Below, piece after piece: positions 1-64,000 of a DNA stretch of 64,000 bases. Source of the stretch: Clostridiaceae bacterium (GTDB lineage: Bacteria; Bacillota; Clostridia; Oscillospirales; QAMX01); the NCBI GenBank assembly GCA_018384365.1, contig JAHAYX010000054.1, forward strand, positions 1 through 64,000, read 5' to 3'. Each line of letters begins with the position of its first letter. The stretch's first letter is position 1. Below the pieces are notes generated by a model. It saw only the letters and a list, made by a program, of their open reading frames with translations, was not told the origin of the DNA and ran no database searches. Position numbers and translations under genes: made by a program.

Positions 1-21
1 AGACGCTGAATAACATAGAAG

Positions 22-67
22 CAGGCAAGGCAGTTCACCGATAATGGGGGCTGCCTTGCCTGTTTTT
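22..67 (+). terminator. Intrinsic terminator of a gene upstream of the window
   Basis: A 12-bp perfect stem (22-33 with 51-62) is followed by a T run at 62-67. The first 13 bases could be the end of an upstream plus-strand gene (in-frame TAA at 11-13), but that gene lies outside the window. Confidence 0.75.
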
Positions 68-173
68 CTAATTGCCGATTTTCTTCTTTCGCGGTCCTCG
101 CGGTTTGGATTCGGGACGCTTGATAACACCATTCGGAAAGTAGGTGTTTTCGTATCTGTCGAAATAAACAAAT

Positions 174-214
174 AATCCGAACCCGTCTCCCACAGGGAAG
201 ATTTGGTTCGGATT
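174..214 (-). terminator. Hairpin downstream of tRNA-Leu
   Basis: A 10-bp perfect inverted repeat (174-183 and 205-214) lies 10 bases past the tRNA 3' end. On the minus strand it is followed by a T-rich but interrupted stretch, so it is a plausible terminator for the tRNA transcript, though weaker than the others in the window. Confidence 0.5.
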
Positions 215-223
215 ATATTGCTT

Positions 224-310
224 TGGTGCCGGTGGCGGGGGTCGAACCCGCACCCTGTTGCCAGGACTGGATTTTGAGTCCAGCACGTCTGCCAATTCCA
301 TCACACCGGC
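224..310 (-). tRNA. tRNA-Leu (anticodon CAA)
   Basis: The minus strand folds as a class II tRNA of 87 nt. The 5' acceptor GCCGGTG pairs with CACCGGC, followed by discriminator A and an encoded CCA. The anticodon stem CTGGA/TCCAG closes the loop CTCAAAA, giving anticodon CAA, which reads UUG. A long variable arm and the T loop GTTCGAC are present. The class II arm and anticodon together identify leucine. A strong promoter lies directly upstream. Confidence 0.95.
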
Positions 311-327
311 ATATTTATAACAATAAA

Positions 328-356
328 ACTATATCATACTGCGCCCGATTTTTCAA
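328..356 (-). promoter_or_regulatory. Promoter of tRNA-Leu
   Basis: Minus-strand -35 TTGAAA (351-356), 17-bp spacer and -10 TATAGT (328-333) end 17 bases upstream of the mature tRNA 5' end. Confidence 0.8.
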
Positions 357-426
357 GTGTTTTTTTACCGGCACACAAAAAAGAAGGGGATATCCCTGCA
401 CAGTGAAAAATACGGACCTGAAAGGG

Positions 427-462
427 TAAAAAAGTACCGTTTTCCGGCCGGAAAACGGTACC
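427..462 (-). terminator. Terminator of the HEAT-repeat gene
   Basis: A 12-bp perfect stem with loop GGCC (434-461) is followed on the minus strand by six T residues. It starts 15 bases after the stop codon of the gene. Confidence 0.85.
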
Positions 463-476
463 TAAAAGAATAGCTG

Positions 477-818
477 TTATCTTTCGTCGCTCGCGATAAT
501 CTGCGCAATGGCTTCCTGGCAGACCGGAACGATGGACGCATTTGCTTCCTGCGTCATAATGTTACGGATGTGCTCAGCACCGGCTTTTCTGCCATTGACG
601 CCGAGAGCCATGACCGCAGCCTTACGTACGTTAATATCACCATTGCGAACCAGGTCAACCAGGGTGTTAAACGCTTCGTCCTGCTTAATAGGACCAAGTG
701 CGGTTGCAACGGCCGCTCTGACTTCCGGCTCCTTGGCAAGAGCCAGCTTGCAGAGTTTTTTTAGTTTCTTCTTCTCGCCCAAAACAGCAATTTTGGCGAC
801 TTTCTTCTCGGTGCTCAA
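477..818 (-). CDS. Small HEAT-repeat protein
   Basis: This 113-residue cytoplasmic protein consists almost entirely of two to three HEAT/PBS-type alpha-helical repeats, seen as recurring segments such as EPEVRAAVATALG and DINVRKAAVMALG. Such repeats usually form protein-protein interaction surfaces; no catalytic motif is visible and the partner is unknown. The start is chosen as TTG at 818 because GAAGGAGGG lies 6-7 bases upstream; the longer frame from 893 would include the SD sequence itself. It is a single-gene unit with its own consensus promoter (929-957) and terminator (427-462), transcribed divergently from the HtrA gene. The fold is clear; the function is not. Confidence 0.8.
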   Translation of the reverse strand: MSTEKKVAKIAVLGEKKKLKKLCKLALAKEPEVRAAVATALGPIKQDEAFNTLVDLVRNGDINVRKAAVMALGVNGRKAGAEHIRNIMTQEANASIVPVCQEAIAQIIASDER

Positions 819-928
819 TGTTAACCCTCCTTCAATATCAAGACTCCCGCCGAAGCAGGAATCCAAGCCGAATCTCCCCGACCGGATACTCAAGAAAACA
901 TAGTGCCGGAAATGTTCGTATAATAGAA

Positions 929-957
929 ATAATACGCTTCCCCCTCTTTTGTGTCAA
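929..957 (-). promoter_or_regulatory. Sigma-A-type promoter of the HEAT-repeat gene
   Basis: Minus-strand TTGACA (952-957), 17-bp spacer and TATTAT (929-934). A leader of about 100 nt precedes the TTG start. Confidence 0.8.
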
Positions 958-1202
958 GTCATTTATCCGGTTTGTTGAAATTTGTTTACATTTGTAATTT
1001 GAAATTCCTGCGCACAGCATACATTTTTCTCGGGCTGCCGGGGAAAACTGCGGCGTGTATGGGACTGTGGACAAACGCGGAGAAACAGGTTTGAAGGCCG
1101 AAAGAATTCTTTGCTCGGAACACCGCCTGCGTTTACAATTTGTTTAAAAAATGTACATAATTGATTGGGATAAAAATTACAGGATTTCAAAAAAAGGAAC
1201 AC

Positions 1203-1237
1203 ACCTGCGTCACAATACACAGGTATACTATGTGACG
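1203..1237 (+). promoter_or_regulatory. Possible regulated promoter/operator of the HtrA gene
   Basis: A -10 like TATACT (1224-1229) has no good -35. It sits inside a 7-bp inverted repeat CGTCACA/TGTGACG (1208-1214 and 1231-1237), with a second short repeat ACCTG/CAGGT (1203-1207 and 1220-1224). The poor -35 and the symmetry suggest an activator or repressor site, as expected for a stress protease, but the factor is not identifiable. Confidence 0.45.
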
Positions 1238-1263
1238 TAAGAAAGAAACGAGGAGGAATTGAT

Positions 1264-2601
1264 ATGAAGAACGATTACGGCGAAAACAACCGTTATGCTT
1301 TTCAAGTGGAAGGTTTTGAGCAGCCGGCTCAGGAACCGCATGAAATCACTGTACCGCAGGCTGCAGAGTCTGCCCCGGTGGTCGACCAGAAGTACGTGAA
1401 AAAAATGCTGACGCGCGTGGTTGCGCTCTCTGTTGCGCTTGCGCTGCTGCTGGGCGGCGGCCTTGGTGTTTTGCTGAACCGCTTTGTGTTCACGGAAAAC
1501 GGTCACGAGGACAGCGCGCAAATGGCGGAATCTGACGGTACGGATGCTCCGCAGGAGACGGGAGATACCCAGCTGCCGCCTGCCGCACCGAATACGCAGG
1601 ATACCAACCAGGGAATCTCCAATCTGCTGTACACGGAGAGCAATAACACCAGCCCCATGTCCACCGCCGACGTTGTGGCATCCGTTGAAGACAGTGTCGT
1701 CGCAATTACCGTGGAAATTGAAAATACCACAACGTATATGTATCAGAACTACAAGTATACGTCCGAAGCAAAAGGCTCCGGCGTCATTGTCAGCCCGGAT
1801 GGCTACATTGTAACCAATAATCACGTGATTGCCGACGCAACAAAAGTATATGTCACGCTTTCAAACGGCCAGAGCTATGATGCGACGGTCATCGGCGCCG
1901 ACGACGCCACGGATCTGGGCCTGATTAAAATCGAGGCAAAGGATCTGCTCGCTGCTAAATTCGGCGACAGCGAAGGTATCCGCAAGGGCGATGCGGCAAT
2001 TATCATCGGTAACCCGCTGGGTTATCTGGACGGCAGTGTTTCCGCCGGTGTAATCAGTGCAACCGGCCGTACTCTGAACTTCTCAGACGGCACAACGCTG
2101 CACAATCTGATTCAGACAGATGCAGCGGTCAACCCCGGCAATTCCGGCGGCGGCCTGTTTGACTCGTATGGCGCGTTGATCGGCGTGGTCTGCGCCAAGA
2201 CTTCCTCCACGGAAGTGGAGGGCCTGGGCTTTGCAATCCCGGTTTCCACCGTGCGTACCGTGATTCAGGATCTGAAGGATTACGGTTACGTGACGGGCCG
2301 TCCGGCACTGGGCATCAACGCCATTGAAGTGAACGATGCCTATACCGCAATGTATAACAAACTCCCGCGCCTGGGCGTTTATGTGACCGGTTTCATCAGC
2401 AGCGAAGCGGAAAATGGCTCCGAGCTGAAGATCGGCGACTGCATCGTGAGCATAAACGGCGTGGAGGTGACGACGACCTCCGAAATCCTGGCGGCGATTT
2501 ATCCGCTGTCGGTTGGCGATGAGGTGGAGGTTGTGGTTTACCGCAACAGCGAACTGGTAACCGTCAAAACAACGCTGGTTGAGCAGGATGAAAACTATTG
2601 A
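1264..2601 (+). CDS. HtrA/DegP-like membrane-anchored serine protease
   Basis: This 445-residue protein is an HtrA-family serine protease for quality control of exported or misfolded proteins. After a charged cytoplasmic tail of about 50 residues comes one membrane segment (about 51-76), a low-complexity acidic linker (about 80-130), the trypsin-like domain and one C-terminal PDZ domain (about 345-440). The catalytic triad is visible as His187 (TNNHVI), Asp217 (DATDLGL) and Ser294 (GNSGGG). The topology resembles Bacillus HtrA/YycK-type proteins with the protease outside the membrane. AGGAGG lies 7 bases before the ATG. It is monocistronic and followed by a terminator at 2629-2658. No two-component system is adjacent. 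Confidence 0.93.
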   Translation: MKNDYGENNRYAFQVEGFEQPAQEPHEITVPQAAESAPVVDQKYVKKMLTRVVALSVALALLLGGGLGVLLNRFVFTENGHEDSAQMAESDGTDAPQETGDTQLPPAAPNTQDTNQGISNLLYTESNNTSPMSTADVVASVEDSVVAITVEIENTTTYMYQNYKYTSEAKGSGVIVSPDGYIVTNNHVIADATKVYVTLSNGQSYDATVIGADDATDLGLIKIEAKDLLAAKFGDSEGIRKGDAAIIIGNPLGYLDGSVSAGVISATGRTLNFSDGTTLHNLIQTDAAVNPGNSGGGLFDSYGALIGVVCAKTSSTEVEGLGFAIPVSTVRTVIQDLKDYGYVTGRPALGINAIEVNDAYTAMYNKLPRLGVYVTGFISSEAENGSELKIGDCIVSINGVEVTTTSEILAAIYPLSVGDEVEVVVYRNSELVTVKTTLVEQDENY

Positions 2602-2628
2602 ATCTGCGCGTTCTGCATGAATTTTTTG

Positions 2629-2658
2629 CCCCGCAGGGTGATTCCCTGTGGGGTTTTC
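2629..2658 (+). terminator. Terminator of the HtrA gene
   Basis: A stem CCCCGCAGGG/CCCTGTGGGG (2629-2653) is followed by TTTTCTC. Confidence 0.85.
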
Positions 2659-2660
2659 TC

Positions 2661-2689
2661 TTTACAGGCCCGGCGGTTTGTGATATGAT
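2661..2689 (+). promoter_or_regulatory. Promoter of the metallophosphoesterase gene
   Basis: TTTACA (2661-2666), 17-bp spacer, TATGAT (2684-2689), about 55 bases upstream of the start codon. Confidence 0.75.
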
Positions 2690-2743
2690 GAAATAAATGG
2701 TTCGCGGGCTGAAACATCGCCCGGTAAGGAAAGGAATGATATC

Positions 2744-3592
2744 ATGAAAATTGGTCTCATCACCGATTGTCATGCCGCACTGAAACCGGCGGAGGATAAT
2801 AAGTACTACGCGCATTCATTTGTCAAATTCCAGGATTCCTGTGCTTATTTTTTGCGTGACCACGTGGATTTTGTCGTCAATCTCGGTGATGTTTACCAGA
2901 GCGTCGGCGATCCGGCAAAGACGGAGGAAGCGCTGAAACGCATGGTGTTTCCGCGCATGATGGCGCGTGCGCCGTTTCTCCATGTGTTGGGCAATAACGA
3001 TGTAGTGGATTATACCAAGGCGGATTTCCTGGAGCTGATGCGCGATCCTGTCAGGCTGCTGGGCCGTCCGATCGGCCGCCGCAGCGCACCGCAGATCGAG
3101 GTGGAGCCGAAGGATTCCTGGTATTACAGTTTTGAACGTGAGGGCTGGAAATTTGTCGTACTGGACACGAACTATGACAAGAACGGCAACAGTTATGAGC
3201 ATACCAGTTATGACTGCCGCGAAGCCTATGTCAATCCGGCGCAGCTGGCGTGGCTGGAAGAACAGCTTGCCGGCGGAATGCCCACCGTTGTTTTCACGCA
3301 CGGCAATCTGGATATCCACGAAAGCCCTCTTGCGGAGATATGCCGCACGGCAAATGCCGCCGAGGTGCGCAGCGTGCTGGAAAAGGCCGGGGATGTGAAA
3401 CTGGTGCTGCAGGGCCATGATCATTTTGGCGGATACAGTAAAATCAACGGAATTCCTTACGTTACGCTGCACGCTACCGTGCTGAATAAATATTATCCGG
3501 ACCACTGCTCCTGCGCCGTGATGGAAATCGGCACGGACGCCATTGACATCCGCGGCTTTGAGGATCAGCCGGGCTATCGCATTGAACTGTAA
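2744..3592 (+). CDS. Calcineurin-like metallophosphoesterase
   Basis: This 282-residue protein carries the ordered metal-binding motifs of the calcineurin-like phosphoesterase family: D8-x-H10 near the N-terminus (TDCH), GDV at about 47, GNND at about 84, a histidine in THGN at about 187 and GHDH at about 225. These bind two metal ions and hydrolyse phosphoester bonds. No signal peptide or membrane segment is seen, so it should be cytoplasmic. Substrate cannot be told from sequence; relatives act on cyclic nucleotides, nucleotides or ADP-ribose derivatives. AAGGAAAGGA precedes the ATG. Monocistronic, with its own promoter and a terminator shared with convergent metA. Confidence 0.9.
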   Translation: MKIGLITDCHAALKPAEDNKYYAHSFVKFQDSCAYFLRDHVDFVVNLGDVYQSVGDPAKTEEALKRMVFPRMMARAPFLHVLGNNDVVDYTKADFLELMRDPVRLLGRPIGRRSAPQIEVEPKDSWYYSFEREGWKFVVLDTNYDKNGNSYEHTSYDCREAYVNPAQLAWLEEQLAGGMPTVVFTHGNLDIHESPLAEICRTANAAEVRSVLEKAGDVKLVLQGHDHFGGYSKINGIPYVTLHATVLNKYYPDHCSCAVMEIGTDAIDIRGFEDQPGYRIEL

Positions 3593-3631
3593 AGCGGCCG
3601 CGCCTTTGCAAAATTTCATACCCGAATACAG

Positions 3632-3675
3632 AAAAAGCCTCCTGACCGGTGAAAACCGGACGGGAGGCTTTTTTT
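3632..3675. terminator. Bidirectional terminator between the phosphoesterase gene and metA
   Basis: The stem AAGCCTCC/GGAGGCTT has A5 on its left and T7 on its right, so it can end transcription from both convergent genes. Confidence 0.85.
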
Positions 3676-3702
3676 GCGTGTTGGGATCGCAGGGAGGGTC
3701 GG

Positions 3703-4617
3703 TTACAGTCTTTCCAGATCAAATGGCGTCGTCTGGTAAACGTAGTAGTTCAGCCAGTTTGTGAAAAGCAGGGTGGAATTGGAACGCCAGGTGACGGGCG
3801 GATGCATGGTTGGGATATCATTTGGGAAATAATTGACAGGGAGGTCAATGTCCAGCCCCTTTTCCTTGTCGCGGAAATATTCGCGCGCCAGTGTGTCCGC
3901 ATCATATTCGGAGTGACCGGTGACATAAAATTCACGGCCATCCTGCCGCATGACGATATAGACGCCTGCCACATCGGATTCCGCGATGATGCGCAGTTCC
4001 GGATGCTTTGCAATGTCCTGCGCACGTACTTCCGTGTGGCGGGAATGCGGTGCGGAAAAATTATCGTTAAAGCCGCGCAGCAGCGGCTCGGTGTAATCCA
4101 GAACCCGGTGGCGGAACACGCCGAACATCTTTTTCTCCAGCGGATATTTGGGGATTCCGTAGCGGTAATAGAGCGCGGCCTGCGCAGCCCAGCAGATATT
4201 CAGAACAGAATAGACGTTTTTGTGCGCCCAGTCCAGAATTTCGCATAACTCCGGCCAGTAATCCACCTCTTCAAAGGTGAGATTTTCCACCGGAGCGCCG
4301 GTGATGATCATGCCGTCGTACCGTCTGCCGCGGATCTGGTCAAAGGTCTTATAAAAGGAAGCCAGATGTTCTTCCGAGGTGTTTTTGGAGACATGGCTGG
4401 ACGTTTGGAGCAGGTCGATTTCGATTTGCAGAGGCGTGTTGGAAAGCCGGCGCAGCAGTTGCGTTTCTGTTGCAACCTTTGTGGGCATCAGATTTAAAAT
4501 CACAATCCGAAGAGGACGAATATCCTGCCTGAGTGCGCGGTTTTCCGTCATCACAAAAATATTTTCACTTTCCAGAACTGCGCGTGCGGGCAGCGCGTCC
4601 GGTATTTTGATCGGCAT
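3703..4617 (-). CDS. metA: Homoserine O-acetyltransferase (MetA family)
   Basis: This 304-residue enzyme acylates homoserine, the first committed step of methionine synthesis. The family's catalytic residues are in place: Cys142 (NICWAA), His235 (TGHSEY) and Glu237. Position 111 is Glu (GAPVEN). Within the MetA family, Glu111 is associated with acetyl-CoA and Gly111 (as in E. coli) with succinyl-CoA, so the acetyl-transferring type is inferred. TGAGGAG precedes the ATG. Its promoter is only about 40 bases upstream of the start, leaving no room for a SAM riboswitch or T-box, so control of methionine synthesis must act elsewhere. No other met gene is adjacent. Confidence 0.94.
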
Positions 4618-4659
4618 ATTGATTTTCTCCTCAGTTTTTACAGGATTTACTTAAAAAAT

Positions 4660-4688
4660 ATTGTACCATAGATTCGGAATCTGTGCAA
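4660..4688 (-). promoter_or_regulatory. Promoter of metA
   Basis: Minus-strand TTGCAC (4683-4688), 17-bp spacer, TACAAT (4660-4665). The resulting leader is about 35 nt. Confidence 0.8.
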
Positions 4689-4703
4689 GAGCGGGGAAAA
4701 CAG

Positions 4704-4732
4704 TTTACCTGCTGTCCGGTTTTTGCTATAAT
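4704..4732 (+). promoter_or_regulatory. Promoter of the rodA-like operon
   Basis: TTTACC (4704-4709), 17-bp spacer, TATAAT (4727-4732). Transcription from here starts after the upstream in-frame ATG at 4683, which fixes the start of the gene at 4764. Confidence 0.8.
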
Positions 4733-4763
4733 ACATCTATGGTCGGAAAGTGTGAGGCCAGCT

Positions 4764-5897
4764 ATGAAAAAAATGCTCTCGTCAGTCCGGAACTATGCCG
4801 TGCAGGTGGACAAGCTTCTGCTGCTTCTTTGTCTGCTGGCAAGCTGTTATGGCCTTGCGCTGATTTACAGCGCAACCTACAGCTATCAGACGGCGCAGTA
4901 TGTCAGCACGCAGGCGGCGGCAATCTGCCTGGGAACGGCGGCCTATCTCCTTGCAGCCGCAGTGGATATCCGACCCTTCGCGCGGTATTATGCCGTGCTG
5001 TTTCTGCTGAATCTGCTGCTTTTGGGAAGTCTGCATTTCTGGGGTGTCGGGGACGGAAACAGAAGCTGGATACGCTTCGGCGGCTTCGGTATGCAGCCGG
5101 CGGAGCTTGGAAAGATCCTGTTTATCGTATCGTTTGCGGGTCAGCTTGCCCACGGCCGAAAAAACGGGATGCGCCTGCGCGATATTCTGGCGCTGCTTGC
5201 GCACGCAGGCGTGGTATGCCTGTTTGTGATGGCCTTTTCCCGCGACGACGGCATGACGCTGGCATTTTTATTCATTGCGCTCTTTATGGCATTTGCAGCA
5301 GGCGTGCGCGGCCTGTGGTTTTTGGCCGGCGGAACGGCAGTGGCGGCGGCTTTGCCGCTTCTTTGGACATTTCTCTTCAATAATTACCAAAAAGCGCGAA
5401 TCCTGGCTGTGTTTGAACCGGAAAAGTATCCGGATACTGCGTATCAGGCCATGCAGACCTCTCATGCAATTGCATCCGGCGGTCTGACCGGACGCGGATT
5501 TCTGCAGGGCACGCAGACACAGTACAGCCTGATCCCGACGAAGCACACCGATTCGATCCTTGCCGTGGCAGGGGAAGAACTGGGATTTGCAGGCTGTGCG
5601 GCAGTCCTTCTGCTGCTGGCTTTGATGATAGCGCGCTGCCTTGCAGCAGCTTTCCGCGCGCACGATGACGCTTCGGCACTGACTGCTGCGGGAATTGCGG
5701 GAATGCTGGCTTTTCAAACGGTTTTGAATGTCGGAATGAACATCGGCGTGCTGCCGGTTGTGGGATTGACGCTTCCGTTTTTCAGCTATGGAGGCACCAG
5801 TATTGTAACCATGTATCTGGCCATGGGCGTGGCGGCGGGAATCCGCCGCGTGGCGCGCATGGAGAAAACTGATAGAGATCTGGGAGGATCATCATGA
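4764..5897 (+). CDS. RodA/FtsW/SpoVE family peptidoglycan glycosyltransferase
   Basis: This 377-residue polytopic membrane protein belongs to the SEDS family, which polymerises lipid II into glycan strands for elongation (RodA), division (FtsW) or spore cortex (SpoVE). About ten hydrophobic segments are visible. Family signatures include RSWIRFGGFGMQPAELGK after the third or fourth helix and the C-terminal LPFFSYGGTS loop. No penicillin-binding protein or mre gene is adjacent, so the subtype cannot be assigned; RodA is favoured because the gene is outside a division cluster. Its stop overlaps the next start by four bases (ATGA), implying co-translation. Confidence 0.88.
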   Translation: MKKMLSSVRNYAVQVDKLLLLLCLLASCYGLALIYSATYSYQTAQYVSTQAAAICLGTAAYLLAAAVDIRPFARYYAVLFLLNLLLLGSLHFWGVGDGNRSWIRFGGFGMQPAELGKILFIVSFAGQLAHGRKNGMRLRDILALLAHAGVVCLFVMAFSRDDGMTLAFLFIALFMAFAAGVRGLWFLAGGTAVAAALPLLWTFLFNNYQKARILAVFEPEKYPDTAYQAMQTSHAIASGGLTGRGFLQGTQTQYSLIPTKHTDSILAVAGEELGFAGCAAVLLLLALMIARCLAAAFRAHDDASALTAAGIAGMLAFQTVLNVGMNIGVLPVVGLTLPFFSYGGTSIVTMYLAMGVAAGIRRVARMEKTDRDLGGSS

Positions 5898-6856
5898 AAA
5901 AAATTGTTATTGTATCGCAGTTTAATGAGGACTGCCGGGCCATACTCACAGAGGCGGCGGGAGACGCGGCGCTTATTTTCTCTTCGCCGGAAGCGGCGAC
6001 GCCCGAACTGATTGCGGACGCCGGGATGATCGTGGGACCGATTGCACCGTCGCTCTTACCGGAGGCCAAAAATCTCGAAGTTCTGCAGCTGCAGTCGGCG
6101 GGCGCCGATGCCTACATAAAGCCGGGCATTCTGCCGGAAACGGTGGATCTCTGCAATGCAACCGGCGCGTATGGACTCGCCGTGGCGGAGCATTTGTTTG
6201 CCGGTATTCTGGCCGGAATGAAAAAACTGCATCTTTACCGCGATAACCAGCGCGAATGTTGCTGGAAGGGACTGGGACTGGTCGGTACCATGCAGGACGC
6301 CGTCGTACTGATCATTGGCCCGGGCGATATCGGCGGAACGCTTGCCGTGATGTGCCGTGCGCTGGGGGCGCGTATCCTCTGTGTCCGGCGCCGCAAAACG
6401 GAAAAACCGGACTTCGCCGATGAAATGTATACCATTGACGAGCTGGACGCGGTTCTGCCGCGCGCAGATATTGTGGCACTTGCTGTTCCCGGCGCGCCGG
6501 ATACGGTGCATCTGCTCTCCCGCGCGCGTATTGCTCTGCTGAAGGACGGCGCGATTGTCGCAAACGGCGGACGCGGCACGGCAATTGACACGGATGCTCT
6601 GGCCGACGCCGTGGACAGCGGGAAAGTAGGCTATGCCTTCCTGGATGTGACGGATCCCGAACCTCTGCCGCCGGAGCATCCGCTCTGGAAGAAGCCAAAC
6701 GTCTTTCTCACACCGCACGTCGCGGGTGGCTATAACATGATGGAAACGCAGTTCCGCATTGCCCGCGTGGTGGCGCGGAATATCCGCCATTATCTGGCGG
6801 ACGAACCGCGGGAGAATATTGTGGACCGGAAAACCGGTTACCGCAGACCGCAGTGA
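5894..6856 (+). CDS. D-isomer-specific 2-hydroxyacid dehydrogenase family protein
   Basis: This 320-residue NAD(P)-dependent oxidoreductase has the family's split substrate-binding domain around a Rossmann domain. The nucleotide-binding turn is GPGDIGG (about residues 142-148), followed by the ANGGRG segment that carries the substrate-binding Arg (about 229-234). The C-terminal LTPHVAGG supplies the catalytic His, and the conserved Glu lies in DPEPLPPEHPLW. It would interconvert a 2-keto acid and a D-2-hydroxy acid; the substrate is unknown. The start overlaps the rodA-like stop by four bases. Linkage to a SEDS gene suggests cell-wall or housekeeping metabolism, but this is only inference. 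Confidence 0.88.
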   Translation: MKKIVIVSQFNEDCRAILTEAAGDAALIFSSPEAATPELIADAGMIVGPIAPSLLPEAKNLEVLQLQSAGADAYIKPGILPETVDLCNATGAYGLAVAEHLFAGILAGMKKLHLYRDNQRECCWKGLGLVGTMQDAVVLIIGPGDIGGTLAVMCRALGARILCVRRRKTEKPDFADEMYTIDELDAVLPRADIVALAVPGAPDTVHLLSRARIALLKDGAIVANGGRGTAIDTDALADAVDSGKVGYAFLDVTDPEPLPPEHPLWKKPNVFLTPHVAGGYNMMETQFRIARVVARNIRHYLADEPRENIVDRKTGYRRPQ

Positions 6857-6885
6857 CAGACAGAAAACAGGAAAGGGGCAGCAGT

Positions 6886-7377
6886 ATGCCGAAGATTCAG
6901 GATCTTATCCGGGAAATGATTCGCTTTTATGCCGGAGATCCGGCGCGGATCCAGCATTTTCTCAAAGTTCACAGTTTCGCCCGATTGATTGGACAGTGCG
7001 AGGGGTTGGATGCGGAAACCCTGCTGACGCTGGAAGCGGCGGCAGTCGTGCATGATATCGGCATCAAACCCGCCGAGCAAAAATACGGAAGCGCCTCGGG
7101 TTCTTTACAGGAGCAGGAGGGGCCGCCGCTTGCGGAGGAACTGCTGACACGGCTTGGTTTTGACGCAGCCCGAACGGCGCGTGTGGCCTATCTTGTGGGG
7201 CACCATCATACCTATTCATCGATTGACGGCGCCGATTATCAGATTCTGGTGGAGGCGGATTTCCTGGTGAATCATTTCGAGGGAAACTCCTCTCCGGCGG
7301 CCATCGGGGCCACCTTACACACTATCTTCAGAACACAGACCGGGAAAGACATCTGCCGGGAAATGTTCGCCCTGTAA
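6886..7377 (+). CDS. HD-domain hydrolase
   Basis: This 163-residue protein contains an HD metal-dependent phosphohydrolase core: His29 (KVHSFA), His56-Asp57 (VVHDIG), the HHH cluster near residues 106-108 and a downstream Asp (VEADFLV). Small stand-alone HD proteins of this kind hydrolyse nucleotides or related phosphate esters; the substrate is not inferable. The ATG at 6886 is chosen because GGAAAGGGG lies 7-9 bases upstream, whereas the in-frame GTG at 6853 has no SD sequence. It follows the dehydrogenase gene by 29 bases and is probably in the same operon. Confidence 0.82.
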   Translation: MPKIQDLIREMIRFYAGDPARIQHFLKVHSFARLIGQCEGLDAETLLTLEAAAVVHDIGIKPAEQKYGSASGSLQEQEGPPLAEELLTRLGFDAARTARVAYLVGHHHTYSSIDGADYQILVEADFLVNHFEGNSSPAAIGATLHTIFRTQTGKDICREMFAL

Positions 7378-7423
7378 ATTTGGCCGGAGACAGACGGGGC
7401 TGCAAGGAATCAGGTGAAAGCAT

Positions 7424-9049
7424 ATGGCAATAAACGCGAAGAAAGGCCGGGATTCTCACCGGAATAAGGCGGAGCACGCCGTTTTGCGGAATTCCGGTGT
7501 GTCCGGAGCTGGCCCGCTTCCCAAATACGGTCGAGGGTGGAAGAAGAGCCAGACGGCAGCGCTTCCCGACCCGATCAAAACGCTGCTGGCATTTCTTGTT
7601 CCGACAGCCGTGGGACTGCTTTTGCAGAAGTTGCAGCTGGACGAGTCCAATATCATGATGATTTATCTGATCGGCGTGCTGGTCACGGCCAGTATCACCG
7701 GCAGAAGGCTTTACAGCGTGCTGTATTCCGTGGCAAGTTTGATCAGCTATAACTACTTTTTCACAATGCCGCGGCTTTCCTTCTCCGCTTATGATCCCGG
7801 TTATCCGATGACGTTCCTGATCATGTTCATCATGTCACTGCTTGCGGGCAATCTGGTCAACCGCATCAGAAACCAACGCCAGAAGGCGGAAACGATTGCC
7901 TTACACACGTCCATTCTTCTGGAAACCGACCAGCTGCTGCTCAAACAAAAGAACGAGGCCGGAATTGCCACGGCGGCAGCCAGACAGATCAGCAAACTCA
8001 CGGGCAAAACTGTTTGCTATTATACTGCGGATGAGGAAAACGGCCTGCAGGCTTCGGCAGTCTGCCGGAATGACGTGGAGCATCCGGCGGACAGTACGGC
8101 CGGCGAACTGCAAACCGCCCGGCGGGTCTTATCGGAAACATCCGATACGATGCCGGTTCTGGATCAGGCGGGTGTTTACTATTTTCCGGTCCGCACGCCG
8201 GAGCGCAGCTATGGCGTGGTCGGCGTGTCGTTTGGCGATGATTTGCCGGACGCGTTTGCGTGCAGCCTTATCACCTCCATCCTCGGAGAATGTGCGCTGG
8301 CGCTGGAAAAGGAATATTACAACAGAATCCGGGAGGAAACCGCGGTACGTGCGGAAAACGAACGAATGCGGGCGGATCTTCTGCGTTCGATTTCCCACGA
8401 TTTGCGGACGCCGCTGACCTCCATTTCCGGCAGCGCGCGTGTGCTGATGACGGCGGGCGGGACCATCGGAGAGGAGAGGAAGCAGGAACTGTATACGGAT
8501 ATCCACGAAGAAGCGGTCTGGCTGATCGACGTGGTGGAGAACCTGCTTTCCATCACGCGCGTGGAGGGAAACGGCATCTCCCTGCACGCCGGAATGGAAC
8601 TTGTGGATGACGTGATCGGCGAGGCGCTGCGCCATGCAAATAACCGCACTGCGGATCACAAAATCCGCGTGGAGCAGGACGATTTTTCCCTGCTTGCACG
8701 GATGGATGCAAGATTGATCGTGCAGGTGCTCGTCAACCTGGTGAATAATGCCGTACGGTATACGCCGCCGGGTTCCGAGATCGTCATCCGTGCCGAGCAG
8801 AAGAAAGACTGTGTGGTGTTTGAAGTGGCGGATAACGGAAACGGCATTCCGGATGTCTCCAAAGACCGCATTTTTGATATGTTTTATACGCTGAACGCCG
8901 CCTCTTCAGACGGACGGCGCAGTCTGGGTCTGGGGCTTGCGCTTTGCAAATCCATCGTGCAGGCACACGGCGGTACGATCGCCGTCCGGGACAATGTGCC
9001 GCACGGCGCCGTGTTTTCGTTCACCCTGCCTGCCTCCGGGACGGCGTGA
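7424..9049 (+). CDS. Orphan KdpD-like sensor histidine kinase (lacks KdpD N-terminal domains)
   Basis: This 541-residue membrane kinase starts with a basic tail of about 50 residues. Four closely spaced membrane helices of the KdpD/DUF4118 type follow (about 51-145), then a GAF-like region (about 165-295), a HisKA domain with the phospho-acceptor His325 (SHDLRTP) and an HATPase domain with N box (VNLVNNAVRY), G1 (DNGNGIPD) and G2 (LGLGLAL). Full KdpD proteins are about 900 residues with N-terminal KdpD and USP-like domains; those are absent. No response regulator or kdpFABC gene is adjacent, so its partner must lie elsewhere. AGGTGA precedes the ATG. It lies 46 bases after the HD gene and ends at a terminator. 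Confidence 0.9.
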   Translation: MAINAKKGRDSHRNKAEHAVLRNSGVSGAGPLPKYGRGWKKSQTAALPDPIKTLLAFLVPTAVGLLLQKLQLDESNIMMIYLIGVLVTASITGRRLYSVLYSVASLISYNYFFTMPRLSFSAYDPGYPMTFLIMFIMSLLAGNLVNRIRNQRQKAETIALHTSILLETDQLLLKQKNEAGIATAAARQISKLTGKTVCYYTADEENGLQASAVCRNDVEHPADSTAGELQTARRVLSETSDTMPVLDQAGVYYFPVRTPERSYGVVGVSFGDDLPDAFACSLITSILGECALALEKEYYNRIREETAVRAENERMRADLLRSISHDLRTPLTSISGSARVLMTAGGTIGEERKQELYTDIHEEAVWLIDVVENLLSITRVEGNGISLHAGMELVDDVIGEALRHANNRTADHKIRVEQDDFSLLARMDARLIVQVLVNLVNNAVRYTPPGSEIVIRAEQKKDCVVFEVADNGNGIPDVSKDRIFDMFYTLNAASSDGRRSLGLGLALCKSIVQAHGGTIAVRDNVPHGAVFSFTLPASGTA

Positions 9050-9080
9050 ATGCTCTCGGGCAAAGCTCTCCAAAGAAAGA

Positions 9081-9118
9081 CCCCCGCCATCGCGGAAAGA
9101 ATTCCGGGATGGCGGGGG
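9081..9118. terminator. Bidirectional terminator between the kinase and DUF3737 genes
   Basis: An 11-bp perfect stem (9081-9091 and 9108-9118) with T-rich flanks on both strands separates two convergent genes. Confidence 0.8.
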
Positions 9119-9142
9119 ATATTTGTTGTGCCGAAAGGCAGA

Positions 9143-9997
9143 TTACCGTGCGGAATCGCGGAGGATCACTTCGCCTGTGCAGTCCATCACGGCGTCTTCG
9201 CGGATGATTTCTCCGACACTGTCGGCAATAATCCTGCCGGAACGCGGGTTTTTCACGGAAAGGATGTGCCCCTGCACATCAGCCTCCACATCCGAATACT
9301 CAAACGAAAGGTCGGTGCCCTCCATACGGCAGTTGATCAGCTTCAGGTTTTTGCAGTAGCAAAGCGGCTGCGTGCCGATGATGTCGCAGTTGATCAGCGT
9401 CAGACCGTTTGAAAACCAGCCGAGATATTCGCCCTTGACCACGGAGTCGGTCACGGTGACATTCTCACTGTGCCAGAAGGCGTCTTTGGTGTCCAGGTTG
9501 GAGCTGCGTATGGACACGTTTTGCGTATACTGGAACGAATATTTGCCCTTCATGCGCAGATCAGAAATGTCCATGTCACGGCTTTCAAAGAAAAGATACT
9601 CCGATTCCAGCTCGGTATCCGCAATCTTCACGCCGCGGCAGCGCCAGCCGAATTCCGGAGAATGAATCTCGGAGTGAAGAATCTGCGTGTCGTCACATTC
9701 GCGCAGACATTTGATGCCGTTGATCCGGCTGTGGTCGATGATGCCGTGCTCCGCATACCAGATGGGCGCGCGGGTCAGCTCATCCATGGAGGAGCCGGTC
9801 AGTTCATACCCCTTTGCGTGCCAGAGCGGATACCGCAGGGAAAATGTGCAGTCTTTCACATGGACGTTGCGGCACTCCTTCAAAACGGATTCGCCGTCTG
9901 CGGGGCCGGCAAATGTACACCGCACCACTTCGGCGTCCTGTATGGCATAAAGGGAGCGCTCTTCGTCAAAAGTTTTGTTTGCAATAACGGTTTGCAT
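9143..9997 (-). CDS. DUF3737 family right-handed-helix protein
   Basis: This 284-residue protein consists of many short alternating segments of the kind NVHVKDCTF, GVKIADTEL and NVSIRSSNL, suggesting a right-handed beta-helix, as in the DUF3737 family. Function is unknown, and there is no signal peptide, so it should be cytoplasmic. The ATG at 9997 is chosen because GAAAGGAATC lies just upstream; the longer frame to 10141 runs through the mntR-type terminator and is not credible. It lies downstream of, and in the same direction as, the DtxR-type regulator but is separated from it by a strong terminator. Confidence 0.8.
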   Translation of the reverse strand: MQTVIANKTFDEERSLYAIQDAEVVRCTFAGPADGESVLKECRNVHVKDCTFSLRYPLWHAKGYELTGSSMDELTRAPIWYAEHGIIDHSRINGIKCLRECDDTQILHSEIHSPEFGWRCRGVKIADTELESEYLFFESRDMDISDLRMKGKYSFQYTQNVSIRSSNLDTKDAFWHSENVTVTDSVVKGEYLGWFSNGLTLINCDIIGTQPLCYCKNLKLINCRMEGTDLSFEYSDVEADVQGHILSVKNPRSGRIIADSVGEIIREDAVMDCTGEVILRDSAR

Positions 9998-10120
9998 GAA
10001 ACAGTGATTCCTTTCTTGCGCCGGAGGTCCGGCGATATATGATGCTGCCATTATACGACATTTGCCGCATAAAATCCAGCAGGACTTTTCCGGGTGGCAT
10101 GCCGCCTTCCTGGAAGGCGG

Positions 10121-10156
10121 AAAAAGGCAGACATCCGGCACTTTCCGAATGTCTGC
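10121..10156 (-). terminator. Terminator of the DtxR-type regulator gene
   Basis: The stem GCAGACAT/ATGTCTGC (10127-10156) is followed on the minus strand by five T residues. A second compact hairpin (CCGCCTTCC/GGAAGGCGG, about 10102-10120) lies just downstream without a T run. Confidence 0.8.
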
Positions 10157-10161
10157 TTTTG

Positions 10162-10536
10162 TTATTTGTCAAACTGCGCGGAAACGTGCGCTTTGAACGC
10201 CTCGAAGGTTTCTTCGCTGATGACGTGCTCAATCCGGCAGGCGTCCTCCGCTGCTGTTTTGGGATCTACACCGAGCGCTGTCAGGAGATCGGACAGCAGC
10301 GTGTGTCTTTCATACATCTTTTCGGCGATCCGGCGCCCTTCCTCCAGCAGCGTGATCGTTCCCTCCCGGTCGACGTCAATATAGCCGTTGTTGCGCAGGT
10401 TTTTCATAGCCACGCTGACGCTGGGCTTTGAATAGGAAAGCTCGCTCGCAATATCAATGGAACGCACCTTCCCAAGACGGTGCTGCAGAATGAAAATGGT
10501 TTCCAGATAGTTTTCGGCAGATTCGTGGATTTTCAT
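10162..10536 (-). CDS. DtxR/MntR family metal-dependent transcriptional repressor
   Basis: This 124-residue protein has an N-terminal winged helix (about 1-65) and a dimerisation/metal-binding domain, and it lacks the C-terminal SH3-like domain of DtxR. By alignment from memory, the metal site reads Asn9, Glu12, His78, Cys100, Glu103 and His104. The DACRIEHVISEE segment matches DtxR/IdeR (Cys102, Glu105, His106) better than MntR, which has Glu at the Cys position, so Fe(II) may be the natural metal. Asn9 replaces the Met/Asp of characterised members. The ATG at 10536 is preferred over TTG at 10566 because AGGTGA sits 10 bases before it. No metal transporter is adjacent. Confidence 0.86.
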   Translation of the reverse strand: MKIHESAENYLETIFILQHRLGKVRSIDIASELSYSKPSVSVAMKNLRNNGYIDVDREGTITLLEEGRRIAEKMYERHTLLSDLLTALGVDPKTAAEDACRIEHVISEETFEAFKAHVSAQFDK

Positions 10537-10593
10537 AGAAGGAAATTCACCTCGCTTTCCAAACAAAAAAGGGACACAGCCTAGTTTCTCTCT

Positions 10594-10623
10594 ATCTTAA
10601 CACAGATGGCAGCTTTCAGGCAA
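10594..10623 (-). promoter_or_regulatory. Promoter of the DtxR-type regulator gene
   Basis: Minus-strand TTGCCT (10618-10623), 18-bp spacer, TAAGAT (10594-10599). No obvious MntR or iron box was recognised. Confidence 0.6.
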
Positions 10624-10666
10624 GGACTTTATGGAAATAATCTGGTTTTTTATCGGATGAAAAATG

Positions 10667-10715
10667 AAAAAAGACCGTGAACCCGGCGAAAAGCCGCTTC
10701 GCGATCTTTTTTGTC
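10667..10715 (-). terminator. Terminator of queA
   Basis: A near-perfect 15-bp stem (10667-10681 and 10698-10712) has A6 and T6 at its ends, so it ends queA. It could also work on the plus strand. Confidence 0.75.
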
Positions 10716-10733
10716 TTTTTGGAAAGGCGGCGT

Positions 10734-11753
10734 CTATACAATCAACATGGCGTCACCGAAGGAAAAGAAGCGGTAGCGCTCCTGCACGGCCTCCCGATAA
10801 GCGTGCATGGTGTGTTCATAGCCCGCAAAGGCGCTGACTAACATGATCAGCGTGCTTTCCGGCAGATGGAAGTTCGTAATCAGGCCGTCAATGGCACGGA
10901 AGCGGTAGCCGGGGTAAATAAAGATGTTTGTCCAGCCGGATGCGGCAGGAATCACGCCGTTTTCGTCCGCCACGGATTCCAGCGTGCGGGTTGAGGTCGT
11001 TCCGACACTGATGATGCGTCCGCCTGCGGCGCGCGCGGCGTTGATGGTGTCGGCGGCCTCGCGCGGTACTTCATAGTATTCGGAATGCATGACATGGTCT
11101 GTGATTTCGTCCGCTTTCACGGGACGGAAAGTGCCAAGACCCACGTGCAGGGTAACGCGTGCGATGTGAACGCCCATATCCTCCAGCTTTTTCAGCAGTT
11201 CCTGCGTGAAATGGAAGCCGGCGGTCGGCGCTGCGGCAGAACCGGGGTTTTTGGAATAAACCGTCTGATAACGGGAAGGGTCATCGAGTTCCTGCGTGAT
11301 GTAGGGCGGCAGGGGCATACGCCCCAGACGCTCGAGAATCTCCATAAAAATCCCGTCGTAAGTGAAACGGATGATGCGGTTCCCGGTTTCGGTCACGCCC
11401 TGTACCTCGGCAGTCAGTTCATCGCCGAAGCGCAGCCGCGCGCCTTCGCGCGTACGTTTGCCGGGGCGCGTGATACACTCCCACTCGTCGCCCCGCTGCG
11501 TCAGGAGCAGAACCTCCACGGGACTTCCGGTCTTTTCGGAAACACCGATGAGCCGGGCGGGGATGACGCGGGATTCATTGATGACCAGGCAGTCGCCCGG
11601 ACGCAGGTATTCCGGCAGGTCGTGGAAGTGGCGGTGCGAAATGGCACCGTCGCTGCGGCCAAGCACCATCAGCCGGGAGGAATCACGCTGCAGAAGCGGG
11701 GTCTGCGCAATCAGTTCTTCGGGAAGATCATAGTAAAAATCGGAACGTTTCAT
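10734..11753 (-). CDS. queA: S-adenosylmethionine:tRNA ribosyltransferase-isomerase QueA
   Basis: This 339-residue enzyme transfers and isomerises the ribosyl moiety of SAM onto preQ1 at tRNA position 34, making epoxyqueuosine. Length and signatures match the family: DYDLP-like N-terminus ([14 protein letters not shown]), GFHFTQELL and HSEYYEVP. The ATG at 11753 is chosen to match other QueA N-termini; it lacks a clear SD sequence. It follows the spoIID-like gene by 50 bases, and a GC hairpin followed by T5 lies between them (about 11760-11790). tgt, the other queuosine gene here, lies 5 kb away on the opposite strand. Confidence 0.94.
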
Positions 11754-11803
11754 AAAGCAAAAACACCCGCGGGACGCACGGGCGCTCCTTTCCTGTGTTT
11801 TGA

Positions 11804-13546
11804 TCAATAGGCTGTCGCCAGCGCAACGCCGGTGTAATAATAGGTGAGAATCTGGAGATAGCTGTATCCCAGTTCGGCCATGGCTTTCGCGCCATACTGG
11901 CTGAGCCCCACATTATGCCCGTTTCCGCTGCCTTTGATTACAAAGGTGCCGGAACAGGAGGTCGGGATCGTCAGCGAATCCGCCGGTATTGCGCCGGAGC
12001 CCGAAGCACCGCCGGAAGCCATCTGGAATCCGGAGCTTCCGGAAATCGTTGTGACGGTGTCGGCTTCTTCCGTGCCGGAGGAGGAGACTACCGGCGCGCT
12101 TGCGCCGTATTTCACGGCGCCGGATACCGTTCCGCCGTCCGTCAGGACGTTGGCGTCCGCGATACTGGCGGAGCCGTATAGGCCGCCGCCCGAAGACGCT
12201 GTGACGGAACCGGCGGTCACATTGGTGATCTCATCGTTGCTCTGAATCCGCATGGCATACTTATCCTCGAAAATAAACCGCTGGCTGTACACGGTGATAT
12301 GATACCCGGACACGTTGAAAAGCGTGCGGCAGCGCTCGCCGGTATAGACAATTTTCTGACCGGTGGAATCAATAAAAGTCAGACTTTTGATATTGCCTGC
12401 ATTGGTATAGGTCGCATAGGCATTGACGATGCTGCCGGTAAAAGTATTTCCCCGTTCGCGCAGGATGTTTGTGATGTCAGAAAGCGTTAGTTCATAGGTC
12501 CAGTTGGTGTGCGAAACATTGGTCTGACTTTCAAAATCGTCGCGGACGGCGCGAAGATAGGGGAGTGCCTTGGACCAGACGTTTTCACTGTCCTCCGAGG
12601 CGCCGCCGTTTGAGGAATAATAGAAAGCATTGATCAACTCGCCATTGTAGGTGAGGTACATACCGGACGTTTCGGCAACAGCCTGATCGGTGCGGTCGTT
12701 TGCACTGCCGGTTCCGTAGTAAACCTGGCAGTCAGTGGTGTTGCAGAGGTCGAAACCGTTTGCTGCGTGCTTATCAAGGTTGGCATACGCATAGGTGCGC
12801 GCACAGACGGCCTGCGCCTTTAAGGCTTCAAGCGGCCAGGAGCCGCTCATCTCATAGGGAATCACGCCGCGTATATAATCTTCCATGCCGACAACGTTGA
12901 CTACCGCTACGCCGCTGCCGTCGCGGGCGTATTCAAACGCCCCGTAATATTTGCGGCCCTTGAACCAGGTCTGCGCGCCTTCGTTGCCGGTAAAGAAATC
13001 AAAAACCGGCTCGATCGCCAGACGGGTGCCGTTTCCATCAAATTCAAACAGGATTTCGCCGCTGTTTGTGTCACAGACCGTATATCCCGTGGGACTTGCC
13101 TCCGACGCCGCGCCCCCATAGACAAATGCGGAATCCTGTGCGTCGGAATAAGAAGTATAACTGCCGGTCCGCACGGTAAAGCTCCCGTTTGCATAGGCCG
13201 GGAATGCACCGGCGCCCAGTATATCCGCATAGGCGCGGGCCTCGTCATAGGTCGCAAACAAAAGGCCGGTCTGCACATGGTGTGTGGTGTCCGGGGAAAC
13301 CGTGAGGTAGACGTTTGAAAGATATCCCAGGGCATTGAAATTGTCCGCTGCATCGAACCAGCCGAGCTGATAGCCGGAACCATAGCCCGTCACATTCTGG
13401 AGATTGGCAGAGGGCAGCGCCGAAGCGCCGTAATACAGCCCGATCCGGACTTTGCAGTCATAGAAAACGGCCGCCTGCGCGCGCGGCTGCGGGCAGAGCA
13501 GCAAAAGCATGGCAAACAGCAGGACCAATGAGATTTTCTTTCGCAT
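11804..13546 (-). CDS. Exported SpoIID/LytB domain protein
   Basis: This 580-residue protein has a cleavable signal peptide (about 1-25, ending near AQA) and an N-terminal region of about 170 residues with SPOR-like features. The SpoIID core (about 200-345) carries [25 protein letters not shown] and YYSSNGG. A low-complexity Ser/Gly/Ala linker follows, and the end reads [11 protein letters not shown]. SpoIID proteins are lytic transglycosylases or amidase enhancers acting on peptidoglycan, best known from spore engulfment. The core is split by the linker, with the [10 protein letters not shown] motif at the far C-terminus. AGGAG precedes the ATG. The upstream promoter is perfect sigma-A consensus, so vegetative expression is likely. 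Confidence 0.88.
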
Positions 13547-13587
13547 AATGAGCTCCTGTCAGGCAAAAGGCGATTGTTACCATACGT

Positions 13588-13616
13588 ATTATACCGATTT
13601 CGACTGCTTTTGTCAA
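13588..13616 (-). promoter_or_regulatory. Perfect-consensus promoter of the SpoIID-family gene
   Basis: Minus-strand TTGACA (13611-13616), 17-bp spacer, TATAAT (13588-13593), a full match to the sigma-A consensus. It is back to back with the dapA promoter, with nine bases between the two -35 boxes. Confidence 0.85.
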
Positions 13617-13625
13617 TTTTTTTGA

Positions 13626-13654
13626 TTGACAGCCCGGTGCTGCTTTGATAGAAT
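13626..13654 (+). promoter_or_regulatory. Promoter of the dapA-dapB-asd operon
   Basis: TTGACA (13626-13631), 17-bp spacer, TAGAAT (13649-13654). The leader is about 140 nt. Confidence 0.8.
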
Positions 13655-13758
13655 GAACAAAATGGGAGTATATCGGATACGATTTCCCCCGATGAAAGTT
13701 GTTCAGAAGAAAATAGGTCATTATAGCTCCCGGCGGAATATAATGATGCAGTACTGTT

Positions 13759-13789
13759 GCCGTCTTTTTCTGCACGACGGCGTGGTTTT
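13759..13789 (+). promoter_or_regulatory. Possible attenuator hairpin in the dapA leader
   Basis: The stem GCCGTC/GACGGC (13759-13764 and 13776-13781) is followed within five bases by TTTT, ten bases before the SD sequence. It could be a weak terminator in the leader. I could not recognise the conserved core of the lysine riboswitch upstream of it. Confidence 0.35.
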
Positions 13790-13802
13790 GTAGGAGGTTA
13801 TT

Positions 13803-14693
13803 ATGAAAAAACCTGTTTTCAAAGGTTCGGCAGTTGCACTTATTACTCCCTATCGTGACAACAAAGTGGATTTTGAAGCGTATGGGAAGCTGATCGACTT
13901 CCAGATCGCGGGCGGCACCTCCGCCCTGGTGATCTGCGGTTCGACCGGCGAAGCCCCGACGCTTTCCGATGACGAACATCATGCCTGCATTGATTTTGCC
14001 GTGCAGCACACGGCGGGACGTGTGCCGGTGATCGCGGGCTCCGGGTCGAATGACACACAGCACGCGGTGGACATGAGCAACTATGCGCGCAAAGCGGGCT
14101 GTGATGCCGTTTTGATGGTCACGCCCTATTATAACAAACCAACGCAGAAGGGCCTCCTGAAGCAATATACGTACATTGCCGAGCGGGTCGATCTGCCGAT
14201 TATTCTCTACAACATCCCTTCCCGTACCGGTGTTTCCATGACCGGTCCCGTGTATGAGGAACTGGCAAAATTCCCGAATATCAACGGCGTAAAGGAAGCC
14301 TCCGGCGACTTTGCACTGGTCAATGACCTGATGCACCGCTGCGGCAGTGAACTGAATGTCTGGGCCGGCAACGATGACATCACGGTGCCGGTGCTTGCCA
14401 TGGGCGGCTGCGGCGTAATTTCCACGGCGGCGAACCTGGTGCCGGACGTCATGCACGAAATCTGTGCCAAATGGTTCGCGGGCGACCATGCGGGTGCCGC
14501 CGCCATGCAGCTTGCTTATTATGACCTGCTGCGTGACCTGTTCCTTGAGACAAATCCCATCCCCGTCAAGACGGCGGCCAATCTGATGGGCCTGCCGGGC
14601 GGCGACCTGCGCCTGCCGCTTTGCGAGATGTCGGATGAAAATCTTGCAAAACTGAAGAAAACTCTGGCGAAACATGGATTGATCGCCGGATAA
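13803..14693 (+). CDS. dapA: 4-hydroxy-tetrahydrodipicolinate synthase
   Basis: This 296-residue TIM-barrel enzyme condenses pyruvate and aspartate semialdehyde, the first committed step of lysine and diaminopimelate synthesis. The Schiff-base lysine is Lys164 (GVKEASG), with Tyr136 (LYNIPSRTG) and Tyr110 (YYNKPTQ). The position of the catalytic Thr44 of E. coli is Ser47 here (GSTGE), the form also seen in the related N-acetylneuraminate lyases. Adjacency to dapB and asd nevertheless supports DapA. TAGGAGG precedes the ATG. It heads the operon dapA-dapB-asd, with 14 bases to dapB. Confidence 0.95.
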   Translation: MKKPVFKGSAVALITPYRDNKVDFEAYGKLIDFQIAGGTSALVICGSTGEAPTLSDDEHHACIDFAVQHTAGRVPVIAGSGSNDTQHAVDMSNYARKAGCDAVLMVTPYYNKPTQKGLLKQYTYIAERVDLPIILYNIPSRTGVSMTGPVYEELAKFPNINGVKEASGDFALVNDLMHRCGSELNVWAGNDDITVPVLAMGGCGVISTAANLVPDVMHEICAKWFAGDHAGAAAMQLAYYDLLRDLFLETNPIPVKTAANLMGLPGGDLRLPLCEMSDENLAKLKKTLAKHGLIAG

Positions 14694-14707
14694 ACGAGGA
14701 GTATACC

Positions 14708-15469
14708 ATGCTGAAGATAGCGCTGTCCGGCTGTAACGGCCGTATGGGACGTGCAATTACGGAATTGGCGTCGCAGCGCGGCGATCTGGAAATCGTCGCC
14801 GGTTTTGACGCAGTTCCCACAAAACTTTCCACCTATCCGGTCTATGCGGATCCGTTTGAGTATACGGGGGAAGTGGACGTCTGTGTGGATTTTTCCACGG
14901 CGTCCGCCCTGGATCATCTGCTTGCATACTGCGTACCGCGCGGCCTCCCGCTGCTTTTAGCGACCACCGGCCACAGCGACGCACAGCTTGCGGCGCTGCG
15001 CACGGCGTCGGAGCAGATTGCCGTGTTCAAAAGCCCGAATATGTCGCTGGGTATTGCGGTGCTGCGCGATCTGGTGTGCCGCGCCACGCGGATTTTAGGC
15101 GCGGACTATGACATTGAAATCGTGGAACGCCATCATAACCAGAAACTCGATGCGCCCTCCGGCACAGCCCTGGCGCTGGCGCACGATGTGCAGGCCGAGC
15201 TGCCGTTTGAGGCCGAACTGGTGTACGACCGGCACGAACGCCGCGAAAAACGTCCGAAAAACGAAATTGGCATGCACGCGCTGCGCGGCGGTACGATTGT
15301 CGGCGAGCATGAGGTGATGTTCGCGGGCACGAACGAAGTGATTTCGATCAGTCACTCCGCGCAGTCACGCGAAGTGTTTGCCTCGGGCGCGCTGCACGCA
15401 GCAAAATACCTTGCCGGACGCGAACCCGGCATCTATGATATGCGCGACCTTGTCGCGTCTATAAATTGA
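14708..15469 (+). CDS. dapB: 4-hydroxy-tetrahydrodipicolinate reductase
   Basis: This 253-residue NAD(P)H-dependent enzyme carries out the second step of the diaminopimelate pathway. The Rossmann turn GCNGRMGRA is at residues 8-16, TTGH at 86-89, and the active-site segment ERHHNQKLDAPSGTA holds His142 and Lys146. Length is typical. The GAGGAGTATACC sequence provides the SD site. It sits between dapA and asd in one operon. Confidence 0.96.
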   Translation: MLKIALSGCNGRMGRAITELASQRGDLEIVAGFDAVPTKLSTYPVYADPFEYTGEVDVCVDFSTASALDHLLAYCVPRGLPLLLATTGHSDAQLAALRTASEQIAVFKSPNMSLGIAVLRDLVCRATRILGADYDIEIVERHHNQKLDAPSGTALALAHDVQAELPFEAELVYDRHERREKRPKNEIGMHALRGGTIVGEHEVMFAGTNEVISISHSAQSREVFASGALHAAKYLAGREPGIYDMRDLVASIN

Positions 15470-15513
15470 TTCATTACACGGGACGATTCCCGTAGGATTA
15501 AGGAGAAAGAAAC

Positions 15514-16593
15514 ATGAAAAAGTTCAGAGTCGGCATTATAGGCTGTACGGGCATGGTAGGCCAGCGTTTTGCGCTGCTGCTGAGCCGTCACCCCTGGTTT
15601 GAGATCACCGCTCTCGCAGCGAGCGCACGCAGTGCCGGACGAACTTACAGGGAAGCGATTGACGGACGCTGGAAAATGACGGAGCCGGTACCGGAGGCCT
15701 GTGCGGACATGACCGTTTTGGATGCGACCGCTGACATAGACCGTGTTGTGGAACTGGTGGACTTCGTTTTCTGCGCAGTGGATATGAAAAAAGAGGACAT
15801 CCGTGCGCTTGAGGAACTGTATGCAAAGCACGAGTGCCCCGTTGTCTCCAATAACAGCGCACACCGCTGGACGCCCGATGTTCCGATGATTATTCCGGAA
15901 ATCAACGCCGCTCATGCGCAGGTGATTCCGTATCAGCGCAAGCGTCTGGGTACCAGCCGCGGCTTTATTGCCGTGAAGCCGAATTGCTCCATTCAGGGCT
16001 ATGTTCCGGCGCTGCACGCGCTGCGTGACCTGGGGCTGGAGCGCGCCGTGGTCTGCACGTATCAGGCAATTTCCGGCGCGGGCAAAACGTTCCGCGAGTG
16101 GCCGGAAATGCTGGATAATGTGATTCCGTATATCGGCGGCGAGGAAGAAAAGTCGGAAAAGGAACCGCTGAAGATCTGGGGCGAGCTGTCAAACGGCGTG
16201 ATTGTCCCGGCTGAGGCGCCTGCCATTACGGCACAGTGCATCCGCGTGCCGGTGACGGACGGCCATATGGCGGCCGTGTTCGCCACGTTTACGAAGAAGG
16301 TATCCTGCGAGGAAATGATTGCACGCTGGGAAAGCTATCGCGGTCGTGCGCAGGAACTGGAGCTTCCGTCCGCGCCGAAGCAGTTCCTGCACTACTTCAC
16401 GGAGGAGAACCGCCCGCAGACGAAGCTGGACCGCGATCTGGAAAACGGCATGGCGGTGTCGCTGGGCCGTCTGCGCCCCGATACGCAGTATGACGTGAAG
16501 TTTGTCGGCCTTGCGCACAACACCATGCGCGGCGCGGCAGGCGGCGCTGTCCTGACGGCGGAGCTGCTCTGCGCCGAAGGGTACATGGACTGA
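15514..16593 (+). CDS. asd: Aspartate-semialdehyde dehydrogenase
   Basis: This 359-residue enzyme makes aspartate semialdehyde from aspartyl phosphate, supplying DapA and the homoserine branch used by MetA. The NADP-binding turn GCTGMVGQ is at residues 10-17, the catalytic cysteine is Cys158 (PNCSIQG), and the C-terminal TMRGAAGG is typical. The length and Cys context place it in the archaeal/fungal-like ASADH branch rather than the E. coli type. AAGGAGAAAG precedes the ATG. It is the last gene of the dap operon and ends at a terminator. Confidence 0.94.
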   Translation: MKKFRVGIIGCTGMVGQRFALLLSRHPWFEITALAASARSAGRTYREAIDGRWKMTEPVPEACADMTVLDATADIDRVVELVDFVFCAVDMKKEDIRALEELYAKHECPVVSNNSAHRWTPDVPMIIPEINAAHAQVIPYQRKRLGTSRGFIAVKPNCSIQGYVPALHALRDLGLERAVVCTYQAISGAGKTFREWPEMLDNVIPYIGGEEEKSEKEPLKIWGELSNGVIVPAEAPAITAQCIRVPVTDGHMAAVFATFTKKVSCEEMIARWESYRGRAQELELPSAPKQFLHYFTEENRPQTKLDRDLENGMAVSLGRLRPDTQYDVKFVGLAHNTMRGAAGGAVLTAELLCAEGYMD

Positions 16594-16617
16594 GCGGAAA
16601 CGTTTGAAAACGACGAA

Positions 16618-16652
16618 AAGTGGCGGAACTGCAGGTTCCGCCACTTGGTTTG
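16618..16652 (+). terminator. Terminator of the dapA-dapB-asd operon
   Basis: A stem AAGTGGCGGAAC/GGTTCCGCCACTT (about 16618-16646) is followed by GGTTTG. The T run is weak but the stem is very stable. Confidence 0.65.
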
Positions 16653-16735
16653 TCGGATGGTGGTTTTTCCTGACAGGGGAGCGGGCTCCCGGCTCGGGGC
16701 TGCTGCCGCAAAAGAATGACAGAAGTGGGGATGAC

Positions 16736-17869
16736 ATGTTTCGAATCGTAAAAACTTCCGGCGCGGCACGGCGCGGCGTCTTTCAAACGCCGCACGGCGA
16801 AATTCAGACGCCGGTTTTCATGAATGTCGGTACGCTTGCCGCCATTAAGGGCGCGGTTTCCACGCGCGACCTGGAGACAGTCGGCTGCCAGGTGGAGCTT
16901 TCCAATACCTATCACCTCCATCTGCGCCCCGGTGAGGAGATTGTCCGCGATATGGGCGGCCTGCACGGCTTTATGAACTGGCCGCACCCGATTCTGACGG
17001 ATTCCGGCGGTTTTCAGGTGTTTTCACTGGCCGGACTGCGCCGTATTACGGAGGAGGGCGTGCGTTTTCACGCGCACACGGATGGTCACATTATCCATAT
17101 GACGCCGGAAATGAGCATGAAAATCCAGGCCTACCTGGGTTCAGACATTGCCATGGCGTTTGACGAGTGCGTGGAAAACCCGTCGCCGCGCGAATACGTG
17201 GAGAAAAGCGCCGCGCGTACGGCGCGCTGGCTGGAACGCTGCAAAGCGGAGCTGGACCGCCTGCACCGCGAGGATGAAACCTGCCCCAACCCCGGACAAA
17301 TGCTTTTCGGCATCAACCAGGGCGGCGTTTTTGACGATATCCGCGTGGAGCATATGAAACGCATTGCGGAGCTGGACCTGCCGGGTTATGCCATCGGCGG
17401 CCTGGCCGTGGGCGAGACGGCAGAGGAGATGTACCGCATCATCGAGGCGGTGAACACCGTTGCACCGCAGAATAAACCGCGCTATCTGATGGGCGTCGGC
17501 ACGCCCTCGAACATTATCGAGGCTGTTGCGCGCGGCGTGGACTTCTTTGACTGCGTCATGCCTGCGCGCAATGCGCGTCATGGCCATGTATATACCTGGG
17601 AGGGCGTGCGCAATCTGAACAACGAAAAATATGCGCGCGATGCGGATCCTATCGAACCCGGCTGCGGCTGCCCGGCCTGTCGGGAGTATTCGCGCGCCTA
17701 TATCCGTCACCTGTTCCGCGCAGGGGAGTCCCTGGCCGGACGTCTGGCTACCCTGCATAACCTGTACTTCTATAACAATCTGACACGCCATATCCGGGAG
17801 GCAATCGAACGGGACGAATATGAGGCGTTCCGCAGCAGATGGTCTGCTGTTCTTTCGCAGAGAATTTGA
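16736..17869 (+). CDS. tgt: tRNA-guanine transglycosylase
   Basis: This 377-residue enzyme swaps guanine-34 of Asn, Asp, His and Tyr tRNAs for preQ1 in queuosine synthesis. Visible signatures are the substrate pocket DSGGFQVFSL with its Asp, GGLAVGE, the nucleophile segment VDFFDCVMPAR, and the zinc ligands CGCPAC...HLFRAGE...H. The ATG at 16736 fits the family N-terminus (RIVKTSGAARRG); the upstream frame crosses the asd terminator. GTGGGG is a weak SD site. queA lies on the other strand. Confidence 0.95.
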   Translation: MFRIVKTSGAARRGVFQTPHGEIQTPVFMNVGTLAAIKGAVSTRDLETVGCQVELSNTYHLHLRPGEEIVRDMGGLHGFMNWPHPILTDSGGFQVFSLAGLRRITEEGVRFHAHTDGHIIHMTPEMSMKIQAYLGSDIAMAFDECVENPSPREYVEKSAARTARWLERCKAELDRLHREDETCPNPGQMLFGINQGGVFDDIRVEHMKRIAELDLPGYAIGGLAVGETAEEMYRIIEAVNTVAPQNKPRYLMGVGTPSNIIEAVARGVDFFDCVMPARNARHGHVYTWEGVRNLNNEKYARDADPIEPGCGCPACREYSRAYIRHLFRAGESLAGRLATLHNLYFYNNLTRHIREAIERDEYEAFRSRWSAVLSQRI

Positions 17870-17901
17870 CCGGACAAATGGAAAAATTGAATAAAAACCA
17901 C

Positions 17902-17930
17902 TTGTAAAGCATAGGTATATATGGTAAAAT
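17902..17930 (+). promoter_or_regulatory. Promoter and possible operator of the GH42 gene
   Basis: TTGTAA (17902-17907), 17-bp spacer, TAAAAT (17925-17930). The inverted repeat CATAGG/CCTATG (17910-17915 and 17932-17937) straddles the -10 box and ends at the likely transcription start, which would suit a repressor. Confidence 0.65.
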
Positions 17931-17940
17931 GCCTATGTCA

Positions 17941-18016
17941 AAGCCAAACAATGCTGCTGTATCTGGAATTATCCCCGGCCGCGTCGTTTGGCTTTTTGAG
18001 TTTCACCAAACGGAGG
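17941..18016 (+). promoter_or_regulatory. Leader with two mutually exclusive hairpins before the GH42 gene
   Basis: GTTTGG (17986-17991) can pair upstream with CCAAAC (17944-17949), extending to nine pairs and followed by T5 as a terminator. It can also pair downstream with CCAAAC (18006-18011), which abuts the SD sequence GGAGG. The two pairings exclude each other. Confidence 0.5.
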
Positions 18017-18022
18017 TGTAAT

Positions 18023-20017
18023 ATGGAAAAACTTTATATGGGGTCGGCTTTTTACCCCGAAATCTACGGTAAGGATCTCCCGACGTTTGAACAGGATGTC
18101 GCGATGATGAAAAAAGGCGGCTTCAATGCGGTGCGCATTGCGGAGTTTTCCTGGAGCTGCATGGAACCACACGACGGCGTCTTTGATTTTGGCTGGCTGC
18201 ATGAACTTGTGGACCGCCTGTACGAAAACGGCATTTACACGATCCTGTGCACGCCGTCGGTGACGCCTCCGGACTGGATGACGAAGAAATATCCGGAAAC
18301 GCTGAAAATGAATGACGACGGAAACCGGAAACAGCACGGCGCGCGCCGCCACTGCTGCTCCAATTCCCGCATATACCGCAACTATGTGCGGCGCATCAAC
18401 ACGCGGATGGCGCAGGAATTTGCCGGGCATCCGGCCGTAATCGGCTGGCAGCTGGACAATGAAATTTCGCCGGAACGCCGCGGCTGTTCGTGCCCGGCCT
18501 GCATGGAAAAATTCCATGAGCATCTGGCACGCAAGTTTGGCACGGTGGAGGAACTCAACGCGCGCTGGTATCTGAAGCTCTGGAGTCAGGAGTACGAGAG
18601 CTTTGAGGATGTACCGCATCCGCATGAACTGACCTGGTCCCACCCGGCGCTGATTGCCGAATATATCGAGTTTCAGTCTGACACCAATGCCGAATTCCTG
18701 CATGAACAGGCGGAAACACTGCGCAAAAACGGCGTTACCGTACCGATCGGCACCGATATGATGCCGATTTATACGCAGAATTATCCCAAAACCGTTGCGC
18801 CGCTGGACGTTGTGCAGTTCAACCACTACAACAGCCGTGAAAATCTCTGGGAAGCGGGATTCTGGTTTGATTATATGCAGAACCTGAAGCCGGACGTACC
18901 GTTCTGGGTCACGGAAACCTGCACAAGCGCCAACGGCTCCACCTCCAGCTCCGGTCTGGAGTATCCGCTTGGCTTTAACCGCGTGAATTCGCTTATGCCG
19001 TTCGCTTTCGGCGCGGCAATGAATAACTATTGGCTCTGGCGCGCGCATCCGGGCGGACACGAGCTGATGCACGGCAGCGTTTTGACTTCACAGGGACGCC
19101 CGGTATTCAATTTCAACGAGTGCGAGGATGTTTCCCGCATCCTGACTGCGTCAGAGGATTTCCTGACCGGCACGAAGGCGGACTACCGCGGCTTTGCCAT
19201 GAGCGTGTCCTGCAAGTCGGATGTGATGTTCAATGCGCAGCCGACGGTGGCGGGCTTCAGTTATCGCCGTTCCATCATGGATGCCTGGCACGACCTGTTC
19301 GGCAGCGGTATGCTCCCGCGCCTTCTGGAACCGTGTATGCCGCTTGACGGTGTGAAGGTCCTTTACTCCCCGTATCTGATCACGTTGGAGGAAGGCGATT
19401 TCGCTGAGCGCCTGCGCGCATGGATCGAGGCGGGCGGCATCTGGATCGCCGGCCCCATGACGGATATCCGTAATGCGGACGGTGCGAAGTATCTGGATTC
19501 GCCGTTTGGTATGATCGAAAAACTGACCGGTATCACCTGTGATTACGGTATTACGGCACATACGGTCCCGGCTCTGGTGGACTGGAACGGGAAGGAAGCC
19601 GAAGCGGCTGTCTGGACAGACGTCTATTCCCTGCAGGAAAACCAGGAAGTGCTCGCGATTTATCGCAGCAAATCAGAGCCTTCGCCGTTTGACGGCGGCG
19701 CAGCCGCAGCCTGGTGCCCTGTCGGCAAGGGCGGCGTGATTGTGCTGGGTACCCAGCCTTCGCGTGAGGCACTTCAGGAAATCGTGGCGTATGCCTTTGA
19801 AAAGGCGGGGATGGCCGCCGGCGTCCGTTCCAGCGGAAATGTGGTGGTCGTGCCGCGTTCCGGCGCAGCGGATGGCATTGTGCTCTGCGAAGTGAACCAT
19901 GAAAAGGGCGAAGTGTTCCTTGACGGAGCCTATCAGGACGTCGTATCCGGCGAGCAGGTCTCCGGAACCGTGAGCGTGGAGCCCTACACCTTCCAGATTC
20001 TGAAAAAAATCGACTGA
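18023..20017 (+). CDS. GH42 beta-galactosidase
   Basis: This 664-residue intracellular glycosidase hydrolyses terminal beta-galactosides. The GH42 catalytic barrel occupies about residues 1-380. The acid/base Glu147 lies in QLDNE, and the probable nucleophile is Glu298 in FWVTET. A zinc cluster of the trimeric GH42 type is visible (Cys111/112 with Cys155, Cys157 and Cys160 in CSCPAC). The trimerisation and C-terminal beta domains follow. There is no signal peptide. The ATG at 18023 follows CGGAGGTG and is placed after the promoter. Two sugar permease genes lie 430 bases downstream, suggesting uptake and hydrolysis of galactosides or galacto-oligosaccharides; the substrate is inferred. Confidence 0.93.
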   Translation: MEKLYMGSAFYPEIYGKDLPTFEQDVAMMKKGGFNAVRIAEFSWSCMEPHDGVFDFGWLHELVDRLYENGIYTILCTPSVTPPDWMTKKYPETLKMNDDGNRKQHGARRHCCSNSRIYRNYVRRINTRMAQEFAGHPAVIGWQLDNEISPERRGCSCPACMEKFHEHLARKFGTVEELNARWYLKLWSQEYESFEDVPHPHELTWSHPALIAEYIEFQSDTNAEFLHEQAETLRKNGVTVPIGTDMMPIYTQNYPKTVAPLDVVQFNHYNSRENLWEAGFWFDYMQNLKPDVPFWVTETCTSANGSTSSSGLEYPLGFNRVNSLMPFAFGAAMNNYWLWRAHPGGHELMHGSVLTSQGRPVFNFNECEDVSRILTASEDFLTGTKADYRGFAMSVSCKSDVMFNAQPTVAGFSYRRSIMDAWHDLFGSGMLPRLLEPCMPLDGVKVLYSPYLITLEEGDFAERLRAWIEAGGIWIAGPMTDIRNADGAKYLDSPFGMIEKLTGITCDYGITAHTVPALVDWNGKEAEAAVWTDVYSLQENQEVLAIYRSKSEPSPFDGGAAAAWCPVGKGGVIVLGTQPSREALQEIVAYAFEKAGMAAGVRSSGNVVVVPRSGAADGIVLCEVNHEKGEVFLDGAYQDVVSGEQVSGTVSVEPYTFQILKKID

Positions 20018-20172
20018 TTGTACGCTGGATTATTTAGTGAAAATTAATGACAAATCAGTAACATCTCGACTTTAGAAGCACAATTTGGCCGCAATATCCA
20101 CTAAAAATAGTAGAATATACATATTTTTAGAACTGGGTGTAGAAAAAATATTACCAGACGCACAAAACAGTA

Positions 20173-20201
20173 TTGACTTTTCTGTGAGGATATGGTACTA
20201 T
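20173..20201 (+). promoter_or_regulatory. Promoter of the sugar permease genes
   Basis: TTGACT (20173-20178), 17-bp spacer, TACTAT (20196-20201). The leader to the first start codon is about 237 nt. Confidence 0.7.
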
Positions 20202-20205
20202 TTTG

Positions 20206-20267
20206 ACAAAAGTAATAGAAAGATTCGCAAAATGTTGGTGGTTTTGCTCAAAGCCTATTACTTTTGT
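20206..20267 (+). repeat. 13-bp inverted repeat with nested stem at the transcript 5' end
   Basis: ACAAAAGTAATAG (20206-20218) is perfectly complementary to 20255-20267. Inside the loop GCAAAA (20227-20232) pairs with TTTTGC (20242-20247). The first arm coincides with the expected transcription start, so it could be RNA structure or a DNA operator. Confidence 0.6.
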
Positions 20268-20303
20268 GAATTTCATTCTCGCGGTTTTGGTGTAAAAGCG
20301 ACA

Positions 20304-20340
20304 AAAAGAGTGCTTTTGCACAACTTTTATTTTATTTTTA
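20304..20340 (+). terminator. Terminator-like hairpin inside the permease leader
   Basis: AAAAG-A-GTGC pairs with GCAC-AA-CTTTT (20304-20328) around a TTTT loop, followed by a T-rich tract to 20340. Placed between promoter and genes, it suggests attenuation. Confidence 0.55.
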
Positions 20341-20444
20341 CAGTAAGACCGTGAATGATGGCGTGTTGTGATTTTCTGAAATCACAGGATGTTTGTTCCC
20401 CAGCACAGGCATTTCCCGCAAATTGACTTTAAGGAGGCTATCGC

Positions 20445-21416
20445 ATGAAAAAAGAAGCGGTACCGGCTGCGGGGCCGGTAACAGGTGGACCAGGGGAGAT
20501 GAAGCTTTACAGCAAGAGAACCAGGGTCATTCGAGAAAATATTGAACTTTGGTCTTTTGTCATTCCTGCTGCCGCACTGATAATCCTGTTCAACTATGCG
20601 CCGATGTACGGTATTATCATTGCGTTCCAGAACTACTTCCCCGGAAGTCCGTTCCTTGGTGAGAAGACGCAATGGGTTGGCTTGAAGCATTTTATTGATT
20701 TTATCAATAGTATTTACTTTAAGCGCATCATGACGAACTCCATTCGTCTGAGCCTTTTGAACCTGCTTTTTGGTTTCTGGCTCCCGATTGTTTTTGCCCT
20801 GATCCTGAATGAAATCAGAAGCCTGAGATTCAAGAAATTCGTGCAGACGGCCAGCTACCTGCCGCACTTTATTTCTACCGTTGTTGTCGCCGGTATGGCG
20901 ATCTCCTTCTGTCAGCCGACTGGTCTGATTAACCTCCTTCTCGGTGCTTTCGGCGTTGCGCCGCAGAGCTGGTTGGATATGCCAAGCAAATTCCCGATGA
21001 TTTACACCATCATCAACGTCTGGAAGAGCTTCGGCTTTAACAGCATCCTGTATTTCTCCACACTGTCTGCTATTGACCCGTCGCTTTACGAGTCCGCTCG
21101 TATTGACGGTGCAAACCGTTGGCAACAGTGCTGGCACATTACCCTGCCGGGTCTGAAGAGCATCATTGCAATTCAGTTCATCCTTGCACTGGGCGGCATC
21201 CTTGCTACGAACTCCGACCTTGTTATTCTTATTTACAACCCCGCTACATACGAAACGGCCGATGTTATCGGTTCGTACACGTACCGTATCGGTATCCAGA
21301 ACGGTAAATACAGTTACACGACTGCTGTTGGTCTCTTCATGTCGATCGTTGGATTTACGCTTACCTTCATTGCCAACAAATTCAGTAACTGGCTCACCGG
21401 CTTTGGTCTGTGGTAA
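20445..21416 (+). CDS. Sugar ABC transporter permease (LplB type)
   Basis: This 323-residue inner-membrane protein is a MalF/LplB-family permease of the carbohydrate uptake 1 (CUT1) transporters. Six or more hydrophobic segments are visible, beginning near residue 35. The EAA loop that docks the ATPase reads ESARIDGANRWQQCWHITLPG near residues 215-235. AAGGAGG precedes the ATG. It is followed after 18 bases by the partner permease. The family usually relies on a shared ATPase such as MsmX, and none is encoded here. The normally adjacent solute-binding protein is also absent. The proximity of a GH42 gene hints at galactosides, but LplB-type systems take diverse oligosaccharides. Confidence 0.92.
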   Translation: MKKEAVPAAGPVTGGPGEMKLYSKRTRVIRENIELWSFVIPAAALIILFNYAPMYGIIIAFQNYFPGSPFLGEKTQWVGLKHFIDFINSIYFKRIMTNSIRLSLLNLLFGFWLPIVFALILNEIRSLRFKKFVQTASYLPHFISTVVVAGMAISFCQPTGLINLLLGAFGVAPQSWLDMPSKFPMIYTIINVWKSFGFNSILYFSTLSAIDPSLYESARIDGANRWQQCWHITLPGLKSIIAIQFILALGGILATNSDLVILIYNPATYETADVIGSYTYRIGIQNGKYSYTTAVGLFMSIVGFTLTFIANKFSNWLTGFGLW

Positions 21417-21434
21417 AAGAGGGGGAAAGAGAAT

Positions 21435-22343
21435 ATGGCTAAGAATCCGAACAAAATCAAAGAAGGCAGCGTTATTGCTGACGTTATCTTCTACATATTA
21501 GCGATCTTCTTTGCATTTATTACGCTGTACCCGATGTATTACGTGCTGATCCTCTCCCTGAGTGATCCGAACGCCGCCGCTTCCATGCGTGTGTTCCTGT
21601 GGCCGAAGGGCTTCTACATCGGCGGTTATAAGAACATTATCACCGACCGTAACCTGTGGCTCTCCTATCGTAATACTATCTTCTATGCATTGGCTTCCTG
21701 CGGATTGATGCTGATTACAACGACGATGTGCGCCTATCCGCTTACCTCGAAGGCTCTGCGCGGCAGAAAGTTCCTGACTTTCTTCCTCCTGATCCCGATG
21801 TACTTCAACGGCGGTATTATCCCGAGCTTCCTCCTTATCCAGAAACTCGGCTTCTACGACACACCGTGGGCCATCATCCTTCCGGGTTCTGTCAGCATCT
21901 GGTACATCATCCTGGTTCGTTCCTACTTCCGTACGATCGGTGAATCCCTGCGTGAAGCGGCGATGATCGACGGCGCAAGCCATTATCGTATCTATGCGAA
22001 CCTGTTTATCCCGAACTCCAAGGCAATCATTGCCGTTATCGCGCTGTACACGATCATTGGTCAGTGGAACAGCTGGTTCCAGGCTTTGATTTATCTGCCG
22101 AATACCTATTGGCAGCCCCTCCAGCTGTACCTCCGCCGCCTGCTGATCCTCCAGAATTCTTCTCTGGAATCTGTTATGAACCTGTCGGCTGAGGCACTTG
22201 AAGAAATGGCTAAGGAACAGCTTTCGAACAACCAGTTGAAATACACGGTTATCTTTATTTCAACTCTCCCGATGCTGGTTACCTATCCGTTCTTCCAGAA
22301 ATACTTCGTTAAGGGCGTTATGCTTGGTTCCCTGAAGGAGTAA
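21435..22343 (+). CDS. Sugar ABC transporter permease (LplC/YtcP type)
   Basis: This 302-residue membrane protein is the MalG-like partner of the preceding permease. It has about six membrane segments and an EAA loop REAAMIDGASHYRIYANLFIP near residues 175-195. Two permeases of the LplB/LplC kind form the channel of a CUT1 importer. GGGGGAAAGAG gives the SD site. A strong terminator directly after the gene closes the operon without a binding-protein gene, which in most lpl-like operons is the neighbour. Confidence 0.92.
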   Translation: MAKNPNKIKEGSVIADVIFYILAIFFAFITLYPMYYVLILSLSDPNAAASMRVFLWPKGFYIGGYKNIITDRNLWLSYRNTIFYALASCGLMLITTTMCAYPLTSKALRGRKFLTFFLLIPMYFNGGIIPSFLLIQKLGFYDTPWAIILPGSVSIWYIILVRSYFRTIGESLREAAMIDGASHYRIYANLFIPNSKAIIAVIALYTIIGQWNSWFQALIYLPNTYWQPLQLYLRRLLILQNSSLESVMNLSAEALEEMAKEQLSNNQLKYTVIFISTLPMLVTYPFFQKYFVKGVMLGSLKE

Positions 22344-22357
22344 AAGTTCAATTATTT

Positions 22358-22388
22358 GCGGGAGCAGTGAAGAACTGCTCCCGCTTTT
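22358..22388 (+). terminator. Terminator of the sugar permease operon
   Basis: An 11-bp perfect stem (22358-22368 and 22374-22384) is followed by TTTTCC. Confidence 0.85.
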
Positions 22389-22408
22389 CCTTTTCCGGAG
22401 GTTTCCCT

Positions 22409-23422
22409 ATGAAGCATCGCAGATATTTCCTGCTTATGGCAATTTTGTTCCTGATTCAATGCACTGGCTGTACCCCACGGACGAAATCCGCAACAAAAAC
22501 GTTGTTTGCCATGGACACGGTGATGACCCTGACAGCTTATGGCGCGCATGCAGAGGAAGCAATTACTGTTGCTGCGGAGAAGCTCTTCGAGTTAGATCGG
22601 CTTCTGTCTGTTACGCGTACGGATAGCGAAATTTCTCGACTGAACGCCGCTGGCGGTGAAGCGGTAACGCTCTCTCCGGAGGTATACAACCTGATTGCGG
22701 CTGCTGTGGCATATTCCGAGGAGTTTTATGGCTATTATGATCTGACCGTAAAGCCGCTTGTGGAGGCATGGGGCTTTTACGATGACGATTATTCCGTTCC
22801 GGATGCGCAAGAACTTCGGGCCCTCTTGGAAACAGTTGATTTTCACAACGTTGTCCTGGAAGAAGCTTACAATGTCCACCTTTTACATGATGCGCAGCTT
22901 GATCTGGGCGGTATTGCAAAGGGATATGCGGCAGAACTTGTTCGTGCGATCTTTGAGGACCATCAGATCGAGGGTGCGGTACTGGATCTTGGCGGAAATG
23001 TCCTGACGATGGGGGAAAAGGCGGACGGAACGCCCTGGCGGGTGGCTGTTCGAAGCCCTTTTCAACCGGATGAACAGCTTTGTATCCTGTCGGTTCCGGA
23101 AAAGGCGCTTGTGACCTCCGGTTCGTACCAACGTTTTTTCGAAGCAGAGGGCGTTCGGTATCATCACATTCTAGATCCAGTTACGGGAGCGCCGGCGGAT
23201 TCTGATCTTTTGTCCGTAACGGTCATCACAGAAGATGCCGCTTATGCTGACGCGCTTTCCACAGCGCTTTTTGTCATGGGGTATGACCAAGCAGTCGATT
23301 ACTGGCGGGAACATGGCAATTTTGAAGCGGTTTTTGTCCGGCAAACAGGGGAGGTCAGCTGCACGCCTTCCGTTTTGGCTTGGGTGGAAGTTGTAGATTT
23401 TGAAATAACAGCGGTTGAATAA
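22409..23422 (+). CDS. apbE: FAD:protein FMN transferase (ApbE), lipoprotein
   Basis: This 337-residue protein has an N-terminal lipoprotein-type signal (hydrophobic 6-18, lipid-acceptor cysteine likely Cys20 in CTGC). The ApbE domain follows, with FAMDTVMTL, TDSEISRLN, LDLGGNV and the metal-binding C-terminal segment ILDPVTGAPADSDLLSVTV. ApbE proteins attach FMN to threonine of partner flavoproteins such as RnfG or NqrC outside the membrane. No Rnf/Nqr or FMN-binding-domain gene lies in the window, so its target is elsewhere. The ATG at 22409 follows CCGGAGG; the longer frame would begin inside the preceding terminator. Confidence 0.93.
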   Translation: MKHRRYFLLMAILFLIQCTGCTPRTKSATKTLFAMDTVMTLTAYGAHAEEAITVAAEKLFELDRLLSVTRTDSEISRLNAAGGEAVTLSPEVYNLIAAAVAYSEEFYGYYDLTVKPLVEAWGFYDDDYSVPDAQELRALLETVDFHNVVLEEAYNVHLLHDAQLDLGGIAKGYAAELVRAIFEDHQIEGAVLDLGGNVLTMGEKADGTPWRVAVRSPFQPDEQLCILSVPEKALVTSGSYQRFFEAEGVRYHHILDPVTGAPADSDLLSVTVITEDAAYADALSTALFVMGYDQAVDYWREHGNFEAVFVRQTGEVSCTPSVLAWVEVVDFEITAVE

Positions 23423-23437
23423 CTGCTTTGCATGAAT

Positions 23438-23470
23438 AAAAGGGATGGCTTTTAAAAGCCATCCCTTTTT
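23438..23470. terminator. Bidirectional terminator between apbE and the Cys-rich gene
   Basis: A perfect stem AAAAGGGATGGCTT/AAGCCATCCCTTTT (23438-23470) carries T runs on both strands and lies 15 bases after apbE and 10 bases after the stop of the minus-strand gene. Confidence 0.88.
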
Positions 23471-23479
23471 CACAGCATC

Positions 23480-23686
23480 TTAACACTGCGGTTTACAGCG
23501 CCTGCAACTGCGTTCTCCTGATCTTCTCTCCGGTTCACATTCTCTCTGTGAGGCGTTCATCCGACGTCCGCAGTCTCTTTCCTCGTTTGCTCTCTCACAA
23601 GCTTCCGAAAAGGGCCGGCGGCAGTTGCCAGCCATACAGTCGACGATTCGTGTGTTTTGCTCGCATGCTTTTTTGCATTTTCTCAT
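23480..23686 (-). CDS. Very Cys-rich, Arg-rich small protein of unknown function
   Basis: This 68-residue product has ten cysteines at 4, 8, 17, 22, 30, 39, 50, 61, 64 and 68 and is rich in Arg and Glu. It has no signal peptide, membrane segment or family I recognise. Three things support a real gene: AAAGGAG placed seven bases before the ATG, a bidirectional terminator 10 bases past the stop, and the regular 8-11-residue spacing of cysteines. No radical SAM enzyme or exporter is adjacent, which argues against a ranthipeptide precursor such as SCIFF. Possible roles are metal binding or a disulfide-linked spore coat component, both guesses. It is transcribed convergently to apbE and divergently from moxR. 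Confidence 0.6.
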   Translation of the reverse strand: MRKCKKACEQNTRIVDCMAGNCRRPFSEACERANEERDCGRRMNASQRECEPERRSGERSCRRCKPQC

Positions 23687-23819
23687 TGCTGTTCTCCTTT
23701 GGACGCCGCAGCCGGGGCTTTCTGAGGGCGTCCTGCTTTATCCTATGCTGTGCGCCGCTTTCTGTTACTGCGAAAGACCATGGCGTATCCGAGCTTTGTT
23801 GATTGTGAATGTCAAAAAT

Positions 23820-23848
23820 TTGACAACGCATGAAAAATTGTCTATAAT
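23820..23848 (+). promoter_or_regulatory. Perfect-consensus promoter of the moxR operon
   Basis: TTGACA (23820-23825), 17-bp spacer, TATAAT (23843-23848). A palindrome GTCAAAAATTTGAC (23811-23824) overlaps the -35; its other half forms TTGACA on the minus strand, with a weak -10 that could serve the Cys-rich gene. Confidence 0.82.
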
Positions 23849-23878
23849 GACCATATACTATCGAAGGCGGTGATCGTG

Positions 23879-24814
23879 ATGGATGTCAAAACTGCTGTGC
23901 TGAAAATGACGGAGAACATTGAAAAAGTATTGGTCGGAAAACGACGTGCTGTGGAACTGGTTCTAACGGCGCTTCTTGCCGGCGGCCATGTCTTGATTGA
24001 GGATGTGCCGGGCGTTGGCAAGACGAGCCTCGCAAATGCCCTTGCCAAGACGATTGACTGCGGCTTTACCCGCATCCAGTTCACGCCGGATACCTTACCG
24101 AGCGACGTGACAGGCGTATCCATTTACAATATGCAAAGCGGCACGTTTGAGTTTTCAAAGGGTGCTGTGATGAATCACATTATCCTGGCGGACGAAATCA
24201 ACCGCACTTCGCCCAAAACGCAGGCAAGCCTGCTGGAGGCTATGGAGGAAGGCCAGGTCACGGTAGACGGCACGACCTACCCGCTGCCCTCGCCTTTCAT
24301 GGTGATTGCCACGCAGAACCCGATTGATTACCTTGGCACTTATAATCTGCCCGAGGCACAACTCGACCGTTTTATGCTGAAGTTTTCCATTGGCTATCCG
24401 GATGCAGTGGATGAACGCGCCATGCTGGCCCGCTATATCTCTGCGCAGCCGCTTAACGAACTGCAGCCCGTGACGGACGGGGACACCATTCTGGCTCTGC
24501 AGAAGGCTGTGCGGGAAGTCAGCGTCCATCCGGATGTGATGGAGTATATCGTTCAGATCGTGGCGGGGACGAGAACGCATCGCTCGCTCTCTCTGGGCGC
24601 AAGCCCGCGTGCCGGCATCGCGCTGGCGCACGCTGCCCAGGCAACGGCCGCAATGCAGGGACGCGATTTTGTCATTCCGGATGATGTGAAAGCAATGGTT
24701 TCGCCTGTCCTCTTCCATCGTCTGGTTCTGACGCCGGAGGCGCGTTTGGAGCATCAGACCACCAAATCCATTCTGGACAGTATTTTGTCCGGAATCAAAG
24801 TCCCGGTGTTTTAA
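23879..24814 (+). CDS. MoxR-family AAA+ ATPase
   Basis: This 311-residue AAA+ protein has Walker A GVGKT near residue 44, Walker B with DEINR near 105, and the family's pre-sensor region EAMEEGQVTVDG. MoxR ATPases act as chaperone-like factors and are nearly always encoded with DUF58 and transglutaminase or VWA proteins, as here. The ATG at 23879 is chosen because AAGGCGG lies about nine bases upstream; GTG at 23870 would abut it. First gene of the moxR-DUF58-transglutaminase operon, 15 bases before the next gene. Confidence 0.93.
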   Translation: MDVKTAVLKMTENIEKVLVGKRRAVELVLTALLAGGHVLIEDVPGVGKTSLANALAKTIDCGFTRIQFTPDTLPSDVTGVSIYNMQSGTFEFSKGAVMNHIILADEINRTSPKTQASLLEAMEEGQVTVDGTTYPLPSPFMVIATQNPIDYLGTYNLPEAQLDRFMLKFSIGYPDAVDERAMLARYISAQPLNELQPVTDGDTILALQKAVREVSVHPDVMEYIVQIVAGTRTHRSLSLGASPRAGIALAHAAQATAAMQGRDFVIPDDVKAMVSPVLFHRLVLTPEARLEHQTTKSILDSILSGIKVPVF

Positions 24815-24829
24815 TGTTGAAGGGTTGGT

Positions 24830-26047
24830 GTGCAAATGCTGCGTAACCGCCTGATTCTGGTGGCTGCAATCCTTGCAGCCGGTGTTTTTGCAAGCTTTTA
24901 TGGGGGCAACATCCCATATGCCCTGTTTTATCTGACACTTTTGATCCCACTGGTATCCCTGCTCTATACGCTGTATGTTTATCTGCGCGTGAAGGTGTAT
25001 CAGATGATTGACAGCGTGGTTTTGGTGAAAGGGGAGTCCTCCGCCTATACCTTCCGCGTGGCAAATGAAGATTTTTTGTCCTATCAAAACCTGAAGATCA
25101 ATTTTTATACGGGAATGTCCTCGGTCGAGGGGGCAGAGCAGCAGATGAGCTATTGCCTGCTGCCGGGAGAAAGCATTTCGATGGAAACGCGTCTGGCCTG
25201 CCATTACAGAGGCATTTACAATGTGGGCGCCCGCTCCATCGAGATCACGGACCTTTTTAACCTGTTTCAGCTTTCCTATCCGATCCGCAGCCGCAACAGC
25301 GTGACGGTTTTACCGCGCAGAGTCCGGCTCTCCTCCTTAAATATCCTGCCGCAGGACGAGGACTCCAAAAATGTGCTGTTCCATACCCGCGCAAAGGCAG
25401 AGGAACTGGACATTGATATGCGTAAATATGTGCCGGGCGACTCCAGACGGCTGGTGCACTGGAAAGCAACGGCCAGACGGGGCGAATTGATGAGCCGTCA
25501 GTACACGGAAACCATGAAGCTGGGCGTTTTACTTTGCATGGACCTCACCCCTACCGGTCTGCGCGACTGGCTGGAACGCGCGGAAAGAGAGGACAAGATC
25601 ATAGAAAGCAGCATTGCCATTGCGGATTATTGCCTTGCGCACCGTATTCCCTGTGACGTTTGGTTTGCTGCGGAAAATGACGTGCAAAAAGCGCCTGCCC
25701 GCACGGCACAGGAAATGGATGCTTTCTATAATCTGTGCGGCCGGCTTGCCTTTACCGCCAAGGAGGGCGCCGGTAAGGTAATCAGCCGCTCGCTGGAGCA
25801 GCAGGTGGGTGCGTATCGTTATCTGGTGATCACGCATACGCTGGACGGTGACCTGTACAGCGCTTCCGTGAAAGCTGCGGCGCGCGGAAATGAAGTGGCT
25901 GTTGTGCTGATGTGCGATGCCCTGACGGAGGAACAGCAAAGGATCCGTACATACATGAACGAGGCATCCATCCGGGTCGTTCAGATCCAGCACGACCGGG
26001 ATTTTGCGGATGCTTTTGAACAGACGGGGACGGGAGGTGCCGTATGA
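24830..26047 (+). CDS. DUF58 family membrane protein
   Basis: This protein of about 405 residues has two N-terminal membrane helices (about 6-46), a beta-rich middle region and the DUF58 domain, with its hallmark VHWKATARRGELMSRQY near residues 205-220 and a VWA-like fold after it (LCMDLTPTG). The start is GTG at 24830, five bases after GAAGGG, though ATG at 24836 is possible. It is co-transcribed with moxR and overlaps the transglutaminase gene by four bases. The exact role of this gene set is not established; envelope-related assembly or stress is usually proposed. Confidence 0.9.
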   Translation: MQMLRNRLILVAAILAAGVFASFYGGNIPYALFYLTLLIPLVSLLYTLYVYLRVKVYQMIDSVVLVKGESSAYTFRVANEDFLSYQNLKINFYTGMSSVEGAEQQMSYCLLPGESISMETRLACHYRGIYNVGARSIEITDLFNLFQLSYPIRSRNSVTVLPRRVRLSSLNILPQDEDSKNVLFHTRAKAEELDIDMRKYVPGDSRRLVHWKATARRGELMSRQYTETMKLGVLLCMDLTPTGLRDWLERAEREDKIIESSIAIADYCLAHRIPCDVWFAAENDVQKAPARTAQEMDAFYNLCGRLAFTAKEGAGKVISRSLEQQVGAYRYLVITHTLDGDLYSASVKAAARGNEVAVVLMCDALTEEQQRIRTYMNEASIRVVQIQHDRDFADAFEQTGTGGAV

Positions 26048-28488
26048 AGTCATCTGAACGGCGCTATGCCATGCTCCTTCGTAATATCACGTCCGTTCTC
26101 ATGGTGTTTGCCGTCACGTCGGCACTGAACACCTATTTCCTGCTGGAAATCAGCCCGCTATTTCTCTGCGTGGCTGCGGTGGCGGCGGACATTCTGTTTT
26201 TGTTCTTCGACCGGTTCAAGAAAAAGAAAGCGTTGTGGATTGCGCTGGCAGTGGTGATTGCAGCCGCCGCGCTGATCATGGAATTGGCGGGCGAATCGGC
26301 CCGTGTGCTGCTGCGGGAAGCCGGAGCGTGGATACGCGGCGCGGCAGACTGGTTTATCCTGCACTGCGCGGGCGATGAGGAGGCTCTTTTTCAGCCGGCC
26401 TTCGCGCTTTTCTTTGCCTGCCTGGGTACCCTGGGCTGCACGGCCCTGTGTTATCCGCTGACGTTTCATCTGTACTCCCGGCTTGCTCTTTCGGCGCTGG
26501 CGCTGGCTGCCGTGATTGTCCTGCCGGTTATGGATATCCCGCTGGGAAAGCTGCCGCTGGCCTGTGTCGGTATCTGCCTGGTGTCGTCCGTGATTGAACT
26601 GGTCAATTTACAGTTCGACCGGCACCGCGTGGAATCCAAGCGCAGTGCGGGACTTTTTCTGTATCCCGTCAGTGTGCTTCTGATTGTGATTGCTGTGCTG
26701 TTGCCCGCCCGGGAAACGCCAATACGCTGGCAGGCGGTGCGAAACCTCCTGAATGAGATCTCCGTGAATATGGAAACGGTGGAGACAACGTTGAAAATTT
26801 GGTTTGGTGCAATCCCGGAGAAATTCAGCGTCACATTCAACGGCATGAGCTTCACGGACGAGGATGGCAGCGTGAACGCGAATGACTATGCCGTTTTTCT
26901 GCGCGTTTCCACCAACAGCAAGACCCGATCCCCGATTTATCTGCGCGGCAGTATCAGCAGTACCTATACCGGTACGGGATGGGAGGATGAATCGGAAAGC
27001 GTCTTTACGGAGCGCGAACCGGAAATTGAGTTTTATGAGACGCTGTACTCCATGCTGCGCTCCGGGCTGATGCCGGAACGCGGGGAGGATATTTATAAAC
27101 GCACGATGCTGACGATCGAGTTTGACGATATCATCACGAAGAGCGTGCTGTACAGTGCGCCGCTCAGCCAGGTGGACACGGACAAAAAAGCGGAGTATTC
27201 GATCTACGGACCCAATCTGCGGTTTCAGAGGATGCAGAAAATCGGCCTTGAATATACCATGTCGTATTTTGAAACCAACTGGGGCAGTCCGACGCTGACG
27301 GAATATCTGCGCAGCCTGACAGGTTTCCGCTATGTGGACGACGATACGGATTTCGACAGCCTGCGTGCCATAAACGGCAGTGCCGTTCGGCCGATGATCC
27401 TGGCACTCAATGAGCCGGATCCGGACTATTTCAACAGCGGGCTCACAGATCGCCTGGCGGAACGTGCGCGCACGATTCGGGAGGTCTATACGCAGCTGCC
27501 GGACGAACTGCCCGAGCGCGTGTACGACCTTGCACGGGAAATAACAAAGGACTGCGAAACGACTTACGATAAAATTCTGGCCATTGAGGACTATTTTCAG
27601 GAGGGCTATACCTATTCGCTGACTCCGCTGGCCTTCCCGGAGGACCGGGACTTCACCGACTGGTTCTTATTTGACGCCGACGAAGGCTACTGCACGTATT
27701 ATGCAACAGCGGCTGCGGTGTTGGCGCGGTGCGTCGGTTTGCCGGCGCGGTATGTCGAAGGCGTAAGCCTTACAGATACGCTGAACTCCCGCGAGGTTGC
27801 AGAGTTGACCAACCAGAACGTGCATGCCTGGGTGGAGGTGTATCTCGAAGGCTATGGCTGGATCCTGATTGAACCGACACCCGGTTCCGGGGCCGGACGC
27901 AACCAGGAATGGGAGCGCAGACTTCCGGTAACAGGTGACGCGAGCAGCTCCATGCCGGAAATGCCGCCGGAGGAACCGCCGGCGGAGATCACGCCTCCGC
28001 CTGAAACAGACGGTCCCAGTGCGGCTGAATTGGCGGCGCTTGCGGCGCTTCGCCGCGCGCAGATGAAGCGCTTCTGGATGTTTATGACGTTGGCGGCTGT
28101 GGGACTCATCCTGGTGCTGGCAGTGACGGCACTGCTGCTCTCACGCAGAGCAAAGACAAAACGGTATAACCGTGCACCGGACAACGAAAAAATCCGGATC
28201 CTGATGCGCGAAATTCTCCGCTGTGTGGCAATTACCGGGATTCACAGGCGGGAGGATGAAACCCTTATAGAGTATGTGCAGCGGGCCGGACTTGGCTTTG
28301 ATTATTCCGACATGAAACTGGCGGATGCAGCCATGCTTTTTATGAAGGTGCGTTATGCGGGGAAAGACGCCACACGCATGGAAGTGCTTGCCATGTACCG
28401 CTATGCACGGGAACTGCGCCGCGAAACACTGCGGCAGCAGAACGTGCTGAAGCGTATGGTTTTTACCGTACAGCAATATGTCCTGTAA
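26044..28488 (+). CDS. Membrane-anchored transglutaminase-like protein
   Basis: This 814-residue protein starts with about five or six membrane helices (residues about 10-220). A large extracellular region contains a transglutaminase-like cysteine-peptidase fold with Cys550 (EGYCTYYA), His594 (HAWVEV) and the acidic residue in WILIEPTPG (about 610). A Pro/Glu-rich stretch (about 640-665), one more membrane helix (about 676-702) and a cytoplasmic DUF4129-like tail follow. Glu in place of Asp in the triad is common in this subfamily. It overlaps the DUF58 gene (ATGA) and closes the operon at a terminator. Substrate is unknown. Confidence 0.92.
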   Translation: MKSSERRYAMLLRNITSVLMVFAVTSALNTYFLLEISPLFLCVAAVAADILFLFFDRFKKKKALWIALAVVIAAAALIMELAGESARVLLREAGAWIRGAADWFILHCAGDEEALFQPAFALFFACLGTLGCTALCYPLTFHLYSRLALSALALAAVIVLPVMDIPLGKLPLACVGICLVSSVIELVNLQFDRHRVESKRSAGLFLYPVSVLLIVIAVLLPARETPIRWQAVRNLLNEISVNMETVETTLKIWFGAIPEKFSVTFNGMSFTDEDGSVNANDYAVFLRVSTNSKTRSPIYLRGSISSTYTGTGWEDESESVFTEREPEIEFYETLYSMLRSGLMPERGEDIYKRTMLTIEFDDIITKSVLYSAPLSQVDTDKKAEYSIYGPNLRFQRMQKIGLEYTMSYFETNWGSPTLTEYLRSLTGFRYVDDDTDFDSLRAINGSAVRPMILALNEPDPDYFNSGLTDRLAERARTIREVYTQLPDELPERVYDLAREITKDCETTYDKILAIEDYFQEGYTYSLTPLAFPEDRDFTDWFLFDADEGYCTYYATAAAVLARCVGLPARYVEGVSLTDTLNSREVAELTNQNVHAWVEVYLEGYGWILIEPTPGSGAGRNQEWERRLPVTGDASSSMPEMPPEEPPAEITPPPETDGPSAAELAALAALRRAQMKRFWMFMTLAAVGLILVLAVTALLLSRRAKTKRYNRAPDNEKIRILMREILRCVAITGIHRREDETLIEYVQRAGLGFDYSDMKLADAAMLFMKVRYAGKDATRMEVLAMYRYARELRRETLRQQNVLKRMVFTVQQYVL

Positions 28489-28518
28489 CGGGGGAATGAC
28501 GGCTTTGTTTTGTATACA

Positions 28519-28562
28519 CGCGGGGAAAACTGTGAGACTTCACAGTTTTCCCCGCGGTTTTT
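28519..28562 (+). terminator. Terminator of the moxR operon
   Basis: A 17-bp perfect stem (28519-28535 and 28540-28556) is followed by GTTTTT. Confidence 0.88.
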
Positions 28563-28644
28563 CGCCAGATTATCAATGGATTTTGCTCCGGTGCGGTGGT
28601 ATACTTGCTTTGCTGCAGCAGAAAAGGAATGAAAAGGTGAAAAA

Positions 28645-29385
28645 ATGAGCGAAATGGAACTGTTCAGAGCACAATTGGCTGATTTAGGTGTGCAAAACGG
28701 GGATGTTGTGCTGGTACATTCCTCGATGAAAGCACTGGGAACGCGGCGCACACCGGAAGAGGTGATTGCGGATTTGCAGGCTGCAGTAGGGGAGGAGGGA
28801 ACGCTTTTGTTCCCTGCGCTGACCTATGACAACGTGACGGCAGAGCAGCCGGTTTTTTCGAGTGAGGAGACAGAACCGTGCATTGGTCTGCTGCCGCGGG
28901 TTTTTATGCGGCTGCCGGGCGTCATGCGCAGCGAAAACCCCACACATTCCGTCTGCGCACGCGGGCGGTTGGCCAGGGAACTGACCAGCCTGCACGAGAA
29001 GGATGATACAGCGGTCGGTCCACATTCGCCGTTTATGCTGCTGCCCCTGTATGCGGGAAAGCTCCTCTTTCTGGGTGACGTTCTGGATGCCTGCACGTTT
29101 ATGCATGGCGTTGAGGATATCGTCCGTGCGCCGTATCTGCGTGATGTACCGGAACGGTATGTGGTAAACGGCAAGGAGCGAATCTACTGCCGTCGTGACA
29201 ACTATGGCTGGGGCTCGGAATTCGGGCGTATTGCCGATATTTTATCGGAACCGGATCTCCGAAAAGGCAAGGTGGGAGCGGCCAATGCGTATCTGGTTGA
29301 TACGCGCGCCCTGCTTGCCGCGGCTATTTCTCGTATGCGAGAGGATCCCTATGCGTTTGTAACGGATATTTCGCGTTGGCTCTGA
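28645..29385 (+). CDS. AAC(3)/YokD-family N-acetyltransferase
   Basis: This 246-residue protein belongs to the acetyl-CoA-dependent aminoglycoside 3-N-acetyltransferase (AAC(3)) family. It shows the opening VLVHSSMKALG, the phosphopantetheine-binding region GTLLFPALTYD, NPTHSVCARG and the PHSPF segment. Chromosomal members such as YokD often lack strong aminoglycoside activity, so resistance should not be assumed. AAAAGGTG precedes the ATG. It is monocistronic, with a bidirectional terminator shared with the converging GntR operon. Base composition resembles the neighbourhood, so there is no sign of recent transfer. Confidence 0.88.
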   Translation: MSEMELFRAQLADLGVQNGDVVLVHSSMKALGTRRTPEEVIADLQAAVGEEGTLLFPALTYDNVTAEQPVFSSEETEPCIGLLPRVFMRLPGVMRSENPTHSVCARGRLARELTSLHEKDDTAVGPHSPFMLLPLYAGKLLFLGDVLDACTFMHGVEDIVRAPYLRDVPERYVVNGKERIYCRRDNYGWGSEFGRIADILSEPDLRKGKVGAANAYLVDTRALLAAAISRMREDPYAFVTDISRWL

Positions 29386-29399
29386 ATACGCGAGATACG

Positions 29400-29432
29400 A
29401 AAAGCCGCGTCCTTCGGGACGCGGCTTTTTCT
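29400..29432. terminator. Bidirectional terminator after the acetyltransferase gene
   Basis: A 12-bp stem AAAGCCGCGTCC/GGACGCGGCTTT with loop TTCG has A and T runs on both sides. Confidence 0.88.
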
Positions 29433-29458
29433 GTCGATAGATGGCGGACAGGAAGCCT

Positions 29459-29854
29459 TTATCCGGCAAACTGCCGGGCAAATACGGAGAGTTTTTCGGT
29501 GTGAGCGGGGTCGGCGGAGCAGGAGAGACCATCCAGAGAGATAAAACCGTCGTAGACGGCGAGATGATATTCTTTCCCGTCCTGCATGAAGATGGAATAG
29601 GCAGCGAGCAGTGTGCCATCCGCATCGATATGACGGTACACGATCATGTCACGCAGCAGACCGGCGAGCGCCCGGAGCGATTCCGGGTCGGAAACCGTGG
29701 CCGAGACGCCGACTGCCGTTTCCACTTCAAAAGCGGCTATGGTTTCTTCCGTCAGACGCTGAAAGGGCCGCTGCGGCTGATCCGTCGAGAGGACGATGAC
29801 AATACACAGAAGGCAGGCCAGCGCCGAAAGCAGCAATCTTGTTCGCGTACTCAT
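29459..29854 (-). CDS. Small exported or membrane-anchored protein of unknown function
   Basis: This 131-residue protein has an N-terminal hydrophobic segment (about 6-22, after MSTRTR) and a soluble remainder without motifs I recognise. The segment may be a signal anchor. It overlaps the end of the GntR regulator gene by four bases (ATGA) with GAGGT as SD, so it is translationally coupled to that regulator. The soluble part mixes helices and strands (for example DGKEYHLAVYDGFISLDG), resembling a compact alpha/beta domain. No function can be assigned. Confidence 0.75.
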   Translation of the reverse strand: MSTRTRLLLSALACLLCIVIVLSTDQPQRPFQRLTEETIAAFEVETAVGVSATVSDPESLRALAGLLRDMIVYRHIDADGTLLAAYSIFMQDGKEYHLAVYDGFISLDGLSCSADPAHTEKLSVFARQFAG

Positions 29855-30519
29855 CCGTTTACCTCACCCAGATTTCCGGCAACATTCTCGCGCGCCATCG
29901 CAATGTGCAGCTCCGTCAGACGCTCTGCTTCGTCGGGGTCGTGGGAGGCAATAGCCTCCAAAATGGCGCGGTGCTCCTCCACGGAAAGGCGGGCGCGGCC
30001 GGCCGTTTTGAAGGAAAGCTCGCGTGCCTTCTGAATGTAGTGATGGAAGCCGGAGAGCGTGTGGCGCAGAGGACGGGAACGGCAGGCTTCAAATATAATT
30101 TCATGAAAGCGGGTGTCCAGATTCCAGACCTGCATGGCGTCGCTGCGGCTGACATAAAATGTCTGTAACTCCACGACTTCGCGCAGCGCATCCAGCTCTT
30201 CATCGGTGATATTGGTGGCGGCCCAGCGGGCTGCTAACGATTCGATTTTCATTCGGATGGAATAAATATCCAAAATATCCTTGGCGGAAACGCCAATGAC
30301 CACAGCTCCCTTGTTTGGGATGGTTTTGACAAGCCCCTCCAGTTCCAGCTGCCGCAGGGCCTCCCGTACAGGCGTACGGCTGACGCCAAGCTCCGCAGAG
30401 AGCCGCTGCTCGATCAGGCTGTCACCTGGCGCGAAGTTTCCGTTCAAAATTGCTTGTTCCAGTTCTTTAAAGACGTTTGCACGCAGGGAATTGTTGTCCT
30501 GTATCTCTAATTTTTGCAT
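29851..30519 (-). CDS. GntR-family (FCD subfamily) transcriptional regulator
   Basis: This 222-residue regulator has an N-terminal winged helix (about 10-72, with LSAELGVSRTPVREALRQLELEGLV) and a C-terminal all-helical FCD ligand domain. The candidate metal/ligand residues are visible as D and H in DTRFHEI, H in EEHRAIL and H in ELHIAMA. FCD regulators respond to carboxylates such as lactate, pyruvate, gluconate or sugar acids. The ATG at 30519 follows AGAGGTGA. A TTGTACAA palindrome over its own -10 box suggests autorepression. The only co-transcribed gene is a small exported protein, so its metabolic target is not evident. Confidence 0.92.
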   Translation of the reverse strand: MQKLEIQDNNSLRANVFKELEQAILNGNFAPGDSLIEQRLSAELGVSRTPVREALRQLELEGLVKTIPNKGAVVIGVSAKDILDIYSIRMKIESLAARWAATNITDEELDALREVVELQTFYVSRSDAMQVWNLDTRFHEIIFEACRSRPLRHTLSGFHHYIQKARELSFKTAGRARLSVEEHRAILEAIASHDPDEAERLTELHIAMARENVAGNLGEVNG

Positions 30520-30544
30520 GAAACTCACCTCTCAAGCTGCCCCT

Positions 30545-30573
30545 ATTGTACAACAGCGGCAGGTTGATTGCAA
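30545..30573 (-). promoter_or_regulatory. Promoter and probable autoregulatory operator of the GntR gene
   Basis: Minus-strand TTGCAA (30568-30573), 17-bp spacer, TACAAT (30545-30550). The palindrome TTGTACAA (30546-30553) overlaps the -10 and resembles half-site arrangements bound by FCD-type GntR proteins. Confidence 0.7.
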
Positions 30574-30783
30574 GGGGGTACCGCTTATGACGGGAAGCGT
30601 GATGGAAGGCAGCAGAGTTTTGAAACTGGACATTCACGCCCTTTTCCGGCAGGTTATGCACTTTCCGGAACGGGGCTTTTGGCGCGGAAAACGAAAATTC
30701 CATTTCCTTTGGCCGGTTTCATTTTATCATACGGCGACACGGCCCGCAATGAAAAATGCTGCGGGAAGATAGACCTCCGATGC

Positions 30784-30812
30784 TTGCATTGTTCGACACG
30801 GAATGATATAAT
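30784..30812 (+). promoter_or_regulatory. Promoter of the DUF1846 gene
   Basis: TTGCAT (30784-30789), 17-bp spacer, TATAAT (30807-30812). Confidence 0.8.
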
Positions 30813-30851
30813 AGGGGCGTTTGTAAAATCGAAAGAAAGGAATTATGAACC

Positions 30852-32336
30852 ATGCGTGTCGGATTTGATCGGGATCTTTACATCAAGACGCAAACGGAGC
30901 ATATTTTAGAGAGAATCAAGCAGTTTGATAACAAACTGTATCTGGAATTCGGCGGAAAGCTGTTCGATGACTATCATGCGTCGCGCGTACTGCCGGGTTT
31001 CGATGTCAACGCAAAAGTGAAGCTTTTGCAGGGCTTTTCCGATATGGCGGAGATTGTTTTCTGCATCAATGCTTCGTCAATCGCAAAGAACAAGATCCGC
31101 GCGGACTTTGGCATCACCTATGACCAGGACCTCCTGCGCACCATTGATGCGCTGCGTGACCTGGGTCTTTCGGTGAACTCCGTCGTGATCACGCAGTATG
31201 CTGATCAGCCCGGCGCCATCGCGTTCCGCAATATGCTGGAGCAGCGGGGCATCAAGACATATAAGCATTACCCGATCAAGGGCTATCCGACCGATGTAAA
31301 TCTGATTGTCAGCGAAAACGGCTATGGCGCGAATGATTATATCGAAACAACGCGTCCGCTGGTTGTCGTCACGGCCCCCGGCCCGAACTCCGGCAAGCTG
31401 GCCACCTGTCTTTCTCAGCTTTATCACGAAAGTAAACTTGGCATCCGTGCAGGTTATGCCAAGTTTGAAACCTTCCCGATCTGGAATCTGCCGCTGAAGC
31501 ACCCGGTTAACCTTGCTTATGAGGCGGCAACCGCCGATTTGCGCGACGTCAACATGATCGACCCCTTCCATATGGATGCCTATGGCGAAACAACGGTGAA
31601 TTATAACCGCGATATCGAAGGGTTCCCGATTGTCAATACGATCCTGACCCGCATCATGAATAAAACCATTTATAAATCGCCGACGGACATGGGCGTGAAT
31701 ATGGCGGGATACTGCATTACGGATGATGAAGCCGTGCGCGAAGCCGCAACACAGGAAATCGTGCGCCGGTATTACCATGCATGGTGCGAGTGCCGTCTGG
31801 GCCGCGAAGAGCCGGATACGGCGCACCGGATTGAAACGCTGCTCTCGCAGCTGAATGCGGATGTGGAAACCGTCCGGCGCGTGGTGCGGCCGGCCAAACA
31901 AAAGGCGGCGGCAAGCGGTTCGGCCGCCATGGCGATTGAATTGCCGGATGGTAAAATTGTGACAGGACGCTCGCAGCACCTGATGAATGCGGCCTCCAGC
32001 GCAACGATCAACGCGATCAAGACCCTTGCAGGTATCTCGGACGAGGTACATTTGATGTCTCCGGTGATTCTGGAGCCGATCCTGAAAATGAAACGGGAAA
32101 TGCTTGGACGCCGGAACCCGACGCTGAATCTGGAGGAAGTGCTGATCGCGCTCTCCATCTGCGCGGCAACGAACCCGACCGCGGAACTGGCGCTTTCCAA
32201 GCTGGCTTACCTGAAAAACTGCGAGGCGCACACATCCTATATTCTCTCGGAACCGGATGCAGGCATCCTGCGCCGTCTGGGCCTGAATGTGACCAGCGAG
32301 CCGGTATTTGAGACAAATGCGCTCTTCCACGATTAA
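30852..32336 (+). CDS. DUF1846 (UPF0371) family protein
   Basis: This 494-residue cytoplasmic protein matches the DUF1846 family in length and in the segments YLEFGGKLFDDYHASRVLPGF and VVTAPGPNSGKLATCLSQLYH. The latter resembles a phosphate-binding loop of P-loop type (GPNSGKL, about residue 174). The biochemical function of the family is not established to my knowledge. AAGGA lies 10 bases before the ATG. It is a single-gene unit between its own promoter and a bidirectional terminator, and its sequence looks well conserved and highly expressed. Confidence 0.9.
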   Translation: MRVGFDRDLYIKTQTEHILERIKQFDNKLYLEFGGKLFDDYHASRVLPGFDVNAKVKLLQGFSDMAEIVFCINASSIAKNKIRADFGITYDQDLLRTIDALRDLGLSVNSVVITQYADQPGAIAFRNMLEQRGIKTYKHYPIKGYPTDVNLIVSENGYGANDYIETTRPLVVVTAPGPNSGKLATCLSQLYHESKLGIRAGYAKFETFPIWNLPLKHPVNLAYEAATADLRDVNMIDPFHMDAYGETTVNYNRDIEGFPIVNTILTRIMNKTIYKSPTDMGVNMAGYCITDDEAVREAATQEIVRRYYHAWCECRLGREEPDTAHRIETLLSQLNADVETVRRVVRPAKQKAAASGSAAMAIELPDGKIVTGRSQHLMNAASSATINAIKTLAGISDEVHLMSPVILEPILKMKREMLGRRNPTLNLEEVLIALSICAATNPTAELALSKLAYLKNCEAHTSYILSEPDAGILRRLGLNVTSEPVFETNALFHD

Positions 32337-32348
32337 CGAAAATAGCAA

Positions 32349-32388
32349 GAAAAGCCCCCTGACAGGAGATCCTGCCAGGGGGCTTTTG
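32349..32388. terminator. Bidirectional terminator between the DUF1846 and AEC genes
   Basis: A 12-bp stem AAAAGCCCCCTG/CAGGGGGCTTTT with a secondary stem CAGGA/TCCTG in the loop serves two convergent genes. Confidence 0.88.
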
Positions 32389-32397
32389 TTAACCGGA

Positions 32398-33333
32398 TCA
32401 GATCAGACCCAGTGATTTGGTCAGTAAGACGATGAGAAAAATTGTGAAAATGGAAAATGCAGTAGTAAAAACGACCTGCTGACCCGCCAGTTCTCCGTCG
32501 GCGTCCATCTGCTGCGCCATCGTATACGAGGAAACGGCGGACGGTGCCATGAAAAGCACCATCATGGAAACCAGTTCAATTCCCCGGAAGCCGCAGAGTA
32601 CGGCGGCGGTAATGAAAATCAGCGGCATCACGATCAGCTTTCCCACGACGCCGATGGTAAGCGCGCGCAGGTTTGCACTGACCTTTGAAAATTCCATGGC
32701 GCCGCCCAGCAGGAAGAGCGCAAACGGTGTTGCGATCCCGGCCAGATCGGAGATTGCTTTTTCGACAGGCGTTGGGAAACGTATGCCAGAGACCAGAGCC
32801 AGAAGGCCCAGAAGAGAACTGATGATGAGCGGATTTTTGGCAATGCCCAGCAGGATTTTGCGGAAATTGACCTTTCCGCCCCGGAAAACCTCCAGCGCAA
32901 TGACCGAAAGTACGTTAAACATCGGCACGACGACTGCCACAAGAAGCGATGTGGTGGCCATCTCGCCGCCGCAGAGCATTTCCGCCATCGGCATACCAAA
33001 CAACACGAAATTGCTGCGCCCGATGCCCTGGATCAAAACGCCGCGCCGCCGGTTCTCCTTTTCAATCAGCGGGATGACGGCAAACAGCAGGCCGAACATG
33101 GCCAGAACGCTGATGACGGCGAACAGGAACACGCGTCCGTTGATTTCTGCCTCCAGGCTGGTGGTGTAAATGTTTTTAAACAGGAGGACTGGCAAAAACA
33201 GCTTAAACACAAGTTTGTTCATCACGGCGTGCGCTTTTTTATCATACAGTTTGATTTGCCGGGTAAAATAACCGACCGCCATCAATAAAAACAACGGAAG
33301 GACAACATTGACGGATAAAATCAGATTCTCCAA
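32398..33333 (-). CDS. AEC-family (auxin efflux carrier-like) transporter
   Basis: This 311-residue membrane protein has about ten hydrophobic segments in two halves, as in the AEC family, whose bacterial members export or import organic acids such as malate or malonate. Substrate is unknown. The start is TTG at 33333, with AGAGG about nine bases upstream; no ATG fits. It lies about 100 bases downstream of the zinc-ribbon membrane gene on the same strand, without a clear terminator between, so it may be the last gene of that operon. Confidence 0.88.
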   Translation of the reverse strand: MENLILSVNVVLPLFLLMAVGYFTRQIKLYDKKAHAVMNKLVFKLFLPVLLFKNIYTTSLEAEINGRVFLFAVISVLAMFGLLFAVIPLIEKENRRRGVLIQGIGRSNFVLFGMPMAEMLCGGEMATTSLLVAVVVPMFNVLSVIALEVFRGGKVNFRKILLGIAKNPLIISSLLGLLALVSGIRFPTPVEKAISDLAGIATPFALFLLGGAMEFSKVSANLRALTIGVVGKLIVMPLIFITAAVLCGFRGIELVSMMVLFMAPSAVSSYTMAQQMDADGELAGQQVVFTTAFSIFTIFLIVLLTKSLGLI

Positions 33334-33432
33334 GATCGACAGCCTCTTTTTCTCTCATGATTTTGCGGTAAGGAATTTGCGCGGGAACCGTGCTCATCGG
33401 ATGCGGACCGCTTTCTCCGACGGGAGCTGCGG

Positions 33433-34149
33433 TCAGAGGAAAAACTTTTGAATCAACTTTTCCTTCAGCGGTTTGTTGCGGTCGATATACAGCATTACGG
33501 CACCAAGCAGCAGGAATGTAATCAACGGATAGCTTGACCAGGCAATTGTGCTGCGCAGATGAAACGCAAAGTTGAGCAGCAGTTCAAGGGCCAGACAAAA
33601 GACGCCGGTGCAGATGACCGCTATGGCCGAAATAGCCAGGCGGGAGAGTTCCGTTCGCAGCGCTATCAGGTTGATGGCAATCACAATTGCCGCTGTGAGA
33701 ACCGTGACCGGCAGGGCAAAGGTCCAGAACCACGTGCCGCCGGTTTCCCATTCGATGTATTTCAGCAGCAGGAGCAGGGAAAGAAAGTCCAGCGAAAGAG
33801 AGAGCACGGAATTGTGCCGCGACGGCCGTGCGGAGAGCAAAAGCGGAACCGCAATGGTGACATAAAGCTGCAAAAACGCACCCACCACATAGCCGGACCA
33901 GACGATCCGGTGATTGATGCTGGCATCGCAGACAACACACAGCAAAATGGGAATCAAAAAAATCAGGGTCAGAAGGCCGACGAGCGATTGACGGCTGACC
34001 TGCTGTTGGGTCCGCACGGGATGCGGAGGAAACGGCGGCAGGACGTCCTTTTTCTTCCCGGCGCGGGGATCTATCACTTCGGTGCCGCAGAGCGGGCACT
34101 TTTTTTCGCTGTCTGCAAGCTCTACGCCGCAGTGCACACAATATGACAT
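33433..34149 (-). CDS. Zinc-ribbon multi-pass membrane protein (DUF6320-like)
   Basis: This 238-residue protein begins with a zinc ribbon (Cys4, Cys7, Cys18, Cys21) of the kind found in many Firmicute membrane proteins, then a Pro-rich linker and about six membrane helices from residue 55. It lies 17 bases after the acyltransferase gene on the same strand. The same three genes (esterase-like hydrolase, HxxxDG acyltransferase, zinc-ribbon membrane protein) occur together in other clostridia as far as I recall, which suggests a joint envelope-lipid or ester-related role, but no activity is established. Confidence 0.78.
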   Translation of the reverse strand: MSYCVHCGVELADSEKKCPLCGTEVIDPRAGKKKDVLPPFPPHPVRTQQQVSRQSLVGLLTLIFLIPILLCVVCDASINHRIVWSGYVVGAFLQLYVTIAVPLLLSARPSRHNSVLSLSLDFLSLLLLLKYIEWETGGTWFWTFALPVTVLTAAIVIAINLIALRTELSRLAISAIAVICTGVFCLALELLLNFAFHLRSTIAWSSYPLITFLLLGAVMLYIDRNKPLKEKLIQKFFL

Positions 34150-34166
34150 CCGGATATTCCTCCTTT

Positions 34167-35447
34167 TTAGCGCTGATTGCTCTCAATGGTGACGGAGAGG
34201 CCCAGACGGCGCAGCCGTGTGAAAAACTCCCGCTCCAGCTCCGGCTCTTCGATGCTGCGCGTGAAATTGATAATTAGGTGATCGCCATAGGTCAGGGCAC
34301 CGCAGTTGTTTGGACAGACCGCCTGCGCACCCAGAACAAAATCCAGCCTGTCCACATAGGACTGCATTTCCACAGGCAGCGCCGCCGCACCGAGATTAGA
34401 AAATGCAATGCACGACTTTTTTTCACCGACCATGTTATATACGAGCTTCATGGCGACATTTTTCAGGAAAAGCGGCACAATTTTCAGCGCCCACGACTTT
34501 TCCGATCGGACGTTGACGGTGATGCGCGCGCTCATTTGCTTCTGCGTCAGTTCCACGCCCATCTGGTGATGGACGGATTTCAGCACTTCCTCGAGCGTAT
34601 AGTCTCCCATTTTGGGATCAATCCCGGGCGTGACATAAAGAACGAAATTGCGCAGCGTGCTGCTGTCGAAAAACTTGCGCAGGTTCACCGGGACAAGCAC
34701 TTTCACAGGCTTTTGCTGGCGCCTGTTTGGCACGTGGCGGTTTTGAATGGCGAGGATGGACATCATCATGACGGATACCATCAGCGTTGTCAGGCTGACC
34801 TGATAGCGTTTTGCCAGCGCCAGAACCTCCTGCACATCCAGTATGCCGGTTGTGAGATTCAGATAGCCGTCCCATTCACGTGTGCCGGGCAGCAGATAGG
34901 CGGTTTCCTCCCGCCGGCTTTTGCTGACGGGACCTTCATTCTGCAGAAAACTGTCCACAAGCTCCCGTTCGTCCGGTTCCTCACTGCGGTCCAGCACACC
35001 GTCCGTATTGGCGATGGAAACGCCGTATTTTTGCGTGATGTATTCCGCAGTGAGCGTTTTTAAAAAGACCAGCCCGCCGTTTCCGTCAGTCAATGCGTGA
35101 AAAAACTCCACGGCAATCCGGTTTTCATAGTAGAGCACACGGAAGGCACAGCGCCGCAGCTCGGAAAAACTGCGGTGCGCAAGGGGATAGGACTGCTCAC
35201 GCTCGATTTTGGGCGCCTGCGCAAGCTCCTCCAGGTAGTACCAGAACATCCCACGCCGTATCCGCACGGCAATGGAGGGGAAGCGCCGGACGGTTACATC
35301 CAGCGCGGACTGCAGAACGAGCGGATCGACGGGATCACGAAGCGTTGCGGAAAGGCGGAACAGATTGTTCCAGTTGCGCCGTTTTGCCGCCGGATAAATT
35401 TTTGCAGCGTTATCCAGACGCATCCAGCGCAGTTCACGGTCTGCCAT
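34167..35447 (-). CDS. HxxxDG-type acyltransferase / condensation-like protein
   Basis: This 426-residue protein belongs to the chloramphenicol-acetyltransferase-like superfamily, which includes alcohol acetyltransferases, wax ester synthases, PapA proteins and NRPS condensation domains. The catalytic motif is His117-ALT-Asp121-Gly122 (FFHALTDGNGG), with Phe in place of the first His of the canonical HHxxxDG. Two lobes are expected, with a second hallmark near the middle (VPVNLRKFF). It overlaps the upstream hydrolase gene by 14 bases. No carrier protein or NRPS module is near, so an acyl-CoA-dependent ester-forming enzyme is the simplest reading. Confidence 0.82.
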   Translation of the reverse strand: MADRELRWMRLDNAAKIYPAAKRRNWNNLFRLSATLRDPVDPLVLQSALDVTVRRFPSIAVRIRRGMFWYYLEELAQAPKIEREQSYPLAHRSFSELRRCAFRVLYYENRIAVEFFHALTDGNGGLVFLKTLTAEYITQKYGVSIANTDGVLDRSEEPDERELVDSFLQNEGPVSKSRREETAYLLPGTREWDGYLNLTTGILDVQEVLALAKRYQVSLTTLMVSVMMMSILAIQNRHVPNRRQQKPVKVLVPVNLRKFFDSSTLRNFVLYVTPGIDPKMGDYTLEEVLKSVHHQMGVELTQKQMSARITVNVRSEKSWALKIVPLFLKNVAMKLVYNMVGEKKSCIAFSNLGAAALPVEMQSYVDRLDFVLGAQAVCPNNCGALTYGDHLIINFTRSIEEPELEREFFTRLRRLGLSVTIESNQR

Positions 35448-36333
35448 CGCCTGCCTCCTTCAAAAATTTCGAAATTTTTTCGTGGTCCTTTTTGGATTCC
35501 CGGACGCCATAAAGCACATAGCCATGCCACATTCCCGGCGTGACGACCAGCTCGCTGGGGCTGCCCGCCTCCAAAAGGCGTTTGTGCAGCTGCACGGCGT
35601 CGTCCAGCAGGATCTCATCTCCGCCTGCGAAAATGAGCGACGGGGGCATGTGGTCCAATTCGCCGAAAAGAGGGGAAAGGAAGGGATTGGTGCAGGGCTC
35701 TTCGGCTGCATAAAGCTGCGCATAATAAGCCAGACGCTCACGCGTCATGGAGGGGTCACATTCGCGGTTGGTTTCATAGGAAGCGCCGGACGCCGTGAGG
35801 TCTGTCCAGGGTGAAATGGCGATGATGCCTGCCGGAAGCGCACGTCCGGCAACTTTCAGCCGCAGCGTGAGCGCATAGCTCAGCCCGCCGCCGGCTGATT
35901 CGCCGCAGAGAAAGATCTGATGGCTCTCATAGCCGTTTTCCAGCAGATATTCATATGCCGTCATGGCGTCCTCCAAAGCGGCGGGATAGGGATACTCCGG
36001 CGCAAGGCGATAAGCCGCGCAAAAAACCTTCATGCTGTTCTTTGCGGCCAGTATGGTGCCGAATCCTTTGGCGTAGTCAATATCCCCCGCCACGTAACCG
36101 CCGCCGTGCAGATACAGAATCACACAGTCGCTTGCCTGCTGCTTCGGCGCGATCCATTCGCCGATGAAATTGCGGAAAATCTGCGGGGAATACAGGACTT
36201 TGCTTTTATGGGTGTTTGCCATCAGTTCGCCGAGCTTTGCCTGCCCCATCCGGGCGGTTTCAATCGTGCAGCCATTTACAAAAGGCTTGAAAAATGCAAG
36301 CTGCATACGCAGCAGTTTTGTCGATATCGCCAT
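35434..36333 (-). CDS. Alpha/beta hydrolase, Aes/HSL-type esterase
   Basis: This 299-residue serine esterase has the hormone-sensitive-lipase type oxyanion motif HGGG (76-79), the nucleophile Ser146 in GESAGG, Asp239 (GGDE) and His270 (MWHGYV), a full catalytic triad. No signal peptide is present. Typical substrates are short-chain acyl esters. GAAAGGAAG precedes the ATG. It heads the operon esterase - acyltransferase - zinc-ribbon membrane protein (- AEC transporter) and runs divergently from the cad operon. Confidence 0.9.
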   Translation of the reverse strand: MAISTKLLRMQLAFFKPFVNGCTIETARMGQAKLGELMANTHKSKVLYSPQIFRNFIGEWIAPKQQASDCVILYLHGGGYVAGDIDYAKGFGTILAAKNSMKVFCAAYRLAPEYPYPAALEDAMTAYEYLLENGYESHQIFLCGESAGGGLSYALTLRLKVAGRALPAGIIAISPWTDLTASGASYETNRECDPSMTRERLAYYAQLYAAEEPCTNPFLSPLFGELDHMPPSLIFAGGDEILLDDAVQLHKRLLEAGSPSELVVTPGMWHGYVLYGVRESKKDHEKISKFLKEAGDGRP

Positions 36334-36413
36334 AAAGCTTCCTTTCAGACAAGTTTGGGGGATGGCATAGGCGTTTTTTGTGAAAAAAGAACGCAGCAGG
36401 ATTACGATAATTC

Positions 36414-36422
36414 AGTATATCA
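36414..36422 (-). promoter_or_regulatory. Extended -10 promoter of the esterase operon
   Basis: On the minus strand TGATATACT gives an extended -10 (TG at 36422-36421, TATACT at 36419-36414). No good -35 is seen at 17 bp. Confidence 0.55.
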
Positions 36423-36468
36423 GATTTCCCGACTGAAAAACAGTCCGATTTTGTAAAAACACCGGAGT

Positions 36469-36541
36469 GAATTTGCAAATTGAACAGAGAATGTGACGCA
36501 GTCCGCAATTTCGTCAGTCAATTCAACGAATTTGCAAATTG
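36469..36541. repeat. Two 14-bp direct repeats with palindromic core
   Basis: GAATTTGCAAATTG occurs at 36469-36482 and 36528-36541, 59 bases apart centre to centre. The core AATTTGCAAATT is fully palindromic, as expected for a dimeric regulator binding between the divergent esterase and cad operons. Confidence 0.7.
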
Positions 36542-36544
36542 GTA

Positions 36545-36595
36545 TTGACAATTGAGCACCTGTTCAATTATAATACGATTGAAAGGTGATTCAAT
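36545..36595 (+). promoter_or_regulatory. cad operon promoter with two CadC-type operators
   Basis: TTGACA (36545-36550) and TATAAT (36569-36574) are 18 bp apart. The spacer itself is an 18-bp inverted repeat of the form ATTGA-n8-TCAAT (36551-36568), and a second copy (36578-36595) lies at the transcription start. ArsR/SmtB proteins bind such repeats and leave on metal binding. Confidence 0.8.
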
Positions 36596-36621
36596 TATTG
36601 CTGTGAAAGGAGCGTGCCGCA

Positions 36622-36978
36622 ATGGGAAAGTCGGAAGTCCTGTGTGACTGCGATGTGATTCATGACGACGTCGTGGCGGCTGTACGGCAGGGGATGCCGT
36701 CAGACGGAAAAATAACGGAGCTGGCGGAATTTTTCAAGGTCTTTGGAGACAGCACCCGCATCCGGATTCTCTGGGCGCTTGACCACGCAGAGCTGTGCGT
36801 CTGTGATATTGCGGTGCTGCTGAATATGACGAAATCCGCCATTTCCCATCAGCTGCGCGTTCTGCGCGACAGCAAGCTTGTGAAAACCCGGCGCAGCGGA
36901 AAAGTGGTGTACTATTCGCTGGCCGATCATCATGTACAGGAAATCTTTGAAAAAGCCGTGGAGCATCTTGAAGAATAG
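36622..36978 (+). CDS. cadC: CadC-type metal-sensing ArsR/SmtB repressor
   Basis: This 118-residue winged-helix repressor releases DNA when it binds Cd, Pb or Zn. Both metal sites of CadC are present: Cys8, Cys10, Cys59 and Cys61 (ELCVCD) form the alpha3N thiolate site, and Asp102, His104, His115 and Glu118 form the alpha5 site in the pattern DxHx10Hx2E. The HTH reads KSAISHQLRVLRDSKLV. GGAG lies 10 bases before the ATG. It is first in the operon cadC - HMA - cadA. Two inverted repeats over its promoter are the probable operators. Confidence 0.94.
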   Translation: MGKSEVLCDCDVIHDDVVAAVRQGMPSDGKITELAEFFKVFGDSTRIRILWALDHAELCVCDIAVLLNMTKSAISHQLRVLRDSKLVKTRRSGKVVYYSLADHHVQEIFEKAVEHLEE

Positions 36979-36995
36979 ACGGGGAGGAATGTTCG

Positions 36996-37214
36996 ATGAA
37001 AAAGACCTTCAAGCTGGAGGAACTGGATTGCGCAAACTGCGCGGCAAAAATGGAAGCAGCCATCCGGAAGCTGGACGGCGTGCAGAGCGTGACGATCAGC
37101 TTTATGACCCAAAGGTTGACGCTGGAGGCGAGCGACGCGGATTTTGATGCCATTGTGAAGCAGGCAGCCGCAATTTGTCGAAAAATCGAGCCGGATTGCC
37201 GTATTTTAGTGTGA
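36996..37214 (+). CDS. Stand-alone heavy-metal-associated (HMA) domain protein
   Basis: This 72-residue protein is a single ferredoxin-like HMA domain with the metal-binding motif CANC (Cys12 and Cys15, after Leu-Asp). HMA domains pass metal ions to P-type ATPases, in which they are usually fused at the N-terminus. Here the downstream ATPase starts directly at its membrane region, so the domain is a separate gene and may act as a soluble metallochaperone for it. GGGGAGGAATG precedes the ATG; 13 bases separate it from cadA. Confidence 0.92.
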   Translation: MKKTFKLEELDCANCAAKMEAAIRKLDGVQSVTISFMTQRLTLEASDADFDAIVKQAAAICRKIEPDCRILV

Positions 37215-37227
37215 GGAGCGCTTCGTT

Positions 37228-39096
37228 ATGAACCGGAAACAGAAACGTTCGCTGTACAGGATTCTGTTAAGCGCCGTCCTGTTGGCAGCGGCAGTGTGTA
37301 CAGTCCATTTTATAGCGCTGCCCTGGTGGGGAGAACTGCTGGTTTTTCTCGTGCCGTATCTGGTGATTGGCGCCGGCACGCTGAAGCGTGCGGCAGTGAA
37401 TATCGCGCATGGGCAGATTTTTGATGAAAACTTCCTGATGACGATTGCGACGATTGGCGCATTGTGCATCGGGGAATACCCGGAAGCCGTTTTCGTCATG
37501 CTGTTTTACCAGGTCGGCGAGCTGTTTGAAAACATTGCCGTGGGCCGCAGCCGCAAATCGATCGCAGGACTGATGGATATCCGGCCGGACTATGCAAATG
37601 TGGAGCGAAACGGCGAGGTCGAGCAGGTGGATCCCGCGGACGTACGGATCGGTGAAACAATTGTGATTAAGCCGGGCGAGCGTGTTCCGCTGGATGGAAT
37701 CGTTTTGGAAGGAGCCTCCAGCCTGAATACCACTGCGCTGACGGGCGAATCTCTGCCGCGCAATGTCGCACAGGGAGAAAGCGTGATCAGCGGCTGCATC
37801 AATCTCAACGGACTGCTGCGCGTCAGCGTCACGCATGAATACGGGGAATCCACCGTTGCAAAAATTCTGGAGCTTGTTGAAAATTCTGCGGCCAATAAGG
37901 CACGTACGGAGAATTTCATCACCCGCTTTGCCCGGATTTATACGCCTGCGGTTGTGGGCGGTGCGGTGCTGCTGGCGATTGTGCCGCCGCTTTTTGTGGG
38001 CGAATGGAGCGTGTGGCTTTATCGCGCGCTGACTTTCCTGGTGACATCCTGTCCCTGCGCGCTGGTGATCTCCGTGCCCCTGTCCTTTTTTGGCGGCATC
38101 GGCGGCGCCTCGAAACGCGGTATCCTGATTAAAGGCAGTAACTATCTGGAGGCACTGGCGGACAGCGAAATCGTGGTGTTTGACAAGACCGGTACGCTGA
38201 CGCATGGCACGTTTTACGTCACGGCAATCCATCCGAACGAGATTTCAGAGTCGGAACTGCTGGAAATTGCGGCGCTTGCCGAATGTTATTCCGATCATCC
38301 GATCTCTGTCTCTCTGAAGAACGCATACGGCAGAGAACCGGACCGTTCCCGTGTATCCGACATGACCGAGGTGGCCGGACAGGGAATCTCCGTCCTGCTG
38401 GACGGTCATCGCGTTTCCGTCGGTAATGATAAGCTGATGGATGCGATTGGCGCGGCGTGGCACGCCTGCCATAAAAACGGAACGGTGATTCACGTTGCCG
38501 TTGATGGAGAATACGCCGGCCACATCGTGATTTCGGACGAAGTGAAGCCGGAATCGGCAGAGGCCATTCACCTGCTGCGTAAAAACGGCGTGCGCCGTAC
38601 CGTGATGCTCACGGGCGACCGCCGCGCAGTCGGAGAGGAAGTGGCGCAGGAATTGGGTCTGGACGAAGTGTATACGCAGCTGCTCCCGGCTGGGAAGGTG
38701 GAAAAGGTCGAGTTGCTGCTTGCCGAAAAGAGCCGGAAGGGAAAACTGCTCTTTGTGGGCGACGGCATCAACGATGCACCGGTGCTCTCCCGTGCAGACG
38801 TTGGCGTTGCCATGGGTGTGCTGGGTTCCGATGCTGCGATCGAAGCAGCGGATGTGGTGCTGATGGACGACGATCCGCGCAAAATTGCCCTGGCCATTCA
38901 AATTTCCCGCAGAACGAAGCAAATCGTGCTGCAAAACATTGTGTTTGCACTGGGTGTGAAGCTGCTTGTTCTGATTCTGGTGGCCTTCGGTCTTGCCAAT
39001 ATGTGGGCAGCAGTGTTTGCTGATGTGGGCGTTTCTGTGATCGCGATCCTGAATGCGGTGCGGACATTAAAAACATCGGACCGGAAATCGCTTTAA
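37228..39096 (+). CDS. cadA: Cd/Zn/Pb-translocating P1B-type ATPase without HMA domain
   Basis: This 622-residue pump exports divalent soft metals with ATP. Visible elements are the membrane pairs (about 10-55 and 70-105), the actuator loop LTGESLP (171-177), the metal-binding Cys-Pro-Cys (275-277), the phosphorylated Asp319 (DKTGTLTHG), the ATP-binding HP dipeptide (DHPISVS) and the hinge GDGINDAPVL. It lacks the usual N-terminal HMA domain, which is encoded by the preceding gene. The CPC motif and CadC control support Cd/Zn/Pb rather than Cu. It ends at a strong terminator. Confidence 0.95.
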   Translation: MNRKQKRSLYRILLSAVLLAAAVCTVHFIALPWWGELLVFLVPYLVIGAGTLKRAAVNIAHGQIFDENFLMTIATIGALCIGEYPEAVFVMLFYQVGELFENIAVGRSRKSIAGLMDIRPDYANVERNGEVEQVDPADVRIGETIVIKPGERVPLDGIVLEGASSLNTTALTGESLPRNVAQGESVISGCINLNGLLRVSVTHEYGESTVAKILELVENSAANKARTENFITRFARIYTPAVVGGAVLLAIVPPLFVGEWSVWLYRALTFLVTSCPCALVISVPLSFFGGIGGASKRGILIKGSNYLEALADSEIVVFDKTGTLTHGTFYVTAIHPNEISESELLEIAALAECYSDHPISVSLKNAYGREPDRSRVSDMTEVAGQGISVLLDGHRVSVGNDKLMDAIGAAWHACHKNGTVIHVAVDGEYAGHIVISDEVKPESAEAIHLLRKNGVRRTVMLTGDRRAVGEEVAQELGLDEVYTQLLPAGKVEKVELLLAEKSRKGKLLFVGDGINDAPVLSRADVGVAMGVLGSDAAIEAADVVLMDDDPRKIALAIQISRRTKQIVLQNIVFALGVKLLVLILVAFGLANMWAAVFADVGVSVIAILNAVRTLKTSDRKSL

Positions 39097-39121
39097 CAGA
39101 TCCCTGCGGTGCTGCCACAGC

Positions 39122-39162
39122 AAAAAAGCCGTTCTTCCCGTTTTCGGGAGAACGGCTTTTTG
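39122..39162 (+). terminator. Terminator of the cad operon
   Basis: A stem AAAAAAGCCGTTCT...AGAACGGCTTTTT with inner CCCG/CGGG pairing, followed by a T run. Confidence 0.88.
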
Positions 39163-39206
39163 ACAAAACAAAACAGGACAGAAGGTGACGAATCCTCTGT
39201 CCTGTT
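39163..39206 (-). terminator. Terminator of rpsT
   Basis: An 11-bp stem (AACAGGACAGA at 39172-39182 with TCTGTCCTGTT at 39196-39206) is followed on the minus strand by TTTGTTTTG. Confidence 0.8.
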
Positions 39207-39226
39207 AGCAGTCGCTGAAAAAAGAA

Positions 39227-39496
39227 TCAGGCCGACTTCTGTGCTTTGTTTGCAGCTTTCGCGTAAGAGCTCTTGCGGCGAGCAGCGGTATTCTTGTGCA
39301 TGATGCCATCTGCGCAAGCGGAATCGACCTTGGAGGCGATTTCGTTATAAGCAGCCTGAGCGTTAGCAGGGTCCGCTTCTATCTTGGCATAAAAACTCTT
39401 TATAGCGGTTTTGAGGGACGATTTTGCCATCTTGTTCTGCAAAGCTTTCGCTGCAGTGACACGGACTCTTTTCTCAGCAGACTTAATGTTAGGCAT
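39227..39496 (-). CDS. rpsT: 30S ribosomal protein S20
   Basis: This 89-residue basic protein binds 16S rRNA early in small-subunit assembly. The N-terminus MPNIKSAEKRVR and the Lys/Ala-rich helical body are typical of S20, as is its length. AAAGGAGGTGG is a near-perfect SD sequence. It has its own strong promoter and terminator. Confidence 0.97.
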   Translation of the reverse strand: MPNIKSAEKRVRVTAAKALQNKMAKSSLKTAIKSFYAKIEADPANAQAAYNEIASKVDSACADGIMHKNTAARRKSSYAKAANKAQKSA

Positions 39497-39529
39497 ATGT
39501 CCACCTCCTTTTTTTCATCAGTAAGCAGT

Positions 39530-39558
39530 ATTATAGCACCACTTGCCGTAAAATGCAA
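39530..39558 (-). promoter_or_regulatory. Promoter of rpsT
   Basis: Minus-strand TTGCAT (39553-39558), 17-bp spacer, TATAAT (39530-39535). Confidence 0.85.
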
Positions 39559-39700
39559 GTACTTTTTTGAAAAAAGCTGAGTTTTTTGACGCGGTTTTCC
39601 GGAACGCGCGCTTTTCTTCCCGTTTGCACGCTGCCGGGTGAAAAAAGAAGCTTCCCATATGTTGGCTGCGGATGTTTTCAACAGATTTACAGAAAAAGAC

Positions 39701-39728
39701 TTGCTTTTTTTGCGGCTTGTGTTATAAT
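39701..39728 (+). promoter_or_regulatory. Promoter of the ferredoxin gene
   Basis: TTGCTT (39701-39706), 16-bp spacer, TATAAT (39723-39728). Confidence 0.75.
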
Positions 39729-39758
39729 AATCGTTGTAAATCTGTCAGGAGGTGCGGT

Positions 39759-39929
39759 ATGGCTTATAAGATTTCTGATGATTGCATTATGTGCGGTGCT
39801 TGCGAGAACGAGTGCCCCGTTTCTGCAATTTCTGCGGGCGATGACAAGTACGTGATCGACCCCGAAACCTGCGTGGAGTGCGGTGCGTGCGCTGGCGTAT
39901 GCCCGGTTGAAGCTCCGAAAGCAGAGTAA
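39759..39929 (+). CDS. 2[4Fe-4S] ferredoxin
   Basis: This 56-residue protein is a clostridial-type ferredoxin carrying two [4Fe-4S] clusters as a low-potential electron carrier. Ligands are Cys9, 12, 15, 48 and Cys38, 41, 44, 19, in the two CxxCxxCxxxCP motifs. The ATG at 39759 follows CAGGAGGTG; the upstream frame crosses the promoter. It has its own promoter, and a 9-bp inverted repeat (39947-39955 and 39985-39993) follows it. Confidence 0.96.
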   Translation: MAYKISDDCIMCGACENECPVSAISAGDDKYVIDPETCVECGACAGVCPVEAPKAE

Positions 39930-39946
39930 TTTCAATCCAGGATGAA

Positions 39947-39993
39947 CAGAGCCCTGTTTCGTGTCAGCGCGTCTGATATGAAAGAGGGCTCTG
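39947..39993 (+). terminator. Possible terminator after the ferredoxin gene
   Basis: A 9-bp perfect inverted repeat CAGAGCCCT/AGGGCTCTG is followed by ATTATTTAT rather than a clean T run, so termination is likely only partial. Confidence 0.45.
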
Positions 39994-40002
39994 CGATTAT
40001 TT

Positions 40003-40716
40003 ATGCCTGACAAGCCGCCGATAAGGAAGAATACCGCTGACCTCGGAAACGGAATTGAATATGAACAGGATGTCCTTGCCATCGGCACGGACAGCGTACT
40101 GCTGGCGGATTTTGCATTGCCTGCACATGGCCGTGTGTGCGACCTGGGCTGCGGGGCAGGCGCTGTGATGCTGATGATGGCGCTGCGCGGCGGAGACAGC
40201 ACACGCTTCGACGGTGTGGAACTGCGGCCGGGCGCGGCGGAAAAGGCGCGGCGGAATATCCTGCGCGCCGGTCTTTCGGCGCGCATGGACGTATACTGCC
40301 AGGATCTTCGTGCTATTTCGGAAACGCTTGCTCATGCCGCCTACACCAGTGTGGTTTCCAATCCGCCCTATATGCCTGTGGGCGGCAGTATCCCGCCGGA
40401 GGACAGCGAGGCGCAGATCGCCCGCACGGAGTGCTGCTGTACGCTGGAGGATCTCTGTGCCGCCGCCGCATACCTTCTGAAATACGGCGGCCGTTTTTCG
40501 GTTGTTTATCCACCGGAACGGCTTTCCGAACTGATGCGTGTGATGCGCGAACATGAAATTGAGCCAAAACGGCTGCGCCTGTTTTGCCGCCGTCCGGATA
40601 CGGGCCCTTCTCTGGTCCTGCTGGAGGGACGGCGCGGTGGCCGGGAGGGCCTGAAAATCCTGCCGTCGCTCTTTGGTGACAGCGAGGAATTTCAAAAAAT
40701 CGCCAGAACGTTTTAA
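40003..40716 (+). CDS. TrmN6/YfiC-like N6-adenine methyltransferase
   Basis: This 237-residue SAM-dependent methyltransferase has motif I DLGCGAG (47-53), an acidic residue at the end of the second strand (GVELRPG) and the catalytic NPPY (120-123) of N6-adenine or N5-glutamine methylases. The N-terminal segment GTDSVLLADF is typical of the TrmN6 group, which modifies A37 of tRNA-Val. The assignment to that tRNA is by family only. The start has no close SD sequence (GAGGG is about 14 bases away). It precedes mutL by 47 bases, a neighbourhood of DNA/RNA maintenance genes. Confidence 0.83.
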   Translation: MPDKPPIRKNTADLGNGIEYEQDVLAIGTDSVLLADFALPAHGRVCDLGCGAGAVMLMMALRGGDSTRFDGVELRPGAAEKARRNILRAGLSARMDVYCQDLRAISETLAHAAYTSVVSNPPYMPVGGSIPPEDSEAQIARTECCCTLEDLCAAAAYLLKYGGRFSVVYPPERLSELMRVMREHEIEPKRLRLFCRRPDTGPSLVLLEGRRGGREGLKILPSLFGDSEEFQKIARTF

Positions 40717-40763
40717 CCGGCCGGATGGTATCCCATCAGCCGGCCTCTCTGATTGGGTGAAAC

Positions 40764-42704
40764 ATGAATATCGTCAAAAAATTATCTCCGCACGTTGCGG
40801 ATCTGATCGCGGCCGGGGAAGTGGTGGAGCGGCCGGCTTCGGTTGTGAAAGAATTGATGGAAAATGCGGTGGATGCCGGTGCAACGCAGGTGACTGTGGA
40901 AATCCGAAACGGCGGCATCGACTTGATCCGTGTGACGGACAATGGCTGCGGTATGTCTCGGGAGGACGCACAGACCTGTTTTATCCGGCACGCTACAAGT
41001 AAAATCTCCGAGGAAGAGGATCTGCACGCGATTCTGACGCTGGGTTTCCGCGGTGAAGCGCTTGCCGCCATCTCTGCTGTCGCGCGCGTGGAACTTGTTA
41101 CGCGCATGGCAGAGGATACGGCCGGAACGTGCGTGACGCTGGCCGGTGGGGAAATTCAATCCGTTGATGACGCGGGTTGTCCGGTCGGTACGACGATTAC
41201 CGTTGAAAAATTGTTTTATAATACGCCTGCCCGCATGAAATTTTTAAAGAAAAACGCGACGGAGGCGGGGTACTGCGCGGCAGCGGCGGACAAGCTGGCG
41301 CTGGCGCATCCGGAAGTGGCCGTCCGCTTCATCAAGGACGGGCGCGACGCCATGCGTACGCCTGGCGATGGGAAGCTCCGCAGCGCCGTGTATGGGGTGT
41401 GCGGACGGGAATTTGCAGCTTCTTTGACCCCTGTGGAGCAGGAGGAAACACTTTCGCTGAGCGGGCCTCGTATGACCGTCTGGGGCTTTGTGACAAAGCC
41501 GGAACTCTCGCTTTCCACGCGCAATTCGCAGTATTTTATTCTAAACGGCCGTTTTATCCGCTCGCGCACGATGGGCGCGGCGTTGGAGGAAGCCTATCGC
41601 GGCAGCATCATGACGGGGAAGTACCCCGGCTGTGTGCTGCAGGCGGCGATCGACCCGGCCTACGTGGATGTGAATGTCCACCCGGCCAAGACGGAAGTGA
41701 AATTTGCCGACGAACGCGCGGTGTTTGAAGCGGTATATGTGGCGGTAAAACGCGCGCTGGAAGGTGCGGCGCGTCCGTCCTTTGCAGCGCCGCGTGCGCC
41801 GGCGGCGCCCGAGGCGCCAACGGAAGGAGCGCATACGGTGCCACTGCCGGAAAAAACCGCGGGACCGGTGAAAACCCCAGCCGGCGTACCGCATTTCAGC
41901 GTGCCGGAAACGCCGGAGCAGTCGCGGTTTGCCCCGCAGGTTCTGCGTGCCCCTGCGCCTGTCTATCAGTCGCAGCCTGCGCACGGCGTGGTCCCGCACC
42001 ACTTTGTGCCGGATGTAAATGCGGAGGATTTTGAAAACGCCATACAGCCGGAACCGAAAAAAATGCCGGAAAATCCGCTGCAGCCGCTGCCGGATCCCGT
42101 CCCTGCGGAGCCGGAAACGCAGGCTCCGGCGGAAGAGGCAACCGAAAATTACCGGATTGTCGGAGAACTGTTCCACAGCTACATTGTGGTGGAGCTGGAC
42201 GACGAAATCATGTATATTGACAAGCACGCGGCACACGAACGCATCCTGTATAATGCCCTGAAAGCGCAGGAAACCGCCGTGGCGTCGCAAATTTTGCTGG
42301 AACCGCTGCTGCTGCCGCTTTCACCGGAGGATATGGAGCTGATTGATACCCACCGGGAACTGCTTGCCGAAGCAGGCATCGTGGCGGATGATTTCGGCGG
42401 CGGCACCTTGATCGTGCGGGAGATCCCGCAGCACATTGATGCCGCACAGGCCGGCGAATTGATTGCCGATATCTGCGGCAGGATGCGCGCCGGGGAACCG
42501 GACGGTATTCGCAATGATATTCTGCACTCGATTGCCTGCAAAGCGGCAATCAAGGCCGGGTGGCACACCGCGCCGGAGGAACAGGAGGCGCTGGTGCAGA
42601 AGGTTTTGCGTTTGCCGGATGTACGCTATTGCCCGCATGGACGCCCTGTGGCCCTGGTCACATCGCGGCGTGAATTTGAAAAAGGATTCCGGCGTGTTTT
42701 ATGA
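40764..42704 (+). CDS. mutL: DNA mismatch repair protein MutL
   Basis: This 646-residue GHKL ATPase links mismatch recognition by MutS to strand removal. The N-terminal ATPase shows ELMENAVDAGA, DNGCGM, ATSKI and GFRGEAL. A Pro/Ala-rich linker (about 330-460) leads to the C-terminal dimerisation domain, which keeps the endonuclease motifs DKHAAHERI (about 486), ACKAAIKAG and CPHGRP (about 623), so it is expected to nick DNA as in Bacillus and unlike E. coli. mutS is not adjacent. It overlaps miaA by four bases. Confidence 0.96.
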   Translation: MNIVKKLSPHVADLIAAGEVVERPASVVKELMENAVDAGATQVTVEIRNGGIDLIRVTDNGCGMSREDAQTCFIRHATSKISEEEDLHAILTLGFRGEALAAISAVARVELVTRMAEDTAGTCVTLAGGEIQSVDDAGCPVGTTITVEKLFYNTPARMKFLKKNATEAGYCAAAADKLALAHPEVAVRFIKDGRDAMRTPGDGKLRSAVYGVCGREFAASLTPVEQEETLSLSGPRMTVWGFVTKPELSLSTRNSQYFILNGRFIRSRTMGAALEEAYRGSIMTGKYPGCVLQAAIDPAYVDVNVHPAKTEVKFADERAVFEAVYVAVKRALEGAARPSFAAPRAPAAPEAPTEGAHTVPLPEKTAGPVKTPAGVPHFSVPETPEQSRFAPQVLRAPAPVYQSQPAHGVVPHHFVPDVNAEDFENAIQPEPKKMPENPLQPLPDPVPAEPETQAPAEEATENYRIVGELFHSYIVVELDDEIMYIDKHAAHERILYNALKAQETAVASQILLEPLLLPLSPEDMELIDTHRELLAEAGIVADDFGGGTLIVREIPQHIDAAQAGELIADICGRMRAGEPDGIRNDILHSIACKAAIKAGWHTAPEEQEALVQKVLRLPDVRYCPHGRPVALVTSRREFEKGFRRVL

Positions 42705-43621
42705 ATACATTGATTTGTGTAATGGGCCCGACAGCGTCGGGCAAAACCGGCCTTGCCGTGCGGCTTGCCGCGCACTATGGCACGGAAGTGATCTCTGCGG
42801 ATTCCATGCAGATTTACCGCTGCATGGACATTGGAACGGCAAAGCCTACGATTGAGGAGCAGGACGGAGTCCCGCATCATATGCTGGACATTCTGGATCC
42901 CGCGGAGGATTATTCCGCCGCGCGCTATGCGGCGGATGCCGGCGCGTGTGCGGACCGTTTGCTTGCGCGCGGTCTGCGTCCTATCGTGGCGGGCGGGACC
43001 GGGCTGTACGTCGATGCGCTGATTGGCGCCCGCAGTTTTGAGGATGAACCGGATACCGGCGCGATTCGTGCCCGGCTGCAGGCGGAAGCGGCTTCTTCCG
43101 GCAGCGCGGCGCTGCACGCCCGGCTGTCGCAGATCGACCCGGAACGGGCCGCCCGGCTGCATCCAAATGACGAGAAACGGATTATCCGCGCTCTGGAGAT
43201 TTATGAGGCGACAGGCGAAACCGCCACGGAGCGGGACCGCCGCGCCGCTGCACGCGCACCGCGTTACCGTGCGGTGAAAATCGGCCTGGACTGGCCGGAC
43301 AGAGCAACGTTATATGAAAGAATTGACCGGCGCGTGGATCTGATGTTTGCGGCAGGGCTCCCGGAGGAGGCCCGGCGCATCCGCGCCATGCACCCCGGCC
43401 GCACGGCGTCGCAGGCAATCGGCTATAAGGAACTTTTTCGGTATTTTGACGGGCTTTGCACCCTGCAGGAGGCGCGTGAGGATATCGCCCGCGAAAGCCG
43501 CCGCTATGCAAAGCGCCAGCTGACGTGGCTGCGCCGCGATCCGGACATCCACTGGATTGATGCGCGCGACGGCGATAAACTGTTCCTGCGCGCCTGTGAA
43601 GTGATTGAGCAAAATAGCTAA
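42701..43621 (+). CDS. miaA: tRNA dimethylallyltransferase
   Basis: This 306-residue enzyme adds a dimethylallyl group to A37 of tRNAs reading UNN codons, including the tRNA-Leu(CAA) in this window. It has the P-loop GPTASGKT (8-15), DSMQIYRCMDIGTAKP (36-51), and the tRNA-binding segments AGGTGLY and GYKEL. The start overlaps the mutL stop (ATGA), so the two are translationally coupled. The order mutL-miaA-hfq resembles that known from proteobacteria. Confidence 0.96.
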   Translation: MNTLICVMGPTASGKTGLAVRLAAHYGTEVISADSMQIYRCMDIGTAKPTIEEQDGVPHHMLDILDPAEDYSAARYAADAGACADRLLARGLRPIVAGGTGLYVDALIGARSFEDEPDTGAIRARLQAEAASSGSAALHARLSQIDPERAARLHPNDEKRIIRALEIYEATGETATERDRRAAARAPRYRAVKIGLDWPDRATLYERIDRRVDLMFAAGLPEEARRIRAMHPGRTASQAIGYKELFRYFDGLCTLQEAREDIARESRRYAKRQLTWLRRDPDIHWIDARDGDKLFLRACEVIEQNS

Positions 43622-43676
43622 AAATTTGACAAAAAAGTAAATCTTGCAAATTATTCGAGCCAGACCGAAAAGTTTA

Positions 43677-43685
43677 TGATATAAT
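43677..43685 (+). promoter_or_regulatory. Extended -10 promoter of hfq
   Basis: TGATATAAT (TG at 43677-43678, TATAAT at 43680-43685) forms an extended -10. A hairpin CATCTG/CAGATG follows in the leader (about 43708-43726). Confidence 0.65.
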
Positions 43686-43766
43686 CAACCCGTCAAGATG
43701 TATTCCAGGCATCTGTGAAACAGATGGTTCCCCTATTTCAGAAGAAAATCGAAAGGATTGATCTTC

Positions 43767-44036
43767 ATGCAGAAGCAGACCAATATCCAGGACGTGTTCC
43801 TCAATACGGCGAGACGTGATCGTATTCCTGTTACCGTATATTTAATCAATGGTTTTCAGCTGCGTGGCCTGATCAAGGGCTTTGATAATTTTGTGGTTCT
43901 GCTGGAAGGCGAAGGACGCCAGCAGCTGATTTACAAGCACGCACTTTCCACCATTACACCCTCCAGAGAAATTCCGATCAAACTCAATTGTTGTTCGGAG
44001 AAAGAGGAAGTATGCCCTCCCGAGACAGAATTGTAA
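43767..44036 (+). CDS. hfq: RNA chaperone Hfq
   Basis: This 89-residue Sm-like protein forms hexameric rings that bind small RNAs and mRNAs. Sm1 reads [27 protein letters not shown], shown here in part, and Sm2 carries YKHALSTI. The ATG at 43767 is preferred because AAAGGA lies 10 bases upstream. The short C-terminus carries a CC pair and an acidic tail. Its 3' end overlaps the start of the next gene by 25 bases, suggesting coupling. Confidence 0.95.
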
Positions 44037-45304
44037 ATCGTTACGTCAGGCAGTATAACGAGAAAAAACAGGCGCGTGCGCGCCGGAAACTGGTGATGCT
44101 GCCGATCAAATTGGTATTCGGCATTGCGTGCGTCGGTATTCTTGCCTATTTTGTTGTGCAGATTTTTCTGGCATTCAATACGCCAATGACGACTGCAACA
44201 GCTCTTTCCACCGTGGTGAATGACGAATTTTCCATTGTCGGCTATTTTGTCCGCGAGGAGACTGTACTGGAGGCCGATTATAACGGAATCCTGGTCTATA
44301 CGGCGGATGAAGGCGATAAGGTGGCGCGTTTTGGCGAATATGCTGCCGTTTATGAAAACAGCAAGGCTGCCGATCTGAAGACCACCGTCACGCGTCTGGA
44401 CGAAAACATACAATTTCTGAAATCCGCCCTCGACTCCAGTATGGATACGAGCGGCGTGATGAGTTTGTCCTCCTATATTTATGACGGCCTTTGCGATACC
44501 GCTGAACTTGCGGACGCGGAGGCTTTTACCCTGATTTCCGAGTATGCCTCGGAATTGAAGTCGAATATTGTAACCCGCGAGCTGACCAATACTTCCATGG
44601 AGGAAATTCAGTCGATGATTACCTCACTGGAAGCGCAGCGGGATTATTTGAATGAGCGGATCGGCGACAGCGAAACCGCACTGAAAACTTCGGCCTCCGG
44701 CTTTTTCACCAGCCATGTGGATGGATATGAGAGCGTTTTTGACGTGGATACCCTGGGCGAACTCACACCTTCGGCCTTCCGAAGCCTGCTCAAACGCAAT
44801 GTCCGTACCACGGACCGGCAGGTGGGCCGTCTGGTGACCAGTTTCAAGTGGTATTTTGTCTCTGTCATGCGGACCGACGCTGCCTCTGTGCTGACCAAGA
44901 ATAAGTATGTCAACCTGCGCTTTGACGCCATGGGGGACGAATTGGTGCGCGCACGCGTGGAGTCCATCAGTCAGGCGGAAAACGGCGAGGTGACGGTGGT
45001 TTTCTCCTCCAATCAGCATATGAAGGAACTTGTGAATCTGCGGAAGCAGAGCGCCAGCGTTGTTATGGCTACCTATGAGGGCCTGAAGGTGCCGAAAGAC
45101 GCCGTGCGTGTAGACAATGAGGGCAACCTCGGCGTCTACGTGATCACCGGCATGTACTCGGAATTTAAGAAGATTGATGTCCTCTATGAAACGGAGGATT
45201 ACTATATTGTCGATACCGACCCAACGACGACGAAATCCCTGTTGGTGTATGATTTCATCATCGTAAACGGGAAGGGACTCTCAAACGGAAAGGTTATCAA
45301 ATGA
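44012..45304 (+). CDS. HlyD-like membrane-anchored protein
   Basis: This 430-residue protein has a basic N-terminus, one membrane helix (about 32-54), a lipoyl/barrel-sandwich segment ([25 protein letters not shown]), a long helical hairpin region (about 115-230) and C-terminal beta domains. This is the HlyD/membrane-fusion-protein architecture, but no ABC exporter partner is adjacent. In clostridia such proteins commonly precede yggS-sepF, so a division- or envelope-linked role is possible. The ATG at 44012 follows AGAGGAAG and lies inside the end of hfq; its stop overlaps yggS (ATGA). Confidence 0.8.
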
Positions 45305-45984
45305 ACGTTTCTTGCATCAGGGAAAACGTAGAAAAAATCAAGGCGGATACAGCGGCGTTTGCGGGCGGACGGGACGTGCTGCTGCTGGCTGCAACCAAAA
45401 CGCGCGGCGCTGAGGAAATTCAGGCGGCGTTTGCCGCGGGAATTGATGCTGCCGGTGAAAACCGCGCGCAGGAATTTGCGGAAAAGTTCAAAAACGGCGC
45501 ATATGCAGGGGAAAATGTACAGTTTATCGGACATTTGCAGACGAATAAGGTGAAACTGGTGGTTGGCAATGTGTCGCTGATCCAGTCGGTGGATTCAGTG
45601 AAGCTCCTGCGTGCCATTGATCTGCGTGCCGCAGAACTGGGAATTTCCCAGGACGTTCTGGCGGAAGTGAACATCGGCCGGGAGCCGGAAAAACACGGCC
45701 TGATGCCGGAAGAACTGACGGCTTTTCTGGATGCGGCAGCCGGTTTTTCAAACGTTCGGGTTCTGGGCCTGATGACCGTTGCGCCAAAATCCGATTCGAC
45801 CGGCGAAAACCGTCAATATTTTGCAAAAATGTATAAACTATTTATTGACAACCGTGCAGAAAAAAGAGATAATGTAGTAATGAAATACCTCTCGATGGGG
45901 ATGAGCGGCGACTATCGCGCCGCACTCTGCGAAGGCTCTAATTTAATCAGAATCGGAACGGGGATATTCGGCCCCCGCCAATAA
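45301..45984 (+). CDS. YggS/PLPBP-family pyridoxal phosphate homeostasis protein
   Basis: This 227-residue single-domain TIM-barrel protein binds PLP on the lysine in AATKTRG (Lys33) and is involved in vitamin B6 and amino acid homeostasis rather than catalysis. Conserved features include GENRAQEF, FIGHLQTNK, the phosphate-binding region SMGMSGDYRAAL and the C-terminal RIGTGIFG. Its start overlaps the HlyD-like gene. It precedes sepF, the usual order in Gram-positive bacteria. Confidence 0.95.
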   Translation: MNVSCIRENVEKIKADTAAFAGGRDVLLLAATKTRGAEEIQAAFAAGIDAAGENRAQEFAEKFKNGAYAGENVQFIGHLQTNKVKLVVGNVSLIQSVDSVKLLRAIDLRAAELGISQDVLAEVNIGREPEKHGLMPEELTAFLDAAAGFSNVRVLGLMTVAPKSDSTGENRQYFAKMYKLFIDNRAEKRDNVVMKYLSMGMSGDYRAALCEGSNLIRIGTGIFGPRQ

Positions 45985-46005
45985 CATATCGAAAGGATGG
46001 GAAGC

Positions 46006-46503
46006 ATGGGTTTGGTTGACAGCTTCAGAAGATATATTCGGGGAGAAGACTATGATGATGAGGGTTACGATGATTTCGTAGAGGCGGATCCGGAACCTCA
46101 GAAAAAATGGCCTGCGTTTGACGCGTCTGCCGAGCGTGACGACCGTGCCGAGCGTGTTTCCGACACGCGCACAAGAGATGATCTTTCCGCGATTCGCAGC
46201 AATCGCGTTGTCAATATCCATACGGTGACACAGCTCTCCGTTGTGCTTGTGAAGCCGGAAAAATATGAAAATGCCGCCGAAGTGGCGGATCATCTGAAGG
46301 ACAAGCGTACGGTGGTGCTGAACCTGGAGCAGACAAACCGGGATATCGCCCGCCGCCTGCTGGACTTTTTAAGCGGCGTGGCCTATGCCAACGAGGGCAA
46401 GATCAAGAAAGTGGCCAACAGTACGTATATCATCACACCCTATAATGTTGATATCCAGGGCGATCTGATTGACGAACTGGAAAACAACGGCCTGTACCTG
46501 TAA
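46006..46503 (+). CDS. sepF: Cell division protein SepF
   Basis: This 165-residue protein has an N-terminal membrane-binding amphipathic helix (MGLVDSFRRYI), an acidic linker (about 15-75) and the SepF core (about 80-165) with VVLNLEQTN and DFLSGVAYA. SepF anchors FtsZ to the membrane in Gram-positive bacteria and forms rings. The ATG at 46006 is chosen over 45997 because GGATGG then serves as SD sequence. It sits in the cluster yggS-sepF-yggT-divIVA. Confidence 0.95.
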   Translation: MGLVDSFRRYIRGEDYDDEGYDDFVEADPEPQKKWPAFDASAERDDRAERVSDTRTRDDLSAIRSNRVVNIHTVTQLSVVLVKPEKYENAAEVADHLKDKRTVVLNLEQTNRDIARRLLDFLSGVAYANEGKIKKVANSTYIITPYNVDIQGDLIDELENNGLYL

Positions 46504-46521
46504 GGGCCGGTTCTGACAGTC

Positions 46522-46773
46522 ATGATTGCACAGGTGTTTGCCGCGCTGTTGCGTGCGGTACAGATTTTGTTGTTTGCCGGCGTTTTGCTGACTTGGTTTC
46601 CGGTTGATTCGGACAGCCGGTTTGTCAGATTGATACATACCTGCACGGTGCCGATCCTTATGCCTGTCAGAGCACTGCTGTCCAAAATTCGTTTTTTACG
46701 AAAGATACCGTTTGATTTCAGTTATATCGTCGTGTTTCTGCTGCTGGAGTTGATCATCAGGCTGATCATCTGA
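46522..46773 (+). CDS. YggT family membrane protein
   Basis: This 83-residue protein has two membrane helices separated by the conserved loop containing SWFP-like LTWFPVDSDSRFVRL and PILMPVRALL, typical of YggT. It probably helps in division-site or osmotic functions, but its biochemical role is unknown. It lies 18 bases after sepF and 28 before divIVA. Confidence 0.9.
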   Translation: MIAQVFAALLRAVQILLFAGVLLTWFPVDSDSRFVRLIHTCTVPILMPVRALLSKIRFLRKIPFDFSYIVVFLLLELIIRLII

Positions 46774-46801
46774 ATACGGTGTTTCAAAAAGGGGGAATAT
46801 C

Positions 46802-47617
46802 ATGCTTACGCCTCAGGAAATTGCGGATAAGAAGTTTGACAAAGTAATTATGGGCGGTTACGATATGGCGGCTGTCGACGCTTTCCTTGACACCGTTGAG
46901 AAAGATTACGGCCAGATCTATAAGGAAAATATCGTCCTGAAGAATAAGATGAAGGTGCTCGTCGCGAAGATCGAGGAGTATCGCACTGTGGATGAATCCA
47001 TGCGCAAGGCGCTTTTAAGCGCACAGGGCATGGCGTCCTCGATTATTGAAAAAGCAAAGGCAGAAAGCGCCAATATTGAAAAGGCTGCGCAGGAAAAGGC
47101 CGAGGCGCTGCTGGCTTCCTATAACGAGCGGATTGCCGCAGAGGAAATGCGTCTGGAAGAGGCCAAAACCGGCGTACAGCAGTTTGTTGAGCGTATGCTT
47201 GCCATGTACGAGCGGGAATCGGAGTTTTTGCGCGGCGTGAAGGAAGAAGAATTCCATGCGGAAGCAGATGCTGCCTATCCGGCGCAGGCCGACACGCAGC
47301 CGGAGCCTTCCGCACCTGTCCAAACGTTTGCACCGGCGCAGCCCGCACCGTCTGCACGCCCGGGCCAGACGGTCCTGCCGGACACAGTCCCGCTTCCCAA
47401 TATACCGCCTGTACCGACGGACGCACTGCCCCGCCGGGAGCAGAGTACCCGCGTGTTTGAAGCGGACCTTGCCCCGAATGAGGAACTGCCGAATTCCGTC
47501 AAGCGCCCCACCGGGGACGACGAAGAAGTGATTCTTCTGACGCCGAAGCCGCGGTTTGAGTTTAAGGATCTCCAGTTTGGGGAGAATTATGACGGCGGCC
47601 GCAAAAAGAAAAAATAA
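46802..47617 (+). CDS. divIVA: DivIVA-family cell division/polarity protein
   Basis: This 271-residue protein has the DivIVA lipid-binding domain (MLTPQEI, KFDKVIMGGYD and VDAFLDTVEKDY), followed by long coiled coils (about 35-150) and an Ala/Pro-rich disordered tail (about 160-235). DivIVA senses membrane curvature at poles and septa and recruits division or sporulation proteins. GGGGGAATATC precedes the ATG. It ends the division cluster at a terminator. Confidence 0.93.
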   Translation: MLTPQEIADKKFDKVIMGGYDMAAVDAFLDTVEKDYGQIYKENIVLKNKMKVLVAKIEEYRTVDESMRKALLSAQGMASSIIEKAKAESANIEKAAQEKAEALLASYNERIAAEEMRLEEAKTGVQQFVERMLAMYERESEFLRGVKEEEFHAEADAAYPAQADTQPEPSAPVQTFAPAQPAPSARPGQTVLPDTVPLPNIPPVPTDALPRREQSTRVFEADLAPNEELPNSVKRPTGDDEEVILLTPKPRFEFKDLQFGENYDGGRKKKK

Positions 47618-47629
47618 GAAATACCAGAG

Positions 47630-47670
47630 GAACGGATGCGCCGTATGCCGGCCGTATCCGTTCTTTTTTT
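47630..47670 (+). terminator. Terminator of the sepF-yggT-divIVA region
   Basis: The stem GAACGGAT/ATCCGTTC (47630-47637 and 47656-47663), with inner GCCGG/CCGGC-like pairing, is followed by T7. Confidence 0.82.
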
Positions 47671-47734
47671 GCGCTGCGCACGGTGTGCAGGCAAGGGCTG
47701 CTTCACCAAAACAGCGGAATCTTGAAAAACCATG

Positions 47735-47763
47735 TTGTATAACGGCGCATTTTGTGCTAAAAT
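47735..47763 (+). promoter_or_regulatory. Promoter of the aminotransferase gene
   Basis: TTGTAT (47735-47740), 17-bp spacer, TAAAAT (47758-47763). Confidence 0.75.
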
Positions 47764-47794
47764 ACATTGATATCAATGAAATGGGGAGGGACTT

Positions 47795-48988
47795 GTGTTG
47801 CAGTACACATTCTCAAATAGAATCAGCGAATTGAAACCCTCAGCTATCCGTGAAATCCTGAAAGTTACTCAGGATCCGAATGTCATTCCGTTTGCCGCGG
47901 GCAATCCTGCGCCGGAAGCATTCCCTGTTGCCGAAATGAGCGAGATTTCTGCCAGAATTTTCAGGGAATCTCCGGCCTCCGCTTTACAGTATGGCGTCAG
48001 CGAAGGCTATACGCCGCTGCGCGAGGCGATGAAAGCCCGTATGCACGATAAATACCACACCGGCACCGACGACGATGATATCCTGATTGTGACCGGTGCG
48101 CAGCAGGGCATGGACCTGACCTCCAAGTGCTTCCTGAACGAGGGAGACGGCATTATCTGCGAGTCGCCGAGCTTTATCGGCTCGCTCAACAGCTTCCGCT
48201 CCTACCGCGCCAATCTGATCGGCGTGCCTACGGAACCGGACGGCATGGATCTGGAAAAACTGGAAGCGGCGCTGCGCGACAACGAAAATGTGAAGCTCAT
48301 TTACATCATCCCGACGTTCCAGAACCCGACGGGTCGTGTTACTTCGCTGGAAAAGCGTAAAAAAATCCTGGAACTGGCACAGAAGTACAATGTCCTCATT
48401 CTGGAGGATAATCCGTATTTTGAACTCCGGTATTCCGGAGAAGATATTCCCACGATCAAGAGCCTGGATACCGAAGGCCGCGTGATTTACGTGGGCAGCT
48501 TCTCCAAAATTCTTTCGCCGGGCATTCGCGTGGGATTCGTACTAGCGAATCGCAGCGTGATTTCCAAACTGACGGTTGCCAAGCAGGTCAGCGATGTGCA
48601 TACCAACCTGATGTATCAGATGATTGCCAGCGACATGATCACAAAATATGACATTGACGCGCATATTGCAAAGATTTGCGATATGTACCGCGCAAAGCGC
48701 GACGCCATGTGCGAGGCAATCGAGAAATATTTCCCGAAGGAGTGCACCTACGAGCGTCCGGATGGCGGTTTGTTCCTGTGGTGCCGGCTTCCGGATGGAT
48801 ATGACGGCGTACCGTTCTGCAAGCTCTGCGGCACGCGCGGCGTCATGGGTGTGCCGGGTTCCTCCTTCTGCATTGACGAAAACGAGGTCAGCCCGTATAT
48901 TCGTCTGAATTTCTCACTGCCGAGCTTCGAGCAGATCGAGCGCGGCGTGAAGATCATGGGCGATACCATGCGTGAATTCATTGGATAA
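47795..48988 (+). CDS. PLP-dependent class I/II aminotransferase (2-aminoadipate/aromatic type)
   Basis: This 397-residue fold-type I enzyme resembles the AadAT/LysN group of aminotransferases. Signatures are AAGNPAPEAFP near the N-terminus, the PLP-site segment IPTFQNPTGR, EDNPYFELRY with the Asp for the pyridine nitrogen and the Schiff-base lysine in YVGSFSKILSPGIRVGF (about Lys 237). The amino acid specificity is not determinable. The start is GTG at 47795 with GGGGAGGG just upstream. trpS follows after 16 bases, so the two are likely co-transcribed. Confidence 0.9.
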   Translation: MLQYTFSNRISELKPSAIREILKVTQDPNVIPFAAGNPAPEAFPVAEMSEISARIFRESPASALQYGVSEGYTPLREAMKARMHDKYHTGTDDDDILIVTGAQQGMDLTSKCFLNEGDGIICESPSFIGSLNSFRSYRANLIGVPTEPDGMDLEKLEAALRDNENVKLIYIIPTFQNPTGRVTSLEKRKKILELAQKYNVLILEDNPYFELRYSGEDIPTIKSLDTEGRVIYVGSFSKILSPGIRVGFVLANRSVISKLTVAKQVSDVHTNLMYQMIASDMITKYDIDAHIAKICDMYRAKRDAMCEAIEKYFPKECTYERPDGGLFLWCRLPDGYDGVPFCKLCGTRGVMGVPGSSFCIDENEVSPYIRLNFSLPSFEQIERGVKIMGDTMREFIG

Positions 48989-49004
48989 GGAAGAGTGAAG
49001 TATC

Positions 49005-50018
49005 ATGGATGTCAATACTGCGGCAAAAAAGCCGGTCATGCTCTCCGGAATTAAACCCAGCGGCGAACTGACTCTGGGTTCCTATGTCGGGGCTATCCGC
49101 AACTGGGCGGAGCGCGCAGACGATTATGATTGCTATTACTTTATGGCGGATCTCCACGCTATCACGGTCCGTCAGAAGCCGGCCGACCTGCGCCGCCGCA
49201 CCATTGAGCAGCTTGCGCAGTACATTGCCTGTGGCCTTGATCCGGAGAAAAATACGCTGTTTATCCAGAGCCATGTACATGAGCATGCGGAACTTGGCTG
49301 GGTGCTGAACTGTTATGCTATGTTCGGCGAATTGTCACGTATGACGCAGTTTAAGGATAAATCGGCCAAAAATGCCGAAAATATCAACGGCGGACTGTTT
49401 ACGTACCCTTCGCTGATGGCGGCGGATATCCTGTTGTATCAGCCGGATTATGTGCCGGTGGGCGAGGATCAGAAGCAACACGTGGAACTGACGCGCGACA
49501 TTGCCAACCGGTTTAACGGCGTTTATGGCGAAACCTTTAAGATTCCGCAGTCGTTTGTGCCGAAAATCGGCGCACGCGTGATGAGTCTGGTGGATCCGAC
49601 CAGGAAAATGTCCAAGTCGGAGGACGAGGACCCCGGCCGTATCATCCTGATGGATAAGCCGGAAGATATTATGCGCCGCTTTAAGCGTGCCGTCACGGAC
49701 AGCGAGGCGGAAGTACGTTATGATCCGGAGAAAAAACCGGGTATTTCCAACCTGATGACAATTTATGCCGCCGCAACGGGACGCAGCTTTGCAGAAATCG
49801 AAGCGGAATTTGCCGGACACGGTTATGGCGACTTCAAGACCAAGGTTGGCGAAGCTGTGGTGGAGCTCCTGCGCCCGATTCGCGAAAAAACCGAGGAAAT
49901 TCTGAAAGATAAGGCCTATCTGGAAAGCGTTTATACAGATGGCGCCCGCCGCGCACAGTATATTGCGCGCAAAACGCTGGATAAAGTCTACCGCAAAGTC
50001 GGTTTTGTCCGGCACTGA
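49005..50018 (+). CDS. trpS: Tryptophanyl-tRNA synthetase
   Basis: This 337-residue class I synthetase charges tRNA-Trp. The HIGH-like motif is in SGELTLGSYVGA (about residues 14-25) and KMSKS is at about 199-203 (RKMSKSEDED). Other typical parts are MADLHAITV and PVGEDQKQHVELTRDIA. Length is standard. AGGAAGAGTG serves as SD sequence. It lacks a T-box leader of its own and appears to be expressed with the upstream aminotransferase. Confidence 0.96.
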   Translation: MDVNTAAKKPVMLSGIKPSGELTLGSYVGAIRNWAERADDYDCYYFMADLHAITVRQKPADLRRRTIEQLAQYIACGLDPEKNTLFIQSHVHEHAELGWVLNCYAMFGELSRMTQFKDKSAKNAENINGGLFTYPSLMAADILLYQPDYVPVGEDQKQHVELTRDIANRFNGVYGETFKIPQSFVPKIGARVMSLVDPTRKMSKSEDEDPGRIILMDKPEDIMRRFKRAVTDSEAEVRYDPEKKPGISNLMTIYAAATGRSFAEIEAEFAGHGYGDFKTKVGEAVVELLRPIREKTEEILKDKAYLESVYTDGARRAQYIARKTLDKVYRKVGFVRH

Positions 50019-50035
50019 GTGCAGCGGAGGAAGCT

Positions 50036-51172
50036 ATGACACAATTATCTTACCTGTATACTGCGGCTGCGTTCGTGGTGGCAGGTATTCTGGCGTTTGC
50101 AACGACACCGCTTGCAAAGAAATTTGCTTTCCTTGTCGGCGCCGTGGATGAACCGCGCGGACGCCATGCGCACGAAAAACCGACGGCTTTAATGGGTGGA
50201 CTTGCCATCTTTTTCGGCTTTGTCGCCTCACTGCTGATTTTCGGCAGCATGGACAGACAGATGACAAGCATCCTGCTTGGCACGCTGGTCATTATTGTCG
50301 TCAGCGCATTTGACGATATCTATGACCTGCCTGCATGGCTCCGGTTGATCGTTCAGATTCTGGCGGCGCTGATCCCTGTGTTTTACGGCGGCATCCGCAT
50401 TGATGTGCTTTCCACGTTTGGCATCGGCGCCAATCCGGATGTCGTGCTGAGCGAGGTTGTCTCGATCCCGGTCACGATTATCTGGATCGTGGGAATTACC
50501 AATGCCGTCAACTGGATTGACGGCCTGGACGGTCTGGCGGCAGGCGTTTCCGGCATTTCCGCGGTTTCGCTGCTGGTGATTTCCTGTATTTTGGGCAACG
50601 CCTATGTCGCCATCGTGATGGCCGCGCTGGCCGGCGCAATCATTGGCTTCCTGCCCTATAATCTGAACCCCGCAAAGATTTTTATGGGGGATACCGGCGC
50701 CATGTTCCTGGGATTTGTGTTGGCGACGATGTCCATTCAGGGGCTTTTCAAGTTTTATGTGGTCGTCAGCTTCCTGGTGCCGTTTTTTGTGATCGGGATT
50801 CCGCTCCTCGATATGCTGATTGCGATTATCCGCCGTGTCTCCCATGGCCAGAGCCCCATGGCTTCCGACCGGGAGCATATGCACTACAAGTTGATTGACA
50901 TGGGCTTTAACCAAAAGCAGACAGTGGCGATTTTATACTGTATTTCCGGTATTTTCGGCATTGTTGCTATTATTCTGGCGGCCGGTGGGGAGATTAAGGC
51001 AATCCTGCTGCTGCTGGCAATTCTGGTTGCGGCGGTCTTTGGCGTAAGCATGATTGCCGCCCGTGAACGGCGGCAGGAACAGCCGGACGCTGCACCGGAA
51101 AACCGGGAAAATACACAGAGTACGGAAATGAAAACCGATGAGGCACCGTCGGAGCATCATGAAAACACCTGA
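50036..51172 (+). CDS. Undecaprenyl-phosphate glycosyl-1-phosphate transferase (MraY/WecA/TagO family)
   Basis: This 378-residue membrane enzyme transfers a sugar-1-phosphate from a UDP-sugar to undecaprenyl phosphate, the first step of teichoic acid or polysaccharide linkage units. About ten membrane helices are seen, with the catalytic motifs DEPRGRHAHEKPTALMGG, FDDIYDLP, NAVNWIDGLDGLAAG and GDTGAMFLG. The C-terminal loop contains HMHYKLIDMG. The Gly/His pattern favours WecA/TagO over MraY. The acidic C-terminal tail is soluble. GGAGGAAGC precedes the ATG. Confidence 0.92.
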   Translation: MTQLSYLYTAAAFVVAGILAFATTPLAKKFAFLVGAVDEPRGRHAHEKPTALMGGLAIFFGFVASLLIFGSMDRQMTSILLGTLVIIVVSAFDDIYDLPAWLRLIVQILAALIPVFYGGIRIDVLSTFGIGANPDVVLSEVVSIPVTIIWIVGITNAVNWIDGLDGLAAGVSGISAVSLLVISCILGNAYVAIVMAALAGAIIGFLPYNLNPAKIFMGDTGAMFLGFVLATMSIQGLFKFYVVVSFLVPFFVIGIPLLDMLIAIIRRVSHGQSPMASDREHMHYKLIDMGFNQKQTVAILYCISGIFGIVAIILAAGGEIKAILLLLAILVAAVFGVSMIAARERRQEQPDAAPENRENTQSTEMKTDEAPSEHHENT

Positions 51173-51192
51173 CTGGTTTGAAGGGATGTCCT

Positions 51193-51945
51193 ATGAAGAA
51201 GATAAAAGTTGAATGGCTTGCCGCCGCACTGGTTGTGCTGGTGATGGGCGTTGTGCTGATCTTCTTGCTGATATCCACTTTCAATCCGAACAGCCATGAG
51301 GCGGACATTACTCTGCCGGACAGCTCGGACTTCAGCGACAGTGCCAATGCGCAGCAGCGGCCCATGGAACCGGGGGATCATGCGCAGCGGGTGAATGTGA
51401 CGCGTAGTAATGTCCAGAATGTGATCAAAACGCTGGACCGTCCGGAAAGCTATTATATTCGCGTGGAAAATGTGGTTTCCTATCGCGAGGAAAGCCGCGT
51501 TACCAGCACAGAACAATGGATCCTCCCGGATAAGTGCGTGACGAAAACGCTGGACAGTCTGACAGGACGTGCGCTGTGCTCGATTACGGCAAAAGACCGC
51601 GTGACCATCTGGTATGAGGGCGACGACCGGGTCCTGTCCGGCGGCGCAGAATCCTTTGAGGACGCGGACCGTCTGGCGGGAATTCCGACTTATGAGGACA
51701 TCCTGAACCTGAATCCGGAGATTATAACGGTCGCGGATTACAGAGAGTGGAACGAATACTCTTGTATTTATGTGGAGTCCTATGATGAATCGATGAGTTA
51801 TACAACCCGCTATTACGTTTCAGTGAGTCTGGGTCTTCTGATTCATGCCGAAACCTATACGCAGGGCGAACTGGTGTATTCCATGTCGCTCCTGGAATAT
51901 TCGGAAGATGTCTCCGGCAGCGAAAGCGTGATACCGCCGGCATAG
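51193..51945 (+). CDS. Membrane-anchored protein of unknown function
   Basis: This 250-residue protein has one N-terminal hydrophobic helix (about 7-28) and an extracytoplasmic domain without motifs I recognise. The domain has alternating beta strands (for example SYYIRVENVVSYREESRVTSTEQWIL), similar in style to lipid-binding outer-surface beta folds, but this is impression only. The ATG at 51193 follows GAAGGGATG. It lies 20 bases after the WecA/TagO-type gene and is likely co-transcribed, so an envelope role is plausible. Confidence 0.75.
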   Translation: MKKIKVEWLAAALVVLVMGVVLIFLLISTFNPNSHEADITLPDSSDFSDSANAQQRPMEPGDHAQRVNVTRSNVQNVIKTLDRPESYYIRVENVVSYREESRVTSTEQWILPDKCVTKTLDSLTGRALCSITAKDRVTIWYEGDDRVLSGGAESFEDADRLAGIPTYEDILNLNPEIITVADYREWNEYSCIYVESYDESMSYTTRYYVSVSLGLLIHAETYTQGELVYSMSLLEYSEDVSGSESVIPPA

Positions 51946-51957
51946 TCTGAAACGATT

Positions 51958-51999
51958 AAACATCCGGCAGGATGAAAACATCCTGCGCCGGATGTTTTT
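51958..51999 (+). terminator. Terminator of the trpS-wecA-type operon
   Basis: The nested stem ACATCCGG/CCGGATGT with CAGGATG/CATCCTG is followed by T6. Confidence 0.85.
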
Positions 52000-52005
52000 T
52001 GTCAT

Positions 52006-52035
52006 TTTACAGGGTATTTACAGATGTGGTATAAT
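52006..52035 (+). promoter_or_regulatory. Promoter of nagZ
   Basis: TTTACA (52006-52011), 18-bp spacer, TATAAT (52030-52035). The leader is about 110 nt. Confidence 0.7.
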
Positions 52036-52149
52036 AGCAAAGAACAGCGTTTTTTATCAGAAAAGGCGATTTCGGTAGTTTGCCGGAATCAAGAAAGCAC
52101 CTGCGGTGCGCGATTGTCTGCGCCGCCGGTTGGAATATGAGGCTGCTGC

Positions 52150-53397
52150 ATGAAAAAATGTTGTGTTATGATCGCGCTGGCGCTGGTTTGCGCGTTCGCG
52201 CTGGCCGGATGTGCGGGAAGCATGCTTTCCGGTGCGCCCAGTCTGCCGGCGGAGGAAACCTCCGCCGGAACAGCGGATGTGGACGCCGGGACGCCGGTGG
52301 AAGAGAACTTGGGCTTTACCGTGATTCCGGCTTCCGTTGAGGAACCGGAGGAGGAACCGCCGCAGGAACCGGAGGAAACGGATCCCGCAGCGGATAAAAT
52401 CGAACAGCTGCTTGGGGATATGACGCTGGAGGAACGCGTGGCACAGATGTTCTTTGTGGGGTGTCCGTCCTCCGGCGCGGCGGAGGTCTTGTCGCAGTAT
52501 GCGCTGGGCGGTTATATCCTGTTTGCGTCAAACCTGTCGGGACTGACGGCGGATGATGTCCGCACGATGCTGGATGGCTTCCAGGAGCGCGCAGAGATCC
52601 CGCTGCTGATCGGTGTGGATGAAGAGGGCGGCACCGTTGTGCGTGTCAGTTCCAACCCCAATCTGCGTGATGCACGTTTTTTATCTCCCCGCGACCTGTA
52701 TGCCGAGGGCGGCATGGAGCGCGTCGTCGAGGACGCGCATGAAAAGTCGCAGCTGCTGCTTTCTCTGGGCATCAATGTCAATCTGGCGCCGGTCTGTGAC
52801 GTGACGGCCGGAGAAAGTGACTTTATGTATGCCCGCAGCTTCAGCGGGGACGCCGAAGCCGTTTCGGAGTATGTTTCCCGGGTAGTGGAGGTCATGTGCG
52901 AAGAAAACATCGGCAGTGTGCTGAAGCATTTCCCTGGCTACGGAAACTGCGCGGATACGCATGTGGGTATGGTGGTGGATCACCGCGCGGCGGATGATTT
53001 CTATGTTTCTGATTTTCTGCCGTTTACGGCCGGGGTCCAAAACGGGGCGAGTGCCGTGATGGTGTGCCACAATATCGTAGAGGCCTTTGACACAGAAATG
53101 CCGGCTTCACTTTCCCCGGCAGTGCATGAAATCCTTCGGAAAACGCTGGGCGGTGATGTGGTTGTCCTGACCGATGATCTGGACATGGATAGCATCACGG
53201 ATTACACGGACGGCGCATCCGCCGCCGTGCAGGCAGTGCTGGCCGGCAATGATATGCTGCTGACCTCCGACTATGCTGCGCAGATCCATGCGGTGTTGAA
53301 TGCCGTGCAAAACGGAACGATCCCGGAAGAGCGGATCAATGAATCTGTCAGGCGGATTCTTGCCTGGAAAATATCGCTGGGTCTGATCGCGGTGTAA
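52150..53397 (+). CDS. nagZ: GH3 beta-N-acetylhexosaminidase, lipoprotein
   Basis: This 415-residue lipoprotein has a type II signal (LAGC, Cys21) and an acidic, Pro-rich linker (about 30-85). The single GH3 barrel of NagZ type follows, with GVDEEGGTVVRVS, LAPVCDVT, KHFPGYGNCADTHVG (general acid/base region) and LTDDLDM with the catalytic Asp. NagZ releases terminal N-acetylglucosamine from muropeptides or glycans; the lipid anchor suggests it works outside the membrane. Tyr replaces His in KHFPGHG. It carries no C-terminal beta-sandwich domain. folT follows after 36 bases. Confidence 0.92.
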   Translation: MKKCCVMIALALVCAFALAGCAGSMLSGAPSLPAEETSAGTADVDAGTPVEENLGFTVIPASVEEPEEEPPQEPEETDPAADKIEQLLGDMTLEERVAQMFFVGCPSSGAAEVLSQYALGGYILFASNLSGLTADDVRTMLDGFQERAEIPLLIGVDEEGGTVVRVSSNPNLRDARFLSPRDLYAEGGMERVVEDAHEKSQLLLSLGINVNLAPVCDVTAGESDFMYARSFSGDAEAVSEYVSRVVEVMCEENIGSVLKHFPGYGNCADTHVGMVVDHRAADDFYVSDFLPFTAGVQNGASAVMVCHNIVEAFDTEMPASLSPAVHEILRKTLGGDVVVLTDDLDMDSITDYTDGASAAVQAVLAGNDMLLTSDYAAQIHAVLNAVQNGTIPEERINESVRRILAWKISLGLIAV

Positions 53398-53433
53398 TGG
53401 CGGCTGTCCCGGCGTACAATAGGAGAGAGAACA

Positions 53434-54114
53434 ATGACGACTTTTAGAACCCCCTTTTCCCGTGACTATTGGCGCACTGCGTGCGCAGAGCTGAAGAGCA
53501 CCCGTATGCTGGTGCTGACCGCATTGCTGGTGGCTGTGCGTGTGGCGCTGAAATCCGTTGCCATTCCGGTTGGGGAGAGCCTGTATATCACGGTCGGATT
53601 CTTCATCAATGCCGTCGGCAGTATGGTTTATGGCCCGGTGCTGGGATTCCTGTCCGGAACGGTCTGCGACCTGCTGGGGTGCCTGCTGTTCCCAAAAGGC
53701 GCATACTTCTTCCCCTTCACGGTGATTGAAGCACTGGGATCGTTTTTCTATGCACTGTTCTTTTATCGCGCGCAGCTCAGCCCCATGCGCATTTTCACTG
53801 CAAAACTGACCGTCAACGTGGTTCTGAATATCATCCTGACGCCTCTGGCACTCTCCTGGATGTACAGCAAGTCCATTCTGGTATACCTGATTCCGCGTAT
53901 CGCCAAAAACCTGTTGATTTTCCCGCTGGAAGCTGTGCTGCTGACGATGTTTATCGGCGTTATGCTGCCGGTGCTGCGCCGGCTGAACCTGCCGATCGCG
54001 GAACAGCCGGATCTGAAACTGACGAAGCGGCATCTGGTTTTACTGCTGGTTCTGTTTTTGCTGGCAGTTGCGGCGGTTATCGCATATTACCAATTCTTTT
54101 ACGTCGCAAAATAA
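53434..54114 (+). CDS. folT: Folate-specific ECF transporter S component
   Basis: This 226-residue membrane protein has about six helices and an S-component pattern of FolT type (TALLVAVRVALKS, then FFINAVGSMVYGPVLGFLSG and a Gly-rich core), with a charged C-terminal helix. It should bind folate and use the shared EcfAAT energy module, which is not in the window. The short gap after nagZ (36 bases) leaves no room for a THF riboswitch. GGAGAGAGA is the SD site. The C-terminal extension (about 190-226) includes an additional hydrophobic helix. Confidence 0.88.
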   Translation: MTTFRTPFSRDYWRTACAELKSTRMLVLTALLVAVRVALKSVAIPVGESLYITVGFFINAVGSMVYGPVLGFLSGTVCDLLGCLLFPKGAYFFPFTVIEALGSFFYALFFYRAQLSPMRIFTAKLTVNVVLNIILTPLALSWMYSKSILVYLIPRIAKNLLIFPLEAVLLTMFIGVMLPVLRRLNLPIAEQPDLKLTKRHLVLLLVLFLLAVAAVIAYYQFFYVAK

Positions 54115-54159
54115 CCCGGCCCGGGAATGGAATTCCGGTATCCTTGTGCAAAATAACTG

Positions 54160-54188
54160 TTGAAATACAGGGTTTTGTATGGTAAAAT
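54160..54188 (+). promoter_or_regulatory. Promoter of the pheST operon
   Basis: TTGAAA (54160-54165), 17-bp spacer, TAAAAT (54183-54188). Confidence 0.8.
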
Positions 54189-54194
54189 AACACA

Positions 54195-54515
54195 CAATAT
54201 GGTGAAAGACGATGACCGGGCGGCCGAGCAGGCCGGATAGCATTGTCAGAAGCGCGAAAAAGAGAGAAAACGTCACCGGCTGAAAGCGTTTTCCGCGCGG
54301 CAATGGGAAACTTCACCCGCGAGTTCTGCCGCTGAACGATAAGCAGTAAGCTGGCGGCGTTTTGCCTGCGTTAAAGGCCCCCTGCCCGGCGACTGTCCTG
54401 CCGCGTGGGGTTGAGTGTTCCCGCTTGCTGCGGGAAAACCGGGGTGGTACCGCGGAGAATGTCCCTTCGTCCCCGATGCGCCGATACGGCGCGTCGGACG
54501 AAGGGTTTTTGTTTG
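54195..54515 (+). ncRNA. T-box riboswitch (tRNA-Phe sensing) before pheST
   Basis: The canonical T-box sequence GGGGTGGTACCGCGG (54441-54455) pairs with an uncharged tRNA acceptor end. Downstream is the terminator stem CCCTTCGTCC/GGACGAAGGG (54463-54472 and 54496-54505) with T5. The upstream stem I contains GA-rich and GGCTGAAAG elements and a probable specifier codon TTC (54312-54314 in AACTTCACC), which matches phenylalanine. Uncharged tRNA-Phe would stabilise the antiterminator and raise pheST expression. Confidence 0.93.
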
Positions 54516-54541
54516 TATTTTTTGATGAAGAGGTGTCAGAC

Positions 54542-55573
54542 ATGGGAATGAGAGAAGATCTTGAGCGTATCCGTGAGGAAGCGCTTGAGGCAATTGACTC
54601 CGCTGCGAGTGAGCAGGAACTGGAGCCGGTTCGTATCCGTTATTCCGGCAAAAAGGGCGCTTTGACGGCCATTTTAAAGATGATGGGCAAGCTCAGCGCC
54701 GAGGAACGTCCGGTGATGGGACAGTTTGCCAATGAGGTTCGTGCACAGATCGAGACCAAACTCGGCGAGCGCTTTGAAACACTGCGCGCACTTGCACTGG
54801 AGGCCAAGTTAAAAGCGGAATCGCTTGATGTTACAATGCCGGGCAAGGCGCCGGCGCCCGGATACCGTCATCCGCTGACGACGACAATTGCGGATGTCCG
54901 CCGCGTTTTTGAGAGCATGGGCTTCCAGACGGTCGAGGGACCGGAAGTGGAGCTGGCCTATTATAACTTTGACGCATTGAACACGTCTGCGGACCATCCG
55001 GCCCGTGACCCGCAGGATACCTTTTATATTACGGACGACGTGGTGCTTCGTACGCAGACGTCCTCTGTGCAGATTCGTACGATGCAGGGCAAGGAACCGC
55101 CGATCCGCGTGATCGCGCCCGGCCGTGTATACCGAAATGACGACCTTGATGCGACGCACAGCCCGCTGTTCCATCAGATTGAAGGTTTGCTGATCGACCG
55201 CGGCGTACGTATGAGCGACCTGAAGGGCTATCTGGAGGTGTTCGCGCAGAGCATCTTCGGCGCGGAGACCCGCGTACGCTTCCGTCCGCACCATTTCCCG
55301 TTCACCGAGCCGTCCGCCGAGATGGACGTGTCCTGCTTCGCCTGCGGCGGTGCGGGCTGCCGTCTGTGTAAGGGCGAGGGCTGGATTGAGATTCTGGGCT
55401 GCGGCATGGTGCATCCGAATGTCCTGCGCGCTTGTGACATTAATCCGGAAGTTTACAGCGGTTTTGCATTTGGCATGGGCGTTGAACGAATTGCCATGCT
55501 GCGTTATAAGATCGATGAAATCCGCAAATTCTACGATAATGACCTGCGCTTCTTGAGCCAGTTCAACGGTTAA
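54542..55573 (+). CDS. pheS: Phenylalanyl-tRNA synthetase alpha subunit
   Basis: This 343-residue class II catalytic subunit has an N-terminal coiled coil (about 1-90), motif 2 (RVYRNDDLDATHSPLFHQIEGL) and motif 3 near the C-terminus (FGMGVERIAMLRY), with FDALNTSADHPARDPQDT between. Length is normal. The ATG at 54542 follows GAAGAGGTG just after the T-box terminator. It forms the heterotetramer with PheT, encoded 14 bases downstream. Confidence 0.97.
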   Translation: MGMREDLERIREEALEAIDSAASEQELEPVRIRYSGKKGALTAILKMMGKLSAEERPVMGQFANEVRAQIETKLGERFETLRALALEAKLKAESLDVTMPGKAPAPGYRHPLTTTIADVRRVFESMGFQTVEGPEVELAYYNFDALNTSADHPARDPQDTFYITDDVVLRTQTSSVQIRTMQGKEPPIRVIAPGRVYRNDDLDATHSPLFHQIEGLLIDRGVRMSDLKGYLEVFAQSIFGAETRVRFRPHHFPFTEPSAEMDVSCFACGGAGCRLCKGEGWIEILGCGMVHPNVLRACDINPEVYSGFAFGMGVERIAMLRYKIDEIRKFYDNDLRFLSQFNG

Positions 55574-55587
55574 GGGGAGGCAACAAG

Positions 55588-57987
55588 ATGAAACTTTCAA
55601 TGAATTGGCTGAACAGCCTGGTTCCCTATGGCTATGAGCCGAAAAAATATATTGCCGACATGACCATGTCCGGCTCCAAGGTGGAAACGCTGGATTACCT
55701 GGGCGCTGAGATTGAAAACGTGGTAGTTGGCCGTGTGACGCAGATGGAACGCCATCCGGACTCCGATCACCTCTGGGTCTGTCAGATTGACGTGGGAGCG
55801 GGCGAGGATATCCAGATCATTACCGGCGCACAAAACGTCCATGTGGGCGATCTGGTGCCTGCTGCGCTGCATGATTCGCATCTGCCCGGCGATGTGCACA
55901 TCAAAAAGGGAAAACTGCGCGGCTTGCCCAGCAATGGCATGTTGTGCTCTTATAAAGAGCTTGGCCTGACCGAGCACGACGTTCCCGGTGCGTATGAGGA
56001 TGGCATTCTGATTCTGGGCGACACACTGACGGCAGAGGAACTTGCCGCGGCCGTTCCCGGACGCGATATCCGTGAAGTGCTGGGATTTGACGATTGGGTG
56101 GTTGACTTTGAAATCACACCGAACCGCCCGGATTGCCTTTCCATGATCGGCCTGGCGCGTGAAAGCGCCGTGACCTATGATATCAAGTATGTGCCCGAAA
56201 CGCCTGTTGTGCGCGGCGGCGCAGGTGATATCGGCGAGTGGCTGCGTGTCCGTGTGGAGGAGCCGAAACTCTGCCCGCGCTATACGGCCCGTGTTGTAAA
56301 AAATGTAAAGATTGCACCCTCTCCGAAGTGGATGCGCGACCGTCTGCGTGCCTGCGGCGTTCGTCCGATCAACAATATCGTGGATATCACGAACTATGTC
56401 ATGCTGGAATACGGCCAGCCGATGCACAGCTTTGACTATGCCTGCCTCGACGGTGCGGAAATCGTTGTGCGCCGCGCCCGGGAAGGCGAGCCGATGAGCA
56501 CGCTGGATGATCAGGAACGCAAGCTGGATGCCGAGATGCTGGTGATCGCGGACGCGAAGAAACCGGTCGGCATCGCCGGTGTCATGGGCGGCGCCAACAG
56601 TGAAATCACGGACGGCACGAAAATGGTGGTGTTTGAGTCCGCAAATTTCAACGGCACCTCGATCCGCCTGACCTCCCGTCGTCTTGGCATGCGCACGGAG
56701 AGCTCCGGCCGCTATGAAATGGGCCTGGATTCCCAGAACACGCTGCCTGCGCTGGAACGTGCCTGCGAGCTTGTGGAGCTTTTGGGCGCCGGCGAGGTCT
56801 GCGACGGTATCATTGATATTGACAATTCCGGATACCAGCCGACAGTGATCAAATTTGAACCGGAGCGCATCAACCGGTTCATCGGCATTGACATCCCGAA
56901 GGAAGACATGCTGCACTGGTTCGATCTACTGGGCTTCCGGATGGACGGCGAGAACATCGTTATTCCGTCCTGGCGCATGGACGTGGAGCAGTTTGCGGAT
57001 ATCGCGGAAGAAGTCGCCCGTTTCTATGGCTACGACAACATTCCGACGACTCTCTTCGGCGGTGCAACGCGGTACACACCCATGCCCCGCATTGAGTTTG
57101 ACGATCGTATCCGTGATATTTTCTACGCACTGGGTTACAGCGAGGCACAGACGCTCTCCTTCAGCGGCCAGAAAATCCTGGACCGTGTCCTGATTCCGCA
57201 GGACAGCCCGCTGCGCAGCGCGGTCGTGATCACAAACCCGCTTTCTGAGGATATGAGCATGCTGCGCACGCTGATGCTTCCCTCCATCCTGGATGTAACA
57301 GCGCGCAACTACAATATGAAAAACGATTCCCTGCGCCTGTATGAACTGGGCAGTGTTTATACCCCGTCCGAGACCGAAAAGCTGCCGAACGAACGCAAGA
57401 TTCTTTCCGCAGCGGCCTATGGCGGCGTGGATTTCTATGATATCAAGGGCGCAATTGAAACGCTGGCGGATGGCCTGCGTATTCAGAACCTGAGCTTCCG
57501 TGCAAAACGCGACAACCCCTCCTATCATCCTGGACGCTGCGCCGAAGTGTACTGCGGCGACGATTATGTCGGCGTATTTGGCCAGGTGCATCCTAAGGTA
57601 CTGGAAAACTACAATGTCTCCGGCGAAATTTACGCGGTAGAGCTGGAGGTTGAGGCGCTTTATAACAACCGCGGCGGCATCGTGGAATACGAACCGCTTG
57701 CCAAGTTCCCGGCGATCAGCCGCGATATAGCGGTTGTATGTGCGGAGGAAGTGACTGCGGCCGAAATCGAAGCCTGCATCCGCGAAGGCGCCGGTAAACT
57801 GCTCGAGAGCGTTCACCTGTTCGACGTGTACCGCGGCGCGCAGCTGGGAGACGGCAAAAAGAGTCTTGCCTATACCTTCACTATGCGCGACCGTGCCCGC
57901 AGCCTGACAGATGAGGATGCGGACGGTGCGATGAAGCGTATTTTGAAGCTCCTTGCCAGCCGCACGGGCGCGGAACTGCGTGCCTGA
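55588..57987 (+). CDS. pheT: Phenylalanyl-tRNA synthetase beta subunit
   Basis: This 799-residue subunit has the N-terminal tRNA-binding (EMAP-like) domain (about 40-150), the B3/B4 editing domain (about 205-370), the B5 domain (about 400-475), a catalytic-like core and the C-terminal anticodon-binding FDX-ACB domain (about 700-799). GGGGAGGCAACAAG precedes the ATG. It ends the T-box-regulated operon at a strong terminator. Confidence 0.97.
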   Translation: MKLSMNWLNSLVPYGYEPKKYIADMTMSGSKVETLDYLGAEIENVVVGRVTQMERHPDSDHLWVCQIDVGAGEDIQIITGAQNVHVGDLVPAALHDSHLPGDVHIKKGKLRGLPSNGMLCSYKELGLTEHDVPGAYEDGILILGDTLTAEELAAAVPGRDIREVLGFDDWVVDFEITPNRPDCLSMIGLARESAVTYDIKYVPETPVVRGGAGDIGEWLRVRVEEPKLCPRYTARVVKNVKIAPSPKWMRDRLRACGVRPINNIVDITNYVMLEYGQPMHSFDYACLDGAEIVVRRAREGEPMSTLDDQERKLDAEMLVIADAKKPVGIAGVMGGANSEITDGTKMVVFESANFNGTSIRLTSRRLGMRTESSGRYEMGLDSQNTLPALERACELVELLGAGEVCDGIIDIDNSGYQPTVIKFEPERINRFIGIDIPKEDMLHWFDLLGFRMDGENIVIPSWRMDVEQFADIAEEVARFYGYDNIPTTLFGGATRYTPMPRIEFDDRIRDIFYALGYSEAQTLSFSGQKILDRVLIPQDSPLRSAVVITNPLSEDMSMLRTLMLPSILDVTARNYNMKNDSLRLYELGSVYTPSETEKLPNERKILSAAAYGGVDFYDIKGAIETLADGLRIQNLSFRAKRDNPSYHPGRCAEVYCGDDYVGVFGQVHPKVLENYNVSGEIYAVELEVEALYNNRGGIVEYEPLAKFPAISRDIAVVCAEEVTAAEIEACIREGAGKLLESVHLFDVYRGAQLGDGKKSLAYTFTMRDRARSLTDEDADGAMKRILKLLASRTGAELRA

Positions 57988-58009
57988 CTGCAAAAACTGC
58001 AAAAAAATC

Positions 58010-58046
58010 AAAGAACGGCGGTGGAACATATCCACCGCCGTTCTTT
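58010..58046. terminator. Bidirectional terminator after pheT
   Basis: A 15-bp perfect stem AAAGAACGGCGGTGG/CCACCGCCGTTCTTT. It also suits the convergent lipoprotein gene. Confidence 0.85.
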
Positions 58047-58059
58047 CGCTCTTTTTCGG

Positions 58060-58563
58060 TTATTTTGCTGTGTAAATCTCGACGTATTCCAGTGTGTTGA
58101 CATTCAGTTCAAAGATACGCGATGCCTGAAAGTCCACAGCGAACTCGCGCTTCCATTCAAATTCCCCGTCAACATAGGTGCCGAAGGCAATGTCATAGCA
58201 CTCGGTTTCATTATTCACAAGGCAGACGCCTACATACAGATACGCAGTTTCCACGTCCTCGCCGACCTGTTCGGCGGGATCGCACCACCATGCAATCAGG
58301 TCAATCGCTGCGCGCAGTCCTGATTCATCGGATGGCAGCGCCGTGTCACCGGTAAGCAGAGTATATCCGTATTCTTTGCTGCCGGAATGGAAAAAATCTG
58401 TATCGATTTGTATTCCTCCGGTTTGTTCGCCGTTTTCGGCGGCTATGATGGCGTCTTTGATTTTATTTGCAGCTTCGTCATCCACCGTTTTCTGCTGTGC
58501 GCAGGCGGAAAACAGAAGCAGAAAAAGAATTACCGGGAGAAAAAGTGTGATAGATTTTCGCAT
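58060..58563 (-). CDS. Small lipoprotein of unknown function
   Basis: This 167-residue protein has a lipoprotein signal peptide with lipobox LFSAC (Cys 21 by count from the ATG at 58563) and a soluble domain with no motif I recognise. The ATG at 58563 follows GTGAGG; the longer frame starts without SD. It is a single gene converging on pheT and lying next to the HAD gene. The soluble domain is rich in acidic residues and aromatic strands, which may point to a small ligand-binding fold, but this is a guess. Confidence 0.8.
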   Translation of the reverse strand: MRKSITLFLPVILFLLLFSACAQQKTVDDEAANKIKDAIIAAENGEQTGGIQIDTDFFHSGSKEYGYTLLTGDTALPSDESGLRAAIDLIAWWCDPAEQVGEDVETAYLYVGVCLVNNETECYDIAFGTYVDGEFEWKREFAVDFQASRIFELNVNTLEYVEIYTAK

Positions 58564-58683
58564 AAGAACGGCCTCACGATCTGTTAACAAGTCGATTTAC
58601 ATAATACCATACCGGCGCAGAAAAAGCAAATGAAAAAGCAACAAAAAGCATGAAAGCATTGTAAATATTTTCTTTCAACTTAC

Positions 58684-58712
58684 TTGCCGCTTCCTGTGGG
58701 ATGTTTTATAAT
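58684..58712 (+). promoter_or_regulatory. Promoter of the HAD phosphatase gene
   Basis: TTGCCG (58684-58689), 17-bp spacer, TATAAT (58707-58712). Confidence 0.78.
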
Positions 58713-58749
58713 AAGAAAAGAGATCGGATCACGATACAGGAAGGGTAAT

Positions 58750-59541
58750 ATGGAAAATTTCAATGGATTTTTAATTTGCACCGATATTGACGGAACGCTT
58801 TATAACAGCGAACGGGTTCTTTCGGAAGGCAATCGAGCGGCGATTGCACGCTATACCGCTGCGGGAGGATTGTTTACCGTTGCAACAGGCCGTACGCCGC
58901 ATGAATTGGAGCCTGTTGACCGGGGAATCCTTTCTGCCCCGGTGATTGCTTCCAGCGGATCCATGCTGCTGGATCAGAAAACCTATGCGGTGCTCGAGGA
59001 TGAGCCGTTTGCGGAGGATGGAATCGAAATTTTAAGGGAAATCTGGGCGGAATATCCGTGCGTGACGGGCCTGATCGCGGAAGATAGCCACACGCTGCCC
59101 CAGATTTTCCGGGAAAACGGCGATTCCGTGGAAGAATTGCTCGGCGCTTTTCCGAACGCATGGCATAAAGCGATTTTTTTGACGGAGAACGCGGAGTCGC
59201 GCGAAAGGCTGGAGCGGGAACTGAACAACCGGTACGGGGATCGCTATGTATTTGACAGCGCCTGGTATCGCTCCGTAGAAATGCACAAGGGCGATAAGGC
59301 CACCGGTGTGGAGCGCCTGCGCCGCAGACTGGGGGAGCGGGCCCGTGTTGTCATTTGCGTTGGCGACCATACGAACGACATTCCCATGCTGCGCGCGGCC
59401 AATATCGGCTGTGCGGTTGCCAATGCTCTGGATGTGACGAAAGCGGCTGCCGACCGTGTGGTCGTATCAAACGATGAGGATGCGCTTGCCTATATCATAA
59501 ATCACGCCCAGGAATGGGCGGAAGAATTGCATCTTTTGTAA
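58750..59541 (+). CDS. Cof-type HAD-superfamily phosphatase
   Basis: This 263-residue phosphatase belongs to the Cof/IIB group of the HAD superfamily. The catalytic DIDGT has Asp12 and Asp14, motif II is VATGR, motif III is a Lys near residue 181 (KGDKATG), and motif IV is GDHTNDIPML with the metal-binding Asp pair. A cap domain lies between motifs II and III (about 85-180). Typical substrates are sugar phosphates or phosphorylated cofactors; the specific one is unknown. GGAAGGG precedes the ATG. The oxidoreductase gene follows 50 bases later and may be co-transcribed. Confidence 0.9.
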   Translation: MENFNGFLICTDIDGTLYNSERVLSEGNRAAIARYTAAGGLFTVATGRTPHELEPVDRGILSAPVIASSGSMLLDQKTYAVLEDEPFAEDGIEILREIWAEYPCVTGLIAEDSHTLPQIFRENGDSVEELLGAFPNAWHKAIFLTENAESRERLERELNNRYGDRYVFDSAWYRSVEMHKGDKATGVERLRRRLGERARVVICVGDHTNDIPMLRAANIGCAVANALDVTKAAADRVVVSNDEDALAYIINHAQEWAEELHLL

Positions 59542-59591
59542 GAATTGGGGAAATACCTCCGCTATGAGGAAGCAGAAAGGTGGTTTTCAGA

Positions 59592-60758
59592 ATGGTGGAA
59601 GCAATTGAGGCTAAAAAAGCCGGAAATTTTACCTATGGCATGGTGGGCGGCGGGCCTGGTTCCTTCATCGGCGTGGTGCACAGGGCAGCCATCAATCTGG
59701 GAGGCAGTGCGCGGCTGACTGCTGGGTGCTTTTCGCAGGATTATGCGAAAAGTCTGGAGACGGGCCGTTTGCTTGGCGTGGCGGAGGACCGGATTTATCA
59801 AACCTATGAGGAAATGGCCCGCTGCGAGGGCGAACGGGAGGATCGCCCGGACTTTATGGTGGTCACTGTGCCCAATGTGAGCCATTACGGCGCCTGCCGG
59901 GCCTTTTTGGAGCAGGGTTTCCATGTGATGTGTGAAAAACCGCTGACCTGCACAACGGCGGAGGCACGGGAACTGGAAGCGCTGGCCCGAAAAAACGGCT
60001 GTCTCTTTGCCGTCAGTTATGTTTACACAGGCCATTTGATGGCGAAGGAGGCACGCCGGCTCATTCGCGACGGCGTGATCGGCGAAATCCGTGTGGTGAT
60101 TGCGGAATATCCGCAGGAATGGCTCATGGATCTGGTGGAGGGCGAAAGCAAGCAGGCATCCTGGCGTACCGATCCGGCAAGAAGCGGCATTTCCAACTGC
60201 GTCGGCGATATCGGAAGTCATATTGAAAACATGGTTGCCTATCTGACGGGCCTGAAAATCACAAAGCTGTGCGCAAACCTGGATATTGTGGGCGAGGGCC
60301 GCACGCTGGATACCAATGCGGAAATCCTTGTGAAGTTTTCCAATGGAGCCAGCGGCTGTTACTGGTGCTCGCAGGTTGCAGCCGGATATGATAACGCCCT
60401 GAAAGTTCGCGTGTTCGGCACACTGGGCGCCATTGAATTTGAGCAGGAAAAGAGCAACTACCTGACGCTGACCCTGAAAGGGGAGCCGCCCCGCTTGATT
60501 TCCCGCGGTAATGGATACATTCATGACAACGTGAAGGCCTATAACCGCTTGCCCAGCGGGCACCCCGAGGGCTATCACGAGGCTCTGGCTAATCTGTACG
60601 ATCAGTTTCTGCTGGCAATTGCCGCCCGCCGCGCCGGCGAAGAGGTTTGCGAGGCGGATTATGATTATCCGGGTATTGAAATGGGAATTGACGGCGTGCG
60701 TTTTATCGAAAAGTGCGTGGAAAGCTCTCAAAATGGCGCTGTGTGGGTGGAATTGTAA
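59592..60758 (+). CDS. Gfo/Idh/MocA family oxidoreductase
   Basis: This 388-residue NAD(P)-dependent sugar or polyol dehydrogenase has an N-terminal Rossmann domain (GGGPGSFIG, about 17-25), the EKP motif (CEKPLT, about 117-122) and an alpha/beta C-terminal domain with the catalytic His region GDIGSHIEN. Members oxidise inositols, glucose-fructose intermediates or sugar derivatives; the substrate is unknown. The ATG at 59592 is preferred over GTG at 59580 because AAAGGTGG then serves as SD. It ends before a large perfect hairpin. Confidence 0.9.
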   Translation: MVEAIEAKKAGNFTYGMVGGGPGSFIGVVHRAAINLGGSARLTAGCFSQDYAKSLETGRLLGVAEDRIYQTYEEMARCEGEREDRPDFMVVTVPNVSHYGACRAFLEQGFHVMCEKPLTCTTAEARELEALARKNGCLFAVSYVYTGHLMAKEARRLIRDGVIGEIRVVIAEYPQEWLMDLVEGESKQASWRTDPARSGISNCVGDIGSHIENMVAYLTGLKITKLCANLDIVGEGRTLDTNAEILVKFSNGASGCYWCSQVAAGYDNALKVRVFGTLGAIEFEQEKSNYLTLTLKGEPPRLISRGNGYIHDNVKAYNRLPSGHPEGYHEALANLYDQFLLAIAARRAGEEVCEADYDYPGIEMGIDGVRFIEKCVESSQNGAVWVEL

Positions 60759-60786
60759 GAAGTATAGTTGCCCAAAATGAAAGGAA

Positions 60787-60827
60787 AGAAAAAAGTCCCC
60801 CGTGAAATTTGTTTCACGGGGGACTTT
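60787..60827. terminator. Terminator between the oxidoreductase and ABC exporter genes
   Basis: A 16-bp perfect stem (60792-60807 and 60812-60827) has loop TTTG. The minus strand continues into TTCTTTCC, so it mainly ends the ABC exporter operon. Confidence 0.85.
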
Positions 60828-60868
60828 GCCGGCTGCGGGATTTTTCGGAGGCAACCGGGCAATTCATG

Positions 60869-62761
60869 TCAAATGTTTGCGTAACGATCCAGATCGTTAT
60901 TCTGCATTTCGAGGGCCGCCTGTGCTTCCAGACCGGCAATGCCCATCTGCGCCGTATACATATTGTAGTAGAACCCGTGCTGCTGCATGAGCTCTTCATG
61001 CGTACCGCGCTCGATGACATGACCTCCGTCGACAACCATAATCACATCTGCGTCGCGGATGGTGCCCAGACGGTGCGCGATGACAAAGGTTGTGCGGCCG
61101 CGCATCAGGTCTGCCATGACGTGCTGAATGTGCATTTCCGTTCGGGTGTCGATGTTTGAGGTGGCCTCGTCGAGGATCAGAATGGGCGGATCCGCCAGCA
61201 CAGCGCGGGAAATGGCAATCATCTGCCGCTGTCCGGAGGAGAGGTTGGCGCCGTTATCCTGCACGATGGTGTCATACCCGTTTTCCAGGCGCGAAATGAA
61301 GGTGTCCGCACCGGCCGTTTTTGCGGCGGCTATGACCTCCTCGTCCGTTGCGTCCAATTTTCCGTACCGGATGTTATCGCGTATCGTCCCTTCAAAGAGA
61401 TAGGTTTCCTGCAAAACAACGCCGAAGGTGGAGCGGATGAAGTCGCGCTTGTAATCGCGCAGGTCCACGCCGTCCAGCTTAATGGAACCGCCGTCCACGT
61501 CGTAAAAACGTGTGAGCAGGTTGATGATAGTGGTTTTTCCGGCGCCGGTCGGCCCGACAAATGCGGCGCGCATGCGGGGCTTGATGTCGATATTCACGTG
61601 CTCCAGCACGCGCACATCGCTGCGGTAACCGAAGGTGACGTCCTCAAACTCCACATGGCCTTCGATATGGTTCGGGGCTATGGCACCCGGCCGGTCCTCG
61701 GTCTCTTCGCGTTCGCTGATGATTTCAAAGACGCGCTCGGCGCCTGCGATGGCGGAGAGGAAGGTGTTATAGGTGTTCGCAATTTCATTTAAGGGGCGCG
61801 TGAACTGTTTGGCCAGACTGACAAAGGAGGCGATAACGCCTGCCGTCAGTGCGCCGTTTAAGCAGAGAATACCGCCGAAGGTGCTGATTAAGGCATAGCC
61901 GAAGTTATTGATCACGTTCAGAAGCGGCATGATATAGCCGGACCAGATGTGCGCCTTGGTGCCGACGTCGCACAGTGACTCGTTCAGCTCATCAAAGTGC
62001 GCAACGACCTGTTTTTCCCGGCCATAGGCACGGACGGTCTGGATTCCGCTGATGGTTTCTTCGATGTGGCTATTCATAACGCCGAGATAAGCCTGCTGCT
62101 CCCGGAAAAGCTTGCCGGTACGTTTGGTTACGGTGCGCGTCAGCAGATAAATCAATGGAACGGTGACAAACACGGCGAGGGAGAGCAGCGGACTGAGCGC
62201 CAGCATGGCGGAGAGCGTGCCGATGATGGTCAGCACACCGGAAATCAGCTGCGTGGCCGACTGCGCAACGGTGCCGGAGATGGTATCCATATCGTTGGTC
62301 AGACGGCTCATGATGTCGCCGGATTCATATGTATCGAAGAATTTCAGCGAGAGCTTCTGGAGTTTTGCAAAGAGTTCGGTACGCAGGCGGTTGACAAAGC
62401 GCTGGGAAACGCCGGCCATGATAAAGCCCTGCATGAAAATCAGGATCAGATCGGTGACATAAACCGCCGCAAGGATCACCAGCAGCTTTGTGAGAAGCGG
62501 GAAGTCCGTCGTGCCTGGCACGAGGCCCATGGAGTCCACGACCCGGCCGACGATCATGGGAATCAGAACGCCAAGACCTGCCGTACAGGCTGAGATGACA
62601 ATGATGAGGAAAAGATACCACTTCAGATTTCCCATGTAGTCCCACAGCATCCGAACGGTGCCGCGGAAATCCTTGGCCTTCTGTACGGGCATCCCGCGGC
62701 GTCCGCGTCCTCCGCGCATGCCGCCGATGGAAGCGCGGGCATCCGAATTATATTTATCCAT
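60869..62761 (-). CDS. ABC exporter half-transporter with canonical ATPase site (BmrD-like)
   Basis: This 630-residue protein has a charged Gly/Arg-rich N-terminus, six membrane helices (about 60-355) and an ABC ATPase domain with Walker A GPTGAGKTT, signature LSSGQRQM (with Ser at the third position) and Walker B ILILDEATSNID with the catalytic Glu. Such half-transporters export drugs or lipids as heterodimers. The start at 62761 follows AGGAGG and overlaps the previous stop by eight bases, so the two are translationally coupled. It is the second gene of the pair. Confidence 0.93.
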   Translation of the reverse strand: MDKYNSDARASIGGMRGGRGRRGMPVQKAKDFRGTVRMLWDYMGNLKWYLFLIIVISACTAGLGVLIPMIVGRVVDSMGLVPGTTDFPLLTKLLVILAAVYVTDLILIFMQGFIMAGVSQRFVNRLRTELFAKLQKLSLKFFDTYESGDIMSRLTNDMDTISGTVAQSATQLISGVLTIIGTLSAMLALSPLLSLAVFVTVPLIYLLTRTVTKRTGKLFREQQAYLGVMNSHIEETISGIQTVRAYGREKQVVAHFDELNESLCDVGTKAHIWSGYIMPLLNVINNFGYALISTFGGILCLNGALTAGVIASFVSLAKQFTRPLNEIANTYNTFLSAIAGAERVFEIISEREETEDRPGAIAPNHIEGHVEFEDVTFGYRSDVRVLEHVNIDIKPRMRAAFVGPTGAGKTTIINLLTRFYDVDGGSIKLDGVDLRDYKRDFIRSTFGVVLQETYLFEGTIRDNIRYGKLDATDEEVIAAAKTAGADTFISRLENGYDTIVQDNGANLSSGQRQMIAISRAVLADPPILILDEATSNIDTRTEMHIQHVMADLMRGRTTFVIAHRLGTIRDADVIMVVDGGHVIERGTHEELMQQHGFYYNMYTAQMGIAGLEAQAALEMQNNDLDRYANI

Positions 62762-64000
62762 TTGCCATCGCCTCCTGTCCCAAAACCGCAGTTTCGGCAA
62801 GCGCTTCCTTGCCGTACTGGGACTGATAAATATCGCGGTACACCTGACAGGACGCCAGAAGCTCCTGATGGGTGCCGACGCCGGCTGCACAGCCGTCATC
62901 CAGGACAACGATGCGGTCGCAATCGATAATGGAGCTGATTTTCTGGGAAACAATCAAAAGTCCGCGCTCGTGTGCCTCTTCTGCCAGGCTTTGGCGGATA
63001 GAGGCCTCTGTCAGCGCGTCCACCGCGCTCAGACAGTCGTCCAGAATGAGAATGCGCGGCTTTTTGATCAGTGCACGCGCGATGGCGATGCGCTGGCGCT
63101 GTCCGCCGGACAGGTTCACGCCGCTGTGACCAATCAGGGTGTCATAACCCTCTACAAACCCTTCGATAAAGTCGTGCGCACAGGCGGCGCGTGCCGCCGC
63201 TTCGACTTCCTCGCGGGTTGCATCCTCTTTGCCCCAGAGGAGGTTCTCCAAAATCGTGCCGGTGAAGAGCATCACGCGCTGCGGCACGACGGCAAGCGAA
63301 TTGCGGACCTCGTGCGGGTCGGACTTGGTTGCGTCAACGCCGAAAATCTCAATTTTGCCCTCCGTAGGCTGGTAAAACTGGAGGATCAGAGAGATCAGCG
63401 TGGTTTTGCCGGAACCGGTGGAACCGATAATCCCGACTTTTTCGCCGACATTGCAGGAAAAACTGATGTCACGCAGCGCCGGCTTTTTTCCCCGGTAGGA
63501 GAAGGTGACGTGGTCAAACCGGATGCCCTGGGTGTAATCGAGCTTCTCCGGATTTTCGGGAATATGCTGCAGATCGTCGGAATCCAGCACTTCGCTGATA
63601 CGGGCGCAGGAGGCCTTTGCACGGACAATCCGGTTGAAAATCATGGAGAACATATTGAGCGATTGCAGGATCTGTGTCATGTAGGTATAAAACGCAATGA
63701 TTTCGCCGGCCTGCATCACGCCGTTGTTCACCTTGATGCCGCCGCGCCAGAAGATCATGACAATGCCGAAGTAAATGATCAGCGTTACGGTGGGGTTAAA
63801 GATGGACATCACGCGGGAGGCTGTGATACTGGTGCGTTTCAGATCCTCATTGGGGCCGGAAAAACGGTGAACCTCGTAACGAAAGCGGTTGAACGCCTTG
63901 ACAACACGCACGCCGGAAAGATATTCACGCATGACCGTGTTTACGCGGTCGAGCGCGTTCTGCACTTTCGCATACAGCGGAAAACCGATTTTCAGATTGA
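62754..64000 (-). CDS. ABC exporter half-transporter with degenerate ATPase site, 5' end missing (BmrC-like)
   Basis: This gene enters from the right edge, so its N-terminus lies beyond position 64000; 415 residues are visible. The last membrane helices and the ATPase domain are present. Walker A is GSTGSGKTT, the signature is LSGGQRQR, and Walker B ends in ILILDDCLSAVD with Asp in place of the catalytic Glu. That change makes one of the two ATP sites inactive, as in BmrCD and TM287/288. The partner at 60869-62761 supplies the active Glu. Confidence 0.92.
   Translation of the reverse strand, partial: NLKIGFPLYAKVQNALDRVNTVMREYLSGVRVVKAFNRFRYEVHRFSGPNEDLKRTSITASRVMSIFNPTVTLIIYFGIVMIFWRGGIKVNNGVMQAGEIIAFYTYMTQILQSLNMFSMIFNRIVRAKASCARISEVLDSDDLQHIPENPEKLDYTQGIRFDHVTFSYRGKKPALRDISFSCNVGEKVGIIGSTGSGKTTLISLILQFYQPTEGKIEIFGVDATKSDPHEVRNSLAVVPQRVMLFTGTILENLLWGKEDATREEVEAAARAACAHDFIEGFVEGYDTLIGHSGVNLSGGQRQRIAIARALIKKPRILILDDCLSAVDALTEASIRQSLAEEAHERGLLIVSQKISSIIDCDRIVVLDDGCAAGVGTHQELLASCQVYRDIYQSQYGKEALAETAVLGQEAMANG

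Follow-up and report, generated by a model that had tools for sequence, protein, structure and literature searches.

Linkage of an HxxxDG acyltransferase gene to DUF6320, with a frequent esterase partner, suggests an ester-forming and ester-breaking module in Clostridia

We found that the genes for an HxxxDG acyltransferase (AT) and a zinc-ribbon membrane protein (DUF6320) form a conserved unit, and that an esterase (EST) is its frequent but dispensable partner. In the window, the 64,000-nucleotide stretch of DNA analysed here, all three genes are located on the minus strand within positions 33433-36333. EST (35434..36333) encodes a hormone-sensitive-lipase-type (HSL) alpha/beta hydrolase of 299 aa, assigned by its Abhydrolase_3 profile and catalytic residues. 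AT (34167..35447) encodes an acyltransferase of 426 aa, assigned by its HxxxDG motif and family profiles, and DUF6320 (33433..34149) encodes a membrane protein of 238 aa with a zinc ribbon and six helices, assigned by PF19845, PF13240 and a structural model. EST and AT share 14 bases (35434..35447, minus strand) at the junction where relatives have one continuous frame, and 17 bases separate AT from DUF6320. These coordinates confirm the three linked genes and the overlap described in an earlier note on this DNA, and Pfam profiles and invariant motifs agree with its three protein assignments. Its view of a make-and-break pathway is the natural reading of a gene set that pairs an ester-forming with an ester-breaking enzyme. 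Through this set, two families with little description so far, the AT group and DUF6320, become parts of a single system that is open to testing in gut and biomass-degrading Clostridia, and a clear partner can be named for DUF6320.

The order EST-AT-DUF6320 recurs in relatives collected through similarity to AT alone. Of 100 distinct AT loci, 97 have DUF6320 immediately behind AT, and two of the other three are on contigs that end too soon. A hydrolase adjoins AT or is fused to it in 67 loci, of which 22 carry EST and AT in a single open frame without a stop ("fused"), about 720 codons long; no hydrolase lies alongside AT in the other 33, some of which have short flanks. The earlier note had held that rare co-occurrence would speak against the set, and these counts show that the genes occur together often. 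They uphold the AT-DUF6320 core of the proposed three-gene set, but not an obligatory esterase. Since a third of the loci (33/100) lack an adjoining hydrolase, deacetylation is not essential to the job of AT. For this count, 9 near-identical rows of 109 were removed (sharing 80% or more of their 5-letter words). We also dropped loci with an AT of 380 aa or less or scoring 100 bits or less (L064, L103, L104, L105, L106, L107, L109, L110), copies of the same places (L084, L111-L132, L149, L150, L152, L155), wider stretches (L133-L141) and cohesin loci (L142-L148). Among the dropped loci, L103 had no DUF6320 or hydrolase match within the 14 kb around it (L134), and L104 and L109 are the two pieces of one AT, which has DUF6320 as its neighbour.

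Among 398 genomes of the phylum, 17 carried both AT and DUF6320, 7 had AT but no DUF6320, 2 had DUF6320 but no AT, and 372 had neither (Fisher p 1.8e-22, with kinship ignored). This co-occurrence and the 100-locus neighbour count rule out chance adjacency. Of the seven genomes with AT alone, G208 is truncated, and the matches in G175 and G391 are weak. AT without DUF6320 is seen in family f86 (G280, G310, G385), where none was found at locus L101 although its flank is long enough, and in G364. A search of 99 genomes across the order of G364 found AT in G364 itself only. Distances among EST, AT and DUF6320 correlate (r 0.88-0.91, 67 loci), but this correlation carries no evidential weight, since shared descent alone could yield it.

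EST scored 183 bits against Abhydrolase_3 (PF07859, cut-off 25). In an alignment of 17 ESTs, HGGG (residues 76-79), Ser146 of the GESAG nucleophile elbow (residues 144-148, 35890..35904, minus strand) and His270 were invariant, and Asp244 was nearly invariant. EST thus has the HGGG and GxSxG motifs, the Ser-Asp-His triad and the profile match of the HSL esterase family, though it falls short of the cut-off of the NCBIfam GESAG HSL subfamily (213.6 bits vs 430). The nearest solved relative by sequence was 9izt (phmmer, 176 bits). We modelled a fused relative, L037 (pLDDT 92.7), whose structure-search lists were filled by its esterase half; the model aligned to 9izt_A with Z 42.8 over 291 residues (rmsd 1.8). 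This half shares its fold with the bacterial HSL esterases EstD11, EstE5 and Aes72, which are free-standing according to their titles, whereas EST here is tied to an acyltransferase.

The fusion state requires at least 4 changes on the AT tree, a number also forced by well supported branches, and a hydrolase-less group (L011, L014, L015) is nested among fused loci. The EST-AT fusion therefore arose or was lost more than once. Such a protein, both making and breaking an ester, would be unusual and easily assayed. One further candidate fusion, of AT to another domain in L029, was rejected, as its upstream frame looks non-coding by eye and has no EST match. The partner hydrolases themselves are diverse. 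Specifically, window EST and the EST of the Clostridium thermocellum type share 29.6% identity and match each other at 79 bits, but other HSLs match them at 176 bits (window EST) and 194 bits (C. thermocellum type; all by phmmer). Among NCBIfam models, GESAG fits the former best and LipP1 the latter. The fall of these partners into different HSL subfamilies suggests that hydrolases were recruited repeatedly.

The arrangement of EST also bears on a one-way acyl exchange or clean-up, in which EST would strip a larger or wrong acyl group and AT would acetylate the freed hydroxyl, with no cycle. Among the 67 hydrolase-bearing loci, 63 have EST ahead of AT or joined to the N-terminus of AT, and fusion suggests that one molecule is handed over. 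By their titles, some of the solved esterases closest to EST cleave polyurethane, phthalate or drug esters or transacylate, indicating a wide acyl choice in the family that would suit such a role. However, in four loci the hydrolase sits after DUF6320, and the 33 loci without an adjoining EST indicate that AT does not generally depend on EST to expose its acceptor. We consider acyl exchange an unlikely account of the set.

The window AT carries the catalytic motif of the HxxxDG CoA-dependent acyltransferase superfamily (residues 117-122, 35082..35099, minus strand), and H117, D121 and G122 were invariant in all 29 aligned family members. Neither Pfam nor NCBIfam yielded a match to it at E 0.001; its best Pfam score was 14.4 bits for AATase (PF07247), below the gathering score of 22. 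When seven other proteins of the family were scanned singly against PF07247, one passed (L077, 23.5 bits). At E up to 1, AATase matched 18 of the 29 aligned members (best 4.8e-7), PapA_C matched 16 (best 1.9e-7) and WS_DGAT_C matched 4 (best 5.2e-5). The best PapA_C and WS_DGAT_C member matches may exceed the gathering cut-offs; the member in L072 reached 17.7 bits for PapA_C (cut-off 30) and 16.5 for WS_DGAT_C (cut-off 20.7). As a single sequence, the window AT matched no solved structure up to E 10, and the best match of the AT profile was a DGAT (E 0.036).

These matches suggest HxxxDG chemistry and a C-terminal region that some AT members have in common with PapA and WS/DGAT acyltransferases. 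Together with the DGAT match and the near-constant membrane partner, they are consistent with lipid synthesis, in which AT would add a fatty acyl group to a long-chain alcohol, polyol or glycolipid, DUF6320 would present the lipid and EST would recycle it. However, neither PapA_C nor WS_DGAT_C matched the window AT at any E up to 10. WS/DGAT enzymes have two histidines in the motif, whereas the window AT has one. No carrier or polyketide families were found by Pfam among the scanned neighbours of the window AT.

The tested protein Clo1313_1074 of strain DSM 1313 gives further evidence on the reaction, and a single paper describing it was found in the literature searched. In the text section of that study, Clo1313_1074 acetylates 2-phenylethanol to 2-phenylethyl acetate with acetyl-CoA as the donor, and has a stated mass of 50.4 kDa and an operon with an esterase (PMC8112048). 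Its evidence is whole-cell conversion, with in vitro data given as "not shown" (PMC8112048). Genome G972, which is very probably C. thermocellum, carries EST-AT-DUF6320 in the same order as the window (locus L156). AT is present in 7 of the 14 genomes of its family, whose other members are cohesin-rich. The L156 AT scores 490.5 bits against the AT-family profile and has a calculated mass of 50.45 kDa; mass and context make it the probable ortholog of Clo1313_1074 (WP_003519433.1). The Clo1313_1074 system would thus share the AT family and the gene order of the window, but its EST is separate from AT and nearest to another HSL subfamily, and a DUF6320 partner is not mentioned in the text section of the study, its figure apart (PMC8112048). 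The earlier note knew of no product, and 2-phenylethyl acetate can now be named for one probable family member (PMC8112048).

According to the same section, the enzyme formed no esters from linear C2-C10 alcohols, and the section does not mention long-chain donors (PMC8112048), which argues against lipid synthesis; we regard that account as distinctly improbable. AT is probably an acetyl-CoA:alcohol O-acetyltransferase, as predicted from its family. The acyl and acceptor choice of the window AT may differ from that of the tested protein, because it misses the Pfam cut-offs and has 31.5% identity to the L156 AT. The set may also matter for how clostridial hosts used in ester production make and lose esters natively.

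DUF6320 scored 36.4 bits against PF19845 (cut-off 29.9) and 27.6 bits against the PF13240 zinc ribbon (cut-off 25). The ribbon cysteines Cys4-Cys7-Cys18-Cys21 (34087..34140, minus strand) were invariant in all 42 aligned DUF6320 proteins. Its model (pLDDT 90.4) has six long helices and one short C-terminal helix. A structure search gave no match with E 0.001 or less, and the top alignment (Z 8.4, 106 residues, rmsd 3.9) was at a level common for helical bundles. A DUF6320-like membrane part also occurs in helix-turn-helix proteins (L135, 42.6 bits; the L136 place, 35.3 bits). Here an XRE-type helix-turn-helix occupies the position of the zinc ribbon, fused in L135 and as an adjoining frame in L136 by eye, and no AT was found alongside either. 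No paper naming the DUF6320 family was found in the literature searched, and nothing further on the EST-AT-DUF6320 set itself.

The acetyl donor of the yeast acetyltransferase Atf2 is acetyl-CoA. In yeast, sterols are acetylated by Atf2, and Say1 removes the acetyl group (PMC4076087). We propose, with about an even chance of being right, that the bacterial set is a membrane-associated module which acetylates and deacetylates a bulky hydroxylated compound, resembling Atf2 and Say1 in function rather than by demonstrated homology. On the cytoplasmic side of the membrane, a small molecule that is bulky and probably aromatic or otherwise hydrophobic would receive, on its hydroxyl, an acetyl or another short acyl group that AT takes from CoA. 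The serine esterase EST would take the group off again, so that the pair would set the share of the compound in ester form. DUF6320 would most likely dock AT to the membrane or to a lipophilic substrate, or alternatively export the ester. We infer the action of EST on the AT product and the kind of natural acceptor, as well as the topology and role of DUF6320.

Both systems would combine a membrane acetylase of a bulky hydroxyl compound with an HSL-type deacetylase (PMC4076087). The yeast substrate is a sterol, whereas the bacterial set is known from its genes, their linkage and fusion. Linkage or fusion of the two enzyme genes, and the company of DUF6320, set the bacterial system apart from the yeast one. 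The AATase match of the window AT lies below the cut-off, and EST fits Abhydrolase_3 far better than Say1_Mug180 (58 bits, cut-off 21). A more specific version, which we find doubtful, is that a single endogenous lipophilic alcohol is both acetylated and deacetylated by the module, with DUF6320 gating or exporting the acetylated form. It would then be a bacterial functional counterpart of the yeast sterol cycle, widespread in clostridia and undescribed.

The surroundings of the set bear on a further alternative, detoxification, in which the set would acetylate toxic alcohols or phenols of plant biomass or host diet so that they could be exported; EST would be a broad esterase, and an AEC transporter would be the exporter in the genus of the window. 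The aromatic alcohol substrate of the tested relative (PMC8112048) and the patchy occurrence of AT (24 of 398 phylum genomes) are consistent with it. In the window, an AEC-type transporter gene (32398..33333, minus strand; Mem_trans 121.6 bits) lies 99 bases downstream of DUF6320. By far the longest terminator-like stem found at the locus by consensus scan comes only after this gene (32350..32387, minus strand; 17 pairs, 10 G-C, T-rich tail). The AEC gene is possibly the fourth gene of the transcript in the genus of the window. The earlier note had suggested such an exporter; among 83 loci, many short-flanked, it adjoins the set in the window (L001) and in same-genus L002/L031 only, and it was rejected as a conserved fourth member.

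In the loci surveyed, AEC was not seen with the set outside this genus, which weakens detoxification, and the near-constant membrane partner and fused hydrolase suggest a defined substrate. Clustering of neighbour frames from 63 sets did not support a recurring extra partner. Among the 28 largest clusters, inspected by eye, no regulator occurred in more than 3 of the 63 sets, which also speaks against detoxification; beyond EST/AT and DUF6320, the clusters held short, antisense-like frames in 42 and 11 sets, an ABC ATPase-like frame in 9, and others in 6 or fewer. We judge detoxification highly unlikely, and retain the acetylation/deacetylation module as the preferred reading. Upstream of EST and divergent from arsR, the consensus scan found a promoter-like site (36567..36594, minus strand) with 10 of 12 consensus matches. 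Two 12-base palindromes were considered as an operator of the operon and rejected; in L031 they lie beside arsR but about 1 kb from EST, indicating that they belong with arsR.

The three minus-strand genes that an earlier note had placed at 33433-36333 were present there in our gene calls. They encode an esterase of the hormone-sensitive-lipase (HSL) type (EST, 35434-36333; PF07859, 183 bits), an HxxxDG acyltransferase (AT, 34167-35447) and DUF6320, a membrane protein that carries a zinc ribbon (33433-34149). The 14-base overlap reported in the same note was found between EST and AT. An AEC transporter gene (32398-33333) follows DUF6320, and the terminator-like stem downstream of it was the longest found in our scan. 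The alignment of EST placed all catalytic features (HGGG motif, Ser146, Asp244 and His270), and we consider it very probable that EST is an active esterase. Despite its HxxxDG motif, AT reached no Pfam or NCBIfam cut-off in profile scans.

Relatives were collected solely by AT similarity. This search found AT in 59 of the 147 genomes of the order, the window's own genome counted, and at 53 loci in the species collection. We obtained 109 usable AT loci, of which 100 remained after the removal of near-copies; counts refer to loci, not to independent events. At 97 of the 100 loci DUF6320 comes immediately 3' of AT in the same orientation, and among the other three the contig end was too near in two and DUF6320 was not found in one. 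A hydrolase lies upstream of AT at 41 loci, is fused to AT at 22 (a single open frame of about 720 codons, EST first) and follows DUF6320 at 4. At the other 33 no hydrolase was seen beside AT, with a flank of only about 1.5 kb in many loci, a count that says nothing on the rest of the genome. Among 398 genomes of the phylum, DUF6320 was found in 19, AT in 24 and both in 17, and 18 of the 21 DUF6320 places adjoin AT (the two rows of a broken gene counted once). Since DUF6320 is linked so constantly while the hydrolase is absent beside 33 of the 100 ATs, AT and DUF6320 form the core of the set and the esterase is an optional partner.

AT occurs without DUF6320 in a few genomes (locus L101 and genome G364). 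DUF6320 was not recognised in the AT-bearing genome family f86 (G280, G310 and G385), where only L101 had room for it to be seen; G208 was cut short. By eye, the frame next to AT in L101 resembles another small membrane protein.

For one probable member of the AT family, an activity has already been published. According to whole-cell data in a 2021 paper, Clo1313_1074 of C. thermocellum DSM 1313, with an expected size of 50.4 kDa, makes 2-phenylethyl acetate, and its gene shares an operon with an esterase/lipase (PMC8112048). As a test of kinship, a later search ran the AT profile on the cellulosomal family of one cohesin-rich genome, and 7 of 14 genomes matched. One of them, G972, very probably C. 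thermocellum, carries EST, AT and DUF6320 in this order (the C. thermocellum-type locus); its AT has a mass of 50.45 kDa and is 31.5% identical to the window AT over its length. Given the agreement in mass and the EST beside AT, the G972 AT and Clo1313_1074 are very likely orthologs.

The AT tree, built by a quick method with SH-aLRT support, requires a minimum of 4 switches into or out of the fused state; strongly supported branches alone force 4, a count that does not separate gains from losses. The hydrolase-less loci L011, L014 and L015 are nested among fused loci, which argues against the esterase being necessary. The window EST and the C. thermocellum-type EST share 29.6% identity (79 bits by phmmer), and their best matches to other HSLs reach 176 and 194 bits, respectively. 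Their best NCBIfam subfamilies also differ, all scores being under curated cut-offs. At L070, AT falls inside the window's clade and the hydrolase is nearest to the subfamily of the C. thermocellum-type EST. The simplest reading, supported by these comparisons though short of proof, is that different HSL esterases were placed beside AT more than once. The structure-match lists of the fused EST-AT model were taken up by its esterase half.

In the mechanism that we consider most likely, AT would acetylate a bulky hydroxyl compound in the cytosol with acetyl-CoA as donor, EST would take the acetyl group off again, and DUF6320 would keep AT at the membrane or hand on its lipophilic product. We are confident that the genes act together, and nearly as confident that AT makes esters from a CoA donor. 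Whether EST undoes the product of AT is an even call, and DUF6320 as a docking partner instead of a transporter is a tentative assignment. The closest described working principle is the yeast cycle, in which sterols destined for secretion receive an acetyl group from Atf2, while those that the cell retains are deacetylated by Say1 (PMC4076087). The likeness is one of working only: homology is not claimed, because the AATase match of AT is under its cut-off and the Say1_Mug180 match of EST, although over its cut-off, is far weaker than Abhydrolase_3. The set pairs a probable alcohol acetyltransferase with an esterase, a known combination, to which it adds a maker-breaker fusion and a new membrane partner. 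Searches of an open-access literature collection found no description of the three-gene set, the EST-AT fusion or the DUF6320-AT link. The chemistry is expected, but specialists would take note of the fusion and of how constantly DUF6320 accompanies AT, both of which can be tested directly.

Modelling predicted at high confidence (pLDDT 90.4) that DUF6320 has six long helices followed by a short terminal one; structure searches matched nothing informative. Outside the six helices the protein has 15 Lys and Arg, of which 13 fall in its zinc ribbon, even loops or C-terminus. This pattern would fit a cytosolic location of both ends, but the hint is weak, since the 8 acidic residues share these regions. 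Two of the DUF6320 places without AT (L135 and L136) have a helix-turn-helix where the zinc ribbon would be, and the third (G488) is under cut-off. In L135 (6938-7852) an XRE-type helix-turn-helix is fused to the DUF6320-like membrane part, and in L136 (6776-7542) this part directly follows one in an adjoining frame, as judged by eye. These arrangements hint at a common membrane sensor or anchor module. DUF6320 of G342 is split over two frames (L092, 824-1494), and AT of G431 was found as two pieces (L104/L109); both could be assembly errors or decay.

Elsewhere in the window, an Antibiotic_NAT-family protein (aminoglycoside 3-N-acetyltransferase family; 28645-29385, 153 bits) is under the cut-off of all five NCBI models matched and probably does not confer resistance. 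Several kb from the set, on the opposite strand, lies a trio of genes for a MoxR ATPase, a DUF58 protein and a transglutaminase (23870-28488), and such a trio is directly 3' of DUF6320 in the G972 locus (L156, 1477-6050); its nearness in both may be coincidence. Before arsR, two identical copies of a 14-base sequence containing a 12-base palindrome are located at 36469-36541, 59 bases apart start to start. The arsR of L031 is adjoined by the same palindromes with equal spacing, and the copies may serve as operators for the arsR-metal ATPase genes.
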